Assembly: GCF_900156475.1 (NCBI RefSeq)
Contig: NZ_FTNR01000009.1
Location: 62,001 to 126,000 of the forward strand
Reading direction: 5' to 3'
DNA length: 64,000 nucleotides
Origin: Natronorubrum thiooxidans
GTDB taxonomy: Archaea; Halobacteriota; Halobacteria; Halobacteriales; Natrialbaceae
Shown: one piece after another, positions 1 to 64,000 of the stretch
Layout: the number at the start of each line of letters is the position of its first letter
Position numbering within the stretch: position 1 is the stretch's first letter
Notes under the pieces: model-generated
Told to the model about the DNA's origin: nothing
The model's input: only the letters and a program-made list of their open reading frames with translations
The model's database searches: none
Program-made: the position numbers and the translations under genes

Positions 1-132
1 GTTAACTAGGGTGTCACTACGCCACCGACATGGACACGCATCGGTTACGTACGCTGTTCCTGACGGTCGTTTGCCGCCGATTTCGCTACAGATAGAGCCG
101 CACTCTGACTCCACGTCGCCCGCCGGTGAGCG

Positions 133-161
133 GAGACACGACGTGTCACCTGTCGTGTCTC
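133..161. other. perfect 10-bp inverted repeat (hairpin) upstream of first gene
   Basis: Arms GAGACACGAC (133-142) and GTCGTGTCTC (152-161) are exactly complementary around a 9-base loop. An alternative 13-bp pairing with a 5-base bulge is possible using GGTGAG at 125-130. It lies about 110 bases before the likely start of the first gene in otherwise gene-free sequence (1-274). It could be the terminator of a gene outside the window, an operator, or part of a leader; no T-run follows it. Confidence 0.4.
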
Positions 162-274
162 ACCACGCGTGTGGCATCCACATCGCTGTCGACCGAAAGG
201 CGGGAGTCTTGGGGATCCAGCCACAACGTCCTGATACAGATGCGTCCCAACACCGACGACGCGGGGTGGCGTCG

Positions 275-667
275 ATGATCCTCGACGATCCGACTGGCAC
301 CGCAGCCGAGTACGAGGCGCTCGCCGACGCCCTCGAGGACCTGCGCGACGACGTTGCAGCCCAGCCGATCAAGGAGTCGCGACTCGAGGCCCTGTTCGAC
401 GAAGCGACCACGAGCGATCCCCAGATCTGGAACACCGTCACCGCCTTCATCGACCTCGAGGACGGCGACGCGGTCGTCACGGAGGAGTCGAAACTCGCCC
501 GTGGGAAGTGGGCTCCCGAGATCGTCGACGACTGCGATGCGATGCTCACCGTCGACGTCGAGTACGGCCAGATGCCCGACGCGTTCAAATACACCGTCGT
601 GAAGAAACTCGACGCACAGATCGAGGACGCTCGAGAACGGGCAGCCGCGGCTCGAGACGACGAGTGA
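275..667 (+). CDS. hypothetical acidic protein, 130 aa
   Basis: The ATG at 275 is chosen because residues upstream in the same frame look like translated non-coding DNA, while from MILDDPTG onward the sequence is acidic and even in composition as haloarchaeal proteins are. A GTG at 266 is possible. Predicted mostly helical, with a charged helical tail (QIEDARERAAAARDDE). I recognise no domain and no catalytic motif, and it has no signal peptide or membrane segment. A T-run at 684-688 just after the stop may terminate it. Function unknown. Confidence 0.7.
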   Translation: MILDDPTGTAAEYEALADALEDLRDDVAAQPIKESRLEALFDEATTSDPQIWNTVTAFIDLEDGDAVVTEESKLARGKWAPEIVDDCDAMLTVDVEYGQMPDAFKYTVVKKLDAQIEDARERAAAARDDE

Positions 668-683
668 GCGGCTTCGGGTGGTG

Positions 684-688
684 TTTTT
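684..688 (+). terminator. short T-run after hypothetical gene
   Basis: TTTTT lies 17 bases past the stop codon of the first gene, the usual form of archaeal intrinsic terminator. No stem is needed in archaea and none is obvious here. Confidence 0.3.
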
Positions 689-778
689 GCGGTGGGCTCG
701 AGGACTACTCCAACGCGCGCAGACAGGGGTGATGATTTTGAGTGAAGTTACTACACAAAAAGTAACCAGATTCTATCT

Positions 779-1201
779 TCAATGCTCTTCTTGATGTTCC
801 ATCTCAAATACCAATACTTGTCGTCCATCCTGTCGCTCAAACCGATAATCGTGGACATCAACTAATCCCTGATACTCCCATTCTCCGTCCCCCGAATCCT
901 GATAAAAGAAGTGAACCGGAGTCCCCGAAGAAATCGCATCAATTAGGACCGAATTTCCCGGAGAGGATTCACTCTGGTCTCCCGAGAGACCTTCTCCGAT
1001 GTACTCGAACCTCCCCTGTGTTACAGAATCACCATATGGCCCATCTTCGTTGGCAAATAGCAATACATACCGTTTATCTTGACTGTCACGCCTCGGATTG
1101 ATTCCAGAAATTTGGTAACCAAAGCCCGTATCGAAGGTCGCCTCGATTTCGTCCTTTTCGTAGCGATTACCGACTGTGATTCCTTCGGGAGGTGTGCGCA
1201 T
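779..1201 (-). CDS. stand-alone SRA-like (ScoMcrA-type) domain protein
   Basis: About 140 aa from ATG at 1201 (a TTG at 1231 would add ten residues). The body resembles the SRA-like module found at the front of many HNH endonucleases: an opening like GNRYEKDEIEATF, then YVLLFANEDGPYGD, GRFEYIGEGLSGDQ and PVHFFYQ, the conserved 'gr.rYtGEGq.GDm' and 'HlFey' blocks of that family as I remember it. SRA folds bind modified cytosine or other altered bases. No HNH or nuclease domain follows; the frame ends at EMEHQEEH. The region is visibly AT-richer than its surroundings (about 46% GC over 781-900 by hand count) and lies close to tRNA-Ala, suggesting acquisition. Could be a decoy, a sensor, or the remnant of a larger restriction enzyme. 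Confidence 0.6.
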   Translation of the reverse strand: MRTPPEGITVGNRYEKDEIEATFDTGFGYQISGINPRRDSQDKRYVLLFANEDGPYGDSVTQGRFEYIGEGLSGDQSESSPGNSVLIDAISSGTPVHFFYQDSGDGEWEYQGLVDVHDYRFERQDGRQVLVFEMEHQEEH

Positions 1202-1431
1202 GTCACCACTGCCACAGCCCAGTAGTATCAACTTGTATGTCTATCCAGTGAGATCAGGTAGGGAAGAACTGTTACTATCCTCGAATACGATGTTCTCCGC
1301 GAAACCGACGTACAGATCGAGTAACACAGCAGACACGAATTCTATGGATTCACCGGGGTTAAGCAAACGCGAAGCGGTTGCGATGTTCGGCGAGCTCACT
1401 GATCGAAGCGAGTAAAACGAGCGGAGAGAAG

Positions 1432-1503
1432 TGGACTCGCCGGGATTTGAACCCGGGGCCTTCCCCGTGCCAGGGGGATGATCTACCGCTGATCTACGAG
1501 CCC
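1432..1503 (-). tRNA. tRNA-Ala (anticodon GGC)
   Basis: 72-base cloverleaf on the minus strand. Acceptor GGGCTCG pairs with CGAGTCC and includes the G3:U70 wobble that identifies alanine tRNA. D-arm GATC/GATC, anticodon stem TCCCC/GGGGA with loop CTGGCAC (anticodon GGC, reads GCC), T-arm CCGGG/CCCGG with loop TTCAAAT, discriminator A73. CCA is not encoded. No intron. Confidence 0.96.
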
Positions 1504-1531
1504 TCGTTCGCATCCAGTCCTTTCGCTGGGT

Positions 1532-1541
1532 GATAAATAAA
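1532..1541 (-). promoter_or_regulatory. TATA box of tRNA-Ala
   Basis: On the minus strand TTTATTTATC lies 29-38 bases upstream of the tRNA 5' end, the spacing expected for an archaeal TATA box in otherwise GC-rich DNA. Confidence 0.55.
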
Positions 1542-1738
1542 CCCCTCGAAACGCTCGAGCCCACCCAGATGTTGCCACACATACGGGAGCCGGCTGGCGA
1601 CGAGAGTGACGGACTCGAGGGGATGCACTCGCTGGAACCGAACGCGATTGTCCTGCCGACGTCGCCTGTCGAACTCGCGAACCCGGTCTAGAAACCCTTT
1701 AGTCGGTTCGACCGAAAGCGGTGGTGGGAAGCGCGCGG

Positions 1739-1821
1739 CCGCAAATCCGACTGTGTCATCCACTGTTTCGGATGGCTTGGGATTGCGGAAGTGCACCGGC
1801 AGTCGACCGATTCGACTGTTG
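1739..1821 (+). promoter_or_regulatory. two-hairpin candidate leader of rps15
   Basis: The gap between tRNA-Ala and rps15 (1504-1858) has no convincing gene, but two strong hairpins precede rps15. Hairpin 1: 1739-1748 pairs with 1779-1788 (one mismatch and one wobble in ten), enclosing an inner stem CATCC (1757-1761) with GGATG (1770-1774) across an asymmetric internal loop. Hairpin 2: 1797-1805 pairs with 1813-1821 in nine pairs including two G-U, with a 7-base loop. The AUG is 38 bases further on. Bacterial rpsO leaders are structured and bound by S15; whether archaea do the same is inference. The first hairpin could instead be a guide RNA, but no ACA box sits at the right place. Confidence 0.35.
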
Positions 1822-1858
1822 CGTACGGAGCGGTCAGTGCGGTTCCTATCCTCGACCA

Positions 1859-2326
1859 ATGGCACGAATGCATACCCGCCGTCGTGGCTCGTCCGGTTCG
1901 GACAAGCCAGCGGCAGATGAACCGCCGGAGTGGAGCGACGTCGACTCGGACAAGATCGAAGCCCGAGTCGTCGAACTAGCAGAGCAGGGCTACGAGCCGA
2001 GCCAGATCGGTATGAAGCTGCGTGACGAAGGTGTCACGGGCACGCCGATCCCGGACGTCAAGCTGGCGACCGGCAAGAAGCTCACCGAGATCCTTGAGGA
2101 CAACGACGCGAAGTCGGACATCCCTGAGGACCTCTACAACCTGATGGAACGTGCCGTGCGTCTGCGCGAGCACATCCAGGAGAACCAACAGGACTACCAG
2201 AACAAACGCGCCCTGCAGAACACGGAATCGAAGGTCCGTCGACTCGTTTCCTACTACCGTGGGAACGAACTCGAGGCCGACTTCACGTACTCCTACGACG
2301 TCGCCGTCGAACTCATCGAGGAGTAA
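1859..2326 (+). CDS. rps15: 30S ribosomal protein S15
   Basis: 155 aa, the archaeal/eukaryotic long form (uS15). It has the basic start MARMHTRRRGSSGSDKP, a segment WSDVDSDKIEARVVELAEQG and the conserved core ending in LVSYYRGNELEADFTYSYD. S15 binds the three-way junction of the 16S rRNA central domain early in small-subunit assembly. The first gene of an operon with a RecJ-like gene, pcc1 and rps3ae. Start set at the ATG preceding MARMHTRRRG; residues before it are not protein-like. Confidence 0.96.
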   Translation: MARMHTRRRGSSGSDKPAADEPPEWSDVDSDKIEARVVELAEQGYEPSQIGMKLRDEGVTGTPIPDVKLATGKKLTEILEDNDAKSDIPEDLYNLMERAVRLREHIQENQQDYQNKRALQNTESKVRRLVSYYRGNELEADFTYSYDVAVELIEE

Positions 2327-2341
2327 TCCGAACGTCCCTAC

Positions 2342-3562
2342 ATGGTATCCGAAGGTCGGTCCGTCGACGCGACGTCTGCTCCCGTCTCGAGGACACTCGA
2401 GAGCGCGGGCTTCGTCCACCTCATCGCGCGAGCCGACGGCGACGCGCTCGCGGCGAGTGGCCTCCTCGCGAGGGCGCTGGCCGAGCGTGGAACGCCGTTT
2501 CAGGTGAGCGTCGACCGGACCGTCACAGCCCGGACCGCACGCGTTCGCGACCGGGAGCCGGCGGCCGACGACGTCACGCTCGCGATCGGCGCGATCGATG
2601 CAGACGTGGCGCGACTCGAGACGGCCGATCGATCGGCTACACTCGCGGCACTCGATTGTGTCCGCGACCTCGAGACGACACCGGAGCCCGTGCTCGCACT
2701 TGCTGGCCTCGTCGCCGCCGATATCGAGCCGGGTGCCGGTGAGAGCGAGTGGGTGCTCGAGACCGCTACCGAACGCGGACTCGTTTCCCGCCGACCGGGT
2801 GTCGCGGTTCCGACCGCAGACCTGGTCGACGGGATCGCCCACTCGACGCGCTTGCTCGGGCCGTGGTCGGGCGACGTCGACGCGACACGCGAGGCCCTCA
2901 CGGGACTTGGCGTCGCACTCGATGCACCCGACACGCTCGAGGCCGACGACCACCGGGCGATCGGTTCGGCCGTCGCACTGGACGTCATCGGTGCCGACGA
3001 GGCGACCGTGACGGCGGCGGAGACGATCCAGCGAGCACTCCGTCCGTACGCGACGCCCGACCACGCGTTCGATACGGTCGGTGGCTTCGCGGACGTCCTC
3101 GAGGCGACGGCTCGAACCGAACCCGGGACGGGCGCTGCGCTCGCAATGGGCCACGACGTCGACGAGTCGGCGCGTGTGGCCTGGCGCGAGTACGGCCGCC
3201 GTGCCCACGCGGCACTCGAGGGGGCATCGACGAGCCGCTACGACGGACTGTTCGTCGTCGAGTTCGACGACGGTCCGGTCGAAGCGGTGGCCCGAATCGC
3301 TGCAGCGTTTCGCTCGCCGGAGCCGACCGTCCTCGCCGTCAGCAAGGGGCGACGGTCCTCGACTAACGGGACCGGTGAGGCTGCGATCGTGACTCGGAGC
3401 GACGACCCCCTCGGTGCGACGATCGAAGGCGTCGCCCGAGAGCTCGGCCACGAGAGCGACACAGCCCCCGAGTACGACGTCGGACACCGACGTGGCTATC
3501 TTCGGTACGACACAACCAGGGACGACGAGACGATCATCGAGACAGTGAGGGAGCTGCGATGA
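2342..3562 (+). CDS. RecJ/Cdc45-like DHH-superfamily protein, probably not an active nuclease
   Basis: 406 aa, starting 15 bases after rps15 and overlapping pcc1 by 4 bases (ATGA). The N-terminal FVHLIARADGDALAASGLL matches motif I of DHH-superfamily RecJ proteins, and the C-terminus has a DHHA1-like end (GHRRGYLRYD where active enzymes have a GG(H)xxAAG block). The DHH motif itself is absent, and few of the other metal-binding aspartates can be recognised, so the fold is kept but exonuclease activity is probably lost, as in eukaryotic Cdc45. Haloarchaea carry several RecJ paralogues, and some associate with replication or repair proteins; I know of the rps15-recJ-pcc1-rps3ae order from other haloarchaea. 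The inactive assignment is inference from motif loss. Confidence 0.75.
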   Translation: MVSEGRSVDATSAPVSRTLESAGFVHLIARADGDALAASGLLARALAERGTPFQVSVDRTVTARTARVRDREPAADDVTLAIGAIDADVARLETADRSATLAALDCVRDLETTPEPVLALAGLVAADIEPGAGESEWVLETATERGLVSRRPGVAVPTADLVDGIAHSTRLLGPWSGDVDATREALTGLGVALDAPDTLEADDHRAIGSAVALDVIGADEATVTAAETIQRALRPYATPDHAFDTVGGFADVLEATARTEPGTGAALAMGHDVDESARVAWREYGRRAHAALEGASTSRYDGLFVVEFDDGPVEAVARIAAAFRSPEPTVLAVSKGRRSSTNGTGEAAIVTRSDDPLGATIEGVARELGHESDTAPEYDVGHRRGYLRYDTTRDDETIIETVRELR

Positions 3563-3858
3563 GTCGACGCGCGACCATTCGAACGGCTCACGACGAGCCG
3601 GACCTCGTCGTGCGGGCAATCCGCCCGGACAACACCGACGAAATGGAGACCGTCATATCCGACGACGGTGACGCCGTTATTACGCAGATCGAACGCGAGA
3701 CGACCGGCGGACTCCACTCGACGGTCGACGACTACGTCGTCAACCTTGAGGTCGCAGTCGACGTTCTCGAGCAGACACGAGCGGGACAGCGCGATCAACC
3801 GACGGACACGGGCCCTGTGTCCGATAGCGACCCAGATACACCAATAGACAATGAGTGA
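3559..3858 (+). CDS. pcc1: KEOPS complex subunit Pcc1
   Basis: 99 aa, the usual size of archaeal Pcc1. It has the pattern of that family: an N-terminal strand-helix unit (RTAHDEPDLVVRAIRPDN), then ITQIERETTGGLHSTVDDYV and a helix NLEVAVDVLEQTRA. Pcc1 dimerises and bridges Kae1 in KEOPS, which with Sua5-made threonylcarbamoyl-AMP installs t6A37 on ANN-decoding tRNAs. The start overlaps the RecJ-like gene by 4 bases and the stop overlaps rps3ae by 8, so translational coupling is likely. The last twenty or so residues are a disordered Asp/Pro tail. Confidence 0.88.
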   Translation: MSRRATIRTAHDEPDLVVRAIRPDNTDEMETVISDDGDAVITQIERETTGGLHSTVDDYVVNLEVAVDVLEQTRAGQRDQPTDTGPVSDSDPDTPIDNE

Positions 3859-4492
3859 ACGATCAGTTTCACGCGCAAAACAGGAAAAGCGGTGGTACAC
3901 CGTCCTGGCACCGGAGCAGTTCGACCGCCAGGAACTCGGCGAAACCCCCGCTGACGAACCGGAAAAGGTCTACGACCGAACCATCGAAACGACGCTTGGC
4001 GAACTGAACAACAACGCCAGCGAGAACAACACCAAGCTGACCTTCAAGATCACCGACGTCGGCAGCGACAGTGCCTACACGGAGTTCAAGGAACACTCCC
4101 TGACCCGTGACTACCTGCGCTCGCTGGTCCGCCGCGGTGCCTCGAAGGTCGAGGCCTACGTCACCGTCCTCACGACGGACGACTACCGCGTCCAGATCCA
4201 GCCCGTCGCCTTCACGACGAAAAAGGCCGACGCGAGCCAGGAGAAGGCCATCCGCGAGACGATGGTCGAGATGATCGAAGACGCCGCCGCCGAGCGCACC
4301 TTCGAGGAACTCATCGACAGCGTCGTCGAGGGGCGACTCTCCTCGGGAATCTACGGCGAAGCCAAGACGGTCTACCCGCTGCGCCGCGTCGAGATTCAGA
4401 AGACGACACTCGAGGCCCACCCCGACGAAGTCGCCGAAGAGCAGGCGACCGCAGTCGACGTCGACGACGAAGACGTCGCAACGGACGACTAA
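3851..4492 (+). CDS. rps3ae: 30S ribosomal protein S3Ae (eS1)
   Basis: 213 aa. Recognised from KRWYTVLAPEQFDRQELGET, TLGELNNNASENNTKLTFKI, LTRDYLRSLVRRGASKVEAY and IYGEAKTVYPLRRVEIQKT, all typical of S3Ae/eS1, an archaeal-eukaryotic protein near the mRNA exit of the small subunit. It ends with an acidic tail (VDVDDEDVATDD). Last gene of the four-gene operon; a T-run 20 bases past the stop fits as terminator. Confidence 0.96.
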   Translation: MSERSVSRAKQEKRWYTVLAPEQFDRQELGETPADEPEKVYDRTIETTLGELNNNASENNTKLTFKITDVGSDSAYTEFKEHSLTRDYLRSLVRRGASKVEAYVTVLTTDDYRVQIQPVAFTTKKADASQEKAIRETMVEMIEDAAAERTFEELIDSVVEGRLSSGIYGEAKTVYPLRRVEIQKTTLEAHPDEVAEEQATAVDVDDEDVATDD

Positions 4493-4511
4493 CGCCGACG
4501 CCGAGACGCCA

Positions 4512-4516
4512 TTTTT
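4512..4516 (+). terminator. T-run terminator after rps3ae
   Basis: TTTTT 20 bases downstream of the rps3ae stop codon in a GC-rich setting. The rest of the gap to the next gene (4517-4722) has no gene; CGCCAG/CTGGCG at about 4531-4560 could form a weak hairpin. Confidence 0.4.
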
Positions 4517-4722
4517 CAAGCAGTGTCCTCCCCGCCAGAGACACCTGTATCAGCTGCTGGCGTGAACAGCCACAACCAAGCCTTGGCGCGAGGCCGACGT
4601 CGACCACGGGCTGTGCCCCTCGAGGGCGAAACCCGCCAACAGAGTCACTCAACCACGTTCCGTCTCGAGTGAGAAAACGCGAGCGGCTCGCCTTTACTAC
4701 CGCTGGGGTGTGATACGTATCC

Positions 4723-5946
4723 ATGACAGCATCGCCACGCACTCGCGACGCGGCGTTTCGATTCGAGTTCGATCCGGCGACGATCAGATTCAGTGCCGGC
4801 TGTGTCGACGACCTCGAGGGCGAACTCGAGCGCCAGAGCCTCGAGCGCGCACTGGTCGTCTGTGGTTCGACGGTCGGCAGTACAGCCGAGGTGATCGACC
4901 CGGTCAGGGACGGCCTCGGCGACCGACTCGCGGGGGTGTTCGCCGAGACGACGCCGAAAAAACGGCTCGGGACGGCGGTCGACGGGCTCGAGCGACTCGA
5001 AGAGGAGGATGCCGACGTGCTCGTGAGCCTCGGCGGCGGGAGCAGCCTCGACGTCGCAAAAGTCATCAGCGTTCTCGCGGCGAGCGACCGCGAGCCGGCG
5101 GCGATCGGCGCGGCGTTCGAAGAGACGGGAACGATTCGGGTCCCGGACGAGAGACTGGTGCCGATCGTCGCGATTCCGACGACCCTCGCCGGGGCCGACC
5201 TCTCGCAGGTCGCAGGCGTCACCGCCACAGCCGAGTCGGGACTGGTGAATAAAGACGTCGGCGGCGGCATCTCCGGGCCGGGGCTGATGCCCGCCGCAGC
5301 CGTCTACGATCCCGACCTGGTGGCGACGACGCCCGAGTCGATCCTCGCGGGATCGGCGATGAACGGCTTCGACAAGGGCCTCGAGGCGATCTACGCCGCC
5401 AACGCGACGCCGGTGACCGACGCCACGGCGACGCGCGGGCTCGGCAAACTCGAGACCGGCCTTCGTGCGTTCGGCCGCGGCGAGCGCGGCATCGAGACGT
5501 TCACAACGATCCTCGAGGGCGTCGTGCTGGTCCAGTACGGCATCTCCCGGCCCGACGAGACGATGCTGTCGATCGTCCATGCCTTCGGCCACGGGCTCAC
5601 GCGCACGTACGAGGTCCAGCAGGGGGCAGCACACGCTGTCGTCGTCCCACACGTCCTCGCGTATCTGTTCGAACAGGAAGGTGTCGACGCACGGCAGGAC
5701 GTGCTGGCCGACGCACTGGGCGTCGCCGATGCGGCCGATCCGGCACGAGCGGTCGTCGACAGGGTGGCCGATGTGCGCGACGCACTCGCGTTGCCGACGC
5801 GGCTTCGTGACGTCGACGGCCCTAAACCGGACGAGTTCGCTGCCGTCGCGGAGGCGATCCTCGCTGATTCGTTCATGAAAAACGCACCGCCAGGGCTGGA
5901 TCCTTCAGTTGAGGACATCGAAGGCATTCTCGAGCAGGCGTGGTAG
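4723..5946 (+). CDS. iron-containing (group III) alcohol dehydrogenase family protein
   Basis: 407 aa, the full length for this family. LVSLGGGSSLDVAKVIS (about residues 103-119) is the NAD(P)-binding signature, IPTTLAGADLSQVAGVT follows as the second nucleotide-binding block, and the metal ligands can be seen as the Asp in NGFDKGLEAIYAANATP (about 217) and the histidines of HAFGHGLTRTYE (about 286-290). It probably interconverts an alcohol and an aldehyde or ketone; the substrate cannot be told from sequence. Isolated gene with its own promoter region; the queCED operon lies convergently beyond a structured gap. Confidence 0.85.
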   Translation: MTASPRTRDAAFRFEFDPATIRFSAGCVDDLEGELERQSLERALVVCGSTVGSTAEVIDPVRDGLGDRLAGVFAETTPKKRLGTAVDGLERLEEEDADVLVSLGGGSSLDVAKVISVLAASDREPAAIGAAFEETGTIRVPDERLVPIVAIPTTLAGADLSQVAGVTATAESGLVNKDVGGGISGPGLMPAAAVYDPDLVATTPESILAGSAMNGFDKGLEAIYAANATPVTDATATRGLGKLETGLRAFGRGERGIETFTTILEGVVLVQYGISRPDETMLSIVHAFGHGLTRTYEVQQGAAHAVVVPHVLAYLFEQEGVDARQDVLADALGVADAADPARAVVDRVADVRDALALPTRLRDVDGPKPDEFAAVAEAILADSFMKNAPPGLDPSVEDIEGILEQAW

Positions 5947-6062
5947 CGTTCGACCGGTCTCATAGGGATTGATGTAACGATCCCCATCAGTCGTTCTCGT
6001 CGCACGCACTCGAGTACGGACCGGTATGACGACACTCGGCAATCGAGAGCCGGCAAATAAAT

Positions 6063-6093
6063 GCATGATACTACCAAGCATGATACTTATACT
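6063..6093 (+). promoter_or_regulatory. tandem 10-bp direct repeat overlapping a TATA box
   Basis: GCATGATACT occurs exactly twice (6063-6072 and 6078-6087), 15 bases apart, and the second copy runs into CTTATACT (6086-6093), a good TATA-like element. No protein gene starts downstream on this strand; transcription would begin near 6112-6117, exactly where a strong hairpin starts. Confidence 0.45.
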
Positions 6094-6111
6094 GAAGGGG
6101 CGCGGAGCCAT

Positions 6112-6309
6112 TGCTGTCGCTGGGCGATAGCAAGTTCAGTGATCGACCGGCGTCTCACGTATCAAGTGACGGCGCGTATCCACGGCCTGAAGACCGTGGT
6201 ATTGCGCCTGCTCCGCGTATAACCGACCACGGCGATCCGGGCCGCGCATCCTCGAGTAATGGTTGGAGTAGCAAACGAGGATTCGAGCCCCAATTTGCGC
6301 GGCCTTTTT
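6112..6309 (+). ncRNA. candidate structured non-coding RNA between adh and queC
   Basis: About 200 bases with no convincing reading frame and three strong nested folds. Stem A: TTGCTGTCGC (6111-6120) with GCGATAGCAA (6124-6133), ten pairs including one G-U, 3-base loop. Stem B: GGCGC (6171-6175) with GCGCC (6204-6208), a symmetrical 4x4 internal loop, then CCACGG (6180-6185) with CCGTGG (6194-6199) around an 8-base loop. Stem C: GGCCGCGCA (6240-6248) with TGCGCGGCC (6296-6304), enclosing TCCTCG (6249-6254) with CGAGGA (6276-6281), followed at once by TTTTT (6305-6309). A TATA-like box sits about 25 bases before stem A. I match it to no known RNA family: too short for RNase P or 7S RNA and not a cloverleaf. 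Alternative: remains of an IS200/IS605-type end, since stem B resembles hairpins near such elements. Confidence 0.45.
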
Positions 6310-6423
6310 GACGGCTGTGACTGCTGCCGAAGCGATCAGTCCCTGCTCAAAATACGGGGACGAGTGCCGGTGCAGTCGCGACCGTCCGGCAAGCCTCCCG
6401 ATCCATCGGGATCGCAGACCGTA

Positions 6424-7170
6424 TCAACTGTTACCAGCGGGGTTGTCGTCCACGTATGACGGCCGTTCGGCGTACGCGATCGGGTCCCGAACGCCGATGT
6501 TCTGGAACGCCTGCAGCCGGAACGCACACGCATCACAGGTCCCGCAAGCGGGTTCGTTCTCGCGGTAACAGCTCCAGGTGTGTTCGTAGGGCACCTCGAG
6601 GTCGACCCCGCGTTCGGCGATATCGGTCTTCGACCACTCGACGAACGGGGCTTCGATCGAGATCTCGGTCTCGGGTTTCGTGCCGACGTCGACGACCCGC
6701 TCGAAGGCCTCGAAGAACGCGGGCCGGCAGTCTGGATACCCCGAGAAATCCTCGCTGTGGGCACCGATGAAGACGGCCTCGCAGTCGTTAGCCTCGGCGT
6801 AGGAGACGGCCATCGCGAGCAGGTTCGCGTTTCGGAAGGGGACGTAGGAGGTGGGGATCTCCTCGCTGTCCATATCGGCGTCTGCGACCTCGAGGTCGTC
6901 GTCGGTCAGACTCGAGGCCCCGATCGCCGCGAGATGGCCGGTTTCGATCTGCAGGAAGTCCGCCGCGTCGAGTTCGTCAGCGAGGCGACGAGCACACTCG
7001 AGTTCGCGGTCCTCGGTTCGCTGGCCGTAGGAGGTGTGCAGGGCGTAGATCTCGTAGCCCCGGTCGCGGGCTTCGTAGGCGGCGGTGGCGCTGTCCATGC
7101 CGCCCGAGAGGAGGACGACGGCGCGTTTGGGAGTCGATTCGTCGGTCGTGGGTGTCGTATCGTCGGTCAT
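6424..7170 (-). CDS. queC: 7-cyano-7-deazaguanine synthase QueC
   Basis: 248 aa from the ATG at 7170 (a TTG two codons upstream is less likely). VVLLSGGMDSATAAYEA is the PP-loop ATP-binding motif, YVPFRNANLLAMAVSYAEA a family block, and the zinc-binding cysteines are seen in WSCYRENEPACGTCDAC. It converts 7-carboxy-7-deazaguanine to preQ0 with ATP and ammonia. In archaea preQ0 is inserted at position 15 of tRNA and made into archaeosine. Last gene of queD-queE-queC; it starts 19 bases after queE. Confidence 0.96.
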   Translation of the reverse strand: MTDDTTPTTDESTPKRAVVLLSGGMDSATAAYEARDRGYEIYALHTSYGQRTEDRELECARRLADELDAADFLQIETGHLAAIGASSLTDDDLEVADADMDSEEIPTSYVPFRNANLLAMAVSYAEANDCEAVFIGAHSEDFSGYPDCRPAFFEAFERVVDVGTKPETEISIEAPFVEWSKTDIAERGVDLEVPYEHTWSCYRENEPACGTCDACAFRLQAFQNIGVRDPIAYAERPSYVDDNPAGNS

Positions 7171-7189
7171 CGGCAATCAGTCTCGAACA

Positions 7190-7969
7190 TCAGGTTTCGG
7201 GCGCGTCGTTCCAGAGGTCGACGTGCAAGCGGGGCGTGTATCGAAAGCCGTGGTCCATGGCGAGCTGTGCGACGTCGGCGCGGGTCTCCTCGAGTCGCTC
7301 CCGCGTCGCCCCTTCGGGCATCAGGAGGACGTCGTCGTCCCGAATCGGGACGGCAGCGACCTCGCGAAGGTCCTCGAGCAGCGCGAGGATCTCGGGCATG
7401 TCGCTCTCGTCAGTGACGACGAACTTGAGTTGGAAGTCGGAGTCCTCGATCAGGCGGGCCAGCGCCTCGAGGTCGATCCGGTCGCGCTCGTGGCGGGCTG
7501 CCCATTCGCCGTCGCCTTTGGGGTCGCGCTCGGGCGTGGGCGTGCTGCTCTCGAGTTTCGGGCTGACCGAGGCGAGATCGATCGGCGCGTCGCGGTAGAT
7601 CGTCCCGTTGGTCTCGACGGTGGTGTGGTAGCCGCGATCGTCTAATGCCTCGAGGAGGGCGACGCTCGTCTCGTGGAGCAACGGCTCGCCGCCGGTGAGG
7701 ACGACGTGGTCCGCGTTCTCGTATTGCTCGACTTCCGTGAGGATCTCCTCGACGTCCAGCCAGGCGTGGGTGGGTTCCCAGGAGGTGTGATAGGAGTCAC
7801 AGAACCAACAGCGGAGGTTACAGCCGCTCGTGCGGACGAAGACGGAGGGGACGCCGGCGAGCGTTCCCTCCCCTTGCAGCGAGTAGAACAGTTCGTTGAT
7901 CGGGAGGCCGTCGGCTGGCTGGTCGTCCCCGGCCACGTCTTCCCGATCGACCGAGTCGGAAACCGGCAT
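7190..7969 (-). CDS. queE: 7-carboxy-7-deazaguanine synthase QueE (radical SAM)
   Basis: 259 aa from ATG at 7969, which lies one base past the queD stop (TGAGATG), so the two are coupled. LPINELFYSLQGEGTLAGVP opens the domain; TSGCNLRCWFCDSYHT supplies the CxxxCxxC-type iron-sulfur ligands for the radical SAM cluster, and VVLTGGEPLLH is the GGE SAM-binding motif. It rearranges 6-carboxy-tetrahydropterin to 7-carboxy-7-deazaguanine. The first twenty or so residues are a nonconserved acidic leader. Confidence 0.95.
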   Translation of the reverse strand: MPVSDSVDREDVAGDDQPADGLPINELFYSLQGEGTLAGVPSVFVRTSGCNLRCWFCDSYHTSWEPTHAWLDVEEILTEVEQYENADHVVLTGGEPLLHETSVALLEALDDRGYHTTVETNGTIYRDAPIDLASVSPKLESSTPTPERDPKGDGEWAARHERDRIDLEALARLIEDSDFQLKFVVTDESDMPEILALLEDLREVAAVPIRDDDVLLMPEGATRERLEETRADVAQLAMDHGFRYTPRLHVDLWNDAPET

Positions 7970-7970
7970 C

Positions 7971-8459
7971 TCAGAACTGGCCGCCACCGCAGAGTTCGCT
8001 TGTCTCGTTGACCTGGACGGCGACGTGGGAAACGGTGTCGGGCAGCGCTGCCTCGAGTTTTCGCTCGAGCAACACACTCATCACTTCCGCCGTCGGGGGC
8101 TGTTCGAGGACGACGAGCGCATCGTCGTCACCCGCGGCTTCGAAGGCGTCGATCAGGGGATCGCCGGCCTCGAGTAAGAACATATGATCCCACTCGTCGA
8201 TTACTGTGGTAATATCGCCCTTGTCGGCGATCCATCCCTCCTCGGTCAGTTCACCGGTTACACGGACAGAAATCTCGTAGTTGTGTCCGTGTGGCCGCGA
8301 ACACTTGCCGTCGTGATGGAGGAGCCGATGGCCGGTACTGATCCTGATCGGCCGATCCCGGCCGACGTGGAGGACGCGTTCGGTCCCGATGACCGGCTCG
8401 CCGTCGACATCGGCAGCGACCGTTACCGGTCGATCGGCGTGGTCCGCTCGTTCAGTCAT
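7971..8459 (-). CDS. queD: 6-carboxytetrahydropterin synthase QueD
   Basis: 162 aa. Zinc-binding histidines are visible in STGHRLLHHDGKCSRPHGHN, with the catalytic Cys in the same block; DKGDITTVIDEWDHMFLLE and PPTAEVMSVLLERKLE are also typical of this PTPS family. It acts on dihydroneopterin triphosphate, the first committed step of the preQ0 pathway. First gene of the operon; TTAAGTAA on the minus strand near 8480 is a plausible TATA box. Confidence 0.95.
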   Translation of the reverse strand: MTERADHADRPVTVAADVDGEPVIGTERVLHVGRDRPIRISTGHRLLHHDGKCSRPHGHNYEISVRVTGELTEEGWIADKGDITTVIDEWDHMFLLEAGDPLIDAFEAAGDDDALVVLEQPPTAEVMSVLLERKLEAALPDTVSHVAVQVNETSELCGGGQF

Positions 8460-8607
8460 ACTCGGGTATTCCCGTGAGATTACTTAAGCGTGACCGACTG
8501 ACGCTGTCACTGCTCGGCCACAGAAAAACCGATCCGCGGAACGACGGGTACAACCGCCTCGGATCGAAACCGACGTCTCGACTGTAACTGCCCTCGGAGA
8601 CGGACAT

Positions 8608-8964
8608 TCAGTCCTCGAGTTGGTCTCGAAGCCGGTTTTTGGCCTCCGTCCGGCGTTTGCGCGAGAACTGCGGTCGATCGTTGGTAAAGTCGATCTCGAT
8701 CTCGTCGAGCGTTCGCCGGTAGATGTTCGTTCGTCGCCCTTCCTCGGAGAGCTGTCGCCCCTCACAGGTCAACAGCCCGGCTTCGACGAGATCCTGAATG
8801 CGGCGATAGCAGGTCGCGATCGGGATCTCGATATCGTCGCTCAACGCTTGGGCCGATTTTGGGGTGCCAGCCGCACACAGGATCTCCGCGCTGTACTTGC
8901 TCCCGAGCGCCGAGAGAATTGCAGTCGACTCCGCCTCGGTTCGTTTTGTCCGACTCTGAGACAT
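8608..8964 (-). CDS. winged helix-turn-helix regulator (ArsR/MarR-like)
   Basis: 118 aa. ILSALGSKYSAEILCAAG opens a winged helix; PKSAQALSDDIEIPIATCYR is the recognition-helix unit, followed by RIQDLVEAGLLTCEGRQLSE and a wing RRTNIYRRTLDEIEIDF. Members of this haloarchaeal family often regulate a single neighbouring target or themselves. The AT-rich stretch just upstream (8965-9010) carries overlapping short repeats (CTGAATTATCAG) that could be its operator. No ligand domain, so the signal is unknown. Confidence 0.8.
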   Translation of the reverse strand: MSQSRTKRTEAESTAILSALGSKYSAEILCAAGTPKSAQALSDDIEIPIATCYRRIQDLVEAGLLTCEGRQLSEEGRRTNIYRRTLDEIEIDFTNDRPQFSRKRRTEAKNRLRDQLED

Positions 8965-9241
8965 TATTCACCCTATACTGAATTATCAGAATTGAATCTT
9001 GTGGTTAGTAAAATTACATCGAGCAGCGGTCTATAAAGACCCCCGACGTATACTGGGCCGTCTGTAGTTGTGATAGTGAACCAACAATTCTGCCGACCGG
9101 ATTCATATTAGATATCTTTACTGACAGGGGTGTGCTGGGGTAGTGAGAAGGGGCGGCACTGGCGAGCCGCGGACGGCCTCGGCGGATGACTCCGGTCTCG
9201 AGTCTCGACACTCGTTTTACGCCGCACACCAAATGACAGCT

Positions 9242-9937
9242 ATGAACGTCGCAATCGTCACCGTCGGCGACGAACTGCTTGCCGGCCAAACGACGAATAC
9301 CAACGCCACGTGGCTCTCCGAACGGCTGACCGAGCGCGGGGTCTCCGTCGAGCGCGTAACTACCGTTCCCGACCGGATCGGCGATATCGCGCGCGTCGTC
9401 AACGAGTATCGTGCCGAGTACGACGCCGTGATCGTCACCGGTGGGCTCGGCCCGACCCACGATGACGTCACGATGGAGGGCGTCGCCGCCGCGCTGGGGC
9501 GCTCGCTCGAGGAACACGCGGACGCGCTCGCCTGGCTCGAGGCGGACGGCTACTCACGAGCCGATCTGACGGCGGGGACAGCCGACCTGCCGGCCGGGGC
9601 ACGGCCACTTCACAATGAGACCGGTGTCGCACCGGGGGCGGTCCTCGAGGGCGTCTACGTCCTTCCCGGTGTTCCCTCGGAGATGCGAGCGATGTTCGAA
9701 TCGGTCGCCGACGAGTTCTCGGGGACCCAGACCTATCGTGCGGTCGTCGTTGCCGACGAGCCGGAAAGCGCGCTGCTCGATCGGGTTGCAACAGTCCGCG
9801 AACGGTTCGAGATCACTGTCGGGAGCTACCCGGGCGAGTCGGTTCGGCTCGCACTCGAGGGAACGGACGAAGAAACCGTCTCGGAAGCCGAAGCGTGGCT
9901 CCGCGAGCGGGTCGAACAGCCGAGTGGCGACCGATAG
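9242..9937 (+). CDS. CinA-like / molybdopterin-binding (MoCF) domain protein
   Basis: 231 aa from ATG at 9242 (ATG 9233 is also possible). MNVAIVTVGDELLAGQTTNT, VIVTGGLGPTHDDVTMEGVA and VYVLPGVPSEMRAMFE are the conserved blocks of the CinA N-terminal domain, which shares the MoaB/MogA fold. Bacterial CinA carries an extra C-terminal nicotinamide-nucleotide amidohydrolase domain; it is absent here. In related proteins this domain is an ADP-ribose or nucleotide pyrophosphatase; the archaeal role is not settled. Downstream is an opposite-strand small membrane gene, then an NAD kinase-like gene, so a pyridine-nucleotide link is possible. Confidence 0.85.
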   Translation: MNVAIVTVGDELLAGQTTNTNATWLSERLTERGVSVERVTTVPDRIGDIARVVNEYRAEYDAVIVTGGLGPTHDDVTMEGVAAALGRSLEEHADALAWLEADGYSRADLTAGTADLPAGARPLHNETGVAPGAVLEGVYVLPGVPSEMRAMFESVADEFSGTQTYRAVVVADEPESALLDRVATVRERFEITVGSYPGESVRLALEGTDEETVSEAEAWLRERVEQPSGDR

Positions 9938-9945
9938 CGGGTCGA

Positions 9946-10071
9946 TTATCGATACAGATACGCGAGCCAGACGATCGTCACGAGGAGGCCAAGGGCAAGG
10001 GTCCCCCAGCCGGTCAGTGCCATCGGGAGTTCTGGATCCGATTCGAGCACGGCGAACGCGAGTTCGTTCAT
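9946..10071 (-). CDS. 41-residue single-span membrane protein
   Basis: Reading on the minus strand from ATG at 10071 to TAA at 9946 gives 41 residues: an acidic start (MNELAFAVLESDPELP) followed by one hydrophobic helix (TLALGLLVTIVWLAYLYR) ending in Tyr-Arg at the membrane face. It fills the gap between the CinA-like gene and the NAD kinase-like gene almost exactly, uses GC-rich codons and has a clean stop. Many haloarchaea have small proteins of this 'W.tLalGl...W.aYLYR' style. Function unknown. Confidence 0.65.
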   Translation of the reverse strand: MNELAFAVLESDPELPMALTGWGTLALGLLVTIVWLAYLYR

Positions 10072-10187
10072 ATGCTGCGATCAGTTCCCATCCCTCTTAA
10101 TCTTTCAGAAACGTCGGGCGTTCGTCGAGTCGGTCGCAGCGCCGAAAACACCACACGGCTTTTGGATCGGCTCTGCCTACGTCGGCT

Positions 10188-11330
10188 ATGGAGTCTCTCG
10201 GTGTCGTCGTCAACCCGATCGCGGGGATGGGCGGTCGGGTCGGATTGAAAGGAACTGATGGCAAACTCGAGGAAGCACGCGAACTGGGGGCCGAGCCGCG
10301 CGCACCCGACCGGGCACGTGAGGCACTCGCGGCGGTACACCGACGCGCACCCGAGCTAACGGTGTATACGGCAGCGGGCGTGCTGGGCGAGGACGCGGCC
10401 CGTGATGCTGGCTACGAGCCGATCGTCGTCTACGAGCCGACGGCGGACGATGGGACGGAGCCGCCCGCAGAAACGACCGCAGCCGATACGCGCGCGGCCG
10501 TTCGGGCCTTTCTCGAGCGCGACGTCGATCTGGTCTGTTTCGTCGGCGGTGACGGCACCGCCGTCGACGTCGCGGAGGTCATCGAACGCGACGCCGAGAG
10601 AGCCACGACCGATTCCGGGAGTGAGACAGATTTCTCCCGAGACGACAGCGGAACACCGATGCTCGGCGTCCCAGCCGGTGTTAAGATCTACTCGTCGGTC
10701 TTTGCCGTGACACCCGCCGACGCCGGCCGGATCATCGCCGAGTTCGACCGCGTCACGTCCCGCGAGGTCAACGATATCGACGAGGATGCCTACCGCGACG
10801 GGGAGGTCCGAGCGGAACTCAAGGCCGTCGTCCCGGTTCCCGTCGCGCCGGACGTCCAGTCGGGCAAACAGGTCTCGAGCGGCAGCGTCGACTCACTGGC
10901 ATCGGGGTTTGCTCGTGAGATCGATCCGGATCGAACCTACGTCTTCGGTCCCGGAAGCACCGTCGGAGCGATCGAGACCGAACTGGGGATCGATCCCTCC
11001 CCGCTCGGCGTCGACGTCTGGCGTGACGGGACGGTGCTCGCTCGCGACGCGTCCGAAAGCGAGATCCTCGAGGTCCTCGCGGAGCCGGTGACGATCGTCG
11101 TCTCGCCGATCGGTGGGCAAGGCTTTATTTTCGGGCGGGGAAACCACCAGCTCTCGCCCGCCGTGATCGAGCGAGCCGACGAGATCGAGGTCGTCGCCTC
11201 CGGGGAGAAACTCGACGGGATCGATGCCCTGCGCGTCGATACCGACGACGCAGCGATCGACGAAAGCCTTCGAGGTTGGCAACAGGTCCGAACGGGGCGG
11301 TTTACGACCCGCCTCGTCAATGTTGTATAA
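10188..11330 (+). CDS. ATP-NAD kinase family protein (AcoX-like, COG3199)
   Basis: 380 aa. GVVVNPIAGMGGRVGLKGTD at the N-terminus, VCFVGGDGTAVDVAEVIE (the GGDGT phosphate-binding motif of NAD/diacylglycerol kinases) and LGVPAGVKIYSSVFAVTP are the family hallmarks; the C-terminus has VSPIGGQGFIFGRGNHQLSP. The family is thought to phosphorylate NAD or a related substrate, and differs from the canonical archaeal NAD kinase. About residues 145-160 are a nonconserved acidic insertion. Confidence 0.85.
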   Translation: MESLGVVVNPIAGMGGRVGLKGTDGKLEEARELGAEPRAPDRAREALAAVHRRAPELTVYTAAGVLGEDAARDAGYEPIVVYEPTADDGTEPPAETTAADTRAAVRAFLERDVDLVCFVGGDGTAVDVAEVIERDAERATTDSGSETDFSRDDSGTPMLGVPAGVKIYSSVFAVTPADAGRIIAEFDRVTSREVNDIDEDAYRDGEVRAELKAVVPVPVAPDVQSGKQVSSGSVDSLASGFAREIDPDRTYVFGPGSTVGAIETELGIDPSPLGVDVWRDGTVLARDASESEILEVLAEPVTIVVSPIGGQGFIFGRGNHQLSPAVIERADEIEVVASGEKLDGIDALRVDTDDAAIDESLRGWQQVRTGRFTTRLVNVV

Positions 11331-11434
11331 GGTATACTGCACTCGCGGCCTTCACAATCAACCATATAACTATTTGTCGGCCATGTAATGACCATATAGT
11401 CAAGATTAAGGTCAACTCTCGCTTAGGGTGTCGC

Positions 11435-12466
11435 ATGGAAACGCGGAAAGTGCAACGATTGGGTCCATCGACGCTTGCGATGACCCTCCCTGCAGAATGG
11501 GCGTCCGAACACGGTGTCGAGAAAGGTGACGAAGTCTCCCTGCGGACCAGCGGCAAGGGGACGCTGACCGTCATGCCGGAATCGGCCAACACCGAGGAGA
11601 CGGAAGCGATCATCCACGCCGACGATTTAGACGCCAACGCCGTCGAACGGGCGATCGTCGCCCAGTACGTGCTGGGCCGGCGTGTCATCCGCATCGACAC
11701 CGAAGACGGCGCACTCGAGTCCGACCACATCAACGCGGTCTATCAGGCCGAAACGCAACTGATGGGACTGGGCGTCATCGAAGAGACCCCCGAGAGCATC
11801 TCGATTCGCTGCTCGGTTGATCCGGAGGACTTCACGCTCGACAACCTCTTAGAGCGCCTCGAGCGAACGGGACAGACGATGCGTGGTGAAGGGATCAAGG
11901 CGCTGGCTCACGGCAACCCCGATCTGGCCCAGCGCGCCCTGAACCGCGAGCGGCAGGCGAACAAGATCTTCGTGCTCCTGTTGCGCCTGATCTTTACGGC
12001 CTACCAGAACCCGAACCTCGCGCGTGCGGTCGGTCTCAACAGCGGCTTCCCGCTGATCGGCTACCGCTCAATCGCGAAAAACCTCGAGTTGACGGCAGAC
12101 AACGCCGAGGACATCGCTGAAATCGTCATCGAGACCGAGGGCCACAGCCTGAATGTCGACAGCTCGGTAATGCGTGACATCCGTGAGCTGAACGAACAGG
12201 TCGACGAGATCACCTCCCTCGCGGTTGAGGCGGCCGTCGAACGCGATTACGACAAATCGAACCGGGTTCGAGAACTCTTCCACGAGATCTCCGACCGCGA
12301 GAAAGAGATCCTCGCTGAACTGCCGGAGATGTCCAACGAGGACCTCCTTCGGGTTCGAGAAGTGCTCGTCAGTCTCCAGCAGACGGCCCAGTACGCGATG
12401 CGAAACGCCGAGATCGCCGCGAACCTCGCGCTCAACGAGGAATCCGAGCACACAACGATCAACTGA
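11435..12466 (+). CDS. AbrB-PhoU fusion regulator (phosphate uptake regulator type)
   Basis: 343 aa. METRKVQRLGPSTLAMTLPA to about residue 45 is a SpoVT/AbrB swapped-hairpin DNA-binding domain, and the rest is two PhoU-type three-helix bundles (for example LERLERTGQTMRGEGIKALA and SIAKNLELTADNAEDIAEIV). ATG 11435 is chosen because the AbrB domain begins there. Such proteins in haloarchaea are linked to control of phosphate transport, but no pst genes are nearby, so the role is inferred. Upstream 11331-11434 is AT-rich. Confidence 0.85.
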   Translation: METRKVQRLGPSTLAMTLPAEWASEHGVEKGDEVSLRTSGKGTLTVMPESANTEETEAIIHADDLDANAVERAIVAQYVLGRRVIRIDTEDGALESDHINAVYQAETQLMGLGVIEETPESISIRCSVDPEDFTLDNLLERLERTGQTMRGEGIKALAHGNPDLAQRALNRERQANKIFVLLLRLIFTAYQNPNLARAVGLNSGFPLIGYRSIAKNLELTADNAEDIAEIVIETEGHSLNVDSSVMRDIRELNEQVDEITSLAVEAAVERDYDKSNRVRELFHEISDREKEILAELPEMSNEDLLRVREVLVSLQQTAQYAMRNAEIAANLALNEESEHTTIN

Positions 12467-12591
12467 CCCCGTCTCGTCGCCGCTTGTTCTTCCGTTTTTG
12501 TTGTTCGAGTGCCCTCGAGAGACGCTTCGGTATCGCGTTGTGATTCGTCAGTTCGAAACAATAATCCGCTCGGGCGACACACCTCTTCCCC

Positions 12592-13881
12592 ATGCGGACG
12601 CTCGTTCGGCGGATTCTCGCGCAGTTTGCCGTCGATCAGCGAGTGCTCGCGCTAGCGTTTGCCCGGATGGCCGACGGGATCGGCAACTCGTTTCTGATCA
12701 TCGTCATCCCGCTGTACGTGGCAAGCGGTACCGTCGGCGGGCGGACACTCGGCCTCGAGGAGGCGATGATCATCGGGGTCATCCTCTCGCTGTTCGGGTT
12801 TCTCAACAGCAGTTTTCAGCCGTTCACCGGCCGACTCTCCGACCGTGTCGGCAGGCGAAAGCCGTTCGTCTTGATCGGGCTTGCCGGCCTCGCGGTAACG
12901 AACGTGGCGTACGTCTTCGCGGAGACGTATCTCTCGCTCGTCGTTATTCGCGGCCTGCAAGGCGTGAGCGTCGCGTTTATCGTCCCAGCGTCGATCGCGC
13001 TGGTCAACGAACTCGCGACGACGCAGGATCGCGGCGGCAACATGGGCGTCTACAACACGTTTCGCCTGGTTGGCTTCGGTGCCGGGCCGGTCGTCGCCGG
13101 TGCCGTCGTCAACCTCGGCCCGTACACGCTGCCCATCGGGCCGACGATCAACGGCTTCGACGCCGCGTTCGCGATCGCCGCGATTACCGCCGTGATCAGC
13201 TATCTGCTGGTGACCGTCCTCATCACGGACCCCGACGCGACGCGAGCCAACGCCGGTGCGAATCTCTCGATTCCGATCCGGGATCAGTCCGGGCCGAACC
13301 TGCTCGGCCCGATCTTCACGCTCGGCGTCGCCTCACTGTTTATGGCGACGGCAATCGCGCTGTTCGCGACGATCCAGCCGCAGGTCAACGCCCGCCTCGA
13401 GCAGGGCTCGACCTGGTTCGGGCTTCAGTTTGCGGCCTTTATTCTCGCCCAGGTGATCCTCCAGACGCCGATCGGACGGGCGTGTGATCGGTACGGACGG
13501 CGTCCGTTCATCGTCGGCGGCATGCTCTTGTTGATCCCGACGACGCTCGTCCAGGGGTTCATTACGACCTCGGAGCTGATGTTCGTTGCTCGGCTGCTGC
13601 AGGGAATCGCGGGTGCGATGGTCTTCGCACCGGGGCTTGCCCTCGCTGGCGACCTCGCGGGCGAGGGCGAATCCGGTTCGAAGCTGTCAGTGCTCACGAT
13701 GGCCTTCGGCTTCGGGATCGCCATCGGTCCGCTCTCGTCGGGCGCGCTGGTCGGCTACGGTTTCGAGGTCCCGTTCGTCTTCGGAGCCACGCTTGCCGCC
13801 GCCGGGACGATTCTCGTCTACACACAGATCGAGGAGACGCTCGAGACGACGCGCCCGATCCCGGTCGTCGGCGACGATTGA
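12592..13881 (+). CDS. major facilitator superfamily transporter
   Basis: 429 aa with about twelve hydrophobic segments. GRLSDRVGRRKPFVLIGL is the MFS motif A loop between helices 2 and 3, and a second copy of the pattern (GRACDRYGRRPFIVGG) occurs between helices 8 and 9. VIRGLQGVSVAFIVPASIAL corresponds to helix 4. Substrate cannot be assigned; this type often exports drugs or carries metabolites. Single gene with 125 bases upstream. Confidence 0.9.
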   Translation: MRTLVRRILAQFAVDQRVLALAFARMADGIGNSFLIIVIPLYVASGTVGGRTLGLEEAMIIGVILSLFGFLNSSFQPFTGRLSDRVGRRKPFVLIGLAGLAVTNVAYVFAETYLSLVVIRGLQGVSVAFIVPASIALVNELATTQDRGGNMGVYNTFRLVGFGAGPVVAGAVVNLGPYTLPIGPTINGFDAAFAIAAITAVISYLLVTVLITDPDATRANAGANLSIPIRDQSGPNLLGPIFTLGVASLFMATAIALFATIQPQVNARLEQGSTWFGLQFAAFILAQVILQTPIGRACDRYGRRPFIVGGMLLLIPTTLVQGFITTSELMFVARLLQGIAGAMVFAPGLALAGDLAGEGESGSKLSVLTMAFGFGIAIGPLSSGALVGYGFEVPFVFGATLAAAGTILVYTQIEETLETTRPIPVVGDD

Positions 13882-14007
13882 CTCGCGAGTGACACCGCGC
13901 GACCGTCGATCCGGACGACTGATACGGCGCTGCTGTCGAAAGCAGCCCACCGGTCGAAAACCGATGGGACGCAACGCAAAAGTATCGGATCCGCATACGC
14001 TTCGACA

Positions 14008-14511
14008 ATGACGCTCTCGGAGGAGGCCACAGAACGGTTAGCAGACGTCGTGGAGCTACAGCCGACGAAGAACTCGGAGCTACAGGACCGGTGGGGGATG
14101 GAAAGCGGCAGCGAGGTCCACCAGTATCTCGAGACCGAACTCGGCGATTACTACTTTCGTGACGACAACAGCCTGATTCGGGCGACGAGCGAGGCAGCCG
14201 ACCTCGTCGACGTCGAACCCGGTATCGAGAGCGATCCCGAAACCGATGGGCCGCCGTCCAGAATCCGCGTCCCGGAACTCCAGTCACAGATCGTCGCGGT
14301 GCTTGCCGGCCCCGACGAGGAGTCCGAGAGCGTCGTCTCGGTCCTGCACAAGCTCCGCGACGAGTTCGACGTTGACCCAGAGGCCGAAGCCGTTCGCTCG
14401 GGCCTCCAGAGTCTTCGTCGCAAGGATGTCGTCGCCGTCGAGTACCGGACCGTTCCCACGTTCCGACTGGCCGTCGACCGCGAAGACCTCGAGGTCGCGG
14501 TCTCCGATTGA
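14008..14511 (+). CDS. DUF5797-like haloarchaeal protein
   Basis: 167 aa. Starts MTLSEEATERLADVVELQPT, with KNSELQDRWGMESGSEVHQY suggesting a winged-helix fold, then DYYFRDDNSLIRATSEAADL; the second half (SVVSVLHKLRDEFDVDPEAE) looks like another small helical or winged domain. I believe this is the haloarchaeal family called DUF5797, from memory. No catalytic residues stand out. It may be a DNA-binding regulator. Convergent with the next gene, 25 bases apart. Confidence 0.7.
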   Translation: MTLSEEATERLADVVELQPTKNSELQDRWGMESGSEVHQYLETELGDYYFRDDNSLIRATSEAADLVDVEPGIESDPETDGPPSRIRVPELQSQIVAVLAGPDEESESVVSVLHKLRDEFDVDPEAEAVRSGLQSLRRKDVVAVEYRTVPTFRLAVDREDLEVAVSD

Positions 14512-14536
14512 GACGGACTACTGTACGTCAAGCGAG

Positions 14537-15601
14537 TCACAGCCCCGGCCGCCGTCGCCGCCGCCGATCCTCGAGCAATCGTCGACAGCGCGTTCCCGGA
14601 CCCCCCTCGATCGGCCAGCCCCGTGTCCGCCAGCCTGGCGGCTCCGGTTCGAACTCGGGACAGTTCCCAGAACACTCAACAGCCGTCTGACACCGTCCTT
14701 TCGCCGCACAGTGTGGTCGGAGTTGCGTGCCGTCTCGAGCGCGCAACTCGAAGTGCCGACAGTCGGGGCGCATGGTCTCGACGAACGAGCGCCAGCCACG
14801 TTCATAGGCGCGTTCGGCGATCGCGAGCCGTGTTTCGGCCTTCGTCGCGGGATCGACGTACTCGAAGCGCGCTGCCGAGTCGTCCCGCTCGCCGCCGCCG
14901 GGTCGCTCGAGGATTCGCGTGCCGGGGTCGTCGACCGCGAGCGTCCGGGGATACCACTCGACTGTCGCGGTCAGAGTCTCTGGCGCGAGCGTCAGAATCC
15001 CCGCTTCGACCGGTAGATCCTCGAACAGCGCGGGTTCGACGGTGTCGCCCGTCGTTCGAGTGGCGACCCAGGCCTCATCGGCCAGCCCCATCGCGACGTC
15101 GTACTCGAGTTGTGCGCCCAGCACGCGGGCCGCGCTGGCGTCGAGGTCGGGTTTGTTCTCGATGACGACGGTTCGCTCGAGCCAGTCGGGATAGGGCCAC
15201 TTCCGGCGGATCTGGATGCGGTTGCCCGACTTACGGGTCTCGAGGATGTCCCGGTCGCTGGCGCGGTGAATCGTCTCGCGGACGTAGCGCCACGGATAGC
15301 CGGGGTTGGGGAGACAGTCGCGGTAGTAGGTCCACTCCGTGGGTGCGTTTCGGATGACGTGTAAGAGATCGCTGTCGAGTCGCTCGAGGCCGAATTTCGC
15401 CCGCTCGCGGAGGGCATCGGGGTCGCACTCGAGGATGATCGTGTCCCAGCGGCGGCGTTTCGTCCCGAGTTGGCGGGCGACGATGACCGCGTGATCGTCA
15501 CTGGTCGACTCGGCCGGTGGCCAGGTGCGTTCGGCCCAGCGACAACACCGGAGTTCGAACGCGAACTCGGTCTGAGTGCGGTCCACATCGTCCCTTGACA
15601 C
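14537..15601 (-). CDS. DUF5787-like haloarchaeal protein
   Basis: 354 aa. The N-terminal part (EFAFELRCCRWAERTWPP, VIVARQLGTKRRRWDTIILE) looks like a nuclease-type alpha-beta fold, and the middle has VVIENKPDLDASAARVLGAQ, an E..K arrangement like that of restriction-type endonuclease cores. The C-terminus is rich in cysteine (HCAAKGRCQTAVECSGNCPE) and may bind a metal or iron-sulfur cluster, ending in an Arg-rich tail. I believe this is the family named DUF5787. PD-(D/E)XK relationship is my inference and unproven. Confidence 0.65.
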   Translation of the reverse strand: MSRDDVDRTQTEFAFELRCCRWAERTWPPAESTSDDHAVIVARQLGTKRRRWDTIILECDPDALRERAKFGLERLDSDLLHVIRNAPTEWTYYRDCLPNPGYPWRYVRETIHRASDRDILETRKSGNRIQIRRKWPYPDWLERTVVIENKPDLDASAARVLGAQLEYDVAMGLADEAWVATRTTGDTVEPALFEDLPVEAGILTLAPETLTATVEWYPRTLAVDDPGTRILERPGGGERDDSAARFEYVDPATKAETRLAIAERAYERGWRSFVETMRPDCRHFELRARDGTQLRPHCAAKGRCQTAVECSGNCPEFEPEPPGWRTRGWPIEGGPGTRCRRLLEDRRRRRRPGL

Positions 15602-15734
15602 GACGATGTCAAAAGCACTGCTCGATTGATCCGGGAGTGTGCGACTCGTGTCGCAGACGCCGCTCGAGACGTCCTCGAACAGGTCTAGCTGTCACTCGCC
15701 GGCGGTCTCGAGGACTGACCGGCTGTGATCGGGC

Positions 15735-16169
15735 CTACTCCTCGTCCTCCTCGAGGTCGTCGAGGAACCGGTGACCCTGTTCTAAGATCTCGCGTGGGCC
15801 GTCTTGTGTGACGGTGTTGACCGCCTGCTCGTAATCGCGCCACTGGAGATCCCGGTGTTCGTTTGATAGTTCCGCACTGGCCTCGAACGATTTCGCAATA
15901 AAGAGGTGAACGGTCTTGTGGATCGTCTTGCCGTTCGCCTCGAAGACGTAGCTGTAGTCCTCACGAAAGCCGTCGAGAAGCCGGAACTGCTCGATACCTG
16001 CCTCTTCCTTTATTTCGCGGATCGCCGTCTGCTGTAGTTCTTCATCTCCTTCGACACCGCCCTTGGGAAACTCCCAATCGCCTGGGCGGCTCTTGAGTAG
16101 AAGATACTCGCGCCGGCCCCGCGTATCGCGGAAGAGGATCGCGCCTGCGCTCGTAGCTTCGACTGCCAT
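15735..16169 (-). CDS. NUDIX hydrolase (diadenosine tetraphosphatase type)
   Basis: 144 aa, complete NUDIX domain. GGVEGDEELQQTAIREIKEE followed by AG and I matches the box Gx5Ex7REUxEExGU, with the metal-binding glutamates present. EATSAGAILFRDTRGRREYL and the end of the domain resemble Ap4A pyrophosphatases (MutT-like, close to human NUDT2). It probably hydrolyses dinucleoside polyphosphates or other nucleoside diphosphate derivatives. Short acidic C-terminus (DDLEEDEE). Single gene. Confidence 0.9.
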   Translation of the reverse strand: MAVEATSAGAILFRDTRGRREYLLLKSRPGDWEFPKGGVEGDEELQQTAIREIKEEAGIEQFRLLDGFREDYSYVFEANGKTIHKTVHLFIAKSFEASAELSNEHRDLQWRDYEQAVNTVTQDGPREILEQGHRFLDDLEEDEE

Positions 16170-16357
16170 TGGCTGATTTAATAGGTGCGACGTTAAGAGA
16201 ATATCGGACTGTTCGTCCAGAATATATACTATTTGCTGGCTCGATGTCGACGGATCGCCCCCTGTCGGGTCCGAATTCGTTCACCATCCGATGAGTGACC
16301 TGGGCGTATCTCAGCAAGTTTTTACGCACCGGCCGTTGACAAATGGACAGCACAACT

Positions 16358-16693
16358 ATGACCTTCGTTACCCGTCTCACGCTCCAGAGCGGCGATCGAG
16401 CCGCACTCGATGGGATCGTCGAGGACATCAAAGCCACCGCCGAACGCAAAGGCGCTGCACTGAAAGGCCCCCACTCCCATCCCCCGGAGAAGTTCTCGGT
16501 TCCCCAGCGGTGTCGGCTTCACACCGACGACGACCGGCAGTTTGCCTCGTGGGAGTACACCGTCTTCACCCGTGAACTCGAGATTCACGGCCACGACAAC
16601 CTCGCGCGCAACATCGCCGGACAGAACTTTCCCGATTCGGTCCATATCGAGGCCGAAGTCGAGCATATCCGCGGCGTCGGCCGCGGCAACTAA
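16358..16693 (+). CDS. uS10-like protein (S10/mL48 family paralogue)
   Basis: 111 aa from ATG 16358; ATG 16343 would add five residues. TLQSGDRAALDGIVEDIKAT, ERKGAALKGPHSHPPEKFSV and YTVFTRELEIHGHDNLARNI match ribosomal protein S10, but the sequence differs from the true haloarchaeal S10, which sits in a translation operon elsewhere. A TATA-like GTTTTTACG lies at 16318-16326, consistent with a start near 16350 and so with ATG 16358. Possible roles: alternative ribosomal protein, or a Nus-like partner, as bacterial S10 also acts in transcription antitermination. Inference. Confidence 0.8.
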   Translation: MTFVTRLTLQSGDRAALDGIVEDIKATAERKGAALKGPHSHPPEKFSVPQRCRLHTDDDRQFASWEYTVFTRELEIHGHDNLARNIAGQNFPDSVHIEAEVEHIRGVGRGN

Positions 16694-16764
16694 CGGCCCG
16701 TCCCAGACCATACCCGCCCACGTTGGCTGGTTGCTTTTATTCGCTCGAGTCAAATAGACGGACA

Positions 16765-17235
16765 ATGTACACGGGCAAGACCGAGAAGCCCTGTTGTCTC
16801 TGTGAAATCGGCGATATCGACCACCGAATTGACCTGCCACCGCGAGCGATTCAACAACTGAAACACGGCGAAGCTATCGCCTGGCAGGACGTCATCGGTG
16901 AAGTGTCGCTGTACTTTTGTGACCGAGACTGGGAGACGGTCTGTGAACTCGTCCTCGAGACCGGAATGACGCCGTTGCCTCGGTGTAACGCCGCTCGTGC
17001 CTCCTTCGATCTTCGAGAGGACTTCGAGGCGTTCACCAACCGAACGAAAGACGTGCCTGACCACCAGCCAATCGAAGAACGATTCTGGACCGACAGCCAG
17101 CAGATTCTTGCGGGAAACACCGAGTATCCACCATCCGACCGAGAGCTCGTGCAGGCACGGGTTGTCACGTGGGCGCTCGAAGACCTCGAGGCCCCCATTG
17201 CGCGGGAGGAGCCCGGGACCGCACAGCAAGAGTAA
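16765..17235 (+). CDS. conserved-looking hypothetical protein with N-terminal cysteines
   Basis: 156 aa from ATG 16765. Starts MYTGKTEKPCCLCEIGDIDH, where a CxxC-type pair could bind zinc with later Cys residues (LYFCDRDWETVCELV, LPRCNAARASF). The rest is acidic and mixed alpha-beta with a Trp-containing helix near the C-terminus (VVTWALEDLE). I do not recognise the family. Frequently such haloarchaeal proteins resemble HNH or treble-clef zinc proteins, but no nuclease motif is visible. Confidence 0.65.
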   Translation: MYTGKTEKPCCLCEIGDIDHRIDLPPRAIQQLKHGEAIAWQDVIGEVSLYFCDRDWETVCELVLETGMTPLPRCNAARASFDLREDFEAFTNRTKDVPDHQPIEERFWTDSQQILAGNTEYPPSDRELVQARVVTWALEDLEAPIAREEPGTAQQE

Positions 17236-17312
17236 GCGGAGAGCGCGCGGCTGCTGTGTACTCGACCGGACACTGCGTTTCAGTGGCAACTATAGGTTCT
17301 GTCGTCTAACGG

Positions 17313-18602
17313 ATGCGTATGGCACTCACCGAATCGGACCGCACCTCGCTGCGTCGGGACCTCCATCGCAGACCCGAACCCGCTTGGTGTGAGTTTTATA
17401 CCACCGCACGACTCGCCACGGAACTCGAGTCGCGACTCGACCTCGACGAACTCCACGTCGGCCCGGATGCCATCGCGGGCGACCACCGGATGGCCGTCCC
17501 CGACGAGGCCGAACTGGCCCGCTGGTACGACCGCGCCAGCGATGCCAACGTCGACGAGGCGATCCTCGAGTCGCTGGAAGGTGGGTATACGGGTCTCGTC
17601 GCCGTCCTCGAGCGCGGCGAAGGACCCACCGTCGGGCTCCGAGTCGACATCGACGGGCTGCCGGTCGAGGAGTCCGACGACGCGGCCCACGAACCCGCTG
17701 CAGAGGGGTTCCGATCCGAGTACGAAGGGGCGATGCACGCCTGCGGCCACGACGCCCACGCGACGATCGGTGTCGGCGTCCTCGAGCGGATCGCCGAGAG
17801 TGGCGAGTTTTCGGGGACGCTGAAGGTCTTTTTTCAGCCCGCCGAGGAGGTCGTCGGCGGCGGGAAGTCGATGGCCAAAAGCGACCACATCAAAGACGTC
17901 GACCACCTGCTCGCACTCCACATCGGCCTCGACCACCCGACCGGCGAGATCGTCGCCGGTATCGACGGCTTTCTCGCCGTTCGCCACCTCGAGGCCGAGT
18001 TCACCGGCCAGTCGTCCCACGCCGGCGGCCATCCCGAACAGGGGCGAAACGCCGTGCAGGCGATGGCGACGGCCGTCCAGAACCTGTACGGCATTCCGCG
18101 CCACAACGACGGGAAAACGCGGGTCAACGCGGGCGTCGTCGAGGGCGGCACTGCTGCTAACGTCATTCCGGAAGAAGCGCGTATCCTCGCCGAAGTTCGC
18201 GGCGAGACGACCGAGCTGATGGAGTACATGCACAGCAAGGCGCGCCACGTGGTCCGCAGCGCCGCCGAGATGCACGAATGCACGGTCGAATTTTCGATCG
18301 GCGCGGAGGCCCCAAGTGCGACGAGCGATCAGGAACTCGTCGACATCGTCGCCGACGTCGCGGGGCAAACCGAGGGCGTCGAACGGGTGCTCGAGCGAGA
18401 CGAACTCGGCGGCAGCGAGGACGCAACGTTCCTGATGCAGGCAGTCCAGGAGAACGGCGGCACCGCGTGTTACGTCGGTATCGGTACGGACCACCCCGGT
18501 GGCCACCACACGCCGACGTTCGACGTTGACGAGTCAAGTATCGCGCACGGAATCGACGTCCTCGCCGGAACGATCGAACGGATCGGGCGCAGACGCGTCT
18601 GA
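17313..18602 (+). CDS. M20-family amidohydrolase (AbgB/AbgA type)
   Basis: 429 aa. The metal-binding motifs of M20 amidohydrolases are clear: GLRVDIDGLPVEE (D), HACGHDAHATIG (C-G-H-D-x-H), FFQPAEEVVGGGK (E-E) and later ALHIGLDHP; ATANVIPEEARI-like block occurs as GGTAANVIPEEARILAEVRG. The dimerisation domain lies in the middle (FTGQSSHAGGHPEQGRNAVQ). It probably removes an acyl or aminobenzoyl group from an amino acid; compare p-aminobenzoyl-glutamate hydrolase and indole-acetyl amino acid hydrolases. Start ATG 17313 or 17319. Confidence 0.88.
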   Translation: MRMALTESDRTSLRRDLHRRPEPAWCEFYTTARLATELESRLDLDELHVGPDAIAGDHRMAVPDEAELARWYDRASDANVDEAILESLEGGYTGLVAVLERGEGPTVGLRVDIDGLPVEESDDAAHEPAAEGFRSEYEGAMHACGHDAHATIGVGVLERIAESGEFSGTLKVFFQPAEEVVGGGKSMAKSDHIKDVDHLLALHIGLDHPTGEIVAGIDGFLAVRHLEAEFTGQSSHAGGHPEQGRNAVQAMATAVQNLYGIPRHNDGKTRVNAGVVEGGTAANVIPEEARILAEVRGETTELMEYMHSKARHVVRSAAEMHECTVEFSIGAEAPSATSDQELVDIVADVAGQTEGVERVLERDELGGSEDATFLMQAVQENGGTACYVGIGTDHPGGHHTPTFDVDESSIAHGIDVLAGTIERIGRRRV

Positions 18603-18687
18603 GCGGCGGCGCTTCGGGACAGGAGTTCCAGAAAAAGCGAGTTAGGTGTCGTCGACTGGCAGCCGATAGCTCGAGGCAGCCTGTCGA

Positions 18688-19539
18688 TCAGTATCCGCCG
18701 TCATCGTCGTCGGCAGCGTCCTGCTCGTCGTCGTGATCGTCAGCAGCGCCGTCGTGGTGTTCAGCATCGACCACGACCTCGAGATCGAAGGCCTCGTTTG
18801 CCGGTGCGGCCTCGGGCTCTAAGTAGCCGACAGCAAAGGCCGAGTAGACGGTGCCGGCCATCGGTTCGACGTCGAATGTTGCGACGACGTCGCCGTCGTT
18901 GTCTTCGGTCGCGGGTCGAACCTCGAGGGTGTACATGTCAGGGGGGACCTCGACTGCTGCGGCGTCGCCGAAGGCAGCACCCTCGAACAGCACCGTCTCG
19001 CCATCGCCGGCCGTGACGTCCACCGCGGGGGCATCCGGCGACGCGTGGACGAGTCTGATACGGGCGTCCTCACCGGGATCGCTCAGGTCGTCCTCGAGTA
19101 CTGCGGGTGCAAACGGCTGGTTCTCCTCCGCGAGTTCGCCGAGTGCGGCGATCGTGTAGTCGCCGTCACCGACCTCGACGTCATCGTCGAAGACGACCGT
19201 ATCGGGATCGCCGGCGGCCGTGATCATGACCCCGTACGTCTCGGGTGCGAGCTCGAGGTAGTCGCTGACCGCGCGATAGGGAACGTCCTCGAGGACGACG
19301 TCGCCGTCGACGTAGACGTCGACGTTCGGCGCGTCGGGCGAGAGGTGAGCGACACGAACGCCGGCATCGTCCATCCCGCCGTCGGTCATTTCATCGTCCG
19401 TTCCGTCGTCGTCCATGCCATTGCCGTCGTCCATCCCGTCGTCACCGTTGTCGTCGCCGCCCAGACAGCCGGCGAGGCCGATAGCCCCGGTGGCTCCGAT
19501 CAGTGACAGTGCGCGTCGGCGTGTGTGTTGTTGTACCAT
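18688..19539 (-). CDS. Tat-exported lipoprotein with DUF4397 repeats
   Basis: 283 aa from ATG 19539. The N-terminus MVQQHTRRRALSLIGATGAI has a twin-arginine motif and is followed by LAGCLGG, a lipobox, so it is likely exported folded by Tat and anchored by lipid. A run of Gly-Asp-Met residues links to two DUF4397-type beta units, each starting with a block such as VRVAHLSPDAPNVDVYVDGD and IRLVHASPDAPAVDVTAGDG. The C-terminus is very acidic with His-Asp runs (HHDGAADDHDDEQDAADDDD). Cell-surface role, unknown. Confidence 0.88.
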   Translation of the reverse strand: MVQQHTRRRALSLIGATGAIGLAGCLGGDDNGDDGMDDGNGMDDDGTDDEMTDGGMDDAGVRVAHLSPDAPNVDVYVDGDVVLEDVPYRAVSDYLELAPETYGVMITAAGDPDTVVFDDDVEVGDGDYTIAALGELAEENQPFAPAVLEDDLSDPGEDARIRLVHASPDAPAVDVTAGDGETVLFEGAAFGDAAAVEVPPDMYTLEVRPATEDNDGDVVATFDVEPMAGTVYSAFAVGYLEPEAAPANEAFDLEVVVDAEHHDGAADDHDDEQDAADDDDGGY

Positions 19540-19810
19540 CGGAATAGTGTAACAGACCAACATGAATAGCCAGAGCCCCTAACAGAGTAGGTTTTTGGCC
19601 AGTTTGTTTTTATATCATGACACTGTTAACGTCTGTATCTCGAGTTGTTGTGTTGAGTATCGGACACTATTTTGTTCGAGTGTCGGCCGGCGAGAGCGGC
19701 AATCGATGGATGCGGAAAACAGTCGACTTTCCGAGATGTTTCGCAAACGATCAGTGGATGATACTGTCGGTCGGCGGTAAACGACGCCTCGAGTCGTGCA
19801 GTTCTCGAGT
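19540..19810. other. intergenic region with promoter-like sequence, no gene seen
   Basis: 271 bases between two minus-strand genes. TTTTTATATCA near 19604-19614 on the plus strand is a strong TATA-like sequence, but the only frames downstream are short and unlike neighbouring proteins. GACACT/AGTGTC can pair weakly near 19665-19690. The region upstream of 19539 should hold the promoter of the lipoprotein gene. Confidence 0.35.
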
Positions 19811-21217
19811 CTAGTACTTCGGGTCGGCCCCGGTTGTCTCGTAGACGTCCTCCATCAGTTCGTCACGGCGCTCCTGCCAGCTCGCGAGTCCCTCGGGACT
19901 GGTCGGATACTGCTCGTAGTGGGCAAGCAGGTCGTCAGCGCAGCGCTTGGTCTGGTAGAGGTTCCAGATCGTTCCCCAGTGACCGCGGCTTTTGATCAGG
20001 GCCTCGAGTTTGAGTTTCATTCCGATGTCGGTGCTGCCCGAGTACAGCGCCTCGGCGAGTTTGTCGCCGGGCATCGCGGCCAGTAGCCCCATCAGATCGT
20101 CGACGTCGACGGCCGTCGAGAGGATGTTGTAGACGTCCAGGGCGGCGTAGCGGGCCCCGAAGTGATCCATCACGCGCTCGTTGTACTTCCAGAACGTATC
20201 CTCGCTGTAGTCGCCCGTCTCGAGGGCTTCGATCGCCTGATCAGCAGCGTATTTGCCGCCGTAGGCAGCCCCGGCGATCCCGCCGCCGGTCGTCGGGTTG
20301 ACGTGGCCCGCGGCGTCGCCGACGGCCATGTAGCCGGGATGGACCGCGGAGTCGTAGGGCCGCCGGGTTGGGAGAGCAGCGCCGAGTTTATCCTCGACTT
20401 CGGCCCCCTCGAACTCTGGCCGGGTCTCGAGGTCGCGTTTGAGGTCGTCGACGAGTTTCATCGGCTCTTCGGTCATCTGGAAGCCCAGGCCGGCGTTGAT
20501 CTCGGTGTCGGTGCGCGGGAAATACCAGAGGTAGCCCGCCGCGCGTTCGGTCGGTTTGAAGACGAGGGCGTCGTCCCACTCGACGGGTTCATCGACGTGG
20601 ACGATCTCGCGGTAGGCCGAACAGAAGTGTCGATAGTTGACGTTCGTATCGAACGTTGACTCGGAGAAGTCGACGTTGTCCTGCAGGATCGACAACGAGC
20701 CCGCGGCGTCGATGACGATGTCGGCCTCGTACGTGCGCGGCTCGCCCTTCCGAATCGCTTCGACGCCCGTCACGCGGCCGTCGTCGGCCTGTGTGACGTT
20801 TTTGACGACCGTATCGTAATGGAAGTCGACGCCGGCGTCTTCGGCCCCGTCGATGATGCGGCGGCCGTACTCCCAGCGGTCGATGACCGCCAGCTCGCCG
20901 GGGACGGGAATCTCGAGGACGGTGTCCTCCTGTGGGATCTCGAAGCGCCCGTGGTCGACGCCCGTATTGGTAAACGCGGGCTCGAGTTTCGATTTGGGGA
21001 TCGCCTCGGGGAAGGAATCGGCCCCTTTTAGTGCGTCCCCACAGGCGATGTGGCCCGCTTCGTCGGCGGTCTTGCGCTCGAGGATGACGGCGTCGTAGCC
21101 GGCGTGTGCAACGGTCGCTGCGGCATAACAACCGGCAGTCCCGGCACCGACGACAACCACGTCCGGTGACTGGTGGTCGGACGTGGTGGTGGTATCCGAC
21201 TGCTCCTGCGTACTCAT
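19811..21217 (-). CDS. geranylgeranyl reductase family flavoprotein
   Basis: 468 aa from ATG 21217. VVVVGAGTAGCYAAATVAHA is the FAD-binding Rossmann motif, VILERK follows, and HPGYMAVGDAAGHVNPTTGG is the second FAD block of the family; a CGDALKG segment is also seen. It saturates the geranylgeranyl chains of archaeal membrane lipids (digeranylgeranylglycerophospholipid reductase), at the membrane. Next to it on the opposite strand is a 2Fe-2S ferredoxin that could deliver electrons. Confidence 0.9.
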   Translation of the reverse strand: MSTQEQSDTTTTSDHQSPDVVVVGAGTAGCYAAATVAHAGYDAVILERKTADEAGHIACGDALKGADSFPEAIPKSKLEPAFTNTGVDHGRFEIPQEDTVLEIPVPGELAVIDRWEYGRRIIDGAEDAGVDFHYDTVVKNVTQADDGRVTGVEAIRKGEPRTYEADIVIDAAGSLSILQDNVDFSESTFDTNVNYRHFCSAYREIVHVDEPVEWDDALVFKPTERAAGYLWYFPRTDTEINAGLGFQMTEEPMKLVDDLKRDLETRPEFEGAEVEDKLGAALPTRRPYDSAVHPGYMAVGDAAGHVNPTTGGGIAGAAYGGKYAADQAIEALETGDYSEDTFWKYNERVMDHFGARYAALDVYNILSTAVDVDDLMGLLAAMPGDKLAEALYSGSTDIGMKLKLEALIKSRGHWGTIWNLYQTKRCADDLLAHYEQYPTSPEGLASWQERRDELMEDVYETTGADPKY

Positions 21218-21432
21218 ACCAACAAGATGGTCACCACGGGAAGAAAACGTTTTATGTGTTCTTTGTGGCCGTGACAAGGACACAATCGGACGCCGACGGC
21301 CAGTTCACAGCCGTCCGCACCGCTCGAGACGAGTGCACCCTCCCGAACAGGTCACACTGCTCGAGTCTCGTTGTGTCGACGACGACAAACGGTGAATAAA
21401 GAGTTTTAGTAGGGTCGTTCGTAGCTGGCTGT

Positions 21433-21765
21433 ATGACCGAGTACACGATCGAGTTCGTCGGGACGGGTGAGACGATTACCTGTTCGGACAAAGAGACGAT
21501 TCTCAGTCGGTGTCTCGAGGCGGGGATCGCCCAGGAGTACTCCTGCCGCGTCGGGATGTGTCTGGCCTGTTCGGCCGAGATTCTCGAGGGCGAGGTCACC
21601 CAGCCTGCAGCTCGTGGGCTGACGGAAGAAGAGGCCGAGAACTATGCACTCACCTGTATGGCACGGCCGCAGTCCGATCTGAAACTCGATCGTGGCAAAT
21701 ACCCACCGAGTATCGAGGGCGATCTCACTGGCGATTCGAGTGCGGAAACGCCCGCTGACGACTGA
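21433..21765 (+). CDS. plant-type 2Fe-2S ferredoxin
   Basis: 110 aa. YSCRVGMCLACSAEILEGEV supplies three of the cluster cysteines (CxxxxCxxC) and YALTCMARP the fourth, the usual spacing of plant-type ferredoxins. Shorter than the abundant haloarchaeal ferredoxin, lacking its acidic N-terminal insert. Acts as soluble electron carrier, possibly for the neighbouring geranylgeranyl reductase; the two are divergent. Confidence 0.9.
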   Translation: MTEYTIEFVGTGETITCSDKETILSRCLEAGIAQEYSCRVGMCLACSAEILEGEVTQPAARGLTEEEAENYALTCMARPQSDLKLDRGKYPPSIEGDLTGDSSAETPADD

Positions 21766-21809
21766 CGTGCGGACTGCAGGCCCCACATCGACTGTTTGAG
21801 ACGTGGTCG

Positions 21810-22559
21810 TTACAGCACGAACGGCCCGCGCTGGCGGATCGGCTCGCCGTGTGGCTGGCCCGACACGGCGACGAGGCGGAGGCCGTCCTCGCTTCGGATC
21901 TCGACGGACCGATCGCCGGTGACCGGGAGCACGTCGCCCTCGCCGAAGGCGTTGCCGTCGACGGTTCCCGACCCGGCGACGCCGTAGCAAAAGCCCGCCC
22001 ACGACTCAGGACGTGACCACGTCCACGACTCGCTCACGCGGACGTCGAGGTACTCCATCGATGTCTCGAGAGCGATTGGCGAGCCATCACCGACGACGGT
22101 CGTGACGGTTGCCCCGTCGTCCGTCGCTGTCGGCAACTCGTCAGCAGCCGCATCGACGTAGTTGGGGTCGATCTCCTTCTTATCGCGTGGCAGGTTGACC
22201 CAGAGCTGCAGCCCGTTACAGGCCACATTGTCGGCCGGAAACTCCGAGTGTTCGATACCACCACCAGTCGTGATCCGCATGACGTCGCCCACAGATGCGG
22301 TGTTGGATACCCCGAGCGAATCCTCGTGTTCCATCCCGCCCTCGAGCATGTACGAAACGATCTCGAAGCCGCGGTGGGGGTGAGTTGGGAACCCCGTGTC
22401 CGGCTCGATGAAAAACCGCTCGAACAGGACGAACGGGTCGAGACTCGACGGATACGCGTTTGTCGGAAACGCACGGGTCGCCGTCACCCCAGTCCCATGG
22501 CGAATCGTCTGTCCGGAGACCGGATCGCTCGAGTCGCTGGTTCGGTTGTCTGCGTCCAT
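21810..22559 (-). CDS. pirin family protein
   Basis: 249 aa, complete. GFPTHPHRGFEIVSYMLEGG gives the metal-binding histidines of the N-terminal cupin, with EHEDSLG and GGGIEHSE (second His/Glu pair) following; the C-terminal cupin starts near AGFCYGVAGSGTVDGNAFGE. Pirins can be quercetin dioxygenases or protein partners; the archaeal role is unknown. Ends convergently with the ferredoxin gene 44 bases away. Confidence 0.9.
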   Translation of the reverse strand: MDADNRTSDSSDPVSGQTIRHGTGVTATRAFPTNAYPSSLDPFVLFERFFIEPDTGFPTHPHRGFEIVSYMLEGGMEHEDSLGVSNTASVGDVMRITTGGGIEHSEFPADNVACNGLQLWVNLPRDKKEIDPNYVDAAADELPTATDDGATVTTVVGDGSPIALETSMEYLDVRVSESWTWSRPESWAGFCYGVAGSGTVDGNAFGEGDVLPVTGDRSVEIRSEDGLRLVAVSGQPHGEPIRQRGPFVL

Positions 22560-22747
22560 ACCCCCTTCTCAGGCCTCACTCCTGATACGTCTCCGGTCTC
22601 TGGGACATCATTGCGAACACCGTTCTTGATATCCGTGTCTCCGTCATCCACCAGCAGAACAGCCGACGCACGCGGGTAATAGATGGTGAAAAGATGGACT
22701 CCGCACGAGCCACGTGGTTCCGCAATCGTTTGGAGCCGAACTAACGA

Positions 22748-23920
22748 TTAGTCGACGAAGTCGATATCGTCGCCCTGCGCTGGCGCTTCGGGCTGGACGG
22801 CCTCGCCGTCGGGCTGGCCGTAGATCTGTGGTGATTCGACGCCCGTGACGACGATCATCGTCCGCATGCTGCCCTCGAGGCTCTCGTCGATCGAGGTCCC
22901 CCAGATGATGCGGGCGTCGGGGTCGATCCGGTCGTAGATCTCCTCGACGACGCCTTCGGCTTCCTCGATCGCCATGTCGTTGCCACCGGTGACGTTGACG
23001 AGCGCGGAGCTCGCGCCGGAGATGTCGACGTCGAGTAGCGGCGAGCGAAGCGCGGTCTTGACCGAGTCCTGGGCTTTGGCTTCGGAGTCGGATTCACCGA
23101 GGCCGATCATTGCGACGCCGCCGCGTTCCATGACGGTGCGAACGTCGGCGAAGTCCAGGTTGACGAGGCCGGGTTTCGTAATGAGTTCGGTGATTCCTTT
23201 GACCGAGCGCATGAGCACCTCATCGGAGACTTTGAACGCCTGTCGGACGGGCAGTTTGCCCACCGAATCCAGCAGGCGGTCGTTGGGGACGACGATCACG
23301 GTGTCAGAGACGTCACGCAGGCGCTCGAGGCCGGCTTCGGCGTTGGTTCGGCGGACCTCACCTTCTGCCGTAAACGGCGTCGTGACGATCGAAATCGTCA
23401 ACGCGCCCGCCTCGCGGGCGGCTTTGGCGACGACTGGCGCGGAGCCGGTTCCGGTTCCGCCGCCGAGTCCGGCGGTGACGAAGACCATGTCGGAGCCGTC
23501 GATGGCGTCGTAGATGTCCTGTTGGCTCTCGAGGGCGGCTTCCTCGCCGACCTGTGGGAGCGAGCCGGCCCCACGGCCGCCGGTTTTCTCTTCGCCCATC
23601 AGGATCTTCGTGTCGGCTTCGATCTCGACTAAGTGCTGGACGTCGGTGTTGGCGGCGACGAGCTTTGCACCGTGAATCCCCTCCTCGTGCATGCGGTTGA
23701 CGGTGTTGCCGCCGGCACCGCCACAGCCGACGACCGTAATGTCCGTCTGGAGGTCTTTGAGGACGTCCTCGAGTTGGTCGTCGGTCATCGTCCCCGTCCG
23801 CTGGCTGTCCGGTTCGTCTCCGGTCGGCGACTGCCCGTCCTGTGAGTGGGCGTCTTCGGAGGCCATCGCCGGCTCCCCGTCTTCGGCCTCGTCGATGGCG
23901 TCGTCGATGATGGAGTCCAT
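22748..23920 (-). CDS. ftsZ1: cell division protein FtsZ1
   Basis: 390 aa. [20 protein letters not shown] is the tubulin/FtsZ signature, and [33 protein letters not shown] and [19 protein letters not shown] complete the GTPase and T-loop regions. The start [15 protein letters not shown] plus an acidic linker and the C-terminal [10 protein letters not shown] match the FtsZ1 rather than the FtsZ2 group of haloarchaea, as I remember them. FtsZ1 acts as an early scaffold of the division ring. The upstream region contains a perfect palindrome. Confidence 0.93.
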
Positions 23921-23967
23921 TCTTGGCCAACTCTAAACGATGGAGCATAATTACCTTTCCCCTACAC

Positions 23968-23985
23968 GTCAGACACCTGTCTGAC
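23968..23985. promoter_or_regulatory. 18-bp perfect palindrome upstream of ftsZ1
   Basis: GTCAGACA (23968-23975), CC, TGTCTGAC (23978-23985) is self-complementary. It lies 48-65 bases upstream of the ftsZ1 ATG and about 15 bases beyond a TATA-like TAATTATG on the minus strand (near 23945-23952), where an activator or repressor site would be expected. The gene on the other side (dtdA) ends at 24076, so a terminator is possible, but no T-run follows on the minus strand. Confidence 0.5.
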
Positions 23986-24075
23986 ACGGGACGAAGAACG
24001 TCTCTCCAGACAGAACACTCAACGGCCCCCGATATGGGAGTCGTATGCTGTGATTTCCCCGTTGTATCGGAGCCG

Positions 24076-25440
24076 CTAGATCGGAAACTGATCCGTCTGC
24101 TGGCTTCGAACTGTCTCGGGACTGATTGTTTTCCCGTCGACCGTGACGGCGTCGCCGTTTGCGAGTGCGCCGAACTTCGGCCCCTCGGGAACGCCGAGCG
24201 TGCGAGCGAGTGCCGGATCGAAACTCGTCCGCTCGGCGACGACGGCGTCGTCACAGAGCGTGACCGTCTCGTACTTCTCCTCGAGCACGCCCGCCAGCGC
24301 CTCGATGATCGCTGCCCTGGCGGGTTCGGTGTCCGTCGAGTCCGTCGAGTCCGCCGACTCCGGGGGGTCGGGGACCGCGACCCGCGACCCGACCCGACTC
24401 CCGCCGTTGTCGGTCGTGAAGGCGACGGAGTTCGCCTCGACGGCCCTTCGCACTGCTGCCGGATCGAACCCGTTTGCAGCGTCGACCAGTTCGGTCGGGA
24501 GATCGACGACGGCAACCGACTCGGCGCGACGGTCGCCAAAGCGGACACCGTCGTCGACGGCCCCGAGGGCTGTCTCGACCGCGTCGATGAGGGCGAGTGA
24601 TCGATCGCCACTCTCTCGCAGCCAGGTCTCGCTGACGATCCGAACACCCAGGGCCTCGAGCGTGTCCTCGAGCACCGGCCACTCGCCGTCGATGACGGCC
24701 ATCTCGGCCTCACTCGCGTCGAACGCCGCCTCGAGAACGTTACGATGCGTGTCGGGATGGCCCATTGCCTCGAGCGCCCAGTCGGCGGCGATGTGGCCGA
24801 CGGCCCACGGCGTCTCGCGGACGACGCGGGTAAACCGGGGGGCGTAGTGGTTGCCGCCGAAGCCGACGATCTGGGTATCGCGGTGGGGAGAGACGTTACG
24901 GAGCTCGAGAATCGCGCGGGCGACGGCCGCAGCGCCGTCAGGGTCGTCCCACTGCTCGTCGCCGCTGCCGAGTTCCGCAAAAAGCGACGGACAGCCGACG
25001 TCGGTAGGGCCGTGGTGGGTACACTCCATCCCGACGTCGTAGCGCTCGGGAGCGTACTCGTCAAAGGCCTCGAGGAGCCGTGCGAGGGCGTTCGGACAGG
25101 CCTCGGCGACGGCGTCGGCTTCACCCCCGAACTCGGCCGGGCCGAAGTTGCCCGTAAAATGGCCCGTCAGGAGTGGCCCCGTGTCGCCCGAGTGACGCGA
25201 GGCGAACACGAGCAGATCCGGGTCGCAGTCGAAGGCATCGACCGGGTACTCGAGATCGAGGTGGAACTCGTCGAACGAGCGCAACTCGACGCCGTCGGTT
25301 CGGTAGTACGTGCCGCCGCCGTCGGCTGCGGGCCGTGTGTCGTCGTCGACGGCCGCCCAGTCGGCGAGGTCGCGGAGCTGGTCGCAGATGTGGACCGACG
25401 CGCGGTCGGCCCGGCTCTCGACGATCGCGAGCGCAGTCAT
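24076..25440 (-). CDS. dtdA: D-aminoacyl-tRNA deacylase (archaeal type)
   Basis: 454 aa from ATG 25440. LVFASRHSGDTGPLLTGHFT, GMECTHHGPTDVGCPSLFAE and IVGFGGNHYAPRFTRVVRET are the conserved blocks of archaeal DTD2/DtdA, with histidines for metal binding. It frees tRNA from D-amino acids. Haloarchaeal forms are long owing to the C-terminal extension seen here, which includes a Ser-Asp rich loop (about residues 375-400). Minus strand, upstream of ftsZ1 in the same direction with a 155-base gap. Confidence 0.88.
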   Translation of the reverse strand: MTALAIVESRADRASVHICDQLRDLADWAAVDDDTRPAADGGGTYYRTDGVELRSFDEFHLDLEYPVDAFDCDPDLLVFASRHSGDTGPLLTGHFTGNFGPAEFGGEADAVAEACPNALARLLEAFDEYAPERYDVGMECTHHGPTDVGCPSLFAELGSGDEQWDDPDGAAAVARAILELRNVSPHRDTQIVGFGGNHYAPRFTRVVRETPWAVGHIAADWALEAMGHPDTHRNVLEAAFDASEAEMAVIDGEWPVLEDTLEALGVRIVSETWLRESGDRSLALIDAVETALGAVDDGVRFGDRRAESVAVVDLPTELVDAANGFDPAAVRRAVEANSVAFTTDNGGSRVGSRVAVPDPPESADSTDSTDTEPARAAIIEALAGVLEEKYETVTLCDDAVVAERTSFDPALARTLGVPEGPKFGALANGDAVTVDGKTISPETVRSQQTDQFPI

Positions 25441-25620
25441 ACTCGAGTGGGTGGGCTGGGGCCCAGTAACGCCGTCGGTTCTCGATGCCGACTCGAGAGT
25501 GATCCGAAAGACCCGCGTGGCACGAAAAGATTGTGTATGCAAACGCCACCATCGGCTTTTCGGTCATGCGAATGGTAACTCGCGATAGGAACAACCATCG
25601 ATGGACGCAGCTGATAATCT

Positions 25621-27741
25621 ATGACCGATCCAGCATCGAATAACCGCGACGGCTCGGCCAACACGAGTGTCACATCGGCGACGGCCGATTTCCCCTCGGA
25701 GTTCGGTCTCGACGTGCACCAACTGACAGACCTCGTCGGTGAGTACGCCGTCTCCATGCTCGACACGGCCGGGCAAGTCGTCCGGTGGAACCGAGCAGCC
25801 ACACAGCTAACGGGGTACGACGAAGCCGAGATCGAGGGAACACACTACCGCGTCTTTTTCTCGCCGGAGAGACGCGAGGCCGGCCGACCGGAACGACTCC
25901 TCGAGCAGGCTCGCACCGACGGACGGGCCGAGGACGAGGGGTGGCGGCTCCGAAACGATGGAAGCCGGTTTTGGGTTCGCGAGGTGCTTGCCCCCATCCG
26001 GGAGTACGACGGCAGTCCAGTACTTGGACGACCCGACGATTCCGCCACCGAATCAGGCGACCAGCCCGCCCCCCTTCGGGGCTACGTACAAATCCTCCAC
26101 GATCGGACCGACGAATACAGACGAGAGCTGGAACTCCGGGAGAAGAAAGCGCTCACGGAGAGCATCTTCGAGGCCCAGCCGGACTTGCTCTATGCGTTCG
26201 ATACGGACGGCAATCTGATTCAGTGGAACGAGCGGTTCGAACAGGTCACCGGCTACGACCCTGACGAACTCGAGGGAATGAACGCCCTCGAATTCATCGT
26301 CCCAGAAGATCGCGAGCATATTGGTGACGCGATCGATCGGATCCTGCACGACGGTGATCGGGTCACTGCCGAAGGACGAGTGCTGACCAGCGACGGCGAC
26401 GAGATTCCCTTCGAGTTCAACAGCGCGCGGATTACGGGTTCAGACGGGATCGGCTTCGGATTTACCGGCGTCGGCCGCGACATCAGCGATCGCAAAGCAC
26501 GCGAACGGGAACTCGAGCGTCTCGAGCGCCTCAACGCGACGATTCGGACGATCGACGAGACGATGGTCGTGGCGGAGACGCGTGAGGCGATCGAACGCGC
26601 CGTCGTCGAGGCGTTCGCGGCCGCCGAACCCTACCGGTTTGCCGTCATCGGACAGGGCGATATCGCAGTGGCGAGTGACAAACAGCCCCTGGAGCCACGT
26701 TCATGGGCTGGAATTGACGTGACCGGTGCTGACGACGTTCTCTCGTCGTTCGTCGATCCGCCGGCCGACGGGCCGGGCACGTCACCGTTCGAAACGGAGT
26801 CCGTCCAGTGTTATCATAACCTTCGCGAGAGCGCGGTCGAGCGCTGGCGAGCCGATGCTCGCGAGCGTAACTACGGCTCGGTCGCGGCCGTCCCAATCAT
26901 GGCGAGTGGCCGGACGTTCGGCGTCCTCGTCGTCGCCGCCGAGGAAGCGACGGCGTTTACCGACCGCGAACGGGAAGTCCTCCAGGAGTTCGGCGCGACG
27001 GTCGGGCACGCGCTCAACGCGATGGCCGTCCGTCGGCTGCTCTATCACGACATCGCCGTCGAACTCGAGTTCGAATCGACCGATGACGGGGATGTCTGTA
27101 CGGAACTCTCCGCCGAGCTGGGCTGTCAACTGAGTGTCGATCACGTATTGCCATTGACCGATGAGGTGTTCGTCTACTACGTCTCCGTTATCGGCATCGA
27201 TTCGGAGCGGGTCCGGACGTTCACTGACGAGCACCCGGGGATCGGTGAGGTTCGTCATATCGACACCAGCGGGGACGAGAGCTACTGGGAGTTCGTGGTC
27301 TACGGGCCGACAACCACCAGCCTGCTCGCGGACTACGGCGCGCGGATGCGATCACAGGTTGTCGACGATGGCTCCTCGAGCATCGTTGTCCAGGCCAGTC
27401 GGGACGTCGCCGTTCGAGAACTAGTCGAGGCGATCATGGAGACCTACCCCGAAACGGAACTGGTCTCGAAACGAACCGTCGAGCAGCCGGTCGAAACACG
27501 GGGCGACTTCCGACTGCGTGTCCGAGAGAAACTGACCGAGAAGCAACGAGCCGCCCTCGAGGCGGCCTATTACGGCGGCTACTTCGAGTGGCCGACACGA
27601 AACAGCGACGCAAGCGAGATCGCCAACCGACTCGACATCGCTCGCCAGACGTTCCACCAGCACCTCCGGGTCGCACAGGCGAAACTCCTCACGGCCTATT
27701 TCGAGGGCGACACTGGGGTTGGCCGTGACCGTGACGGATGA
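25621..27741 (+). CDS. PAS-PAS-GAF-HTH10 regulator (bacterio-opsin activator type)
   Basis: 706 aa. Two PAS domains (about residues 38-165, with VRWNRAATQLTGYDEAEIEG; and about 180-300, with IQWNERFEQVTGYDPDELEG), a GAF-like domain (about 310-475), a bacterio-opsin activator-type domain, and a C-terminal HTH-10 (LTEKQRAALEAAYYGGYFEW to NRLDIARQTFHQHLRVAQAK). No kinase or receiver domain, so PAS/GAF probably sense redox, light or a small molecule directly and the HTH binds DNA. Targets unknown. The next gene is also a regulator, 86 bases downstream. Confidence 0.88.
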   Translation: MTDPASNNRDGSANTSVTSATADFPSEFGLDVHQLTDLVGEYAVSMLDTAGQVVRWNRAATQLTGYDEAEIEGTHYRVFFSPERREAGRPERLLEQARTDGRAEDEGWRLRNDGSRFWVREVLAPIREYDGSPVLGRPDDSATESGDQPAPLRGYVQILHDRTDEYRRELELREKKALTESIFEAQPDLLYAFDTDGNLIQWNERFEQVTGYDPDELEGMNALEFIVPEDREHIGDAIDRILHDGDRVTAEGRVLTSDGDEIPFEFNSARITGSDGIGFGFTGVGRDISDRKARERELERLERLNATIRTIDETMVVAETREAIERAVVEAFAAAEPYRFAVIGQGDIAVASDKQPLEPRSWAGIDVTGADDVLSSFVDPPADGPGTSPFETESVQCYHNLRESAVERWRADARERNYGSVAAVPIMASGRTFGVLVVAAEEATAFTDREREVLQEFGATVGHALNAMAVRRLLYHDIAVELEFESTDDGDVCTELSAELGCQLSVDHVLPLTDEVFVYYVSVIGIDSERVRTFTDEHPGIGEVRHIDTSGDESYWEFVVYGPTTTSLLADYGARMRSQVVDDGSSSIVVQASRDVAVRELVEAIMETYPETELVSKRTVEQPVETRGDFRLRVREKLTEKQRAALEAAYYGGYFEWPTRNSDASEIANRLDIARQTFHQHLRVAQAKLLTAYFEGDTGVGRDRDG

Positions 27742-27827
27742 CTGTTGGGGTTCGATGAGTCACCCACCCAAGCATACCAGAGTATGCTGGTACACTCCTT
27801 TCCCGCGTTCGTCGTCTTCATCGATCA

Positions 27828-29123
27828 ATGAGTGCCTCCTTGACTGCCGAGCGAACGACGACCGCGTTCGACGTTCTCGCCGACCCTCGCCGGCGATACC
27901 TGCTCTCGATCCTCTACGAGCGGACGGGTTCGGATGGGACACAGCCGACGACCCAGTCGGATCCGCTCTCGATCTCGACGCTGGCGACTGACGTGGCGGC
28001 GCGTGAACACGGCTGTCCGATCGTCACCGACGAGCAGTGTCAGGAGGCACATATCGAACTCGTCCACCACCACATCCCGCGGCTCCGTGACGTTGGGCTG
28101 GTGACCGTCGACACCGACGGCGACACGCGAACGATCAGCCTCACCGAGCACCCGATCCTCGAACTCGAGTGGGTCGCCTACTTTCTCGAACAGCCGACCG
28201 GCGGGACGGCCATCGACGAGGCGGCCCTCGAGTGCACGCTCGACGCGCTCCAGCCCGCTCGATGTCGCCTTGCCTGTGTGCTCCTTGCGAGACGGCGTGA
28301 TGGGCTCTCCGTTGCCGATCTGGCCGCGATGATCGCAGCCCACGAGGGCGACACCGAACTCGTTTCCCTCTCGGAATCGGACTGGCAGCCCATCGCGACT
28401 GCGCTGCGGCACAACTATCTCCCCTCGCTCGCAGCAGCCGATCTCATCGACTACGACGACTCGAGCGAGACCGCCACCATCGCACCCGACGCGCCGCAGT
28501 GGCGGGCCGACTGGCTGGCCGCCAGCCCGCTTCGAGAGGCGATTGCGGCACTCGAGACGCGACGAAACGAGGTCGAAACTGGCCCACCAGAGGACGGCGC
28601 TGCCGACGGCACCTCGGCGAGAGCGGGGTCGTGCTGGACGCTCGAGGGGGCCGACCGCGTCATCACCAGAAGCCACGAACTCGCGGACAGCGCCGACGAG
28701 GAGCTGTTCGTGACGATGCCCGACGAAGCGATGGTCCAGCAGCGCTGTCTCGAGCGCTGGCGGGCGGCCACGGACCGCGGCGTCGACGTCTACGTCGGCT
28801 CGCGGTCACCGCGAGTGCGAGACACGGTTCGGTCTGCAGTCCCCGAGGCGACGGTCTGTGAGCCACAGTTCGACTGGCTGAACTTCCCCGTCGAGGGGAT
28901 CCACCACGGCCGCGTCGTCTTCGCCGATCGCGAGCGGGTACTGGTCGTGACCGTCGGCGACGGGGACGTCAAACCACAGGTGACCGCGATCACTGGCGAT
29001 GGCCCGGCAAGTACGCTGGTCAGACTCGTCCGCGAACACGTCGGGCCGCGGCTGGATCGGCTGCAATCGCGCTGTGCCGACGGTGTCGACGAACTCGAGC
29101 AGGAAACACCGCTACCGCTGTAG
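27828..29123 (+). CDS. protein with two DUF7344-type winged helices and a TrmB-like C-terminal domain
   Basis: 431 aa. First winged helix about residues 12-105 (DVLADPRRRYLLSILYERTG, VHHHIPRLRDVGLVTVDTDG), second about 130-230 (LDALQPARCRLACVLLARRR, LRHNYLPSLAAADLIDYDDS), each resembling the haloarchaeal DUF7344 fold. The C-terminal part (SHELADSADEELFVTMPDEA to GIHHGRVVFADRERVLVVTV) resembles the sensor half of TrmB-like regulators. Duplication inside one chain plus a sensor domain is unusual; single-domain DUF7344 proteins are the common form, as at 40306-40668. Start ATG 27828 fits. Confidence 0.75.
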   Translation: MSASLTAERTTTAFDVLADPRRRYLLSILYERTGSDGTQPTTQSDPLSISTLATDVAAREHGCPIVTDEQCQEAHIELVHHHIPRLRDVGLVTVDTDGDTRTISLTEHPILELEWVAYFLEQPTGGTAIDEAALECTLDALQPARCRLACVLLARRRDGLSVADLAAMIAAHEGDTELVSLSESDWQPIATALRHNYLPSLAAADLIDYDDSSETATIAPDAPQWRADWLAASPLREAIAALETRRNEVETGPPEDGAADGTSARAGSCWTLEGADRVITRSHELADSADEELFVTMPDEAMVQQRCLERWRAATDRGVDVYVGSRSPRVRDTVRSAVPEATVCEPQFDWLNFPVEGIHHGRVVFADRERVLVVTVGDGDVKPQVTAITGDGPASTLVRLVREHVGPRLDRLQSRCADGVDELEQETPLPL

Positions 29124-29175
29124 CGGACTGGTTGCAGCGCAATCTACTGGCTCCGATAGCGGGAGCCACGGAGAA

Positions 29176-30120
29176 TCACGGTACGAGCAGCCAGAGAAAG
29201 CCGACGTAGCCACCGACGAGAACGGCCCCATCGAGTCGCGTGAGCCGACGGCCATACCCCATCATGGCGACCACTATCGCCGTACAGACGACCAGTGCGG
29301 GGAGTTCGAGTCGCAGCGTGCTCTGAGCGATCTCGATCGGCGTAATTAGGGCGACGATACCGAGGACGGCGAGGATGTTGTAGATGTTCGAGCCGACGAT
29401 GTTGCCGATGGCGAACTCGGTCTCGCCGCGAACGGCGCCGATAACCGAGGCCGCAAGTTCTGGCAGTGACGTGCCGAGTGCGAGCACCGTCAGCCCGATC
29501 ACCAGATCCGACACACCGAGTGCCGACAGCAGCCCCGTACCGCCCGAAACGAGCCACCGGGAGCCGATCACGAGCGCTACCAGCCCACCGAGAACGAGCG
29601 CGACGTCCCGCAGTGAGAGTCCGTCGCCAGCGCCAGGGTCGTCGACCGCCGGTGCCGGGTTGGTGTTGACGGAGTGGACCAGATACGCCGTGAAGCCACC
29701 GAGTACCAGCAGGAAGATCGCGCCCTCGAGTGCGCCGATGGTCCCGTCGACACCGAGGACGACGAGCAAGAACACTGCAAAGAGCATGAACGGCACGTGA
29801 CGTCGCATGGCCGTCTGACTGATCTGTAACGGTTTGATGAGCGCAGCAATCCCCAGCACGAGTCCGATGTTGGCGATGTTCGAGCCGATGACGGCACCGA
29901 GGCCGATATCGGTCGAGACGTTCACCGCGCCGATGGCCGAAACGAACAGCTCGGGTGCGGTCGTCGCGAAGGCGATCACCGTCACGCCGACGGTTGCGGC
30001 CCGGAGCCCGACACCCAGTGCGAGTCGGCCGGCCCCGGCGACGAGCAACTCCGCACCGACATAGAGCGCGACGATACCGGCCGCGAGGTAGACAAGAGAG
30101 AGCACCGTTCCGGAGAGCAT
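29176..30120 (-). CDS. calcium/sodium exchanger (CaCA superfamily)
   Basis: 314 aa from ATG 30120. Ten or so hydrophobic segments in two inverted halves; the alpha-repeats are visible as [15 protein letters not shown]...[13 protein letters not shown] and [15 protein letters not shown]...[13 protein letters not shown]. These glutamates and asparagines bind Ca2+ and Na+. Likely exports Ca2+ against sodium entry at the cell membrane. Convergent with the regulator before it; the start overlaps sequences upstream of aroE on the other strand. Confidence 0.92.
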
Positions 30121-30202
30121 GGCGACTGGTACTGCACACCAGGTCAAAAGGAGCCCGGAACCGACCGCAGTCCCACCGCGATCCCTGTATCCTGTCGGGC
30201 AG

Positions 30203-30209
30203 TATATAT
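30203..30209 (+). promoter_or_regulatory. TATA box of aroE
   Basis: TATATAT, 24-30 bases before ATG 30233, the spacing of a leaderless haloarchaeal promoter. It supports ATG 30233 over upstream starts in the same frame. Confidence 0.6.
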
Positions 30210-30232
30210 CCCCGCCGCCTCGAGTGTGGCGT

Positions 30233-31048
30233 ATGGCTATGGACGTCTTCGGGTTGCTCGGCAACCCGGTCGGACACTCGCTGTCTCCGCCGATGCACGA
30301 AGCGGCCTACGACCAGCTCGGGCTCGACGCCCGCTACGTCACCTTCGAGCCCGACCCGGCCGATCTCGAGGCCGCGATCGACGGGGCAGAAGCGCTCGGG
30401 ATCACGGGGCTGAACGTCACGATTCCGTTCAAACAGGACGTCCTCGAGTCCGTCGACGCGGACGAGTTGGCGACCCGGATCGGCGCGGTCAACACGATCG
30501 ATTTTACGGGGGATGGAACGCCGACGGGTCACAACACCGACGCAGTCGGCGCGATGCGTGCCCTGCGAGATCACGACGTCACGCTCGAGGGCGAAGACGC
30601 CGTCGTCGTCGGTGCCGGCGGGGCCGGCCGGGCGATCGCCTTCGGTCTCGCCGACGCCGGTGCGACGGTCGAGATCGCCAACCGGACCGAAGCGACGGCC
30701 CACGAACTCGCCGACGAGGTCCCGGGGGCGACGGGCCACGGCCTCGAGACCGAGACGCTCACCGACCTGCTCGCGGACGCCGACGTCCTCGTCAACGCGA
30801 CGAGCGTCGGCATGGAGTCGGACGAGACGCCGGTTCCCGCTGACGCGCTCCACGAGGGGCTGGCCGTGATGGACGCGGTCTATCAGCCCCTCGAGACGCG
30901 ACTGCTTCGGGACGCGGCGGCCGTCGGGGCGACGACCGTCGACGGCGCGTGGATGTTGCTCTATCAAGGCGTCGAGGCGTTCGAGTTGTGGACGGGCGAG
31001 GAACCGCCGGTCGAGGCAATGAACGAGGCGCTGCGCTCGCAGCTGTAG
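30233..31048 (+). CDS. aroE: shikimate dehydrogenase
   Basis: 271 aa. [20 protein letters not shown] is the substrate-binding start, [15 protein letters not shown] holds the catalytic Lys, HNTDAVGAM the catalytic Asp, and [20 protein letters not shown] the NADP-binding loop. It reduces 3-dehydroshikimate to shikimate in aromatic amino acid synthesis. Other pathway genes are not adjacent, but pabBAC, which uses the chorismate end product, is 1 kb downstream on the same strand. Confidence 0.95.
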
Positions 31049-31104
31049 CTGCGCTTTCAAATCCGACTGTCGGGTCGATGCATCCCGGTATCAGGCGAAT
31101 TTAA

Positions 31105-31129
31105 GTGCCGGTATCAACTATATCGGCAC
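31105..31129. promoter_or_regulatory. 10-bp inverted repeat immediately before the start codon of the HhH gene
   Basis: GTGCCGGTAT (31105-31114) pairs with ATATCGGCAC (31120-31129) in ten pairs with one G-U, around CAACT. It sits between a TATA-like AATTTAAG (31098-31105) and ATG 31131. In a leaderless gene this is the position of a repressor site on DNA; in a leadered mRNA it would be a hairpin hiding the start codon. Confidence 0.5.
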
Positions 31130-31130
31130 A

Positions 31131-31916
31131 ATGGCATTCCTCCAGAAGCTGAAATCGCTCCTCGGACTCGGTAGCTCCGAGCCGGAGCGAGGACAGACTC
31201 GAGAGGTCGGGGTAACGGTCGAACGGGAAGGGTCACAGGAGGGTGACGGCGACGCCGGATCGACCACGATAGAGACTGAACCGCCGGCACCGGCGAGTGC
31301 GACGGCCGGGGCGGAAACAGAGACGGAAACGGAATCCGAGACGGAAACGGAGGCCGAGACGGAAACGGAGGCCGAAACGGAAACCGAAACTGAAGCCGCT
31401 ACCACCGTCGACGAGTCGGCGGCCGCCGGCTCAACCGCCTCGAGTTCGACGGACTCGATGGTGGAGCCGACGGACGAGCCCGACGCGGCAGCCGAACCGG
31501 CGGAGGCAACTGGTCCCACCACGGAAGATGCAGCACCGACGGCTGAGAAGACGCCCGATCTCTCTGAGGGTGAGCTTCCAGTCGACGAAGCCGAGCCGGA
31601 CGCAGTGGCCGACGACGCGCCAGAGACGGCCGAGGCTGATGGTGACGTCGACGAATCCGTCACCGCCGACGAGATGACGGAGGCAGAGCCCACGACGGAC
31701 GAGCCAGCGGCAGCCGAACCGGCCGCCGACGCGGTCAACCAGGAACCCGTCGACTCGGTCAAGGGCATCGGTCCGGCCTACGCCGACCGCCTCGCCTCGG
31801 CAGGCGTCGAAACCGTCGGCGAACTCGCCGCTTCGGACGCAGCCGAACTCGCCGAGGGAACCGACATTTCCGAAACACGACTTCAGGGCTGGATCGACCG
31901 CGCCGAAGTCCGGTAA
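31131..31916 (+). CDS. acidic low-complexity protein with C-terminal helix-hairpin-helix
   Basis: 261 aa. The first 20 residues ([20 protein letters not shown]) form an amphipathic helix that could bind a membrane. Residues about 60-90 are an ET/EA repeat, and the stretch to about 200 is disordered and almost entirely acidic. Only the last 60 residues fold: [20 protein letters not shown] and [20 protein letters not shown] form a helix-hairpin-helix pair of the kind that binds DNA without sequence preference. Perhaps a tether between DNA and membrane or a ribosome-associated protein; unproven. Confidence 0.75.
31313..31394 (+). repeat. Glu-Thr codon repeat inside the HhH gene
   Basis: GAAACG/GAGACG hexamer units (Glu-Thr) with GAGGCC variants repeat about a dozen times. 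It stays in frame, encodes ET and EA pairs, and is likely to vary in length by slippage between strains. Confidence 0.8.
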
Positions 31917-32041
31917 CGAGACTGTCGACCCGTCTTTCGCGCCGCGACGAGTCCCACGATCGACCCCGCTACCCGTTCTCCTTGTCCTCGCCCGAGTTCG
32001 AAATCGCAAAAGGATTAGGCTCCCGCTCCCTCTCGAGGAAC

Positions 32042-33703
32042 ATGCGCGACCCGCGCGTCGTCACGTCGTTCGCGTCGTTCCGAGCCACCGCCCACGAGTG
32101 GCTTGAGCAACGCGACACCACAGCGGATACTGCACCGACGACGCGCACCACCGGATTCCGACTCCCGATCGAGGTTCGAGTCACCGTCGACGATCCGTTT
32201 CTCGCCTACCGTCGCGCCCGACCCGCTGAGGGCCGTGGCGCTGCGTTCCTCGAGACGACGGGCGGCCAGCCCGGTTGGGGCTACTTCGGCGTCGATCCCG
32301 TCGATCGACTGACGGTCTCACCCGACGCAGTCACGCGGCCGCGATCGGACGATGGCTCGCCGACGCTCGCGGCGCTCGAGGGCCTCCTCGAGGGAGACGA
32401 CCTGATTCGTGGCGACTGTGACGTGCCCTACCCCTGTGGCGCAGTCGGTTGGCTCGCCTACGACATCGCCCGCGAACTCGAGGCCCTCCCCGAGTCGGCC
32501 GTCGACGACCGCGGCCTGCCCCGCCTCGAGGTCGGCGTCTACGACTGTCTGGCAGCCTGGACGGAACCAACCGACGGTGAGGTGACGCTGCGGATCACGG
32601 CCTGTCCGCGGCTTGCGGCCGAGGCGTTCGACGACGGGATTTCGGACGACACGCTCGAGGACGTCTACGACCGTGGCCGAGAACGGGCCCTTGACCTCGC
32701 ACAGGCGACACTCGAGGGCGATCCGGCCGTCGGGGAGCCACCGGCGAAGACGACGGAAGCAACCTTCGAGAGCGACTGCGGACGCGAGGCCTTTGCAGAC
32801 CGCGTCAGCAAGGCCAAAGCGTACATCCGCGACGGCGAGACGTTTCAGGCGAACCTCTCCCAGCGGCTGGTCGCCCCGGCGGCGGTCCATCCCGTCGCGG
32901 CCTACGACGCCCTCCGGCGGGTCAACCCCGCGCCCTACTCGTGTCTGCTCGAGTTCCCCAGCACCGATCTGGTGAGCGCCAGCCCCGAACTCCTCCTCGA
33001 GCGCGAGCCACCGGAAGATTCGTCTTCGGCCCCGGCGAGCGCTGGGAGTGGCCACCGACGCGAACACCGCGACGGCGACTTTCTCCGGACGGAGCCCATC
33101 GCGGGGACACGCCCCCGCGGTGAAACGCCCGAAGAAGACGCGGCACTCGAAGACGACCTTCGAACTGACGAGAAAGAACGTGCCGAACACGCGATGTTGG
33201 TCGACCTCGAGCGAAACGACCTCGGGAAAGTCTGTGAATACGGCTCCGTCGAGGTCTCCGAGTACCGCCGAATCGATCGTTACGCCGAGGTGATGCACCT
33301 CGTCTCGAACGTCACGGGCCGGCTTCGAGAGGGCGAGACGCTCGCCGACGCCATCGCAGCCGTCTTCCCCGGCGGGACAATCACGGGCGCGCCAAAGCCC
33401 CGGACGATGGCGATCATCGATGAACTCGAGGCGACCCAGCGAGGCCCCTACACGGGCAGCGTCGGTATCTTTGGCTTCGACGGCCGGGCAACGCTCAACA
33501 TCGTCATCCGAACACTGGTTCGCCACGCCGAGGAGTACCACCTCCGCGTGGGAGCGGGAATCGTCCACGACTCCGATCCCGAACGCGAGTACGACGAGAC
33601 GCTCGATAAGGCTCGTGCGCTGATTACGGCCGTCGACGACGCTCTGGGCGAGCAAGCCGCGATGGTCCTCGAAGCCGAGAGCGGAGATGATCAACGTGAG
33701 TGA
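32042..33703 (+). CDS. pabB: aminodeoxychorismate synthase component I (PabB / anthranilate synthase I family)
   Basis: 553 aa from ATG 32042. The chorismate-binding domain has [60 protein letters not shown] and [20 protein letters not shown], the usual blocks of PabB and TrpE. PabB rather than TrpE is chosen because pabA and pabC follow. About residues 335-350 hold a nonconserved acidic insert ([14 protein letters not shown]). It aminates chorismate to aminodeoxychorismate with ammonia from PabA, for folate. Confidence 0.9.
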
Positions 33704-34472
33704 CAGAGATCGCACCCGTGAGCGAGTGGATACGAGCGAGCGGCCCAACGACCGACCGGAAGGAGGGAGGCAGGGTTTTCATCAACGTTTTGCCAGGGAA
33801 CGAGCGTCAGCGAGTGACCGCAGCAAAAAGTTGCTGGTCATCGACAACTACGACTCCTTTGCGTACAACCTCGTCCAATATGTGGGCGAGCTCGCAGACG
33901 AGGTGATCGTCCGGCGCAACGACGAGATTGATCTCGCAGCCGTCGACGCGATCGATCCGACTGGGATCATCGTCTCGCCGGGGCCGGGAACCCCACAGGA
34001 GGCGGGCATTTCGATCCCGCTGTTCGCCGAGACAGAGTACCCGATTCTCGGGGTCTGTCTCGGCCATCAAGCGCTCTGTGCGGCAAACGGCGCACCGGTC
34101 GTCCACGCCCCCCACGTCGTCCACGGCAAGCCCTCGCCAGTCAGCCACGACGGCGTCGGCCTCTTCAGTGGCCTGCCGTCGACGGTCCAGGTCGGCCGCT
34201 ATCACTCACTCGCCGTCGAACGTGACGACCTCCCCGACTCACTGGTCGAGACGGCTCGGACGACCGACGAGCGCGGCGTGTTGATGGCGGTTCGCCACCG
34301 CGAGCGCCCCCACATCGGCGTCCAGTTCCACCCCGAGAGCATCCTCACGCGCCGCCACGAAGACGTCGCGGACGGTGACGGCATTTCGCTTGCGGTCGGC
34401 AAACGGATGATCGCGAACTTCTGTCGACTCGCCGTGGAAACCAACGCGAACACGGAAACTGATCACGAATGA
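33687..34472 (+). CDS. pabA: aminodeoxychorismate synthase glutamine amidotransferase (PabA)
   Basis: 261 aa. Core from [20 protein letters not shown] with the catalytic triad in [14 protein letters not shown] (Cys) and [10 protein letters not shown] (His-Glu). It gives ammonia from glutamine to PabB. The family normally starts with [10 protein letters not shown], but here about 47 extra Arg- and Glu-rich residues precede it, encoded by a GAGCGA-rich repeat. No Met lies near the normal start, so translation probably begins at ATG 33687 or GTG 33696, overlapping pabB. The added region probably is disordered. Confidence 0.85.
33788..33828. repeat. short inverted repeat element of GAGCGA type inside pabA
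   Basis: TTTTGC (33788-33793) and GCAAAA (33823-33828) flank GAGCG/CGAGTGA-rich sequence, with more GAGCGAGY units just upstream (33719-33745). Similar short GAGCGA-rich modules ending in TTTT/AAAA occur between genes in many haloarchaeal genomes as I recall; here one lies within a reading frame. Confidence 0.5.
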
Positions 34473-35356
34473 GCGACGATCCGATCTACCACGTTGACGG
34501 CAACCTCGTCCCCGCGAGCGAGGCGACGGTCAGCGTCGACGACCGCGGCTTCCGGTACGGCGACGCCGCCTTCGAGACGATGCGCGTCTACGGCGGGACG
34601 GTCTTCGAGTGGGACGCCCACGTCGACCGCCTCGAGCGAACCTGCGCGGCGCTGTCGCTGGAGCACGGTCTCGCGGCTGCGGACCTCCGGGCGCGGATCG
34701 ATGAGACGCTGGCGGCGAACGATCTCGAGGACGCCTACGTCCGGCTCTCGATTACCCGTGGCGTCCAGCCAGGGAAACTGACGCCCCAGCCCGACGTCGA
34801 GCCGACGGTCGTGATCTACGCGAAGCCGCTGCCACGTGGGGGCGTCGACGGCGAGTCCGTCTGGGACGGGCCGGCGACCGTTCGGACGGTCGAGACGCGC
34901 CGAATCCCGTCCGACGCGATTCCGGCCGCGGCGAAGACGCACAACTATCTCAACGGGATTCTCGCCCGTGCGGAGTTACGAGACGACGACGGCCAGCCCG
35001 GCGCAGACGAGGCGCTCATGTTCGACTGCGAGGGTCACGTCGCCGAAGGAGCCACGAGCAATCTCTGGTTCGTCCGCGACGGGGAGCTCTGTACGCCGAC
35101 GACCGACGGCCCCGTGTTGCCGGGAATCACGCGGGCGATCGTCCTCGAGCTCGCCGCCGAAGCCGGAATTTCGTTTCAGGAGGGTCGATACGGGCTTGCG
35201 GACGTGCTCGAGGCCGACGAGGCGTTTTTGACGAACCGAACGTGGGAACTGCGGCCGATTGGGACACTCGACGGCCGCGAGATCGGTGGCGGCCCGGTGA
35301 CGGATCGTCTCTCGAGGCGATATGACGAGCGCGTTGAGCGAGCCTGTTATCAGTAG
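34469..35356 (+). CDS. pabC: aminodeoxychorismate lyase (PabC), class IV aminotransferase fold
   Basis: 295 aa, overlapping pabA by 4 bases (ATGA). ATVSVDDRGFRYGDAAFETM is the opening typical of branched-chain aminotransferase-like proteins, AAAKTHNYLNGILARAELRD carries the PLP-binding Lys, and GHVAEGATSNLWFVRDGELC and PVLPGITRAIVLELAAEAGI are later blocks. In this operon it most likely removes pyruvate from aminodeoxychorismate to give p-aminobenzoate. Confidence 0.9.
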   Translation: MSDDPIYHVDGNLVPASEATVSVDDRGFRYGDAAFETMRVYGGTVFEWDAHVDRLERTCAALSLEHGLAAADLRARIDETLAANDLEDAYVRLSITRGVQPGKLTPQPDVEPTVVIYAKPLPRGGVDGESVWDGPATVRTVETRRIPSDAIPAAAKTHNYLNGILARAELRDDDGQPGADEALMFDCEGHVAEGATSNLWFVRDGELCTPTTDGPVLPGITRAIVLELAAEAGISFQEGRYGLADVLEADEAFLTNRTWELRPIGTLDGREIGGGPVTDRLSRRYDERVERACYQ

Positions 35357-35481
35357 TCGGCCGTACGGTGTCGCTATTGAGCGCTCACTTCGAAATTCAC
35401 GGTCAGAACCGGGTAAGGAATGCCTATTTTGAACCGGTCAAACCTTTCGGGAGGAACGAGTCGATCAGTGCGGGAGCGAAC

Positions 35482-35772
35482 CTACCGCTTCCGGCGATCG
35501 AGAGCGAGAATCACACTGCCAAGACTGATGCATCCACCCGCGATGGTTACACTGGGCGTATCGCACCGATTGACGCCCCCGTCCGGTGAGTACCCGATCC
35601 ATCCCAGGTAGAACTCGTAGTACTCGAAGCCACCGGGCGGCTCGTCACCGCTGTATCCGACGTCGGTACACGAAGAGAGCGGGAGTTCAGGAAACGAAAG
35701 TGCGATCAGCACTGCGAGGAGACCCCCGATCAGTAACAACCCGGCTGCGAAGAGTCTCCGGAGATTCGGCAT
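35482..35772 (-). CDS. small membrane protein, two spans
   Basis: 96 aa from ATG 35772 (TTG 35778 possible). First span LFAAGLLLIGGLLAVLIALS, an exposed loop with two cysteines (SSCTDVGYSG, NRCDTPS) that could form a disulfide outside, then a second span TIAGGCISLGSVILALDRRK. No family recognised. The ISH1-type insertion ends 17 bases before its start codon, so its native promoter is likely displaced. Confidence 0.6.
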   Translation of the reverse strand: MPNLRRLFAAGLLLIGGLLAVLIALSFPELPLSSCTDVGYSGDEPPGGFEYYEFYLGWIGYSPDGGVNRCDTPSVTIAGGCISLGSVILALDRRKR

Positions 35773-35780
35773 AGGCAATA

Positions 35781-35788
35781 CTTCTCAC
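35781..35788. repeat. left target-site duplication of the IS element
   Basis: CTTCTCAC, identical to 36729-36736 on the other side. Eight-base duplication is typical of the ISH1 subgroup of IS5. Confidence 0.85.
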
Positions 35789-36728
35789 GGCTGTGTTGAA
35801 TCACTAGACGGCGTCGGGATAGGTCGCTAAATCAAAGGAGTTGAAGCGGGAGAGTCGAGTTGTCCATGACCCAAATCTCCCGCTTCATTGGGGAAGTTGT
35901 CCCGGTCGCTCAAAACGTTACTGGCGATGGAGACGAATCCGCCGCTCCGGAAGGAGGCGGCGGATTCGCCGACTATGCCCTCGTTTCTCTCCATTGTTTG
36001 CGGATTTACCTCGATACGTCCTATCGGATGACGATAGACCTGCTCAAAGAGATGCCACAAATAACCGGGGAGATCGGCCTCAGCGCGGCCGATCTCCCCT
36101 CGCCATCTACGTTGTGTAAAGCGTTCGACCGGATCAGTATGAGCGTCTGTCGAGTGTTGCTTCGCCAGTCGGCGAAGCTACACGATCCATCCGAACACGC
36201 TGCTATCGACGCAACATTCTACGAACGAGATCGTGCGAGCCGCCACTACTGCCACCGAACGAATTACCGCGTTCAAACGCTCAAAGTCACAAAACTCGTC
36301 GATACAGCAACGCAAGCCGTTCTTGATCTTCACTGTTCAACGACGTTAGAAGGAAGCGACGCAGACCTCGCCGAGCAGATCGCCCGCCGGAATGCGGGCG
36401 ATCTGCGGTCACTTGCCGCTGACAAAGGCTATGACAAGCAACAACTCCGGGAACGACTGCGTGAACTCGACATTCGCCCACTGATCAAACACCGGATCTT
36501 CGCGCCGTACGATCACGCACACAACGCCCGCATTGACGACGATCGGTACGCTCAGCGGTCAATGGCCGAAACCGTCAACTCAGCTGTCAAGCGCTCGCTC
36601 GGCTACGCCGTGCGAGCGCGTACCTGGTATCGAGAGTTCCGTGAAATCGCCTTGATGTGTGTCGTCTATAACATCAAGCAGGCCATCAAACAGTGAAATC
36701 CAACGCCGTATGGCGATTCAACACAGCC
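35789..36728 (+). mobile_element. complete IS5-family (ISH1-type) insertion sequence, 940 bp
   Basis: Terminal inverted repeats: GGCTGTGTTGAATC at 35789-35802 and its exact complement at 36715-36728, continuing with partial identity (ACGGCG) inward. Direct 8-base repeats flank it. One intact transposase gene fills it. Clean duplication and intact gene suggest recent transposition. Confidence 0.9.
35866..36696 (+). CDS. IS5-family transposase
   Basis: 276 aa from ATG 35866. DDE residues can be placed in HAAIDATFYERD (D), SLAADKGYDKQ (D) and RSMAETVNSAVKRSLGYAVR (E), with the downstream YREFREIALMCVVYNIKQA typical of this family. Frame is intact, so the element may be active. The N-terminal helix region (DYALVSLHCLRIYLDTSYRM) matches haloarchaeal IS5 members. 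Confidence 0.93.
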   Translation: MTQISRFIGEVVPVAQNVTGDGDESAAPEGGGGFADYALVSLHCLRIYLDTSYRMTIDLLKEMPQITGEIGLSAADLPSPSTLCKAFDRISMSVCRVLLRQSAKLHDPSEHAAIDATFYERDRASRHYCHRTNYRVQTLKVTKLVDTATQAVLDLHCSTTLEGSDADLAEQIARRNAGDLRSLAADKGYDKQQLRERLRELDIRPLIKHRIFAPYDHAHNARIDDDRYAQRSMAETVNSAVKRSLGYAVRARTWYREFREIALMCVVYNIKQAIKQ

Positions 36729-36736
36729 CTTCTCAC
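36729..36736. repeat. right target-site duplication of the IS element
   Basis: CTTCTCAC directly after the right inverted repeat; pairs with 35781-35788. Confidence 0.85.
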
Positions 36737-36853
36737 CCACTCTGCATATTCGTTAGGTGTGTTTCGGTTCTGCGCAGGTCGTCGATCGAGACCGCAACCA
36801 CACCGCATCGCAGCCACGACTGGATTCCCTCAAGCCCACCACACACCGCTCGA

Positions 36854-37039
36854 TCAAAACCGGAAGACCCGTATCGGCGTCAGCTGGTCTGCAGCGGCGA
36901 TACCGATTCCCGCACCGATCGCTCCCGGAAGGTATCTCGTCGGTTCGAACCGGCCGAAAATGAGTGCGTCAAAGCTGGCGATGGCGAGAAACGCAAACAG
37001 CGACCACAGCACGAGCGAGCGAACGAGGGCGCGGGCCAT
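36854..37039 (-). CDS. 61-residue small membrane protein
   Basis: From ATG 37039. Two hydrophobic stretches: SLVLWSLFAFLAIASFDALI and TRYLPGAIGAGIGIAAADQL, split by a short charged loop (FGRFEPTRY), ending IRVFRF. Its own TATA (TTATTTGC, 37063-37070 on the minus strand) lies back to back with the MATE gene promoter. Function unknown; before the insertion it was probably followed by the 96-residue membrane gene in the same direction. Confidence 0.65.
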   Translation of the reverse strand: MARALVRSLVLWSLFAFLAIASFDALIFGRFEPTRYLPGAIGAGIGIAAADQLTPIRVFRF

Positions 37040-37062
37040 TCGTCTCACGGTTTCGTTCGTTA

Positions 37063-37090
37063 GCAAATAAGTGTTTGTTTGGCTATATAT
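37063..37090. promoter_or_regulatory. divergent TATA boxes for small membrane gene and MATE exporter
   Basis: TTATTTGC on the minus strand (37063-37070) is 24-31 bases from ATG 37039; CTATATAT (37083-37090) on the plus strand would start transcription near 37110, before the likely GTG start of the MATE gene. Confidence 0.5.
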
Positions 37091-37156
37091 GCTCGAACAG
37101 CCGCCTCGAGTGCCGCCTCCAATAGCTTCAAGCACACCACCGCGCGACTCTCTGTC

Positions 37157-38539
37157 GTGTATTCTGGGGGACGACAACGACTGTTTGCCGTCTGGCGGCG
37201 GGTGTTCGATCTTTCGTGGCCAGTGATGGTCGAGCAGTTCCTCCGGACGCTGATGCGAACGACGGACATCATCGTGACCGGGCTGTTCTCGCCCGCAGCG
37301 GTCGCAGCCGTCGGGCTGGCGGATCTCTACGGACGGCTGCCGCTTCGCATCGGACTGGGACTTGGCAGCGGCGTCATCGCGCTCTCGAGTCAGGATACGG
37401 GCAGCGGTGCAACGACGAACAGGGACGAGGCGATCACGCAAGCGATCGTCCTCGGGGCGGTCGCTGGCCTGCCGTTCGTGCTGTTCGGCTATCTGTTCGG
37501 TCAGTGGGCGATCGAGATTCTGGGGGCCGAGTCGGAGGTCGCCCGCATGGGTGGGCTCTACCTCGCGATCATCTTCGCGACGAGCCCCGCCAGACACGTC
37601 GCGCTGGTCGCCGCGCGGTCGATGCAGGGGGCTGGCGATACGCGAACGCCGATGTACGTCAACGTCGTCTCAAACGGGCTCAACATTGTTGGGACGCTCG
37701 TACTCGGACTGGGGCTCGGCCCGGCCCCGCGACTGCACATTCTCGGCGTCGGCATCGCGACGGCGTTCGGGAACGTCTTCTCCGCACTCGTGCTCGTCGC
37801 CGCCATCCAGTCGTCGTGGACGCCCGCCGGGTTCGTCCGGCCGCGTCAGTGGACGATCACGACGCAGTTGCTTGCGATCAGCGCCCCGCGGATCGTCGAG
37901 GGGATGGCAACGACGGCGATCGAGTTCCCGTTCAATTCGATCCTGCTGTTCTTCGGGACGGAGGTCAACGCCGCCTATCAGATCGGCCGTCGTGTGTACC
38001 AACAGCTCACCGCCCCGCTCTCGCGCGGGTATCGCACCGGAACGAGTATCATCGTCGGCCAGACCCTCGGCGACGGCGACCCTGCCGGGGCGCGGTACAA
38101 CGGCTGGGCCGCGGCCGCCCTCGGCGTTCTGACGGTCGGCTCGCTCGGCGTGTTCCTTTTCGTCGGTGCCGAGTGGCTCGTCTCCCTCTTCACTGACGAC
38201 CCGGAGACGCTCTCCTACGCGGCCGGTTTCGCTCGAGCCTACGCCGTCGCCGCACCGGTTACCGCGCTCTATATCGTGCTCGCGGGCGCGCTCACCAGCG
38301 GGAGCGACACGCGAACACCGTTCGTCGCCCGCGTCTCGGGGATGTTCGTCGGGATGCTCGGCGTTTCGGCAGTGGGCGGTATCTACTTCGGCTACGGCGT
38401 TCCAGCGGTGTACGCCTCCATCGTCGTCTACTACCTGTGGGCGACGCTCTACGTCGCCGTCGGCTTCTATCGAGGCGAATGGATCGAGCGAACACAGACG
38501 ATGATGGACGAACGGGGCAGTACGCCCAGCGAAGACTGA
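37157..38539 (+). CDS. MATE family efflux transporter
   Basis: 460 aa from GTG 37157, chosen because the frame upstream contains the TATA box and MATE proteins usually start close to the first helix (LFAVWRRVFDLSWPVMVEQF). About twelve membrane spans in two related halves; QGAGDTRTPMYVNVVSNGLN and a second half with GALTSGSDTRTPFVARVSGM are the paired signature loops. Likely exports cationic drugs or metabolites with Na+ or H+. A second MATE lies at 58307. Confidence 0.85.
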   Translation: MYSGGRQRLFAVWRRVFDLSWPVMVEQFLRTLMRTTDIIVTGLFSPAAVAAVGLADLYGRLPLRIGLGLGSGVIALSSQDTGSGATTNRDEAITQAIVLGAVAGLPFVLFGYLFGQWAIEILGAESEVARMGGLYLAIIFATSPARHVALVAARSMQGAGDTRTPMYVNVVSNGLNIVGTLVLGLGLGPAPRLHILGVGIATAFGNVFSALVLVAAIQSSWTPAGFVRPRQWTITTQLLAISAPRIVEGMATTAIEFPFNSILLFFGTEVNAAYQIGRRVYQQLTAPLSRGYRTGTSIIVGQTLGDGDPAGARYNGWAAAALGVLTVGSLGVFLFVGAEWLVSLFTDDPETLSYAAGFARAYAVAAPVTALYIVLAGALTSGSDTRTPFVARVSGMFVGMLGVSAVGGIYFGYGVPAVYASIVVYYLWATLYVAVGFYRGEWIERTQTMMDERGSTPSED

Positions 38540-38666
38540 TCTCACGGCACTCGAATGCACACAACTCGCAGCGAAACCGGCCCGTCATACGGAATGCTGT
38601 AACGTTTTACCGGTGCGACCGCAGGTGGGGCGCAGTCGCGCCGGAAAAGACTTACAGCGGTCCGTA

Positions 38667-39785
38667 TCAGTCGTCGGACTCGACTGCCGACCGTTCGGAC
38701 TCATCGGATTCGGCCGGCGTCTCGAGTAGTTCGCGCGTCGTCCCCTCGAGTTCGAGGACGAACTCGGGGCTAAACGCCGACGACGGGGTCTGAAATCCGG
38801 CTGGAACTGGGGATCGAGTGTGGTCGCGACCGTCGAAAACGCGCTCGGCGGCGCTGACGGCGGCCTCGGCCGTTAGGGCGTAGGGATTCGGCGTTCGCAC
38901 TCGAGCGCGAACTCGACGATCCGTCGAGTCGTCGACGGCCTCCCCCCAGACGACTGCAGTGTCTCGAGCCCGCTCTCGTGCGCTGGGGCCGTCGACACGC
39001 GCGTCGATCAGTCGCTTCAACAGGGTTTCGACCGGCCCTCGCTCGAGCAGCCAGCCCAGCGAGTCGACGGCGGTCATCGCCCGGGTCGCCCACGGCGGCA
39101 CTGCCGCATAGACGACGATCGAATCGATACCCGTGCTGTGGCCAGCGGTGACGACGTCCCCCCACGGAACCGTGACGGCGTGTTCGGGACCGGTCCCGAA
39201 ATCGATCTCGCGTGTCCGAAACGCGGCTGGGACCTTGATGAGGCGGCCGTTCCGGCGGACGACACCGTCGTTCCCGAGTTGTTCGACGAACGTCCGGGCA
39301 GTCCCACGCGAAAGCGGGCCGTTGCCTTTGACGCCGAGTGAGAGGTCAGTTGCCGACGGCAGCTGCTCGTGGAGAAACCCGGCCAGACAGTCCGAGGGGA
39401 CGACTTCGAAGCCGACGCCCGGAAGGAGGGTCACGTCCGCGTCTCGAGCTGCACCGTCTCGCTGGCGCAGTCGCTCGAACACCCGACACTCGCCCGTGAT
39501 GTCGAGGTAGTCCGTCCCAGTCTCGAGGCAGGCGTCGACGAGCGGGTCGACCGTCTGCACGAACGGCCCGGCACAGTTCAACACGGCGTCGAACCCCTGA
39601 AGCTGGGCTTCGATATTGTCACTGAGGGCGAACGTGCGCCCTTCGACGCCAAGTGCGTCGGCCTGTCGCGTGACTGCGCTCCGACGACGGCCGGCGACGA
39701 CCGGCGACCCTCCTCGAGAGACGGCTTCACGGGCGATCAGCCGGCCGGTATAGCCATACGAGCCGTAGATGAGAAGGGAGTCCAT
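38667..39785 (-). CDS. saccharopine dehydrogenase-like (trans-acting enoyl reductase) protein
   Basis: 372 aa. LLIYGSYGYTGRLIAREAVS is the NADP-binding start of the family, followed by VVAGRRRSAV, VLNCAGPFVQTVDPLVDACL and LDITGECRVF; LPGVGFEVVPSDCLAGFLHE starts the second part. Such proteins include mycobacterial trans-acting enoyl reductases and uncharacterised archaeal members that may reduce lipid chains. Substrate unknown. C-terminal 20 residues are disordered. Confidence 0.85.
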   Translation of the reverse strand: MDSLLIYGSYGYTGRLIAREAVSRGGSPVVAGRRRSAVTRQADALGVEGRTFALSDNIEAQLQGFDAVLNCAGPFVQTVDPLVDACLETGTDYLDITGECRVFERLRQRDGAARDADVTLLPGVGFEVVPSDCLAGFLHEQLPSATDLSLGVKGNGPLSRGTARTFVEQLGNDGVVRRNGRLIKVPAAFRTREIDFGTGPEHAVTVPWGDVVTAGHSTGIDSIVVYAAVPPWATRAMTAVDSLGWLLERGPVETLLKRLIDARVDGPSARERARDTAVVWGEAVDDSTDRRVRARVRTPNPYALTAEAAVSAAERVFDGRDHTRSPVPAGFQTPSSAFSPEFVLELEGTTRELLETPAESDESERSAVESDD

Positions 39786-39876
39786 AGCCGTCGTTTGGCG
39801 CTCAGCGGGTTAAAGCTGCGTCAGACATCCGGCATACCGGAACGTTCAGGATGGGCGACCGATAATCCGTGTGGCG

Positions 39877-40305
39877 ATGAACGCGTCCCAACGGATCACC
39901 GACCGCGAGGCGGTGTCGACGGAGTCGACGGTGCTCTTCCGTGTGACGACCGAGTCGGGCGACGAACGGGAGGCCATTCTCGTCGCGAGTGAGTCGAACG
40001 ACGGCGAGACGGAGATCGCCTGCTGGTTGAACTACTGCCAACATCTCACCCATATCAAGATCGACAAAGGGTCGGGCGCACCGATGCGAGACGGCGAACT
40101 CGTCTGTGCAAACCACGGCGCGTACTTCGACGCCGACTCCGGCGTGTGTACGTACGGCCCCTGTGAGGGTGCCTATCTCACCGCCCTCGAGGTAGGGGTT
40201 GAGGATGGCGACGTCTATCTGACCGACGACGAGTACGCGTTCGTCGGCGTCGGACCGATCGATGACGACGACGATATGACGTCGACCTCGAACGTCAAGC
40301 TCTGA
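39877..40305 (+). CDS. Rieske-type 2Fe-2S protein
   Basis: 142 aa from ATG 39877 (GTG 39871 possible). Rieske ligands are CQH (in WLNYCQHLTHIKIDKG) and CANH (in ELVCANHGAYFDADSG), with a further C-P-C loop (CTYGPCEG) where oxygenase-type Rieske domains have a disulfide or loop. No membrane anchor, so a soluble electron carrier or the ferredoxin part of an oxygenase. Back to back with the DUF7344 gene. Confidence 0.88.
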   Translation: MNASQRITDREAVSTESTVLFRVTTESGDEREAILVASESNDGETEIACWLNYCQHLTHIKIDKGSGAPMRDGELVCANHGAYFDADSGVCTYGPCEGAYLTALEVGVEDGDVYLTDDEYAFVGVGPIDDDDDMTSTSNVKL

Positions 40306-40668
40306 TTAGGGGAGGGCGGTCGGTGAGACCATATCCCGTTGTTGATCGTACTCGAGGAGCCCGGCATCGGTCAACCGTGGGAGATGATCGTGGTACAGCG
40401 AGAGATAAACCTCGTGGACGCACTCGGCCGAAATGTTCGGCATCTGGCGGCCGGTTTCGCGGACGGCAACCTCCTCGGCGGCGTCCGGGAGCGTCAGTGA
40501 TTCGCCGTAGGTGCGCATCACCTCGAGCAGCAGTCGCCGACGCTGGTCGGCGAGCAACCCGAACGCGTTGTCGACCGTTTCGGCCGATACCTCGCACGTG
40601 TCGAGCGTGTCGAGCACCGCCAGCACGAACTCAACACAGTCGGACTCGGGATGGGACGTGGCAGTCAT
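40306..40668 (-). CDS. DUF7344-type winged helix protein
   Basis: 120 aa. VDNAFGLLADQRRRLLLEVM and VHEVYLSLYHDHLPRLTDAG are the two helices of the DUF7344 fold (a haloarchaeal winged helix), the same type that occurs twice in 27828-29123. Probably a DNA-binding regulator. It stops right beside the Rieske gene stop (40305/40306), and its upstream region contains a long inverted repeat that could be its leader or operator. Confidence 0.8.
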   Translation of the reverse strand: MTATSHPESDCVEFVLAVLDTLDTCEVSAETVDNAFGLLADQRRRLLLEVMRTYGESLTLPDAAEEVAVRETGRQMPNISAECVHEVYLSLYHDHLPRLTDAGLLEYDQQRDMVSPTALP

Positions 40669-40684
40669 GTGTATTTTCCGTGGG

Positions 40685-40779
40685 ACTCTCGAGCCAGACG
40701 AACACCTGTCCGATGGAAACGAAAGACGATGGCAGGTATCGATGGGACAGACTCATCGGACAGTCGTTCGCTCGAGAGT
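40685..40779. repeat. 95-bp imperfect inverted repeat upstream of the DUF7344 gene
   Basis: ACTCTCGAG (40685-40693) pairs exactly with CTCGAGAGT (40771-40779). Within it, 40699-40715 pairs with 40754-40770 except two central mismatches, leaving a 5-base bulge on one side and a 38-base loop. The right end is 17 bases before the ATG (40668) of the DUF7344 gene on the minus strand. No target duplication is evident. Could be an mRNA leader fold, a small RNA or a degraded miniature transposon. Confidence 0.5.
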
Positions 40780-40833
40780 TCGTACCGATTTCTCGGGACC
40801 CCAGTAAATATTAGTACCGAATCTGCGTCAGAT

Positions 40834-40851
40834 TGTCAGCGATGACTGACA
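40834..40851. terminator. small perfect hairpin after the zinc-ribbon regulator gene
   Basis: TGTCAG (40834-40839), CGATGA, CTGACA (40846-40851) is a perfect 6-bp stem, 21 bases past the stop of the minus-strand gene at 40872. No T-run follows, so terminator function is uncertain. Confidence 0.3.
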
Positions 40852-40871
40852 GGTACGGCTTCCGATCGTTC

Positions 40872-41168
40872 TCACTCGATCGTCAGCGTCGGCTCGGAGA
40901 CGGCCTCGCTCTTGCAGCTGGGACATCGTGAGGGGAGGTTCAGCAGATCATCAAAGGCATCGAATCCGCAGTCCTGACACGTCGGCGGGGCGACGAGCAA
41001 CTGGTCGTCGGTCGCCGCGCTGTCGACCGAGCGAGAGACGTGTTCGGCATGACGGAGCACCGATTCAGGGGTCAACTCGAGTTGGACTGCAAGCGCACTG
41101 GGTGTTGCGGGTTCGACACGGAGCACATCGGCAAGTCGCTGTCGCGTCGTTTCGTCGGCCTCGCGCAT
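40872..41168 (-). CDS. winged helix protein fused to a zinc ribbon (COG3357-like)
   Basis: 98 aa from ATG 41168. DETTRQRLADVLRVEPATPS and LAVQLELTPESVLRHAEHVS form a winged helix; the C-terminal CQDCGFDAF and CPSCKSE are a four-cysteine zinc ribbon. This matches the archaeal predicted regulators with an HTH plus Zn-ribbon. The longer frame starting at TTG 41234 would add a Thr/Arg-rich start; the shorter fits the family length I remember. Divergent from the NDP-sugar gene. Confidence 0.75.
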   Translation of the reverse strand: MREADETTRQRLADVLRVEPATPSALAVQLELTPESVLRHAEHVSRSVDSAATDDQLLVAPPTCQDCGFDAFDDLLNLPSRCPSCKSEAVSEPTLTIE

Positions 41169-41315
41169 GGCTTGATAGACGCGCGTCGGGGTTTTATACT
41201 GTTTGCCGACGGACGGCGCTCGTTGGGCTTCCAAAGCGGCTGTTGATCACCCGATAGCAGTGTCACGACTGCTGAAAGGGTAAACCACTTACGACAGGCA
41301 GGTGAAGCCCGAACC

Positions 41316-42284
41316 ATGAAAGCCGTCGTCCTTGCCGGCGGGTACGCGACTCGGATGTGGCCGATTACGAAACATCGACCCAAGATGTTTCTCCCGATCG
41401 GCGACTCGACCGTCGTCGATCGCATCTTCGACGCACTCGAGGCTGACAATCGGATCGACGAGGTCTACGTCAGCACCAACGAGCGGTTTGCCGCCGACTT
41501 CGAGGCACATCTCGCCGACAGCGACTTCGAGAAGCCACGGCTGTCAGTCGAGGAGACGAGCGAGGAAGACGACAAGTTCGGTGTCGTTGGCGCGCTCGCA
41601 CAGCTGATCGACCGCGAGAACGTCGACGATGATCTCCTGGTCATCGCCGGCGATAACCTGATCAGTTTCGACGTCGCGGAGTTTCTCGACTACTTCGAGC
41701 AACAGGACGCGCCGACGCTTGCCGCCTACGACGTCGGCTCCCGCGAAAAGGCCAAATCCTACGGGTTGGTCGAACTCGAGGACGACCGTGTCGTCGACTT
41801 CCAGGAGAAACCCGACGATCCCAAGAGCACGCTGGTTTCGATCGCCTGCTATGCGTTCCCCGCCGAGTCGCTGTCGCTCTTACCGACGTATCTTGAGGAC
41901 GGTAACAACCCGGACGAGCCCGGCTGGTTCGTCCAGTGGCTCCAGAACCGTGAGCCGACGTATGCCTACACCTTCGAAGGGGCATGGTTCGACATCGGCA
42001 CGCCCGAGAGCTACCTCGACGCTGTCGCCTGGCATCTCGACGGCGAGTCGATCGTCGCCGAGTCGGCAACCCTCGAGAACGCATCGATCGGCGAGAACGT
42101 CCACGTGATGGACAATGTTACCCTCGAGAACACGACGCTCGATCACGCGGTGATCTTTCCGAACGCAACCGTTCGAAACGCCGATATTCGGCGCTCGATC
42201 ATCGACGAGGGGACCCATCTCGAGGATCTCGACCTCGCGGGCGCGCTGATCGGGGCCCACACGACGATCAAAAACGGCTCCTGA
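41316..42284 (+). CDS. NDP-sugar synthase (nucleotidyltransferase with left-handed beta-helix)
   Basis: 322 aa. MKAVVLAGGYATRMWPITKH with RPKMFLPIGD is the nucleotidyltransferase motif GGxxTRxxPxTxxxPK; LVIAGDNLISFDVAEF gives the metal-binding Asp, and the C-terminal 90 residues show hexapeptide repeats (ENASIGENVHVMDNVTLENT). Probably joins a sugar 1-phosphate to NTP (UDP- or dTDP-sugars) for N-glycans or surface polymers. glmM later in the window makes a related sugar phosphate. Confidence 0.9.
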   Translation: MKAVVLAGGYATRMWPITKHRPKMFLPIGDSTVVDRIFDALEADNRIDEVYVSTNERFAADFEAHLADSDFEKPRLSVEETSEEDDKFGVVGALAQLIDRENVDDDLLVIAGDNLISFDVAEFLDYFEQQDAPTLAAYDVGSREKAKSYGLVELEDDRVVDFQEKPDDPKSTLVSIACYAFPAESLSLLPTYLEDGNNPDEPGWFVQWLQNREPTYAYTFEGAWFDIGTPESYLDAVAWHLDGESIVAESATLENASIGENVHVMDNVTLENTTLDHAVIFPNATVRNADIRRSIIDEGTHLEDLDLAGALIGAHTTIKNGS

Positions 42285-42289
42285 TCGGG

Positions 42290-42754
42290 CTACGCCGGCA
42301 GGTCCTGTATTCGCTCGAGGCCGCTTTCTGCCTCCGCTTTCGTCTGCTCGAGGGGATCGACGATTTCCCCGGGCAGGTCCATGCGATCCGCCAGCGTCAG
42401 CAACGTCTCGAGTTTCGTAAGCTCGAGGCGTTCGATCGCGCGCCCGAGTTCCGCCTCGACGAGGTCGCCGAGCACCGGATCCTGTAAATCCTCGACGCGT
42501 TCGTCGCGTTCCGTCCGGAGCCCCGACAGCGACGAGCTCTCGATCACCCCGGGGTCGACGCCAAGTCCCTCGAACAGCGGTTCGAGTCGCTCAAGTTGCT
42601 CGGTTGTCGTCTCGCTGTGTGCCATGTAGTACGACTCGAGGTCCTCGTCGGTCGCCGCCTCGGCCAGTCCCGTCTGGAGGTCCTCGAGTTCCTGCTCGAT
42701 GTGGTAGAGTTCCCGAAGCTCTCGGACGAACAGGTCGTGTTCGGATTCGATCAT
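42290..42754 (-). CDS. ferritin-like YciE/DUF892 protein
   Basis: 154 aa from ATG 42754. HDLFVRELRELYHIEQELED and MAHSETTTEQLERLEPLFEG hold the Glu and His residues of the DUF892 four-helix bundle. Members are iron or stress related, and in bacteria accompany yciF. Convergent with the NDP-sugar gene (6-base gap). Helix 3 covers LRTERDERVEDLQDPVLGDL. Confidence 0.8.
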   Translation of the reverse strand: MIESEHDLFVRELRELYHIEQELEDLQTGLAEAATDEDLESYYMAHSETTTEQLERLEPLFEGLGVDPGVIESSSLSGLRTERDERVEDLQDPVLGDLVEAELGRAIERLELTKLETLLTLADRMDLPGEIVDPLEQTKAEAESGLERIQDLPA

Positions 42755-42809
42755 GCTATCGACAGGGTCATCGCCGGGGCGCAAAGGGGTTCGGCCGTCG
42801 AATGAAACG

Positions 42810-43535
42810 TTACTCGAGTCGAGCGTCCGTAATCCGCACCCGCCCGCGGGTGCCCTCCCATTCGGTGTCGTACTCGAGGGCAATGCGTTGGTCCATATGT
42901 GGCCCATCCACGACTAGCGTTTCGAACTCGCCACCCTCACCCAAGATGTGGACGCCGTACTCGTCGTTGAGTCGCTCGAGTTCCTCGAGCGCCTCGCGGT
43001 CGAGCGTGCGGCCGAGCCACGACTCGTCGAGGCCGTGAGCAGCGACCTGAATAATCGTAATTTCAAAGCCGGCCTCGAGCATCGCGTCGGCCAAGTCTCG
43101 GGGGGCTTCTTGCCATAACGGAGCGAACAGCTCACAGCCGAGTCGGTCGCACATCCCCTGAATACGGCTCGTCTGGTACTCGCTTTCGACGGCTCCCGCC
43201 GTCACCCCCGCGATACCACCCTCGAGTCGGTCGTCGAGGTCGACGAGCGCCGCCTCGAGCGGCTCGAGTTCGTCGTCACCCTGTGCGCTCGAGTCGGCTG
43301 CGGCGTCGGCCTCGAAATCGTCGGGTTCGACGTCGATGAGCGGGATACCGATGCTGTCTGCGGCCAGTGCGGCGAGATCCGTCGCGGGGACGTGATACAT
43401 GTAGGAGTCCCCCGCCGGGTGGACGGTAACGAGATGCGAGACCTCGAGGCCGTCCTCGAGAGCCTGATACAGTGCCCACGCCGAGTCCTTGCCGCCCGAA
43501 AAGAGACTTACCCACGTCCCGTCTGCATCGCTCAT
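42810..43535 (-). CDS. dph6: diphthine-ammonia ligase (Dph6)
   Basis: 241 aa from ATG 43535 (GTG 43544 possible). VSLFSGGKDSAWALYQALED has the SGGxDS PP-loop and VTVHPAGDSYMYHVPATDLA follows; IAGVTAGAVESEYQTSRIQG and LFAPLWQEAPRDLADAMLEA are typical of the ATPPase domain. It amidates diphthine in elongation factor 2 with ATP and ammonium, finishing diphthamide. The acidic loop at about 75-95 (AAADSSAQGDDELE) is a haloarchaeal insertion. Confidence 0.88.
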   Translation of the reverse strand: MSDADGTWVSLFSGGKDSAWALYQALEDGLEVSHLVTVHPAGDSYMYHVPATDLAALAADSIGIPLIDVEPDDFEADAAADSSAQGDDELEPLEAALVDLDDRLEGGIAGVTAGAVESEYQTSRIQGMCDRLGCELFAPLWQEAPRDLADAMLEAGFEITIIQVAAHGLDESWLGRTLDREALEELERLNDEYGVHILGEGGEFETLVVDGPHMDQRIALEYDTEWEGTRGRVRITDARLE

Positions 43536-43587
43536 AGTCGTCACTGAGCGTACAGGGGTAAATGGATACCGAGTCGGCTGTTATGGC

Positions 43588-44850
43588 TTACTCGTCAGCC
43601 TCGTTCTCACGGCTGCCGTCCGAGCCGTCGACGGGCGACCCTGTCGGCCCTCCGTCAGTCAGTTCAGATTGCGGACTCGCGTCCGAACTCGAATCCGAGT
43701 CGACGTCAGCATCAGCATCGACGAGGGCTGCGGACTCACTCTCGCTGAAATACGACGCGATTCGTGCGCCAATGAGACTGATCACGATCGCCGTCACGAC
43801 GAACAGGGCGAGCCGTTCGCCCGCAGTCACCGCGAAACGCTCGTTCGAGAGGGCACCGAACTCGGCGGCCGGGACCGCAAACGGCTCGATGACGCCCTGT
43901 TGCTCGAGGAAGTACGCCGAAAAGCCTCGGACGACAAGCCCGACGGCGACGACGATGAAGGGCAGGTTGAGGTAGGAACTGCGGATCGGTTCGTCGCTGA
44001 TCACCTCGTCGAGGAGCCGCCCGGCACTCGCCGTGAGCGCGGCCATGGCGAGCCACGGCACACTGTCGAAGGCAAACTGCATCGCCGGGATCACCACGCC
44101 GGAAGGATCGTCGAGACCCGAGACACCGAGCGCTCCCGCAAAGAGCCCGACGAACGTCAGGCCAGCGGCGACGACGTAGGTGACGACCGAGACCTGCCCG
44201 GAGTACAGCGACTCACGCGCCTGATGGGCAAGCCCGGTGACGAGTTCATCGATATTGAAGCCCTTGTACAGGAGGAAGATGCCGATTACAGTCGTGATCG
44301 CGGCAGCACCCTCGGCGGGGCCGACGACAGTCGCAAGTATCGGGAACACCAACAGCGTGAGCCCGATGGGAACGAGGACGGTCTGGCGCAACTCCTCGTC
44401 GGCGAGGAACTGCTTGAGCAGGTAGTACGTCGACTCGATATCCCGGGCCTGTCGGACGACGACACGGTCGACCGAATCGACCTGCATGCGGCTCTCGACG
44501 ATCGGGACCAGCCGTTCGTCCTCCGCGCTGTCGATGACGACGACGGCTGAGTCGGGATCGTATTCGGCGACGAGTTCGTCGAGCTGATGGGCGACTGCTC
44601 GATCGGCCGAGACCATCGACTCTCGGTCCCCCGAGACGACCGCGACGACGACCGCTTCGTTCTCGTCGCGGAGGTCCTGGGCGACGCGGAGCGTCTCGAG
44701 CAGCGAGTTCACGCTCGAATCCTCCGGATCCGCCAGTCCGACATCGGTTACCAGCGCGCGGACGGCTTCCCAGCCGACGACGGGCGAGCGAAGACCGGTC
44801 TTGCGTCCCACGTCGTCGGTCCGGTCGAGACAGACGACCAGCGTTGTCAC
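43588..44850 (-). CDS. DUF373 family membrane protein
   Basis: 420 aa. A soluble N-terminal domain (MTTLVVCLDRTDDVGRKTGL, VVAVVSGDRESMVSADRAVA) like DUF373, then about eight membrane segments (TVLVPIGLTLLVFPILATVV, GQVSVVTYVVAAGLTFVGLF, FIVVAVGLVVRGFSAYFLEQ) and an acidic tail (DADADVDSDSSSD). Conserved in archaea but of unknown function. A disordered Ser-rich C-terminus follows the last helix. Confidence 0.85.
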   Translation of the reverse strand: MTTLVVCLDRTDDVGRKTGLRSPVVGWEAVRALVTDVGLADPEDSSVNSLLETLRVAQDLRDENEAVVVAVVSGDRESMVSADRAVAHQLDELVAEYDPDSAVVVIDSAEDERLVPIVESRMQVDSVDRVVVRQARDIESTYYLLKQFLADEELRQTVLVPIGLTLLVFPILATVVGPAEGAAAITTVIGIFLLYKGFNIDELVTGLAHQARESLYSGQVSVVTYVVAAGLTFVGLFAGALGVSGLDDPSGVVIPAMQFAFDSVPWLAMAALTASAGRLLDEVISDEPIRSSYLNLPFIVVAVGLVVRGFSAYFLEQQGVIEPFAVPAAEFGALSNERFAVTAGERLALFVVTAIVISLIGARIASYFSESESAALVDADADVDSDSSSDASPQSELTDGGPTGSPVDGSDGSRENEADE

Positions 44851-44922
44851 GGTTGCTGTTCCATGCTGTGTGACGATAAAACCACTTACTCGTTCGACGC
44901 GTTGCCAGCGTCGACAGACGGG

Positions 44923-45918
44923 TTACAGCCGCAGTCGAAACTCTCGGTCCTCCGCGATACCGGCGATACCAGCGCCAAAGGCGTAGGCCAGTTGCTGAGC
45001 ACCAGTGCCAACGCGAGCCATCAACGGTCGCTCCGGCTCAAACTCTTCGACCGCGACATCGTCTCTATCGAGTCGGTCCGCCAGTTCGGTCTCGAGTTCG
45101 CGACGCGTGCCGAGGTGGTCGACCAGATCCATCTCGTAGGCCTCCTCGCCGAGGTAGATCCGGGCCTCGGTGTCCCGGACGAACTCGCTTTCGAGGTCGC
45201 GACCGTCGCTGACCCGCTCGACGAACGTCTCGTAGTAGTCGTCGATCAGTCCCTGCAGGTACTCGCGTTCCTTTTCTTCGAGGTCTTTCAGCGGCGTTCC
45301 GGCGTCCTTGTACTCACCCGCCGCGAAGCGCTCGTAAGAGAGGCCGACTTTCTCGGCGAGGTCGCTCGCATTGACGCGCGACCCGATGACACCGATCGAA
45401 CCGACGATACTGCCATCGCGGGCCCACAGTTCGTCACAGCCGCTGGCGATCCAGTAGCCGCCGCTGGCACAGACGTCGGTCGTGTAGGCGACGGTCGGGC
45501 CATCGAACCGCTCGGCCGCGAGCCGGATGTCGTCACTCGGCACGATCTCACCGCCCGGCGTGTTCAGCTTCAGCAGTAACGCGTCGACGCTGTCGTCCTC
45601 GTCGGCCCGATCGATCTGGTCGACAATGTCGTCAGCCGGTGTCCCTCGCGGACTCGAGGGCAGGCGTCCGCCGCCGCCGTCGCGGGTAATCGGCCCCTCG
45701 ACGGCGACTTCGGCGACGTCGTAGTCCGGAAACAGCGAGTCGGCGAGGTTGCTGGCGACTCGGACGCCCACGACGACCACGGCGAGTGCGACGAGAACGC
45801 CGACCAGGTCAGCCAGCGACTCCGGATACACGACGAACAACGCGACGCCGATCGCGGCGAACGCGGCGGCACCGATCGCCACGATCACCAGCCGTGCGAT
45901 TCCACTACCGTCGTCCAT
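44923..45918 (-). CDS. sppA: signal peptide peptidase SppA (S49 family)
   Basis: 331 aa from ATG 45918. N-terminal span (LVIVAIGAAAFAAIGVALFV and a second LVGVLVALAVVVVGVRVASN), then the protease domain: LLLKLNTPGGEIVPSDDIRL, VCASGGYWIASGCDELWARD (nucleophile Ser) and SYERFAAGEYKDAGTPLKDL (general-base Lys), as in single-domain archaeal SppA. It cleaves leftover signal peptides in the membrane. Confidence 0.88.
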   Translation of the reverse strand: MDDGSGIARLVIVAIGAAAFAAIGVALFVVYPESLADLVGVLVALAVVVVGVRVASNLADSLFPDYDVAEVAVEGPITRDGGGGRLPSSPRGTPADDIVDQIDRADEDDSVDALLLKLNTPGGEIVPSDDIRLAAERFDGPTVAYTTDVCASGGYWIASGCDELWARDGSIVGSIGVIGSRVNASDLAEKVGLSYERFAAGEYKDAGTPLKDLEEKEREYLQGLIDDYYETFVERVSDGRDLESEFVRDTEARIYLGEEAYEMDLVDHLGTRRELETELADRLDRDDVAVEEFEPERPLMARVGTGAQQLAYAFGAGIAGIAEDREFRLRL

Positions 45919-46064
45919 CGGCAACACCTCGTATCATGCCAGCACCTGTGGCTGCCGTCGAGTTAAGCATACGTGTTCGCGTTCGTGGGACCGACTCGAG
46001 TCCGGCGCGACCGCTCACGCTGGCAGAAAACAAGCCGCAGAAAGACACAGGTGGACGAACCGCG

Positions 46065-46946
46065 TTAGAGCAGCCCCGTCTTCTGGAGCTTCATCAGGTC
46101 CTCGGTGTCGAGGGTTTCGCCTTCCTTGAACTTCTGATAGATCTCTTCGGCCTCCTCTTTGGCCGCTTCCTTCTTCTTGTCGCGCTGGGATTTGCGCTGT
46201 TCTTCTTCTTTCTTGTCCAGTTCGCGCAGGCGCTTCTGGACGCGGACGAAGTCCTCGTGGTGGCGGTCGGCGGCCTCCTGGGCCTCGACGAAGGACTCGT
46301 GCATCTCGTCGGCCTCGTCACGGACGTCGTCGGCTTCGCGGTAGGCCTCGATCATCTGGTTGTGATGTTCCTGGGCCTTGTCCGCGAGCTCCGTCACCTT
46401 CTGGTGGTGTTTCGAGGCTTCCGAGCGCACTTCTTCGGCTTCCTCGACGAGTTCCTCGAGGTCCTCGTTCTGGTCGAGTTTCTGCTTGCGCTCTTCGTAC
46501 TCCTCGCGCTTGGACTCGATCTTCTCGATCAGCTCTTTTTCGTCTTCGCTCGAGAGGACTTCGGTCTGCTGTTTGAACTCGAGTTGCTCGATCTCCTCTT
46601 TGAGCTCCTCTAAGTCCTTGCCCTCGTCGAGTTCCATGTCGGATTTGAGCTTTTCGACCTTGTCGAAGAGCTTGTTGGCCTCGGCGTTGAGCTCGTTCCG
46701 GCTGTCCTTGTGTTCTTGGACCTGCTCGTTGAGCTCGTCACGCTTTTCGCGGTGTTCCTGGGCTTTGTCGACCTTCTCGCGCGTCTTGGCGTTCAGGTCG
46801 TCGCGCTTGGATGCGCGCTCGGAGGCCATCTGGTTGAGATCGTTTCGCCGGTCTCGGAGCTGCCCGGCCATCTTGATAAGCTGGCCTTTCGATTTGTTTT
46901 CTAGGTCGTCCTCTGTAAGTTCGATGTTCTGTGATTCGTCTACCAT
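46065..46946 (-). CDS. long coiled-coil protein (COG1340-like)
   Basis: 293 aa, almost all charged helix with heptad spacing (LEELKEEIEQLEFKQQTEVL, LIEKIESKREEYEERKQKLD, KRLRELDKKEEEQRKSQRDK). No enzymatic motif. Similar to archaeal COG1340 coiled-coil proteins whose function is unsettled. The composition is far less acidic in the middle than neighbours because of Lys/Arg heptads, and codons use more AAG than surrounding genes. Confidence 0.8.
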   Translation of the reverse strand: MVDESQNIELTEDDLENKSKGQLIKMAGQLRDRRNDLNQMASERASKRDDLNAKTREKVDKAQEHREKRDELNEQVQEHKDSRNELNAEANKLFDKVEKLKSDMELDEGKDLEELKEEIEQLEFKQQTEVLSSEDEKELIEKIESKREEYEERKQKLDQNEDLEELVEEAEEVRSEASKHHQKVTELADKAQEHHNQMIEAYREADDVRDEADEMHESFVEAQEAADRHHEDFVRVQKRLRELDKKEEEQRKSQRDKKKEAAKEEAEEIYQKFKEGETLDTEDLMKLQKTGLL

Positions 46947-47343
46947 GTGTTAGTCAAACCTCTGTGCCATACCCGCACCGGGGGCGATCGGCGTCTCGAA
47001 CGGAGCCGACACCCGTCGCTCGGGAGTCGGTCCAGCAGTGGGAGACGCGACTGTGTACAGCGGTCGCTCACAATCTGCGAAACCTCGGTGAATAAGATTT
47101 CCTGTCATCGATCGTCGAGCGATACGCGCCCCGGTGGCGTTCTGGTATCAGATTCTACTGTCGCCTTCAATTTAAATGTACCGGTCCCAAAACCCCTGAA
47201 AACAGTTGACACGGCCGTCCTCGTCTGTGTTGAGACGTGTCACGGGTACTGTGCTGGTATATAAACGCCCCGCGCCGGCCAGTAGCCGAGTCCGTCCGCA
47301 CGGACAGGGTGATCCGAAACGCCGTCTGGGGATTTCGGTCAGC
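46947..47343. other. 397-base gap with promoter-like sequences
   Basis: No convincing gene. It should hold the promoter of the coiled-coil gene (left side, minus strand). AATTTAAAT near 47170-47178 and TATATAAA at 47258-47265 are plus-strand TATA-like boxes. GACACG/CGTGTC can pair near 47210-47242. Confidence 0.4.
47258..47343 (+). ncRNA. possible small RNA, convergent with CetZ gene
   Basis: TATATAAA (47258-47265) would start transcription near 47288. Then GTCCGT/ACGGAC (47290-47305, 4-base loop) and CCGAAA (47314-47319) with TTTCGG (47333-47338) form two hairpins. It runs into the 3' end of the minus-strand CetZ gene, so it might be an antisense regulator or a 3' structure. No T-run seen. 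Confidence 0.25.
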
Positions 47344-48426
47344 TTAGAACAGATCCTCGAGTCGATCGTCGGCGAACGCTGCGGCGTGATCCGTCTGCTC
47401 CTCCTCGCGTGCGCGCTTCGCCTCGCGGGCGCGGTTCATGAACTGTTGAACCCGGTCGGAGCGTTCCGCGCCGCCGAGCAAGACGAGCGCGCCGAGTCGA
47501 TCGCTGTCGAGCGGGAAGTCGCCACCGCGGACCTGCATGCTGCCCGTCTCGTCCTCGAGCCAGCGGCGCGCTCGCTCGACGCCTTTGCGAGGGATCCGGT
47601 CGGGGTCGCCGGCGATGACCAGCAGGGCCGAGTCGGCCGTGGTCGCATCGGGCAGACTCGTCCCCGTCAGCAGGGCCTGACGCGAGACGCTCATCGCGGT
47701 CCGGATGTTCTCGGCGCTGTCCTCGCTTGCGACCTCGGTGGCGTAGCCAAGCGCCGCGACGCCGCCGGCTCGAAGCGTGTTGATCACTTCGCTCGAGTCG
47801 ACCACACTTTCGCCGACACCGTCGACGGCCTCGCCGGAGGCAAACAGCAGACCGACTCGTTTTGCGATCCGCTCGTTGATCGTCTCGAAGGCTCCCTCGA
47901 CGCTTTCGCCCTGTTCGTGCCAGGCGTCGTTGTCGACGAGCAGCGTCGAGTCGGCTTCCCGGATGAGCGTCTTCAACGAACGGCCGGCGTTGGCCTGATA
48001 CAGCGCGCCTTCGTTGCGCCCCGGCAGGATGCCGAGTGCGTAGACGGGGACGTCGTAGACCTGCTGGAGGTGATGCACGAGCACGGGCGCGCCGCCGCTG
48101 CCGGTGCCGCCGCCGAGGCCGGCAACGACGAAAATCGCCTCGGCACTCGAGGTGACGCGGCCATCGAGCGAGCCCAGTACCTGCTGGATGTCCGACTGCA
48201 TGACTTCGGTTCCGAGTTCGTTGTCACCGCCGACGCCGTGGCCGTTGACGCGGTCCGCGCCGATCAGCTGCGTGTCGACGAACTCGAGCGACTGGAGGTC
48301 GGCTTCCGCGGAGTTGACGGCCAGCGCACCCTGAACGGCCCCAAAGCCCATGTCCGCGTCGAATCGGGCGAGTCGTTCAGTGACTTTACCGCCAGCCTGT
48401 CCAACACCGATCAGGGCGACTTTCAT
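47344..48426 (-). CDS. tubulin-like protein CetZ (CetZ2-like)
   Basis: 360 aa from ATG 48426. MKVALIGVGQAGGKVTERLA starts the GTPase, [20 protein letters not shown] is the GGGTGSG T4 loop specific to the FtsZ/tubulin superfamily with the CetZ variant, and NSAEADLQSLEFVDTQLIGA and GARRWLEDETGSMQVRGGDF-like block follow. CetZ proteins control cell shape and motility rather than division. Shorter than CetZ1 and closer to CetZ2 in my recollection. FtsZ1 lies 24 kb away in the same window. Confidence 0.88.
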   Translation of the reverse strand: MKVALIGVGQAGGKVTERLARFDADMGFGAVQGALAVNSAEADLQSLEFVDTQLIGADRVNGHGVGGDNELGTEVMQSDIQQVLGSLDGRVTSSAEAIFVVAGLGGGTGSGGAPVLVHHLQQVYDVPVYALGILPGRNEGALYQANAGRSLKTLIREADSTLLVDNDAWHEQGESVEGAFETINERIAKRVGLLFASGEAVDGVGESVVDSSEVINTLRAGGVAALGYATEVASEDSAENIRTAMSVSRQALLTGTSLPDATTADSALLVIAGDPDRIPRKGVERARRWLEDETGSMQVRGGDFPLDSDRLGALVLLGGAERSDRVQQFMNRAREAKRAREEEQTDHAAAFADDRLEDLF

Positions 48427-48553
48427 GTCACGCTCATGTAACGGAATCCTGTTGAACGTTCCGGTGGCCGTGTCACTCTCACTGGCTGCTACAGTCTGCA
48501 CGGCAGTGGTTCCGATAGTAATACCTTTCAGCGCGATACCCGTTCGTTCTGCC

Positions 48554-48979
48554 ATGTTCTACGAACAGCGGATGACCGTTCCCGACTCGCCCGCTGCACT
48601 CCGTGCCGAGTACGAAGCCGATCTCAGGTCGGTTATCGACCAGTACGGCGTCGACGAGGTCGCCACCGTGACCGACGTTGACCGCGACTCCCTCGAGGCG
48701 CTTCTCGAGGGCGACACAGTCTCGCTCACACTCACCGAGACAGCGCAAATTCAGGCACTTGAGGACGGCGAACCCGACCCAGAAGAGATCGAGACCATCG
48801 CCTGTGAGCATCTCCTCCTGGGGATGTCGACAGCTGTCCTCGACGTCGACGCGATCGAGACCGAACTCGAGATCGACCTCGAGGCCAAGGAGGTCCAACA
48901 GAAGATCGAACGGCGCGCGCCGATGTCACTCGAGGAGTTCGTCCACATCCAGTACGTGATCGCCGACGGCACTCGCTGA
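48554..48979 (+). CDS. haloarchaeal hypothetical protein (DUF5791-like)
   Basis: 141 aa from ATG 48554. Acidic with helix-rich pattern (AALRAEYEADLRSVIDQYGV, ALLEGDTVSLTLTETAQIQA, EIETIACEHLLLGMSTAVLD). I believe it belongs to a haloarchaeal DUF close to DUF5791, with low certainty. No catalytic motif. Divergent from cetZ; the intergenic region is 127 bases. Confidence 0.6.
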   Translation: MFYEQRMTVPDSPAALRAEYEADLRSVIDQYGVDEVATVTDVDRDSLEALLEGDTVSLTLTETAQIQALEDGEPDPEEIETIACEHLLLGMSTAVLDVDAIETELEIDLEAKEVQQKIERRAPMSLEEFVHIQYVIADGTR

Positions 48980-49051
48980 GCCTCGAGCGGCAGTGCCAGC
49001 CAGTCTCGCTGCGAGCAGGGGGGTTATAATCAATCAGGCCGGACTGTGAGC

Positions 49052-49942
49052 ATGGACGTTGCAATTTTAGGCTGTGGGTACGTCGGCCTCGAGCTGGGCC
49101 GACAGCTCACCGACCGCGGCCACGACGCGATCGGGGTGCGTCGATCCGACGACGGTATCGAGGCGATCACCGAGGCCGGGTTCGAGGCCGTACAAGCAGA
49201 TATCACCGACCGGGAGGCCCTCGAGACCGTGCCGGACGTCGATGCGATCGTCTTCGCCGCCAGCAGCGGCGGACGTGGCGCAGCGACAGCCCGTGAGGTG
49301 TACGTCGAGGGGCTCCGGACGGCGATCGAACAGTTCGGCGAACGCGACGCGAGCCCCGAGCGGCTGGTGTACACCTCCTCGACGGGTGTCCTCGGCGACC
49401 ACGACGGCGACTGGGTCGACGAGGAGACGCCACTGGAGCCGACGACCGAGAAAACCGAGGTGCTCGCCGAGGCCGAGCGAGTCGCCCTCGAGTTACCGCC
49501 GGAGTACGGGTTCGAGGGAACCGTCGCACGCTACGCTGGCCTCTACGGCCCCGGTCGCTACCGTCTCGAGCGCTACCTCGAGGGACCGGTCACCGAGGGC
49601 TATCTGAACATGGTCCATCGCGACGATGCCGCAGGAGCCGTCCGCTACCTGCTCGAGGATGACCTCGCCCGCGGAGAGGTCGTCCAGGTCGTCGACGACG
49701 AACCCGTCGACAAGTGGACGTTCGCCGACTGGCTGGCCGAGGCCTGCGGTGTCGATCAGCCGCCGAAACGGACGAAGGCCGACCGACTCGAGGATACGGG
49801 GCTCTCGGAGGCCGCTCGGCGACGGATCCTGACGAGCAAGCGCTGTTCGAACGAGAAACTGCGGGACCTGGGCTATGACTTCGTCTACCCAACGTATCGG
49901 GAGGGATACCGTGACGCAATCGACGCCTATAGCACCAACTGA
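49052..49942 (+). CDS. NAD(P)-dependent epimerase/dehydratase (SDR)
   Basis: 296 aa from ATG 49052 (GTG 49046 possible). DVAILGCGYVGLELGRQLTD is the GxxGxxG Rossmann start; VYTSSTGVLGDHDGDWVDEE and RYAGLYGPGRYRLERYLEGP are like UDP-sugar epimerases and the ylfF/YeeZ group. The usual YxxxK is not clearly present (LYGPGRYR region replaces it), so it may be a non-canonical member. Substrate unknown. Confidence 0.8.
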   Translation: MDVAILGCGYVGLELGRQLTDRGHDAIGVRRSDDGIEAITEAGFEAVQADITDREALETVPDVDAIVFAASSGGRGAATAREVYVEGLRTAIEQFGERDASPERLVYTSSTGVLGDHDGDWVDEETPLEPTTEKTEVLAEAERVALELPPEYGFEGTVARYAGLYGPGRYRLERYLEGPVTEGYLNMVHRDDAAGAVRYLLEDDLARGEVVQVVDDEPVDKWTFADWLAEACGVDQPPKRTKADRLEDTGLSEAARRRILTSKRCSNEKLRDLGYDFVYPTYREGYRDAIDAYSTN

Positions 49943-50152
49943 AACGATTGAGACGGTCCGCTGTCCCGATGTCCCGGTGCACTCGCAGGGCAGTCGTGGC
50001 TGTACCGGCACTGACTGACAGCGGTCCTATCACATATCGCAGCGCCGTCGTGCGATGCGGTGTGCAGCGACGGTCAGTGGCTCCTGAACGTCGACAATCA
50101 TGACTACGGCTGACAGCGTGCCGTCACGTGCGGGGGAAAATTCTTGATGATT

Positions 50153-50162
50153 CGATATAATT
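50153..50162 (+). promoter_or_regulatory. TATA-like sequence before the DHH gene
   Basis: CGATATAATT lies only 8 bases before ATG 50170. With the normal 25-base spacing, transcription would begin near 50182, after that ATG, so GTG 50212 or 50221 may be the true start. Confidence 0.4.
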
Positions 50163-50169
50163 GTGTGAT

Positions 50170-51357
50170 ATGCTAAATCGGACCACCTCAAGTAGCAGTG
50201 CGTCCCTCGAGGTGGCTCTGGTGGTGGTCGACTCGGTCGTCGATACGGCACGATCCCTCGAGCCGCTGGTGCTCTCCTTGCTCGTGGTGGCGGCCGTCGG
50301 TGTTGTCCTCGGCGGCTGGTGGGTCGTTCGGTGGTTTCGGCGGCCGCCGGGTGTCCATCTGCAGCGACTGCTGGGCAACTACGACGACGTCGCGGTGTTG
50401 ATGCACCCAAACCCGGACCCGGATGCGATGTCCTGTGCGATGGCAGTCGAACGGATCGCGGCGTCCGCCGGGACCGATACGACGCTCCAGTACGCCGGTG
50501 AGATCCGCCATCAGGAAAATCGGGCGTTTCGAACCGTCCTCGACGTCGAGGTCGAGTCGATCGAGTCGAGTTCACAGCTCGCTGCTGACGCCGTCGTCCT
50601 CGTCGACCACAACACGCCGCGTGGCTTTGCGGGGTCACAGACCGTCGAACCGATTGCGGTCATCGATCACCATCCCGGCAACGGGACGGGAACGGAGTTT
50701 ACCGACGTCCGCACAGCGTACGGCGCGGCGTCGACGATCCTCGTCGAGTATCTCGACGAACTCGAGGCAACGATCGGTCCCGGAAACGAGGCCGGGCTCG
50801 AGGTCTCCGAGGAGCTTGCGACCGGGTTGCTGTATGGCATTCTAGCCGATACGAACCACCTGACAAAGGGCTGCTCGCGGGCGGAGTTCGACGCCTGTGG
50901 GACGCTGTTTCCGGGTATCGATCAGGATCTGCTCGATCGGATCGCTAACCCACAGGTCAGCGACGATGTCCTGCAGATCAAGGCGACGGCGATCACCGAG
51001 AAACGCGTCGAAGGCCCGTTTGCCGTCTGTGACGTCGGCGAACTCTCGAACGTCGACGCGATCCCCCAGGCCGCAGACGAACTCATGCAGTTAGAGGGGA
51101 TCACGGCAGTCGTCGTCTACGGCGAGAACGACGGTACGATCCACCTTTCGGGGCGCTCCCGGGACGATCGGGTCCACATGGGAGAAACGCTCCGCCACGC
51201 CGTAAGCGGTATTCCGATGGCCGATGCGGGCGGCCACGCCCGAATGGGCGGCGGGCAGGTGTCCGTCGATCACATGGCAGGGATCGGTCCCTCAGACGGG
51301 ATCAGCAAAGACGAGTTCGAAGCGCGGCTCTTTTCGGCGCTAGCTGGCGAACGGTAG
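50170..51357 (+). CDS. membrane-anchored DHH-family phosphodiesterase
   Basis: 395 aa from ATG 50170; GTG 50212 or 50221 are alternatives. One N-terminal span (PLVLSLLVVAAVGVVLGGWW), then a DHH domain: AVLMHPNPDPDAMSCAMAVE (motif I), AADAVVLVDHNTPRGF and EPIAVIDHHPGNGTGTEF (DHH) with YGILADTNHLTKGCSRAEFD, and a DHHA1 end (ADAGGHARMGGGQVSVDH). Relatives act on c-di-AMP, oligoRNA or pAp. The domain would face the cytoplasm. In contrast to the RecJ-like protein at 2342, the DHH motif is intact. Confidence 0.85.
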   Translation: MLNRTTSSSSASLEVALVVVDSVVDTARSLEPLVLSLLVVAAVGVVLGGWWVVRWFRRPPGVHLQRLLGNYDDVAVLMHPNPDPDAMSCAMAVERIAASAGTDTTLQYAGEIRHQENRAFRTVLDVEVESIESSSQLAADAVVLVDHNTPRGFAGSQTVEPIAVIDHHPGNGTGTEFTDVRTAYGAASTILVEYLDELEATIGPGNEAGLEVSEELATGLLYGILADTNHLTKGCSRAEFDACGTLFPGIDQDLLDRIANPQVSDDVLQIKATAITEKRVEGPFAVCDVGELSNVDAIPQAADELMQLEGITAVVVYGENDGTIHLSGRSRDDRVHMGETLRHAVSGIPMADAGGHARMGGGQVSVDHMAGIGPSDGISKDEFEARLFSALAGER

Positions 51358-51386
51358 GAGATCGTTGACAGCCACTCGAGGCCGGT

Positions 51387-52709
51387 CTACGCGGCGTCGA
51401 CTGCGTCCGCAACGAGCCCACGGGCGTCCTCGAACAGCGCCTCGGCCCGCTCGGGATCGCGTGCTTCCGCGGTGACGCGGACGAGCGCCTCGGTCCCGCT
51501 GGGACGGATGAGTGTCCAGCCGTCGCCATACTCGATCCGGATCCCATCGAGCGCATCGATCTCCAAGTCGCGCTCGCGGACCGCGGCCTCGACGCGGTCC
51601 ATGGCGGCAGCCTTGTTCTCGACCTCGATCGCGGTTCGCCGGATCGGATACGTCTCGAGGGCGTCGACCGCTGCCCCGAGTGGGCCGTCTCGAGCGACCA
51701 TCGCGGTGAGGATGCCGGCTGCGAGCGGCGCGTCGGGACAGAGCGTTTCCGCGGGCCAGATCCAGGCACCACTCGGTTCGCCGCCGAAGACGACCTCGGG
51801 CTCGGTCGCCCGTTCGGCCACGTAGACGTCGCCGACGGCCGTCCGCGTCACGGTCGCGCCGACGGCTGCGAGCGCGTCGTCGACGGCGAGGCTCGTGTTC
51901 AGCGGGGCAGCGACCTGCTCGCCATCGCCCGCCGCCTCGCGGGCGAACAGCGCGAGCAGGAGGTCTTTCGGGACGAACTCGCCGCGTTCGTCGACGGCCA
52001 CCATTCGATCGCCGTCGCCGTCGTGGGCAATCCCGAGGTCGGCGTCCGTCGCGCCGACCAGTTGCTGGAGATCCGTCAACGTCTCCGCGTTGGGTTCGCT
52101 GGGCCGGCCCGGGAAGCGCCCGTCTTGCTGGGCGTTGAGCGTCCGTACCTCACAGCCCAGTTCGACCAGCGCATCCGCCGTGACACTGCCGGCTCCGTTG
52201 CCGACGTCGATAACGACCTCGAGGCCGTCGACCTCGCTGACGGTGTCGACGATCGTCTCCACGTGGCGCTCGAGCAGGCCGTCGTGGTGGCTGCGGTCGC
52301 CGATGCCGGTCCAGTCCTCGAGGTCGTAGCGCTCGTTCTCGACGCGGTCGGTGATCGCCGCCCGGCGCTCGGTGTCAAAGGCCTGCCCGCTCGGCGACCA
52401 GAGTTTGATCCCGTTGTCTTTGGCCGGGTTGTGCGAAGCTGTGATTACAACCCCTGCGTCGGCCTCGAGCCAGTCGACGCCGCGGGCGACAGTCGGCGTC
52501 GGCGCAATACCGACCTCGACAACGTCCCCGCCACACTCGCGGACGCCGGCAGAGAGTGCGTCGACCAGCATCGTGCCACTCTCGCGGACGTCACGGCCGA
52601 CGACGACGCGTTCGTACCCCTCCGAAGCGAGCGCCCGACCGATCGACAGCGCCAGTTCGGCCGTGACCTCCTCGCCAACCTCGCCGCGAATACCGCTCGT
52701 TCCGAACAT
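51387..52709 (-). CDS. glmM: phosphoglucosamine mutase GlmM
   Basis: 440 aa from ATG 52709. MFGTSGIRGEVGEEVTAELA is the start of the family, VVITASHNPAKDNGIKLWSP has the phosphoserine loop (TASHNP), LGIAHDGDGDRMVAVDERGE the metal-binding DGDGDR, and EVVFGGEPSGAWIWPAETLC the sugar-binding GEPSG; RPSGTEALVRVTAEARD holds the C-terminal phosphate loop. It interconverts glucosamine-6-phosphate and glucosamine-1-phosphate (or related hexoses), feeding UDP-GlcNAc. TATA at 52733-52740 on the minus strand suits a leaderless start. Confidence 0.93.
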   Translation of the reverse strand: MFGTSGIRGEVGEEVTAELALSIGRALASEGYERVVVGRDVRESGTMLVDALSAGVRECGGDVVEVGIAPTPTVARGVDWLEADAGVVITASHNPAKDNGIKLWSPSGQAFDTERRAAITDRVENERYDLEDWTGIGDRSHHDGLLERHVETIVDTVSEVDGLEVVIDVGNGAGSVTADALVELGCEVRTLNAQQDGRFPGRPSEPNAETLTDLQQLVGATDADLGIAHDGDGDRMVAVDERGEFVPKDLLLALFAREAAGDGEQVAAPLNTSLAVDDALAAVGATVTRTAVGDVYVAERATEPEVVFGGEPSGAWIWPAETLCPDAPLAAGILTAMVARDGPLGAAVDALETYPIRRTAIEVENKAAAMDRVEAAVRERDLEIDALDGIRIEYGDGWTLIRPSGTEALVRVTAEARDPERAEALFEDARGLVADAVDAA

Positions 52710-52732
52710 GCTCGAGGGATAGCACGGGTGGG

Positions 52733-52763
52733 TATATAAAAATCGGAACACCGTCCGGCGTTC
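52733..52763. promoter_or_regulatory. glmM promoter with imperfect palindrome
   Basis: TATATAAA (52733-52740; TTTATATA on the minus strand) is about 25 bases upstream of the glmM ATG. Just upstream, 52746-52763 reads GAACACCGTCCGGCGTTC, a near-palindrome with two imperfect positions. GTTCCGA/TCGGAAC also bracket the start and TATA. Confidence 0.4.
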
Positions 52764-52834
52764 TGAGAGGGCAGGCCCGACAAGGAGAGTAAACGCGCCG
52801 CTTAAGTCACTCGGCCGATGTAGCCCGGACAACG

Positions 52835-53143
52835 ATGGAATTTTGTGACGAATGCGGTTCGATGATGAAAGCCGACGACGGCCGCTGGGAGTGTGGGAGC
52901 TGTGGCTATACGAAACCGAAAGGTGACACGTCCGAGTATACCGTGACGGACGACCAGGAAGCGAGCGAGGTCATCGAGTCGTCCGGGGAAACGTCGCTAC
53001 CGGAGACGGATGCCCACTGCCCCGAGTGTGGCAACGATCGTGCCCACTGGTATATGCAACAGATCCGCTCGGCCGACGAATCCGAGACGCGCTTTTTCAT
53101 CTGCACCGAATGTGAACACAAGTGGCGCGAAGACGATAACTGA
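52835..53143 (+). CDS. tfs: transcription factor S (TFS)
   Basis: 102 aa. Two zinc ribbons: CDECGSMMKADDGRWECGSC at the N-terminus (like RPB9) and HCPECGNDRAHWYMQQIRSA to FFICTECEHKWRED at the C-terminus (like TFIIS). The DE dipeptide in SADESE is at the position of the catalytic loop that stimulates RNA polymerase to cleave backtracked transcripts. Divergent from glmM. Confidence 0.94.
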   Translation: MEFCDECGSMMKADDGRWECGSCGYTKPKGDTSEYTVTDDQEASEVIESSGETSLPETDAHCPECGNDRAHWYMQQIRSADESETRFFICTECEHKWREDDN

Positions 53144-53207
53144 ACATACCAGAACAGTTAGCTGTGTCTGACGTACGTTTATGTGGGCGGACGGACCGCT
53201 AGATGAT

Positions 53208-53516
53208 ATGTCGAACAATCGCGTCGAGCAGCTCGAAGCGACGGTTGCAGAACTCGAGTCGACGGTCGAGGGGCTGACGGACGAACTCATCGAATCGAAA
53301 GAGCGCATCCGCGTTCTCGAGGCCGAACTCGACACCGAGACGCCGACGCGCGTTCCCGAACGACGCGTCAGCACGGACGAGACGGCGAACGACCAGAACA
53401 CCCAGGAGGCAGCGCCCGACGAGGTCGCCGAAGCGGCCGCCGATGCGGACGCCGAAGACGAGACGGCCACCGACGAAACGGAAGACTCAGGTAGCGACGA
53501 CATTATTGTCGCATAA
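53208..53516 (+). CDS. small coiled-coil protein upstream of smc (DUF7518-like)
   Basis: 102 aa from ATG 53208. An N-terminal coiled coil (RVEQLEATVAELESTVEGLT, SKERIRVLEAELDTET) and a long acidic disordered tail (AEAAADADAEDETATDETED). It sits 83 bases upstream of smc in the same direction, a position I associate with the haloarchaeal family DUF7518. Possible accessory to chromosome structure proteins; unproven. Confidence 0.75.
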   Translation: MSNNRVEQLEATVAELESTVEGLTDELIESKERIRVLEAELDTETPTRVPERRVSTDETANDQNTQEAAPDEVAEAAADADAEDETATDETEDSGSDDIIVA

Positions 53517-53598
53517 CTGCGCGGCGGCGTCGCGTCTCACTCGAGTGAGACGTGACGACCTGACCGCGATTCCCTGCCGTGACGAAGTTGGCTCAAGC

Positions 53599-56500
53599 AT
53601 GTATATCAAGGCACTCGTTCTGGACGATTTCAAGAGCTTCGGCCGCAAGACGAAGATTCCGTTCTACGAGGATTTCACGGTCGTCACCGGGCCGAACGGC
53701 TCCGGTAAATCGAACATCATCGACGCCGTCCTCTTTGCGCTCGGACTGGCTCGAACCCGCGGCATTCGGGCCGAAAAACTGACCGACCTCATCTACAACC
53801 CCGGGCACGAAGACGGCGACCGTTCTGCCGGCCCCCGCGAGGCGACCGTCGAGGTCATTCTGGACAACGCTGACAGCACGCTCGAGCGGTCACAGGTCGT
53901 CAACGCCGCCGGCAGCGAGGACATCGGCGACGTCGACGAGATTCGCATCCGCCGGCGGGTCAAAGAAACCGAGGACAACTACTACTCCTACTACTATCTC
54001 AACGATCGCTCGGTCAACCTCTCGGACATTCAGGACCTGCTCGCACAGGCCGGTGTCACCCCCGAGGGCTACAACGTCGTCATGCAGGGTGACGTCACCG
54101 AGATCATCAACATGACGCCGCATGCTCGCCGGGAGATCATCGACGAGATCGCCGGCGTCGCGGAGTTCGACGCGAAAAAAGAAGATGCCTTCGAGGAACT
54201 CGAGGTCGTCGAAGAGCGGATCGACGAGGCCGAACTCCGTATCGAGGAGAAACGCGACCGACTCACCCAACTCGAGGACGAACGCCAGCAAGCCCTTCGA
54301 TACCAACGGCTGCGGCGTGAAAAGGAGGAGTACGAGGGTTACAAGAAGGCCAGCGAACTCGAGGAGAAGCGCGACGAACTCGCGAGCGCCGAGAATCGCG
54401 TCACCGATCTCGAAGACGAACTGACGGGGCTCCAGCGCGAACTCGACGAGCGCCAGGGTGTGGTCGTTCGGCTGCAGGAAGACCTCGAGGATCTGAACGC
54501 CGAAATCGAACGCAAAGGCGAGGACGAACAGCTTCAGATCAAAAGCGAGATCGAGGAGATCAAAGGTAATATCTCCCGGCTCGAGGACAAGATCGAGACC
54601 AGCGAGGACGCGATCGAAGCCGCCGAATCGAAGCGCCGCGAAGCGTTCGTCAAGATCGACCGCAAACAGGAGCAGATTGAAGACCTCGACGACGAACTCC
54701 GCGACCACAAACTCGAGAAGGCACAGGTCAAAAGCGAGATTCAGGACCGCGAGGCCGAACGCGACGCCCTCGAGGCCGAGATCGACGCCGTCGACACCGA
54801 GTTCGACGAACTAAAAGCCGATCTCGCCGAGCGAAAAGACGATCTGGAAGCGGTCAAGACCGAGAAAAACGACCTCCAGCGCGAACAGGACCGCCTGTTA
54901 GACGAGGCGCGGCGGCGGTCGAACGCGATCAGCGAGAAAGAGACGACGATCGAACAACGCCGCGAGGAGATTCCCGAACTCGAGAGCAAACACGCCGACC
55001 TCGAGCGAGAACTCGAGAAGGCCGAAAAGAACCGCGAGAACATCGCAGGTGTCGTCGACGATCTCAAAGACGAGAAACGCCGGCTCCAGTCGAACGTCGA
55101 CGACGTCGATGACGAGATTCAGGCGAAACAACAGGAGTACGCCGAACTCGAGGCCAACGCGGGCAAAAGCGGCGACTCCTCGTTCGGCCGCGCGGTGACG
55201 ACGATCCTCAACGCGGGGATCAACGGCGTCCACGGCGCGGTCGCGCAGTTAGGGACCGTCCCCGGCGAGTACGCCGTCGCCTGCGAGACTGCTGCAGGCG
55301 GGCGACTCGCGAACGTGGTCGTCGACGACGACGTCATCGGTCAGCAGTGTATCGACCACCTCAAATCGCGCAACGCGGGGCGGGCGACGTTCCTGCCGAT
55401 GACGGACATGCACAAGCGCCGGCTGCCAAACGCGCCGAGCGATCCCGGCGTGGTCGACTTTGCGTACAATCTCGTCGATTTCGACGGGCAGTACGCCGAC
55501 GTCTTCTCGTACGTCCTCGGCGACACGCTGGTCGTCGAAGACTTAGAGACCGCCCGCTCGTACATGGGCGACTACCGAATGGTCACGCTCGACGGCGATC
55601 TCGTCGAGAAAAGCGGCGCGATGACCGGCGGCTCCGGCGGCGGCTCACGCTACTCCTTTACCGGGGGTGGCGAGGGCCAACTCGAGCGCGTCGCCACACA
55701 GATCACCGACCTCCAGGACCAGCGCGACTCGCTTCGCGAGGAGCTTCGAGGCGTCGAGGAGCGCCTCGACGATGCCCGCGACCGCAAGACAGATGCCGCC
55801 GACGAGGTGCGCTCGATCGAAACCGAACTCGAGAGCCTCGCGGACAAACGCGAGTCGATCGAAGCCGAGATCGACACGCTCCAGAACGACCTCGAAGCCC
55901 TCGAGGCCGAACGGGAGTCCGTCGACGAGCGGATGACCGAACTCTCCGGCGAGATCGAGACAAAGACGGCCGAGGTCGCGGAGATCGAAGCCGAGATCGA
56001 CGACCTCGAGACCGAACTCGCCGACTCGAAGATTCCCGAACTGACCGCCGAGATCGAGACCCTCGAGGCCGAAATTGACGAGCGCGACGACCGCATCGCG
56101 GATCTCGACAGCACACTCAACGAACTGAGCTTAGAGAAGGAGTACGCCGAGGACGCGATCGCGGACCTCCACGACGACATCGAGACGGCCCAGAACCGGA
56201 AAGCCGAACAGGAAGCCCGGATCGACGAGTGCGAGGACGCAATCGCTGACAAACGTGAGGCTCTCGAGGCAAAACGCGAGGCCGTCGCGGAACTCGAGGA
56301 CGAACTCACCGAGCTCAAAGCCGAGCGCAGCGATCTCAAAGAGGAGCTCTCGACGGCCCGAACGAAACGTGACCAGCAACAGGACCGAGTCAACGCCGTC
56401 GAGAGCAAACTCGAGAATGCACGCAGCCGGCTGAGCGACCTCGAGTGGGAAATCGAGAGCCTCGAGGCAGACGTCGGCGACTACGATCCCGAAGACGTGC

Positions 56501-57189
56501 CGGACCACGAGACAGTCCTCGAGATGATCGAGGTGTTGCAGGCGGATATGGAGGCAATGGAGCCGGTGAACATGCTCGCGATCGACGAGTACGACGACGT
56601 GCGAGCCGATCTCGAGGACCTCGAGGACGCGAAGGCGACGCTGGTCGAGGAAGCCGAGGGCATCCGCGACCGGATCGAACAGTACGAGACGCTGAAGAAA
56701 CAGACGTTCATGGACTCCTACGACGAGATTGCCGAGCAGTTCACGGAGATCTTCGAGAAGCTCTCGGAGGGGACCGGGACCCTCCATCTGGAGAACGAGG
56801 CCGATCCGTTCGACGGCGGGCTGACGATGAAAGCCCAGCCCGGCGACAAGCCGATTCAGCGACTGGACGCGATGTCCGGCGGCGAGAAGTCGCTGACGGC
56901 GCTGGCGTTCATCTTCGCGATCCAGCGCCACAACCCGGCCCCGTTCTACGCGTTAGACGAGGTCGACGCCTTCCTCGATGCCGTCAACGCAGAACGGATC
57001 GGCCAGATGGTCGACGAACTCTCGAACAAGGCGCAGTTCGTCGTCGTCTCCCATCGCTCTGCGATGCTCGACCGCTCCGAACGGGCGATCGGGGTGACGA
57101 TGCAACAGGACAACGTAAGTGCGGTGACTGGGATCGATCTGAGCGGCGAGGGCGAGGACGAGGGTGAGGAGGTGCCGGCAAGTGACTGA
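53599..57189 (+). CDS. smc: chromosome segregation protein SMC
   Basis: 1196 aa from ATG 53599. Walker A GPNGSGKSN in FTVVTGPNGSGKSNIIDAVL; Q-loop and coiled coil from about residue 165; hinge about 520-670 (SFGRAVTTILNAGINGVHGA, YADVFSYVLGDTLVVEDLET); the C-loop LDAMSGGEKSLTALAFIFAI and Walker B FYALDEVDAFLDAVNAERIG close the ATPase head. It bridges DNA and extrudes loops with ScpA. The scpA start overlaps the stop by 8 bases. ScpB is not in the window. Confidence 0.96.
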   Translation: MYIKALVLDDFKSFGRKTKIPFYEDFTVVTGPNGSGKSNIIDAVLFALGLARTRGIRAEKLTDLIYNPGHEDGDRSAGPREATVEVILDNADSTLERSQVVNAAGSEDIGDVDEIRIRRRVKETEDNYYSYYYLNDRSVNLSDIQDLLAQAGVTPEGYNVVMQGDVTEIINMTPHARREIIDEIAGVAEFDAKKEDAFEELEVVEERIDEAELRIEEKRDRLTQLEDERQQALRYQRLRREKEEYEGYKKASELEEKRDELASAENRVTDLEDELTGLQRELDERQGVVVRLQEDLEDLNAEIERKGEDEQLQIKSEIEEIKGNISRLEDKIETSEDAIEAAESKRREAFVKIDRKQEQIEDLDDELRDHKLEKAQVKSEIQDREAERDALEAEIDAVDTEFDELKADLAERKDDLEAVKTEKNDLQREQDRLLDEARRRSNAISEKETTIEQRREEIPELESKHADLERELEKAEKNRENIAGVVDDLKDEKRRLQSNVDDVDDEIQAKQQEYAELEANAGKSGDSSFGRAVTTILNAGINGVHGAVAQLGTVPGEYAVACETAAGGRLANVVVDDDVIGQQCIDHLKSRNAGRATFLPMTDMHKRRLPNAPSDPGVVDFAYNLVDFDGQYADVFSYVLGDTLVVEDLETARSYMGDYRMVTLDGDLVEKSGAMTGGSGGGSRYSFTGGGEGQLERVATQITDLQDQRDSLREELRGVEERLDDARDRKTDAADEVRSIETELESLADKRESIEAEIDTLQNDLEALEAERESVDERMTELSGEIETKTAEVAEIEAEIDDLETELADSKIPELTAEIETLEAEIDERDDRIADLDSTLNELSLEKEYAEDAIADLHDDIETAQNRKAEQEARIDECEDAIADKREALEAKREAVAELEDELTELKAERSDLKEELSTARTKRDQQQDRVNAVESKLENARSRLSDLEWEIESLEADVGDYDPEDVPDHETVLEMIEVLQADMEAMEPVNMLAIDEYDDVRADLEDLEDAKATLVEEAEGIRDRIEQYETLKKQTFMDSYDEIAEQFTEIFEKLSEGTGTLHLENEADPFDGGLTMKAQPGDKPIQRLDAMSGGEKSLTALAFIFAIQRHNPAPFYALDEVDAFLDAVNAERIGQMVDELSNKAQFVVVSHRSAMLDRSERAIGVTMQQDNVSAVTGIDLSGEGEDEGEEVPASD

Positions 57190-58189
57190 GGATGGCGACG
57201 ACATCCCGCTGCACATCGCTGGCCACGAAGCACGCGAGCGACCGGGCGATTCGCAGTCAGGGTCGGATACAGCCACGGAAACGACCTCGAGTCCCGATTC
57301 CCAACACGCTCCGTCTGAGGAGACGATCCTCGAGTTTTCCGAAGACGACGAGCTTGACACGGCGTCCGACGGCGATGACGAGGACGTCGAGCCCGTCGAA
57401 CTGCTGGTCCAACTCGCCAAAGACGGCGAGATCGATCCGTGGGACATCGACATCGTCGCGGTGACGGACAAGTTCCTCGAGGCGCTCGACGACGCCGACC
57501 TGCGGACCTCGGGCCGGGCGCTATTTTACGCGAGCGTGCTTCTGCGGATGAAAAGCGACGAGCTGTTCGCGCCGGATGAGCCCGAGGAGGAGGAACTGCC
57601 CCCGTGGGAGGCCCCCTTCGCGGACGAGGAGCCGATCGGCGGTGGCGACGAAGACGGCAGGCCAGCACCCGGGTTCGACCCCGTCGAGAGCCTCGAGGCG
57701 GAGATGGAACGCCGCCTCGAGCGCAAACACGCCCGCGGGAAGCCGGAGACGCTCGATGAGTTGGTCAGAGAGCTGCGCAGCGCCGAACGCGACACGCGAT
57801 GGAAAGAGTCCCGAAGCTACGACACGAGCGACTCGCCGCGTGGGTACGACCGCGGCGTACAGGAGCTGAACTACCACTCGGGCGACGACTTCCGGGTCGA
57901 CGACGAACCGACCAGCGACGACGTCACGCACACGACCCACGAGGAGGACATCGAAACGGTCATCGCCGACGTCGAAGGCGAACTCGAGAGCCAGTACGAG
58001 CAGGGCCGCGAGGAGGTGCTGTACGCCGAAATCGAGGGGGTTGGCGGCTCGCGCGTGATGACGTATCTGGCGTTACTCTTTCTGTCCCACCGTGGTCGGG
58101 TCCGTCTCGAGCAGGACGAACTGTTCGGCGATCTCTGGGTCCAAGACGCGACGGTGGCGACGGACTCGAGTGACGTGAGCGGCGACTGA
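57182..58189 (+). CDS. scpA: segregation and condensation protein ScpA (kleisin)
   Basis: 335 aa from GTG 57182, overlapping smc by 8 bases; no closer ATG exists. VEPVELLVQLAKDGEIDPWD, IVAVTDKFLEALDDADLRTS and GRALFYASVLLRMKSDELFA are the N-terminal kleisin block that binds the SMC neck; the end IEGVGGSRVMTYLALLFLSH and GRVRLEQDELFGDLWVQDA is the winged helix that binds the SMC head. The middle is a long acidic linker with haloarchaeal insertions. Acts with SMC in chromosome organisation. Confidence 0.92.
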   Translation: MTEDGDDIPLHIAGHEARERPGDSQSGSDTATETTSSPDSQHAPSEETILEFSEDDELDTASDGDDEDVEPVELLVQLAKDGEIDPWDIDIVAVTDKFLEALDDADLRTSGRALFYASVLLRMKSDELFAPDEPEEEELPPWEAPFADEEPIGGGDEDGRPAPGFDPVESLEAEMERRLERKHARGKPETLDELVRELRSAERDTRWKESRSYDTSDSPRGYDRGVQELNYHSGDDFRVDDEPTSDDVTHTTHEEDIETVIADVEGELESQYEQGREEVLYAEIEGVGGSRVMTYLALLFLSHRGRVRLEQDELFGDLWVQDATVATDSSDVSGD

Positions 58190-58306
58190 ATTCTGCAGCG
58201 TCGACTCTCGGCTCCGACAGAACGACGGTCAGGTCCGCCACGAGAGCGTGATCACAGATGTCACATCTCACGAGCGATAAAGTACGATGGGCCACAGTGG
58301 TAGGGT

Positions 58307-59752
58307 ATGTCCTCCGGTCCATCCCTGGACGAGAGTAGCCTCACGGAGGGGAGTCTCGTCCGGCCGATGTTCAAACTGGCCTGGCCGCTCGTGGTCATCC
58401 AGTTGTTGCAGGTCGCCTACAACGTCGGCGACACGTTCTGGCTCGGGGCGCTCTCGCCCGACGCCGTCGGTGCGGTGAGTCTCGCCTTTCCGCTGCTCTT
58501 TCTGGTGGTCGCCGTCGGTGCTGGCTTCACGACAGCCGGCTCGATTCTACTCGCCCAACATACAGGTGCTGAAAGCGGCGAGGGCGGCCTGATTGCCGGA
58601 CAGACGATCTCGTTTCTCTCGCTGATCGCGGTTGCGCTCGGCGTCGTTGGGTATTTTGCGACGGATCCGATGCTCGCTGCGCTCCCCGCCGATAGCGACA
58701 CGCAAACGGCGATCCTCCCGCTAGCTGCGGACTACCTGCGCATTTTCTTCCTCGGGGTTCCCTTCGTGTTCGGCTTTTTCGTCTTCGCTGCGCTCATGCG
58801 GGGCTACGGCAACACCCGCGCGCCGATGCGGGTGATGGTCATCAGCGTCGTCGTCAACCTCGTGCTCGATCCACTGCTCATCTTCGGCGTCGGACCACTG
58901 CCTCGCCTCGAGATCGAAGGTGCTGCCGTTGCGACTGTCGTCTCCCGGGGCCTCGCCACGGTGATCGGCTTCTACTTGCTGTACTACACAGCAACCGGCC
59001 CCACTATTGAACTGGGCCACCTTCGCCCACGTCTCGAGTACGTGAGCGAGATTACCCGACTCGGCGTCCCGACGGCGCTCGAGCAGTCGATGACGGCGCT
59101 GGCACTGGTCGCGATGACGGCGATCGTCGTCACCTTCCCGCCGGCGGTCGTCGCGGCCTACGGGCTGGGCAACCGACTGATCTCACTCGCCTTCCTGCCC
59201 GCGATGGGGATGGGACAGGCGACGGACTCGATCGTCGGGCAGAACTTAGGCGCTGGACGGGCCGACCGGGCGGCAAAGGCGACGTGGCTCGCCTCGGGCG
59301 TGATCGGCGGGATCATGGCCGCCGCCGGCGCGCTTGCGTTTCTCTTCCCGGAGCCGTTCGTCGCGGTGTTTCTCACGGCCGAGACGGCCGGGCGAGCCGA
59401 GACGCTCGCCTACGGCGTCACGTACCTCCAGTTCGCCGCCGTCGCGTTCGTCTTCATGGGCATCATGCAGGTCATGCTCGGGGCGTTTCGGGGAGCCGGC
59501 AACACGAAGACGGCGCTCGTGTTCTCTGTGCTGGGGCTGTGGATCGTCCGGGTCCCGGTCACTTACTACCTGATCTTCGTCGCCGACTGGGGAACAACGG
59601 GCATCTGGACGGGCGTCGTCGTGGGTGACGTCGTCGGCGCACTCGCCGCTGTCGCGTGGTTTACCCGTGGGACATGGAAAGAGTCGCTGGTCGACGACGA
59701 CTCGGAGCCAGACCGAACGGAGCCGACCGAGGCAGAATCCGTCGCTGAGTGA
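58307..59752 (+). CDS. MATE family efflux transporter
   Basis: 481 aa, about twelve spans. MFKLAWPLVVIQLLQVAYNV starts helix 1; ALMRGYGNTRAPMRVMVISV and LGAFRGAGNTKTALVFSVLG are the paired signature loops of MATE, and VVNLVLDPLLIFGVGPLPRL the region after helix 5. Different from the MATE at 37157 in its DinF-type pattern. Substrate unknown. A charged disordered tail (DDDSEPDRTEPTEAES) follows. Confidence 0.9.
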   Translation: MSSGPSLDESSLTEGSLVRPMFKLAWPLVVIQLLQVAYNVGDTFWLGALSPDAVGAVSLAFPLLFLVVAVGAGFTTAGSILLAQHTGAESGEGGLIAGQTISFLSLIAVALGVVGYFATDPMLAALPADSDTQTAILPLAADYLRIFFLGVPFVFGFFVFAALMRGYGNTRAPMRVMVISVVVNLVLDPLLIFGVGPLPRLEIEGAAVATVVSRGLATVIGFYLLYYTATGPTIELGHLRPRLEYVSEITRLGVPTALEQSMTALALVAMTAIVVTFPPAVVAAYGLGNRLISLAFLPAMGMGQATDSIVGQNLGAGRADRAAKATWLASGVIGGIMAAAGALAFLFPEPFVAVFLTAETAGRAETLAYGVTYLQFAAVAFVFMGIMQVMLGAFRGAGNTKTALVFSVLGLWIVRVPVTYYLIFVADWGTTGIWTGVVVGDVVGALAAVAWFTRGTWKESLVDDDSEPDRTEPTEAESVAE

Positions 59753-59775
59753 CGACGGTTCGAAAGCCGGAAAAA

Positions 59776-60474
59776 TCAGTCGGCAGCCAGTTTCCACTCG
59801 CCCGGTCCGGCCGACTCGAGCACGTCACGCCGTTCCATCTCGGAGAGCACTTCGGGAATCCGGTCGGGCTGGGCGATCTCCATCTCGATGCGGTCGACGC
59901 CGTGGAACGCGGTGAGATAGTGGCGAATATCTTCCTGGGTGAACGACGCCTGGTCGGCCTGGGCCATCACGCTCGAGATCAGATCGATCATGTCCTCGAT
60001 GAAGTTCCACGGGTAGACGACCCAGGTCCATTCCTCGAGGTGCTCGCCGACGTAGTCGGGTTCGTACTCGCTGGTGCCGAGCAACTGGAGGGTCGCGGTT
60101 CGAACCTCGCCGGCGTTGCGGTCGGTGACGTACTCGTAGGCACGTTCGATCGAGCCGCCGGTGTCGGCGATGTCGTCGATGATGAGCACGTCTTTACCCG
60201 CGACGCTGCCCTCGGGCATGGGGTAGCGAACGGTCGGTTCGTCGCTTTTCTCGGCGGCTCCGACGTAGTGTTCCATCTTCAGGCTCGTCAGATCGTCCAG
60301 GCCGAGGAAATCACAGAGACAGCGACCCGCAAACCAGCCGCCGCGGGCGAGTGCGACGACGACGTCGGGTTCGAACGCGTCGTCGCGAACCTCATCGCTC
60401 ACGTCACGACACAGCCCGTAAATATACTCCCAGTTGGTGATCGTACAGTCGAAGTCGTCCGGTAGGTCGGACAT
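59776..60474 (-). CDS. phosphoribosyltransferase family protein
   Basis: 232 aa from ATG 60474. PDVVVALARGGWFAGRCLCD and VLIIDDIADTGGSIERAYEY are the two signature loops (the second is the PRPP-binding site) of type I PRTases such as hypoxanthine or xanthine PRTase; archaeal members of this sort act on guanine/hypoxanthine or xanthine. The C-terminal 80 residues (QADQASFTQEDIRHYLTAFH to MERRDVLESAGPGEWKLAAD) look like an added winged-helix, which is unusual and may bind DNA or RNA. Divergent from thiC. Confidence 0.82.
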   Translation of the reverse strand: MSDLPDDFDCTITNWEYIYGLCRDVSDEVRDDAFEPDVVVALARGGWFAGRCLCDFLGLDDLTSLKMEHYVGAAEKSDEPTVRYPMPEGSVAGKDVLIIDDIADTGGSIERAYEYVTDRNAGEVRTATLQLLGTSEYEPDYVGEHLEEWTWVVYPWNFIEDMIDLISSVMAQADQASFTQEDIRHYLTAFHGVDRIEMEIAQPDRIPEVLSEMERRDVLESAGPGEWKLAAD

Positions 60475-60592
60475 GATGCTATCTACTCGAGCAAGCGCGC
60501 GCGACCCCCATAAGTGGGCTGAAACCAATCCCGGAGACCGACCACCGTGTCTCGAGGCGATCGCACCGCTCCTCGAGACGAGTAGCACAAAC

Positions 60593-60602
60593 GATATATA
60601 AC
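60593..60602 (+). promoter_or_regulatory. TATA box of thiC
   Basis: GATATATAAC lies 24-33 bases before the thiC ATG, fitting a leaderless transcript. It overlaps the left arm of the palindrome at 60598-60623. Confidence 0.65.
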
Positions 60603-60623
60603 TAAGTAATACAACTTAGTTAT
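60598..60623. promoter_or_regulatory. palindromic operator overlapping the thiC promoter and start
   Basis: ATAACTAAG (60598-60606) and CTTAGTTAT (60615-60623) are perfect complements around an 8-base spacer. The site covers the end of the TATA box and ends two bases before ATG 60626, so a bound repressor would block both TBP/TFB access and initiation. Archaeal thiamine genes are known to be controlled by ThiR; a match to ThiR is inference. Confidence 0.65.
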
Positions 60624-60625
60624 CA

Positions 60626-62068
60626 ATGGTGCAAACCCAGCTCGAAGCCGCCCGCGAGGGAACGATCACCGACGCGATGAACCGAGTCGCCGTCCGCGAG
60701 AACCGTGAGCCGGAATTCGTCAGAGAGCAGGTCGCCGAGGGACAGGCCGTCATTCCGGCAAACACCACTCACGACGCGCTCGATCCGATGATCATCGGCC
60801 GCGAGTTCGCGACGAAAGTCAACGCAAACATCGGCAACAGCGAGACAACCAGTGACCTCGAGGGGGAACTCGAGAAACTCCACACGGCGGTCCACTACGG
60901 CGCGGATACGGTGATGGATCTCGGCACTGGAAGCGACTTGGACAAGATTCGCGAGACCCACATCGAGCACTCGCCGGTGCCGATCGGAACTGTGCCGCTG
61001 TACGAGGCCGTCAAGCAGGCGGGGAGTCCCGAGGCCATCACGACAGCGCTCTTGCTCGAGATCATCGATAAACAGGCCGAGCAGGGGGTCGACTACATGA
61101 CGATCCACGCGGGGATTCTGGCGGAACACCTGCCGCTGACTGACGGGCGAAAGACGGGGATCGTCTCCCGTGGCGGTTCGATTATGGCGACGTGGATGGA
61201 AGCCCACGGCGAGCAGAATCCGCTGTTTCAGGTCTACGACGAGATCTGTGAGATTTTCGCCGCTCACGACGTCACGTTCAGCCTCGGCGACAGCCTGCGG
61301 CCGGGCTGTCTTGCCGACGCCTGCGACGAGGCCCAGTACGCCGAACTCGACACGCTCGGCGAGTTGACCCGGCGCGCCTGGGACCACGGCGTGCAGGTGA
61401 TGGTCGAAGGGCCGGGCCACGTCCCGATGGATAAAGTCGCCGAGAACGTCGAGCGCCAGCAGGCAGTCTGTGACGGCGCGCCATTTTATGTGCTCGGTCC
61501 ACTGGTGACCGACGTTGCACCCAGCTACGACCACATCACGAGCGCCATCGGGGCTGCGATGGCAGCGCAGGCCGGCGCGGCGATGTTGTGTTACGTTACC
61601 CCCAAAGAACACCTCGGCCTCCCCGACGAGAATGACGTCCGCGACGGGCTCGCTGCCTACCGGATCGCCGCCCACGCGGGCGACGTCGGTAACGGTCGCC
61701 CCAGCGCTCGAGACTGGGACGACGCCCTCTCGGAAGCCCGCTACGCGTTCGACTGGCGCGAGCAGTTCCGCCTCGCGCTCGATCCCGACCGGGCCCGCGA
61801 GTATCACGACCAGACGCTGCCCGAAGACAACTACAAAGACGCCCGTTTCTGCTCGATGTGCGGCGTCGAGTTCTGCTCGATGCGGATCGATCAGGACGCT
61901 CGCGACCGTGCGGGCGGCGAGATGGACCGCCTCGAGTCCGGGATTGACCTCGAGTCGTCGCCAGCCGCTGAGGTGAACCGTCCCCCTGTGGGAACCCACG
62001 AGTCGGCGACGCTGCCGTCGGACGAGGAGTGGACCGATCGATCAGTCGAAGAAGTTGGCGACGACTGA
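60626..62068 (+). CDS. thiC: phosphomethylpyrimidine synthase ThiC
   Basis: 480 aa, a short (archaeal) form lacking the N-terminal extension of bacterial Thi[61 protein letters not shown] and [20 protein letters not shown] are conserved blocks; [16 protein letters not shown] has the CxxCxxxxC ligands for the [4Fe-4S] cluster used in radical SAM chemistry. It turns aminoimidazole ribotide into the thiamine pyrimidine. Palindromic operator at the start. Confidence 0.96.
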
Positions 62069-62131
62069 GTCGCTCGACGGTCGACAGCTGACGACCGAGG
62101 ATTGATACGTCACTCGGCCGACCGATGGCAT

Positions 62132-63031
62132 ATGAACACGACTCGAGTCTTGCAGGTCGACGCTTTCACAGACGAACCGCTGACCGGTAACCCGGCTGGT
62201 GTCGTCCCGGATGCAGACGGGCTCTCGGACGCACAGATGCAATCGATCGCCGCCGAAATTGCCGTCAGCGAGACGGCGTTCCTGCGCTCGAGCGAGCGCG
62301 CCGACCGGCGGATTCGCTACTTCACGCCGACCCAGGAGGTCGATCTCTGCGGGCACGCGACCATCGGCTCCTTTGCCTATCTCTACGACGAGGGTCTCGA
62401 TCCCGGCACGACCACCCTCGAGACGAACGTCGGCGACCTCGAGATCGAACTCGAGGACGACGGCACGGTCTGGATGACACAGGATCGACCGCAGGTGCGC
62501 GAGGTCGACATCGGCTACGACCGCGTTGCCGATGCGCTCGGTGTCGAACAGGCCGCCCTCGAGGGCGCAAGCGACGACATTCCGCTCGCAGTGTCCTCGA
62601 CCGGCCTGCCGTTTCTGGTCGTCCCCATTACGTACCTCTCCGACGTCGGGAGCGCCGAGCCGGACATGACGGCCGTCGAAGCGCTGACCGACGCGCTTGA
62701 CGTGACTGGTGTCTATCTCTTCACGTTCGATGCACTCGCACGCGAGTCGACGCTGCACGGGCGGATGTTCGCGCCGGGGGCTGGCGTGCCGGAAGATCCA
62801 GTCACGGGGACCGCAAGCGGTGCCGTCGGCGCGTACCTCGATCACTTCGGCGCGTTCGACGACGACTTCCCCGACGAACTCCGCCTCGAGCAGGGTCACT
62901 ACGTCGACCGCCCGGGACTGGTTCGCGTTCGCGTCGATGGCGATGTCCGGGTCGGCGGTCGCGGCGTAACCGTTCTGGACGGCTCGCTCGTGGTTCCGGC
63001 GGACGACGAGGAGGAGATTCTCGAGGCCTGA
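62132..63031 (+). CDS. PhzF family isomerase/epimerase
   Basis: 299 aa from ATG 62132. VLQVDAFTDEPLTGNPAGVV is the family start and AAEIAVSETAFL carries the catalytic Glu (about residue 50); FTPTQEVDLCGHATIGS and DPVTGTASGAVGAYL are the second conserved blocks. Members catalyse isomerisation of small acids (as in phenazine synthesis), here unknown. Follows thiC in the same direction by 63 bases but has its own region upstream. Confidence 0.92.
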   Translation: MNTTRVLQVDAFTDEPLTGNPAGVVPDADGLSDAQMQSIAAEIAVSETAFLRSSERADRRIRYFTPTQEVDLCGHATIGSFAYLYDEGLDPGTTTLETNVGDLEIELEDDGTVWMTQDRPQVREVDIGYDRVADALGVEQAALEGASDDIPLAVSSTGLPFLVVPITYLSDVGSAEPDMTAVEALTDALDVTGVYLFTFDALARESTLHGRMFAPGAGVPEDPVTGTASGAVGAYLDHFGAFDDDFPDELRLEQGHYVDRPGLVRVRVDGDVRVGGRGVTVLDGSLVVPADDEEEILEA

Positions 63032-63117
63032 TACGGTCTGCTGTCCCGAGTTACCTATCCCTAAAGAACGGTTTCGGGTGACGGAACCGGAAACGACTGC
63101 GAACCGTCGTCTCGGAA

Positions 63118-63828
63118 CTATCGCGTTCCGTCCATGTTCTCGAGCGCCGAGAGAGCAGCTTTCAGGACCTTTCGCTCGCCCCGGCGCAGGTTCATCGAGA
63201 CGGCCGTCTTCGAGACGTCGAAGTGGTCCGATAATTCGTCGAGCGTCGTCTCGCGTGGCGTCTCGTAGTAGCCGTTTCGGGAGGCGACCTCGAACGTCTC
63301 GCGTTCGGTCTCGGTGAGCGATCGACAGCCCTCGAGCATCCGAAGCGCGCTGTCGGAGTTTTCGAGGAGGTCGAACAGTGCCGTCGGGCCGACCTGGTCG
63401 CGATCCTCGACGGTGAACTCGTTGTGTCGCTCGAGTTCGGCGAGCGCGTGATCCTCGTCGCGGTCGTCGTCGAAACCGACGTGCCAGCGTTCCTGCCCGT
63501 CCTCGATCTGGAAGGGGCCGGTGATGTAGCCACCGTTTTGCTGGATCGTCCGCATCGCGTTCGTCTCCTCGATCGTCGTGCCGATCTCGGCGACGTTGTC
63601 GCGTTTCGAGAGAATGTAACACTCTCGCATATTCGGGTGCTCGCGAAGCTCGTGCAGGCCGGCCTCGAGCGAACTCGTCGACTCTCCTCTCGCGATCAGC
63701 CGCGTCTCGAGTTGTGCATCGTCGGTATCAAGTTGCCACTGGACGGCCGAGAAGGCGATATCGACGTCGTCGGTCGTATCGATAAACGGACAGTCGTACT
63801 GCCGCATATCGATGTCGAGGTCGATCAT
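63118..63828 (-). CDS. HTH-10 family regulator (bacterio-opsin activator-like)
   Basis: 236 aa. The C-terminus CRSLTETERETFEVASRNGY to RRGERKVLKAALSALEN is an HTH-10 domain (ETTLDELSDHFDVSKTAVSM is the recognition unit). The N-terminal 160 residues resemble the bacterio-opsin activator-type sensor of small haloarchaeal regulators (ILSKRDNVAEIGTTIEETNA). No input domain is recognisable. AT-rich sequence upstream of 63828 contains its promoter. Confidence 0.85.
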   Translation of the reverse strand: MIDLDIDMRQYDCPFIDTTDDVDIAFSAVQWQLDTDDAQLETRLIARGESTSSLEAGLHELREHPNMRECYILSKRDNVAEIGTTIEETNAMRTIQQNGGYITGPFQIEDGQERWHVGFDDDRDEDHALAELERHNEFTVEDRDQVGPTALFDLLENSDSALRMLEGCRSLTETERETFEVASRNGYYETPRETTLDELSDHFDVSKTAVSMNLRRGERKVLKAALSALENMDGTR

Positions 63829-64000
63829 ACTAGGGATCAGGACTCATACAAGGTATTAATACTTGTTACTAATTGTCGTGGTATCGGCCGGAAGTAGTTG
63901 GTAACGCGACCAGTAGCCACTGGGGACACACGAAGACCAGACGCCGTTTGATATGTTAACGGCTGTGTTTTAGCGTGTCTCGGGAGAACGTACAGTCAGT
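63829..64000. other. end of window, no gene seen; possible IS end
   Basis: 172 bases. AT-rich promoter sequence for the HTH-10 gene lies near 63840-63880. From 63961 the sequence begins GGCTGTGTT, the same nine bases as the tip of the ISH1-type inverted repeat at 35789, then differs. It may be the end of another related element truncated by the window. Confidence 0.3.

Follow-up and report, generated by a model that had tools for sequence, protein, structure and literature searches.

A predicted small RNA gene between adh and queC, carrying a transposon left end in one of its hairpins, probably represents a new RNA family found mainly in the Natrialbaceae

The window, that is, the whole stretch of 64,000 nucleotides analyzed here, contains a 477-bp gap between the gene of an iron-type alcohol dehydrogenase (adh) and queC, and the feature under study lies in this gap. 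Elsewhere in the window, we noted a tRNA-Ala (GGC) at 1431-1503 on the minus strand and an Rfam S15-Halobacteria ribosomal protein leader at 1724-1794 on the plus strand (69 bits). The locus is organized as follows.

4723-5946, plus strand: adh, iron-type alcohol dehydrogenase
6062-6080, plus strand: palindrome-like element TGCATG-N7-CAAGCA beside the TATA box, recognized by the conservation of its half-site in relatives
6086-6092, plus strand: TATA-like box CTTATAC, placed by its constant spacing to an invariant loop and by alignment A3
6113-6309, plus strand: predicted noncoding RNA (ncRNA), 197 nt in this genome, its start derived from the TATA spacing and its end from the T-run; matched by covariance model R1 at 6110-6308 (E 1.1e-21) and by the refined model R3 at 6117-6308
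6305-6309, plus strand: T-run, probable termination site, supported by the position of the T-run in relatives
6424-7176, minus strand: queC

As judged from the distance to the TATA-like box, transcription should start at about position 6113, and the predicted transcript ends with a conserved hairpin followed by a U-run. The T-run reported in the original prediction is indeed present, and most relatives have a short T-run or T-rich end in the equivalent position. Without a 58-nt insert, described below, the RNA would measure about 139 nt. On the plus strand, folding yielded only a slight excess of stability (z = -1.8). Since a value of this size would not settle the case by itself, the comparative evidence is decisive.

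We turned to the relatives of this sequence. An ordinary sequence alignment of 13 of them, coming from several genera (A1), gave a consensus of three hairpins, and a covariance model was derived from it (R1). The elements of this conserved fold have the following positions in the window.

6116-6143, plus strand: hairpin A, GUCGCUGGGC-GAUAGCAA-GUUCAGUGAU, with covarying pairs in relatives
6125-6134, plus strand: invariant CGAUAGCAAG, made of the loop GAUAGCAA and its closing C-G pair, identical in 39 of 40 relatives
6150-6160, plus strand: 5' arm of hairpin B, aligned by R1 with non-standard pairs, the pairing being partly eroded in this copy
6228-6239, plus strand: 3' arm of hairpin B, from the A1 consensus and the R1 alignment
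6240-6304, plus strand: hairpin C, with outer arms at 6240-6247 and 6297-6304 and inner arms at 6248-6254 and 6277-6283
6284-6296, plus strand: one-sided 13-nt bulge of hairpin C

In A1, 9 of the 32 pairs were changed on both sides. When 34 aligned matches were fitted to the model (A2), double changes were observed at 15 of the 32 pairs, and 92.0% of the cells were paired, compared to 30.6 to 38.0% in slid controls; none of 500 shuffles reached this level. Because A2 was fitted to the model, we consider A1 and A3 to be the unbiased witnesses. In A3, for instance, pair 67-86 is CG in 24 sequences, TA in 10, and AT in 2. Compensatory changes back all stems of the conserved fold. The third stem with a nested inner stem that had been proposed earlier corresponds to hairpin C and is shared by the relatives: in A2, the outer helix was paired in 99.3% of the cells and the inner helix in 90.3%, and 4 of the 8 outer pairs had double changes. 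Hairpin B of the relatives has a stem of the GUAUCG/CGAUAC type and a variable tip. In hairpin A, the stems vary freely while the loop and its closing pair remain invariant over 10 nt, and all 10 pairs can be formed in the window copy.

In one subgroup, composed of Haloterrigena, some Natronorubrum, and Natronolimnohabitans, the CTCCTCG/CGAGGAG inner stem at the apex of hairpin C is replaced by the inner hairpin TATTGCAACGGGCGTCCACCGTCGCTCCGGACCCGTTA, which is nearly identical in sequences L104-L108, L110, L100, and L119 and may represent a second functional module. We also considered a GGUG/CACC pseudoknot that would link hairpin A to the bulge of hairpin C. It can form in Natronococcus and Natrinema and is absent from the L092/L094-type sequences and from the window copy, so we do not claim it. 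The TTGG/CCAA pseudoknot suggested earlier for the third stem involves a loop that varies, and it is not conserved.

The pattern of changes also bears on the coding potential of the region. Open frames of 66 amino acids cross it in the window, which could point to a small protein. Against this, indels of very different lengths separate the relatives, changes at paired positions compensate each other, and we saw no frame kept, so that a coding function appears highly improbable. This is in agreement with the earlier statement that no protein reading frame fits the sequence, and a conserved structure in noncoding DNA is what characterizes haloarchaeal intergenic small RNAs (sRNAs).

Another feature of this kind of RNA, a promoter of its own at a fixed distance, was also found. 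In 34 of 40 sequences, exactly 34 nt lie between the TATA-like box and the invariant CGAUAGCAAG. Moreover, the box was at the expected place in 20 of the 21 R1 matches outside the training set (expected by chance, 1.1%). As R1 had been built without upstream sequence, the promoter represents an independent confirmation. Farther upstream, the half-site TG(C/A)NTG was present in 32 of 40 relatives (chance, 1.2%). It forms the first half of the palindrome-like element (TGCRTG-N7-CAAGCA), a probable factor-binding site to judge from this conservation. The full element occurs once in its own genome; a genome search aimed at a regulon defined by it gave this one site only, and the idea was abandoned. 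The tandem repeat GCATGATACT running into a TATA-like box, as first described, is present and corresponds to the palindrome-like element and the TATA region, with the TATA spacing common to the relatives. Taken with the covariation, this promoter conservation supports the predicted unit put forward in the original prediction, a separate, structured RNA, about 200 bases long, complete with promoter, fold, and terminator.

We then analyzed the distribution of the RNA. R3 found exactly one copy in each of 43 of 125 Natrialbaceae-like genomes, representing 11 of 29 genera. Carriers with a name include Natronococcus, Natrinema, Haloterrigena, Halostagnicola, Halobiforma, Natronolimnohabitans, and Natronorubrum. 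Judging from identical copies in L100/L122 and L103/L117, the genome of the window belongs to the same genus as the Natronorubrum matches. With R1, 31 of 392 genomes of the order were matched, again with one copy each. A phylum-wide search of 295 genomes gave no match outside the family; one clear member beyond it, a diverged copy in an unannotated gap of a Haladaptatus halobius megaplasmid, was found by the exact core pattern. The exact core was not found in viral contigs, nor did a BLAST search of plasmids and phages with a Natronococcus copy return a match. Weak R2 matches in other families (E about 0.002 to 0.1) were at noise level and were not counted.

The genes next to the RNA change with the genus and include peroxiredoxin and hsp20, queC, a moaD-type gene, aIF1A, a HAD hydrolase, and others. 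Because the neighbors differ in this way, we regard the RNA gene as free-standing and tied to none of them. The same observation weighs on the idea that the feature simply belongs to the queC or adh transcript, as its 3' region or its terminator. Its location between the two genes would suit this idea, and hairpin C with the U-run could end a plus-strand adh transcript, but in other genera the RNA unit, promoter included, adjoins unrelated genes, which makes this explanation very unlikely. Presence is patchy even within genera, many species of the carrier genera being devoid of the RNA gene; the RNA is therefore not essential. The occurrence of a single-copy gene at different loci across genera amounts to relocation and loss without obvious mobility genes.

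Overall, we consider, with a probability of roughly 0.7, that the locus harbors a free-standing small RNA gene belonging to a new conserved family present mainly in the Natrialbaceae. Comparison of sequences identifies window positions 6113-6309 (plus strand) as a predicted member of a conserved, structured, noncoding RNA family.

The window copy differs from its relatives by the 58-nt insert, and in the R1 alignment its extra nucleotides fell into the loop of hairpin B. The segment concerned reads as follows.

6161-6218, minus strand: solo left end (LE) of an IS200/IS605 (IS1341-type) element, 58 nt, antisense, within the loop of hairpin B
6219-6222, minus strand: TTAT target tetranucleotide flanking the LE and preceding it in nearly all copies

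A DNA search with positions 6165-6222 gave 14 matches in its own genome and matches in 71 of 195 genomes of the order (window copy counted). Read on the minus strand, nearly all LE copies begin with TTAT followed by ACGCNGANCAGGCGCAATACCACGG..CCGTGGATACGCGCCGTCAC, and in several of them a tnpB gene comes next and ends in a GGAGGATGTCAA right end. At the window locus, neither the right end ..GGAGGATGTCAA nor tnpB was found, both being present in intact copies elsewhere. The second stem with a symmetrical 4x4 internal loop, formerly attributed to the RNA itself, lies within 6161-6218 and corresponds to the LE hairpin, which stands beside TTAT as expected of an IS200/IS605 element and is absent from the RNA of the relatives. 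This is a reminder that the palindromic end of a transposon can pass for an RNA stem.

Orthologous sites without the insert allowed us to determine which of the two elements came first. The LE is missing not only from the RNA of the relatives but also from the orthologous adh-queC site. In another genome of the same family (G164), the sequence beside queC matches 6100-6167 at 80% and 6238-6308 at 73% and lacks the LE, and a Natrinema genome (G276) keeps the adh-RNA-queC order in full, also without the LE. In contrast to the RNA gene, the intergenic sequence flanking it is not conserved. The LE is thus best read as an insertion 3' of TTAT, within the length-variable loop of hairpin B of an older RNA gene. 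These natural empty sites refute the reading of the whole feature as an IS200/IS605 remnant or a MITE. Although 6161-6222 is indeed an IS1341-type left end, the locus has no right end or tnpB, the flanks at 6100-6160 and 6238-6309 are conserved in relatives devoid of the LE, and there is one copy per genome, which leaves this reading with a negligible probability. A transposon fragment, initially named as what could explain the sequence away, accounts for the 58 nt of the second stem, whereas the remaining RNA is older and conserved without it.

The solo LE has the short direct repeat ATACG at its borders, a configuration compatible with a transposon that inserted in full and then lost its body through microhomology. 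Near 1501-1660 of sequence L012, we observed another rearranged IS1341 LE, joined directly to the last tnpB codons through an internal deletion. In haloarchaea, left ends that stand alone or are shortened seem to be recurrent.

Whether an RNA gene with such an insert still works depends on the state of its other parts. An RNA broken by the transposon end and decaying as a pseudogene could explain the 58-nt insert in hairpin B, the mismatches and non-standard pairs of this hairpin, and the preference of the minimum-energy fold, by 4.5 kcal/mol, for a non-conserved first hairpin. This preferred hairpin is the 10-bp first stem of the original prediction (TTGCTGTCGC/GCGATAGCAA): it can form and is the minimum-energy choice in the window copy, but the relatives cannot form it and covary instead for GUCGCUGGGC-GAUAGCAA-GUUCAGUGAU at 6116-6143. 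For this reason, we take the conserved hairpin A as the functional one. Covariation in all three stems had been named as a sign of support; it was found in the three hairpins of the relatives, to which the first and second stems as originally drawn do not belong. As for decay, hairpins A and C are intact, the latter with compensated pairs, and so are the promoter with its palindrome, the TATA spacing, the invariant loop, and the U-run. In addition, relatives L065 and L102 carry long, unrelated insertions of their own in the loop of hairpin B. Since such loops exist at this very place, the transposon end would be tolerated there. A pseudogene is therefore unlikely, and because everything except hairpin B is intact, the window copy is probably still functional.

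Regarding function, the conserved features are most consistent with a trans-acting regulatory sRNA whose invariant 8-nt loop would be offered to a target, either an RNA or a protein. Transcribed alone, the RNA would act in trans, hairpin A would present GAUAGCAA as a recognition site, and hairpin C would shield the 3' end and end transcription. We favor, at slightly less than even odds, a loop that acts as a seed pairing with a target RNA. The alternative is a protein-binding RNA, a scaffold or decoy rather than an antisense regulator, with CGAUAGCAAG on hairpin A as the protein site. Indeed, the 10-nt loop and closing pair are invariant on stems free to vary, and a target search with the loop complement CTTGCTATCG showed no over-representation in the four genomes analyzed and yielded no target. 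A seed under selection would nevertheless look alike, and no known protein motif was recognized in the loop, so that we hold a protein site to be possible but rather doubtful, behind pairing with a target RNA.

The one recurrent result of the target search was a set of three matches in front of tnpB genes. In three genera, the RNA's invariant 10-mer CGATAGCAAG is found a short way upstream of tnpB in another subfamily of IS1341-type elements (L193, G000:C36:7996; L191, G145:C1:2965914; L204, G195:C165:12285). More copies of that tnpB-linked left end carry the variants CGATGGCA and CAATGGCAAG and do not keep the motif, and we thus regard the occurrence as probably a coincidence.

More speculatively, the family might constitute a new class of haloarchaeal RNA, with CGAUAGCAAG as the working part either of a ribonucleoprotein or of one dedicated regulatory contact, and with a gene that relocates between intergenic sites and here takes a transposon end as an extension of hairpin B; we consider this rather unlikely. 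Few archaeal ncRNA families have a structure backed by covariation across genera. This one offers an invariant motif, a defined promoter, a natural insertion mutant, and genera in which the RNA is naturally present in some members and absent from others, so that its function is directly open to deletion and loop swaps.

Among known systems, the closest in kind is sRNA132 of Haloferax volcanii, a 138-nt intergenic RNA with its own promoter, reported only in the genus Haloferax, which acts in trans on metabolism (phosphate genes) and has two stems separated by a pyrimidine-rich linker (PMC6560208). Like sRNA132 (PMC6560208), the RNA described here is intergenic, has its own promoter and folded stems, and is conserved in related species. 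Compared by description, it differs in its three hairpins, its invariant GAUAGCAA loop, its presence in Natrialbaceae, and its several loci. The segment 6161-6218 (minus strand), with its own hairpin and flanking TTAT, corresponds to the left end of haloarchaeal IS200/IS605 (IS1341-type) elements, but unlike an intact element, the locus lacks a right end, tnpA, and tnpB, and the LE is an insert in the RNA gene. Haloarchaeal ncRNAs linked to IS200/IS605, the omega RNA and sotRNA, are tied to tnpB genes (PMC12558985, PMC8303175), whereas the window locus has no tnpB and its transposon part is an antisense left end. An omega RNA would require overlap with the 3' end of tnpB and a right end, neither of which exists at the locus. 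By inspection, guide RNAs did not fit either: hairpin C runs into a U-rich end without a conserved ACA in most relatives (box H/ACA), and A1 and A3 contain no conserved RUGAUGA/CUGA pair (box C/D). As in Rfam 15 families, the structure is supported by covariation; with Rfam 15 itself, the locus had no match at gathering scores, and four intact relatives had none that exceeded chance. Being neither an Rfam family nor an omega RNA, and having no guide-RNA boxes, the predicted RNA therefore represents a putative new family of the haloarchaeal intergenic sRNA kind.
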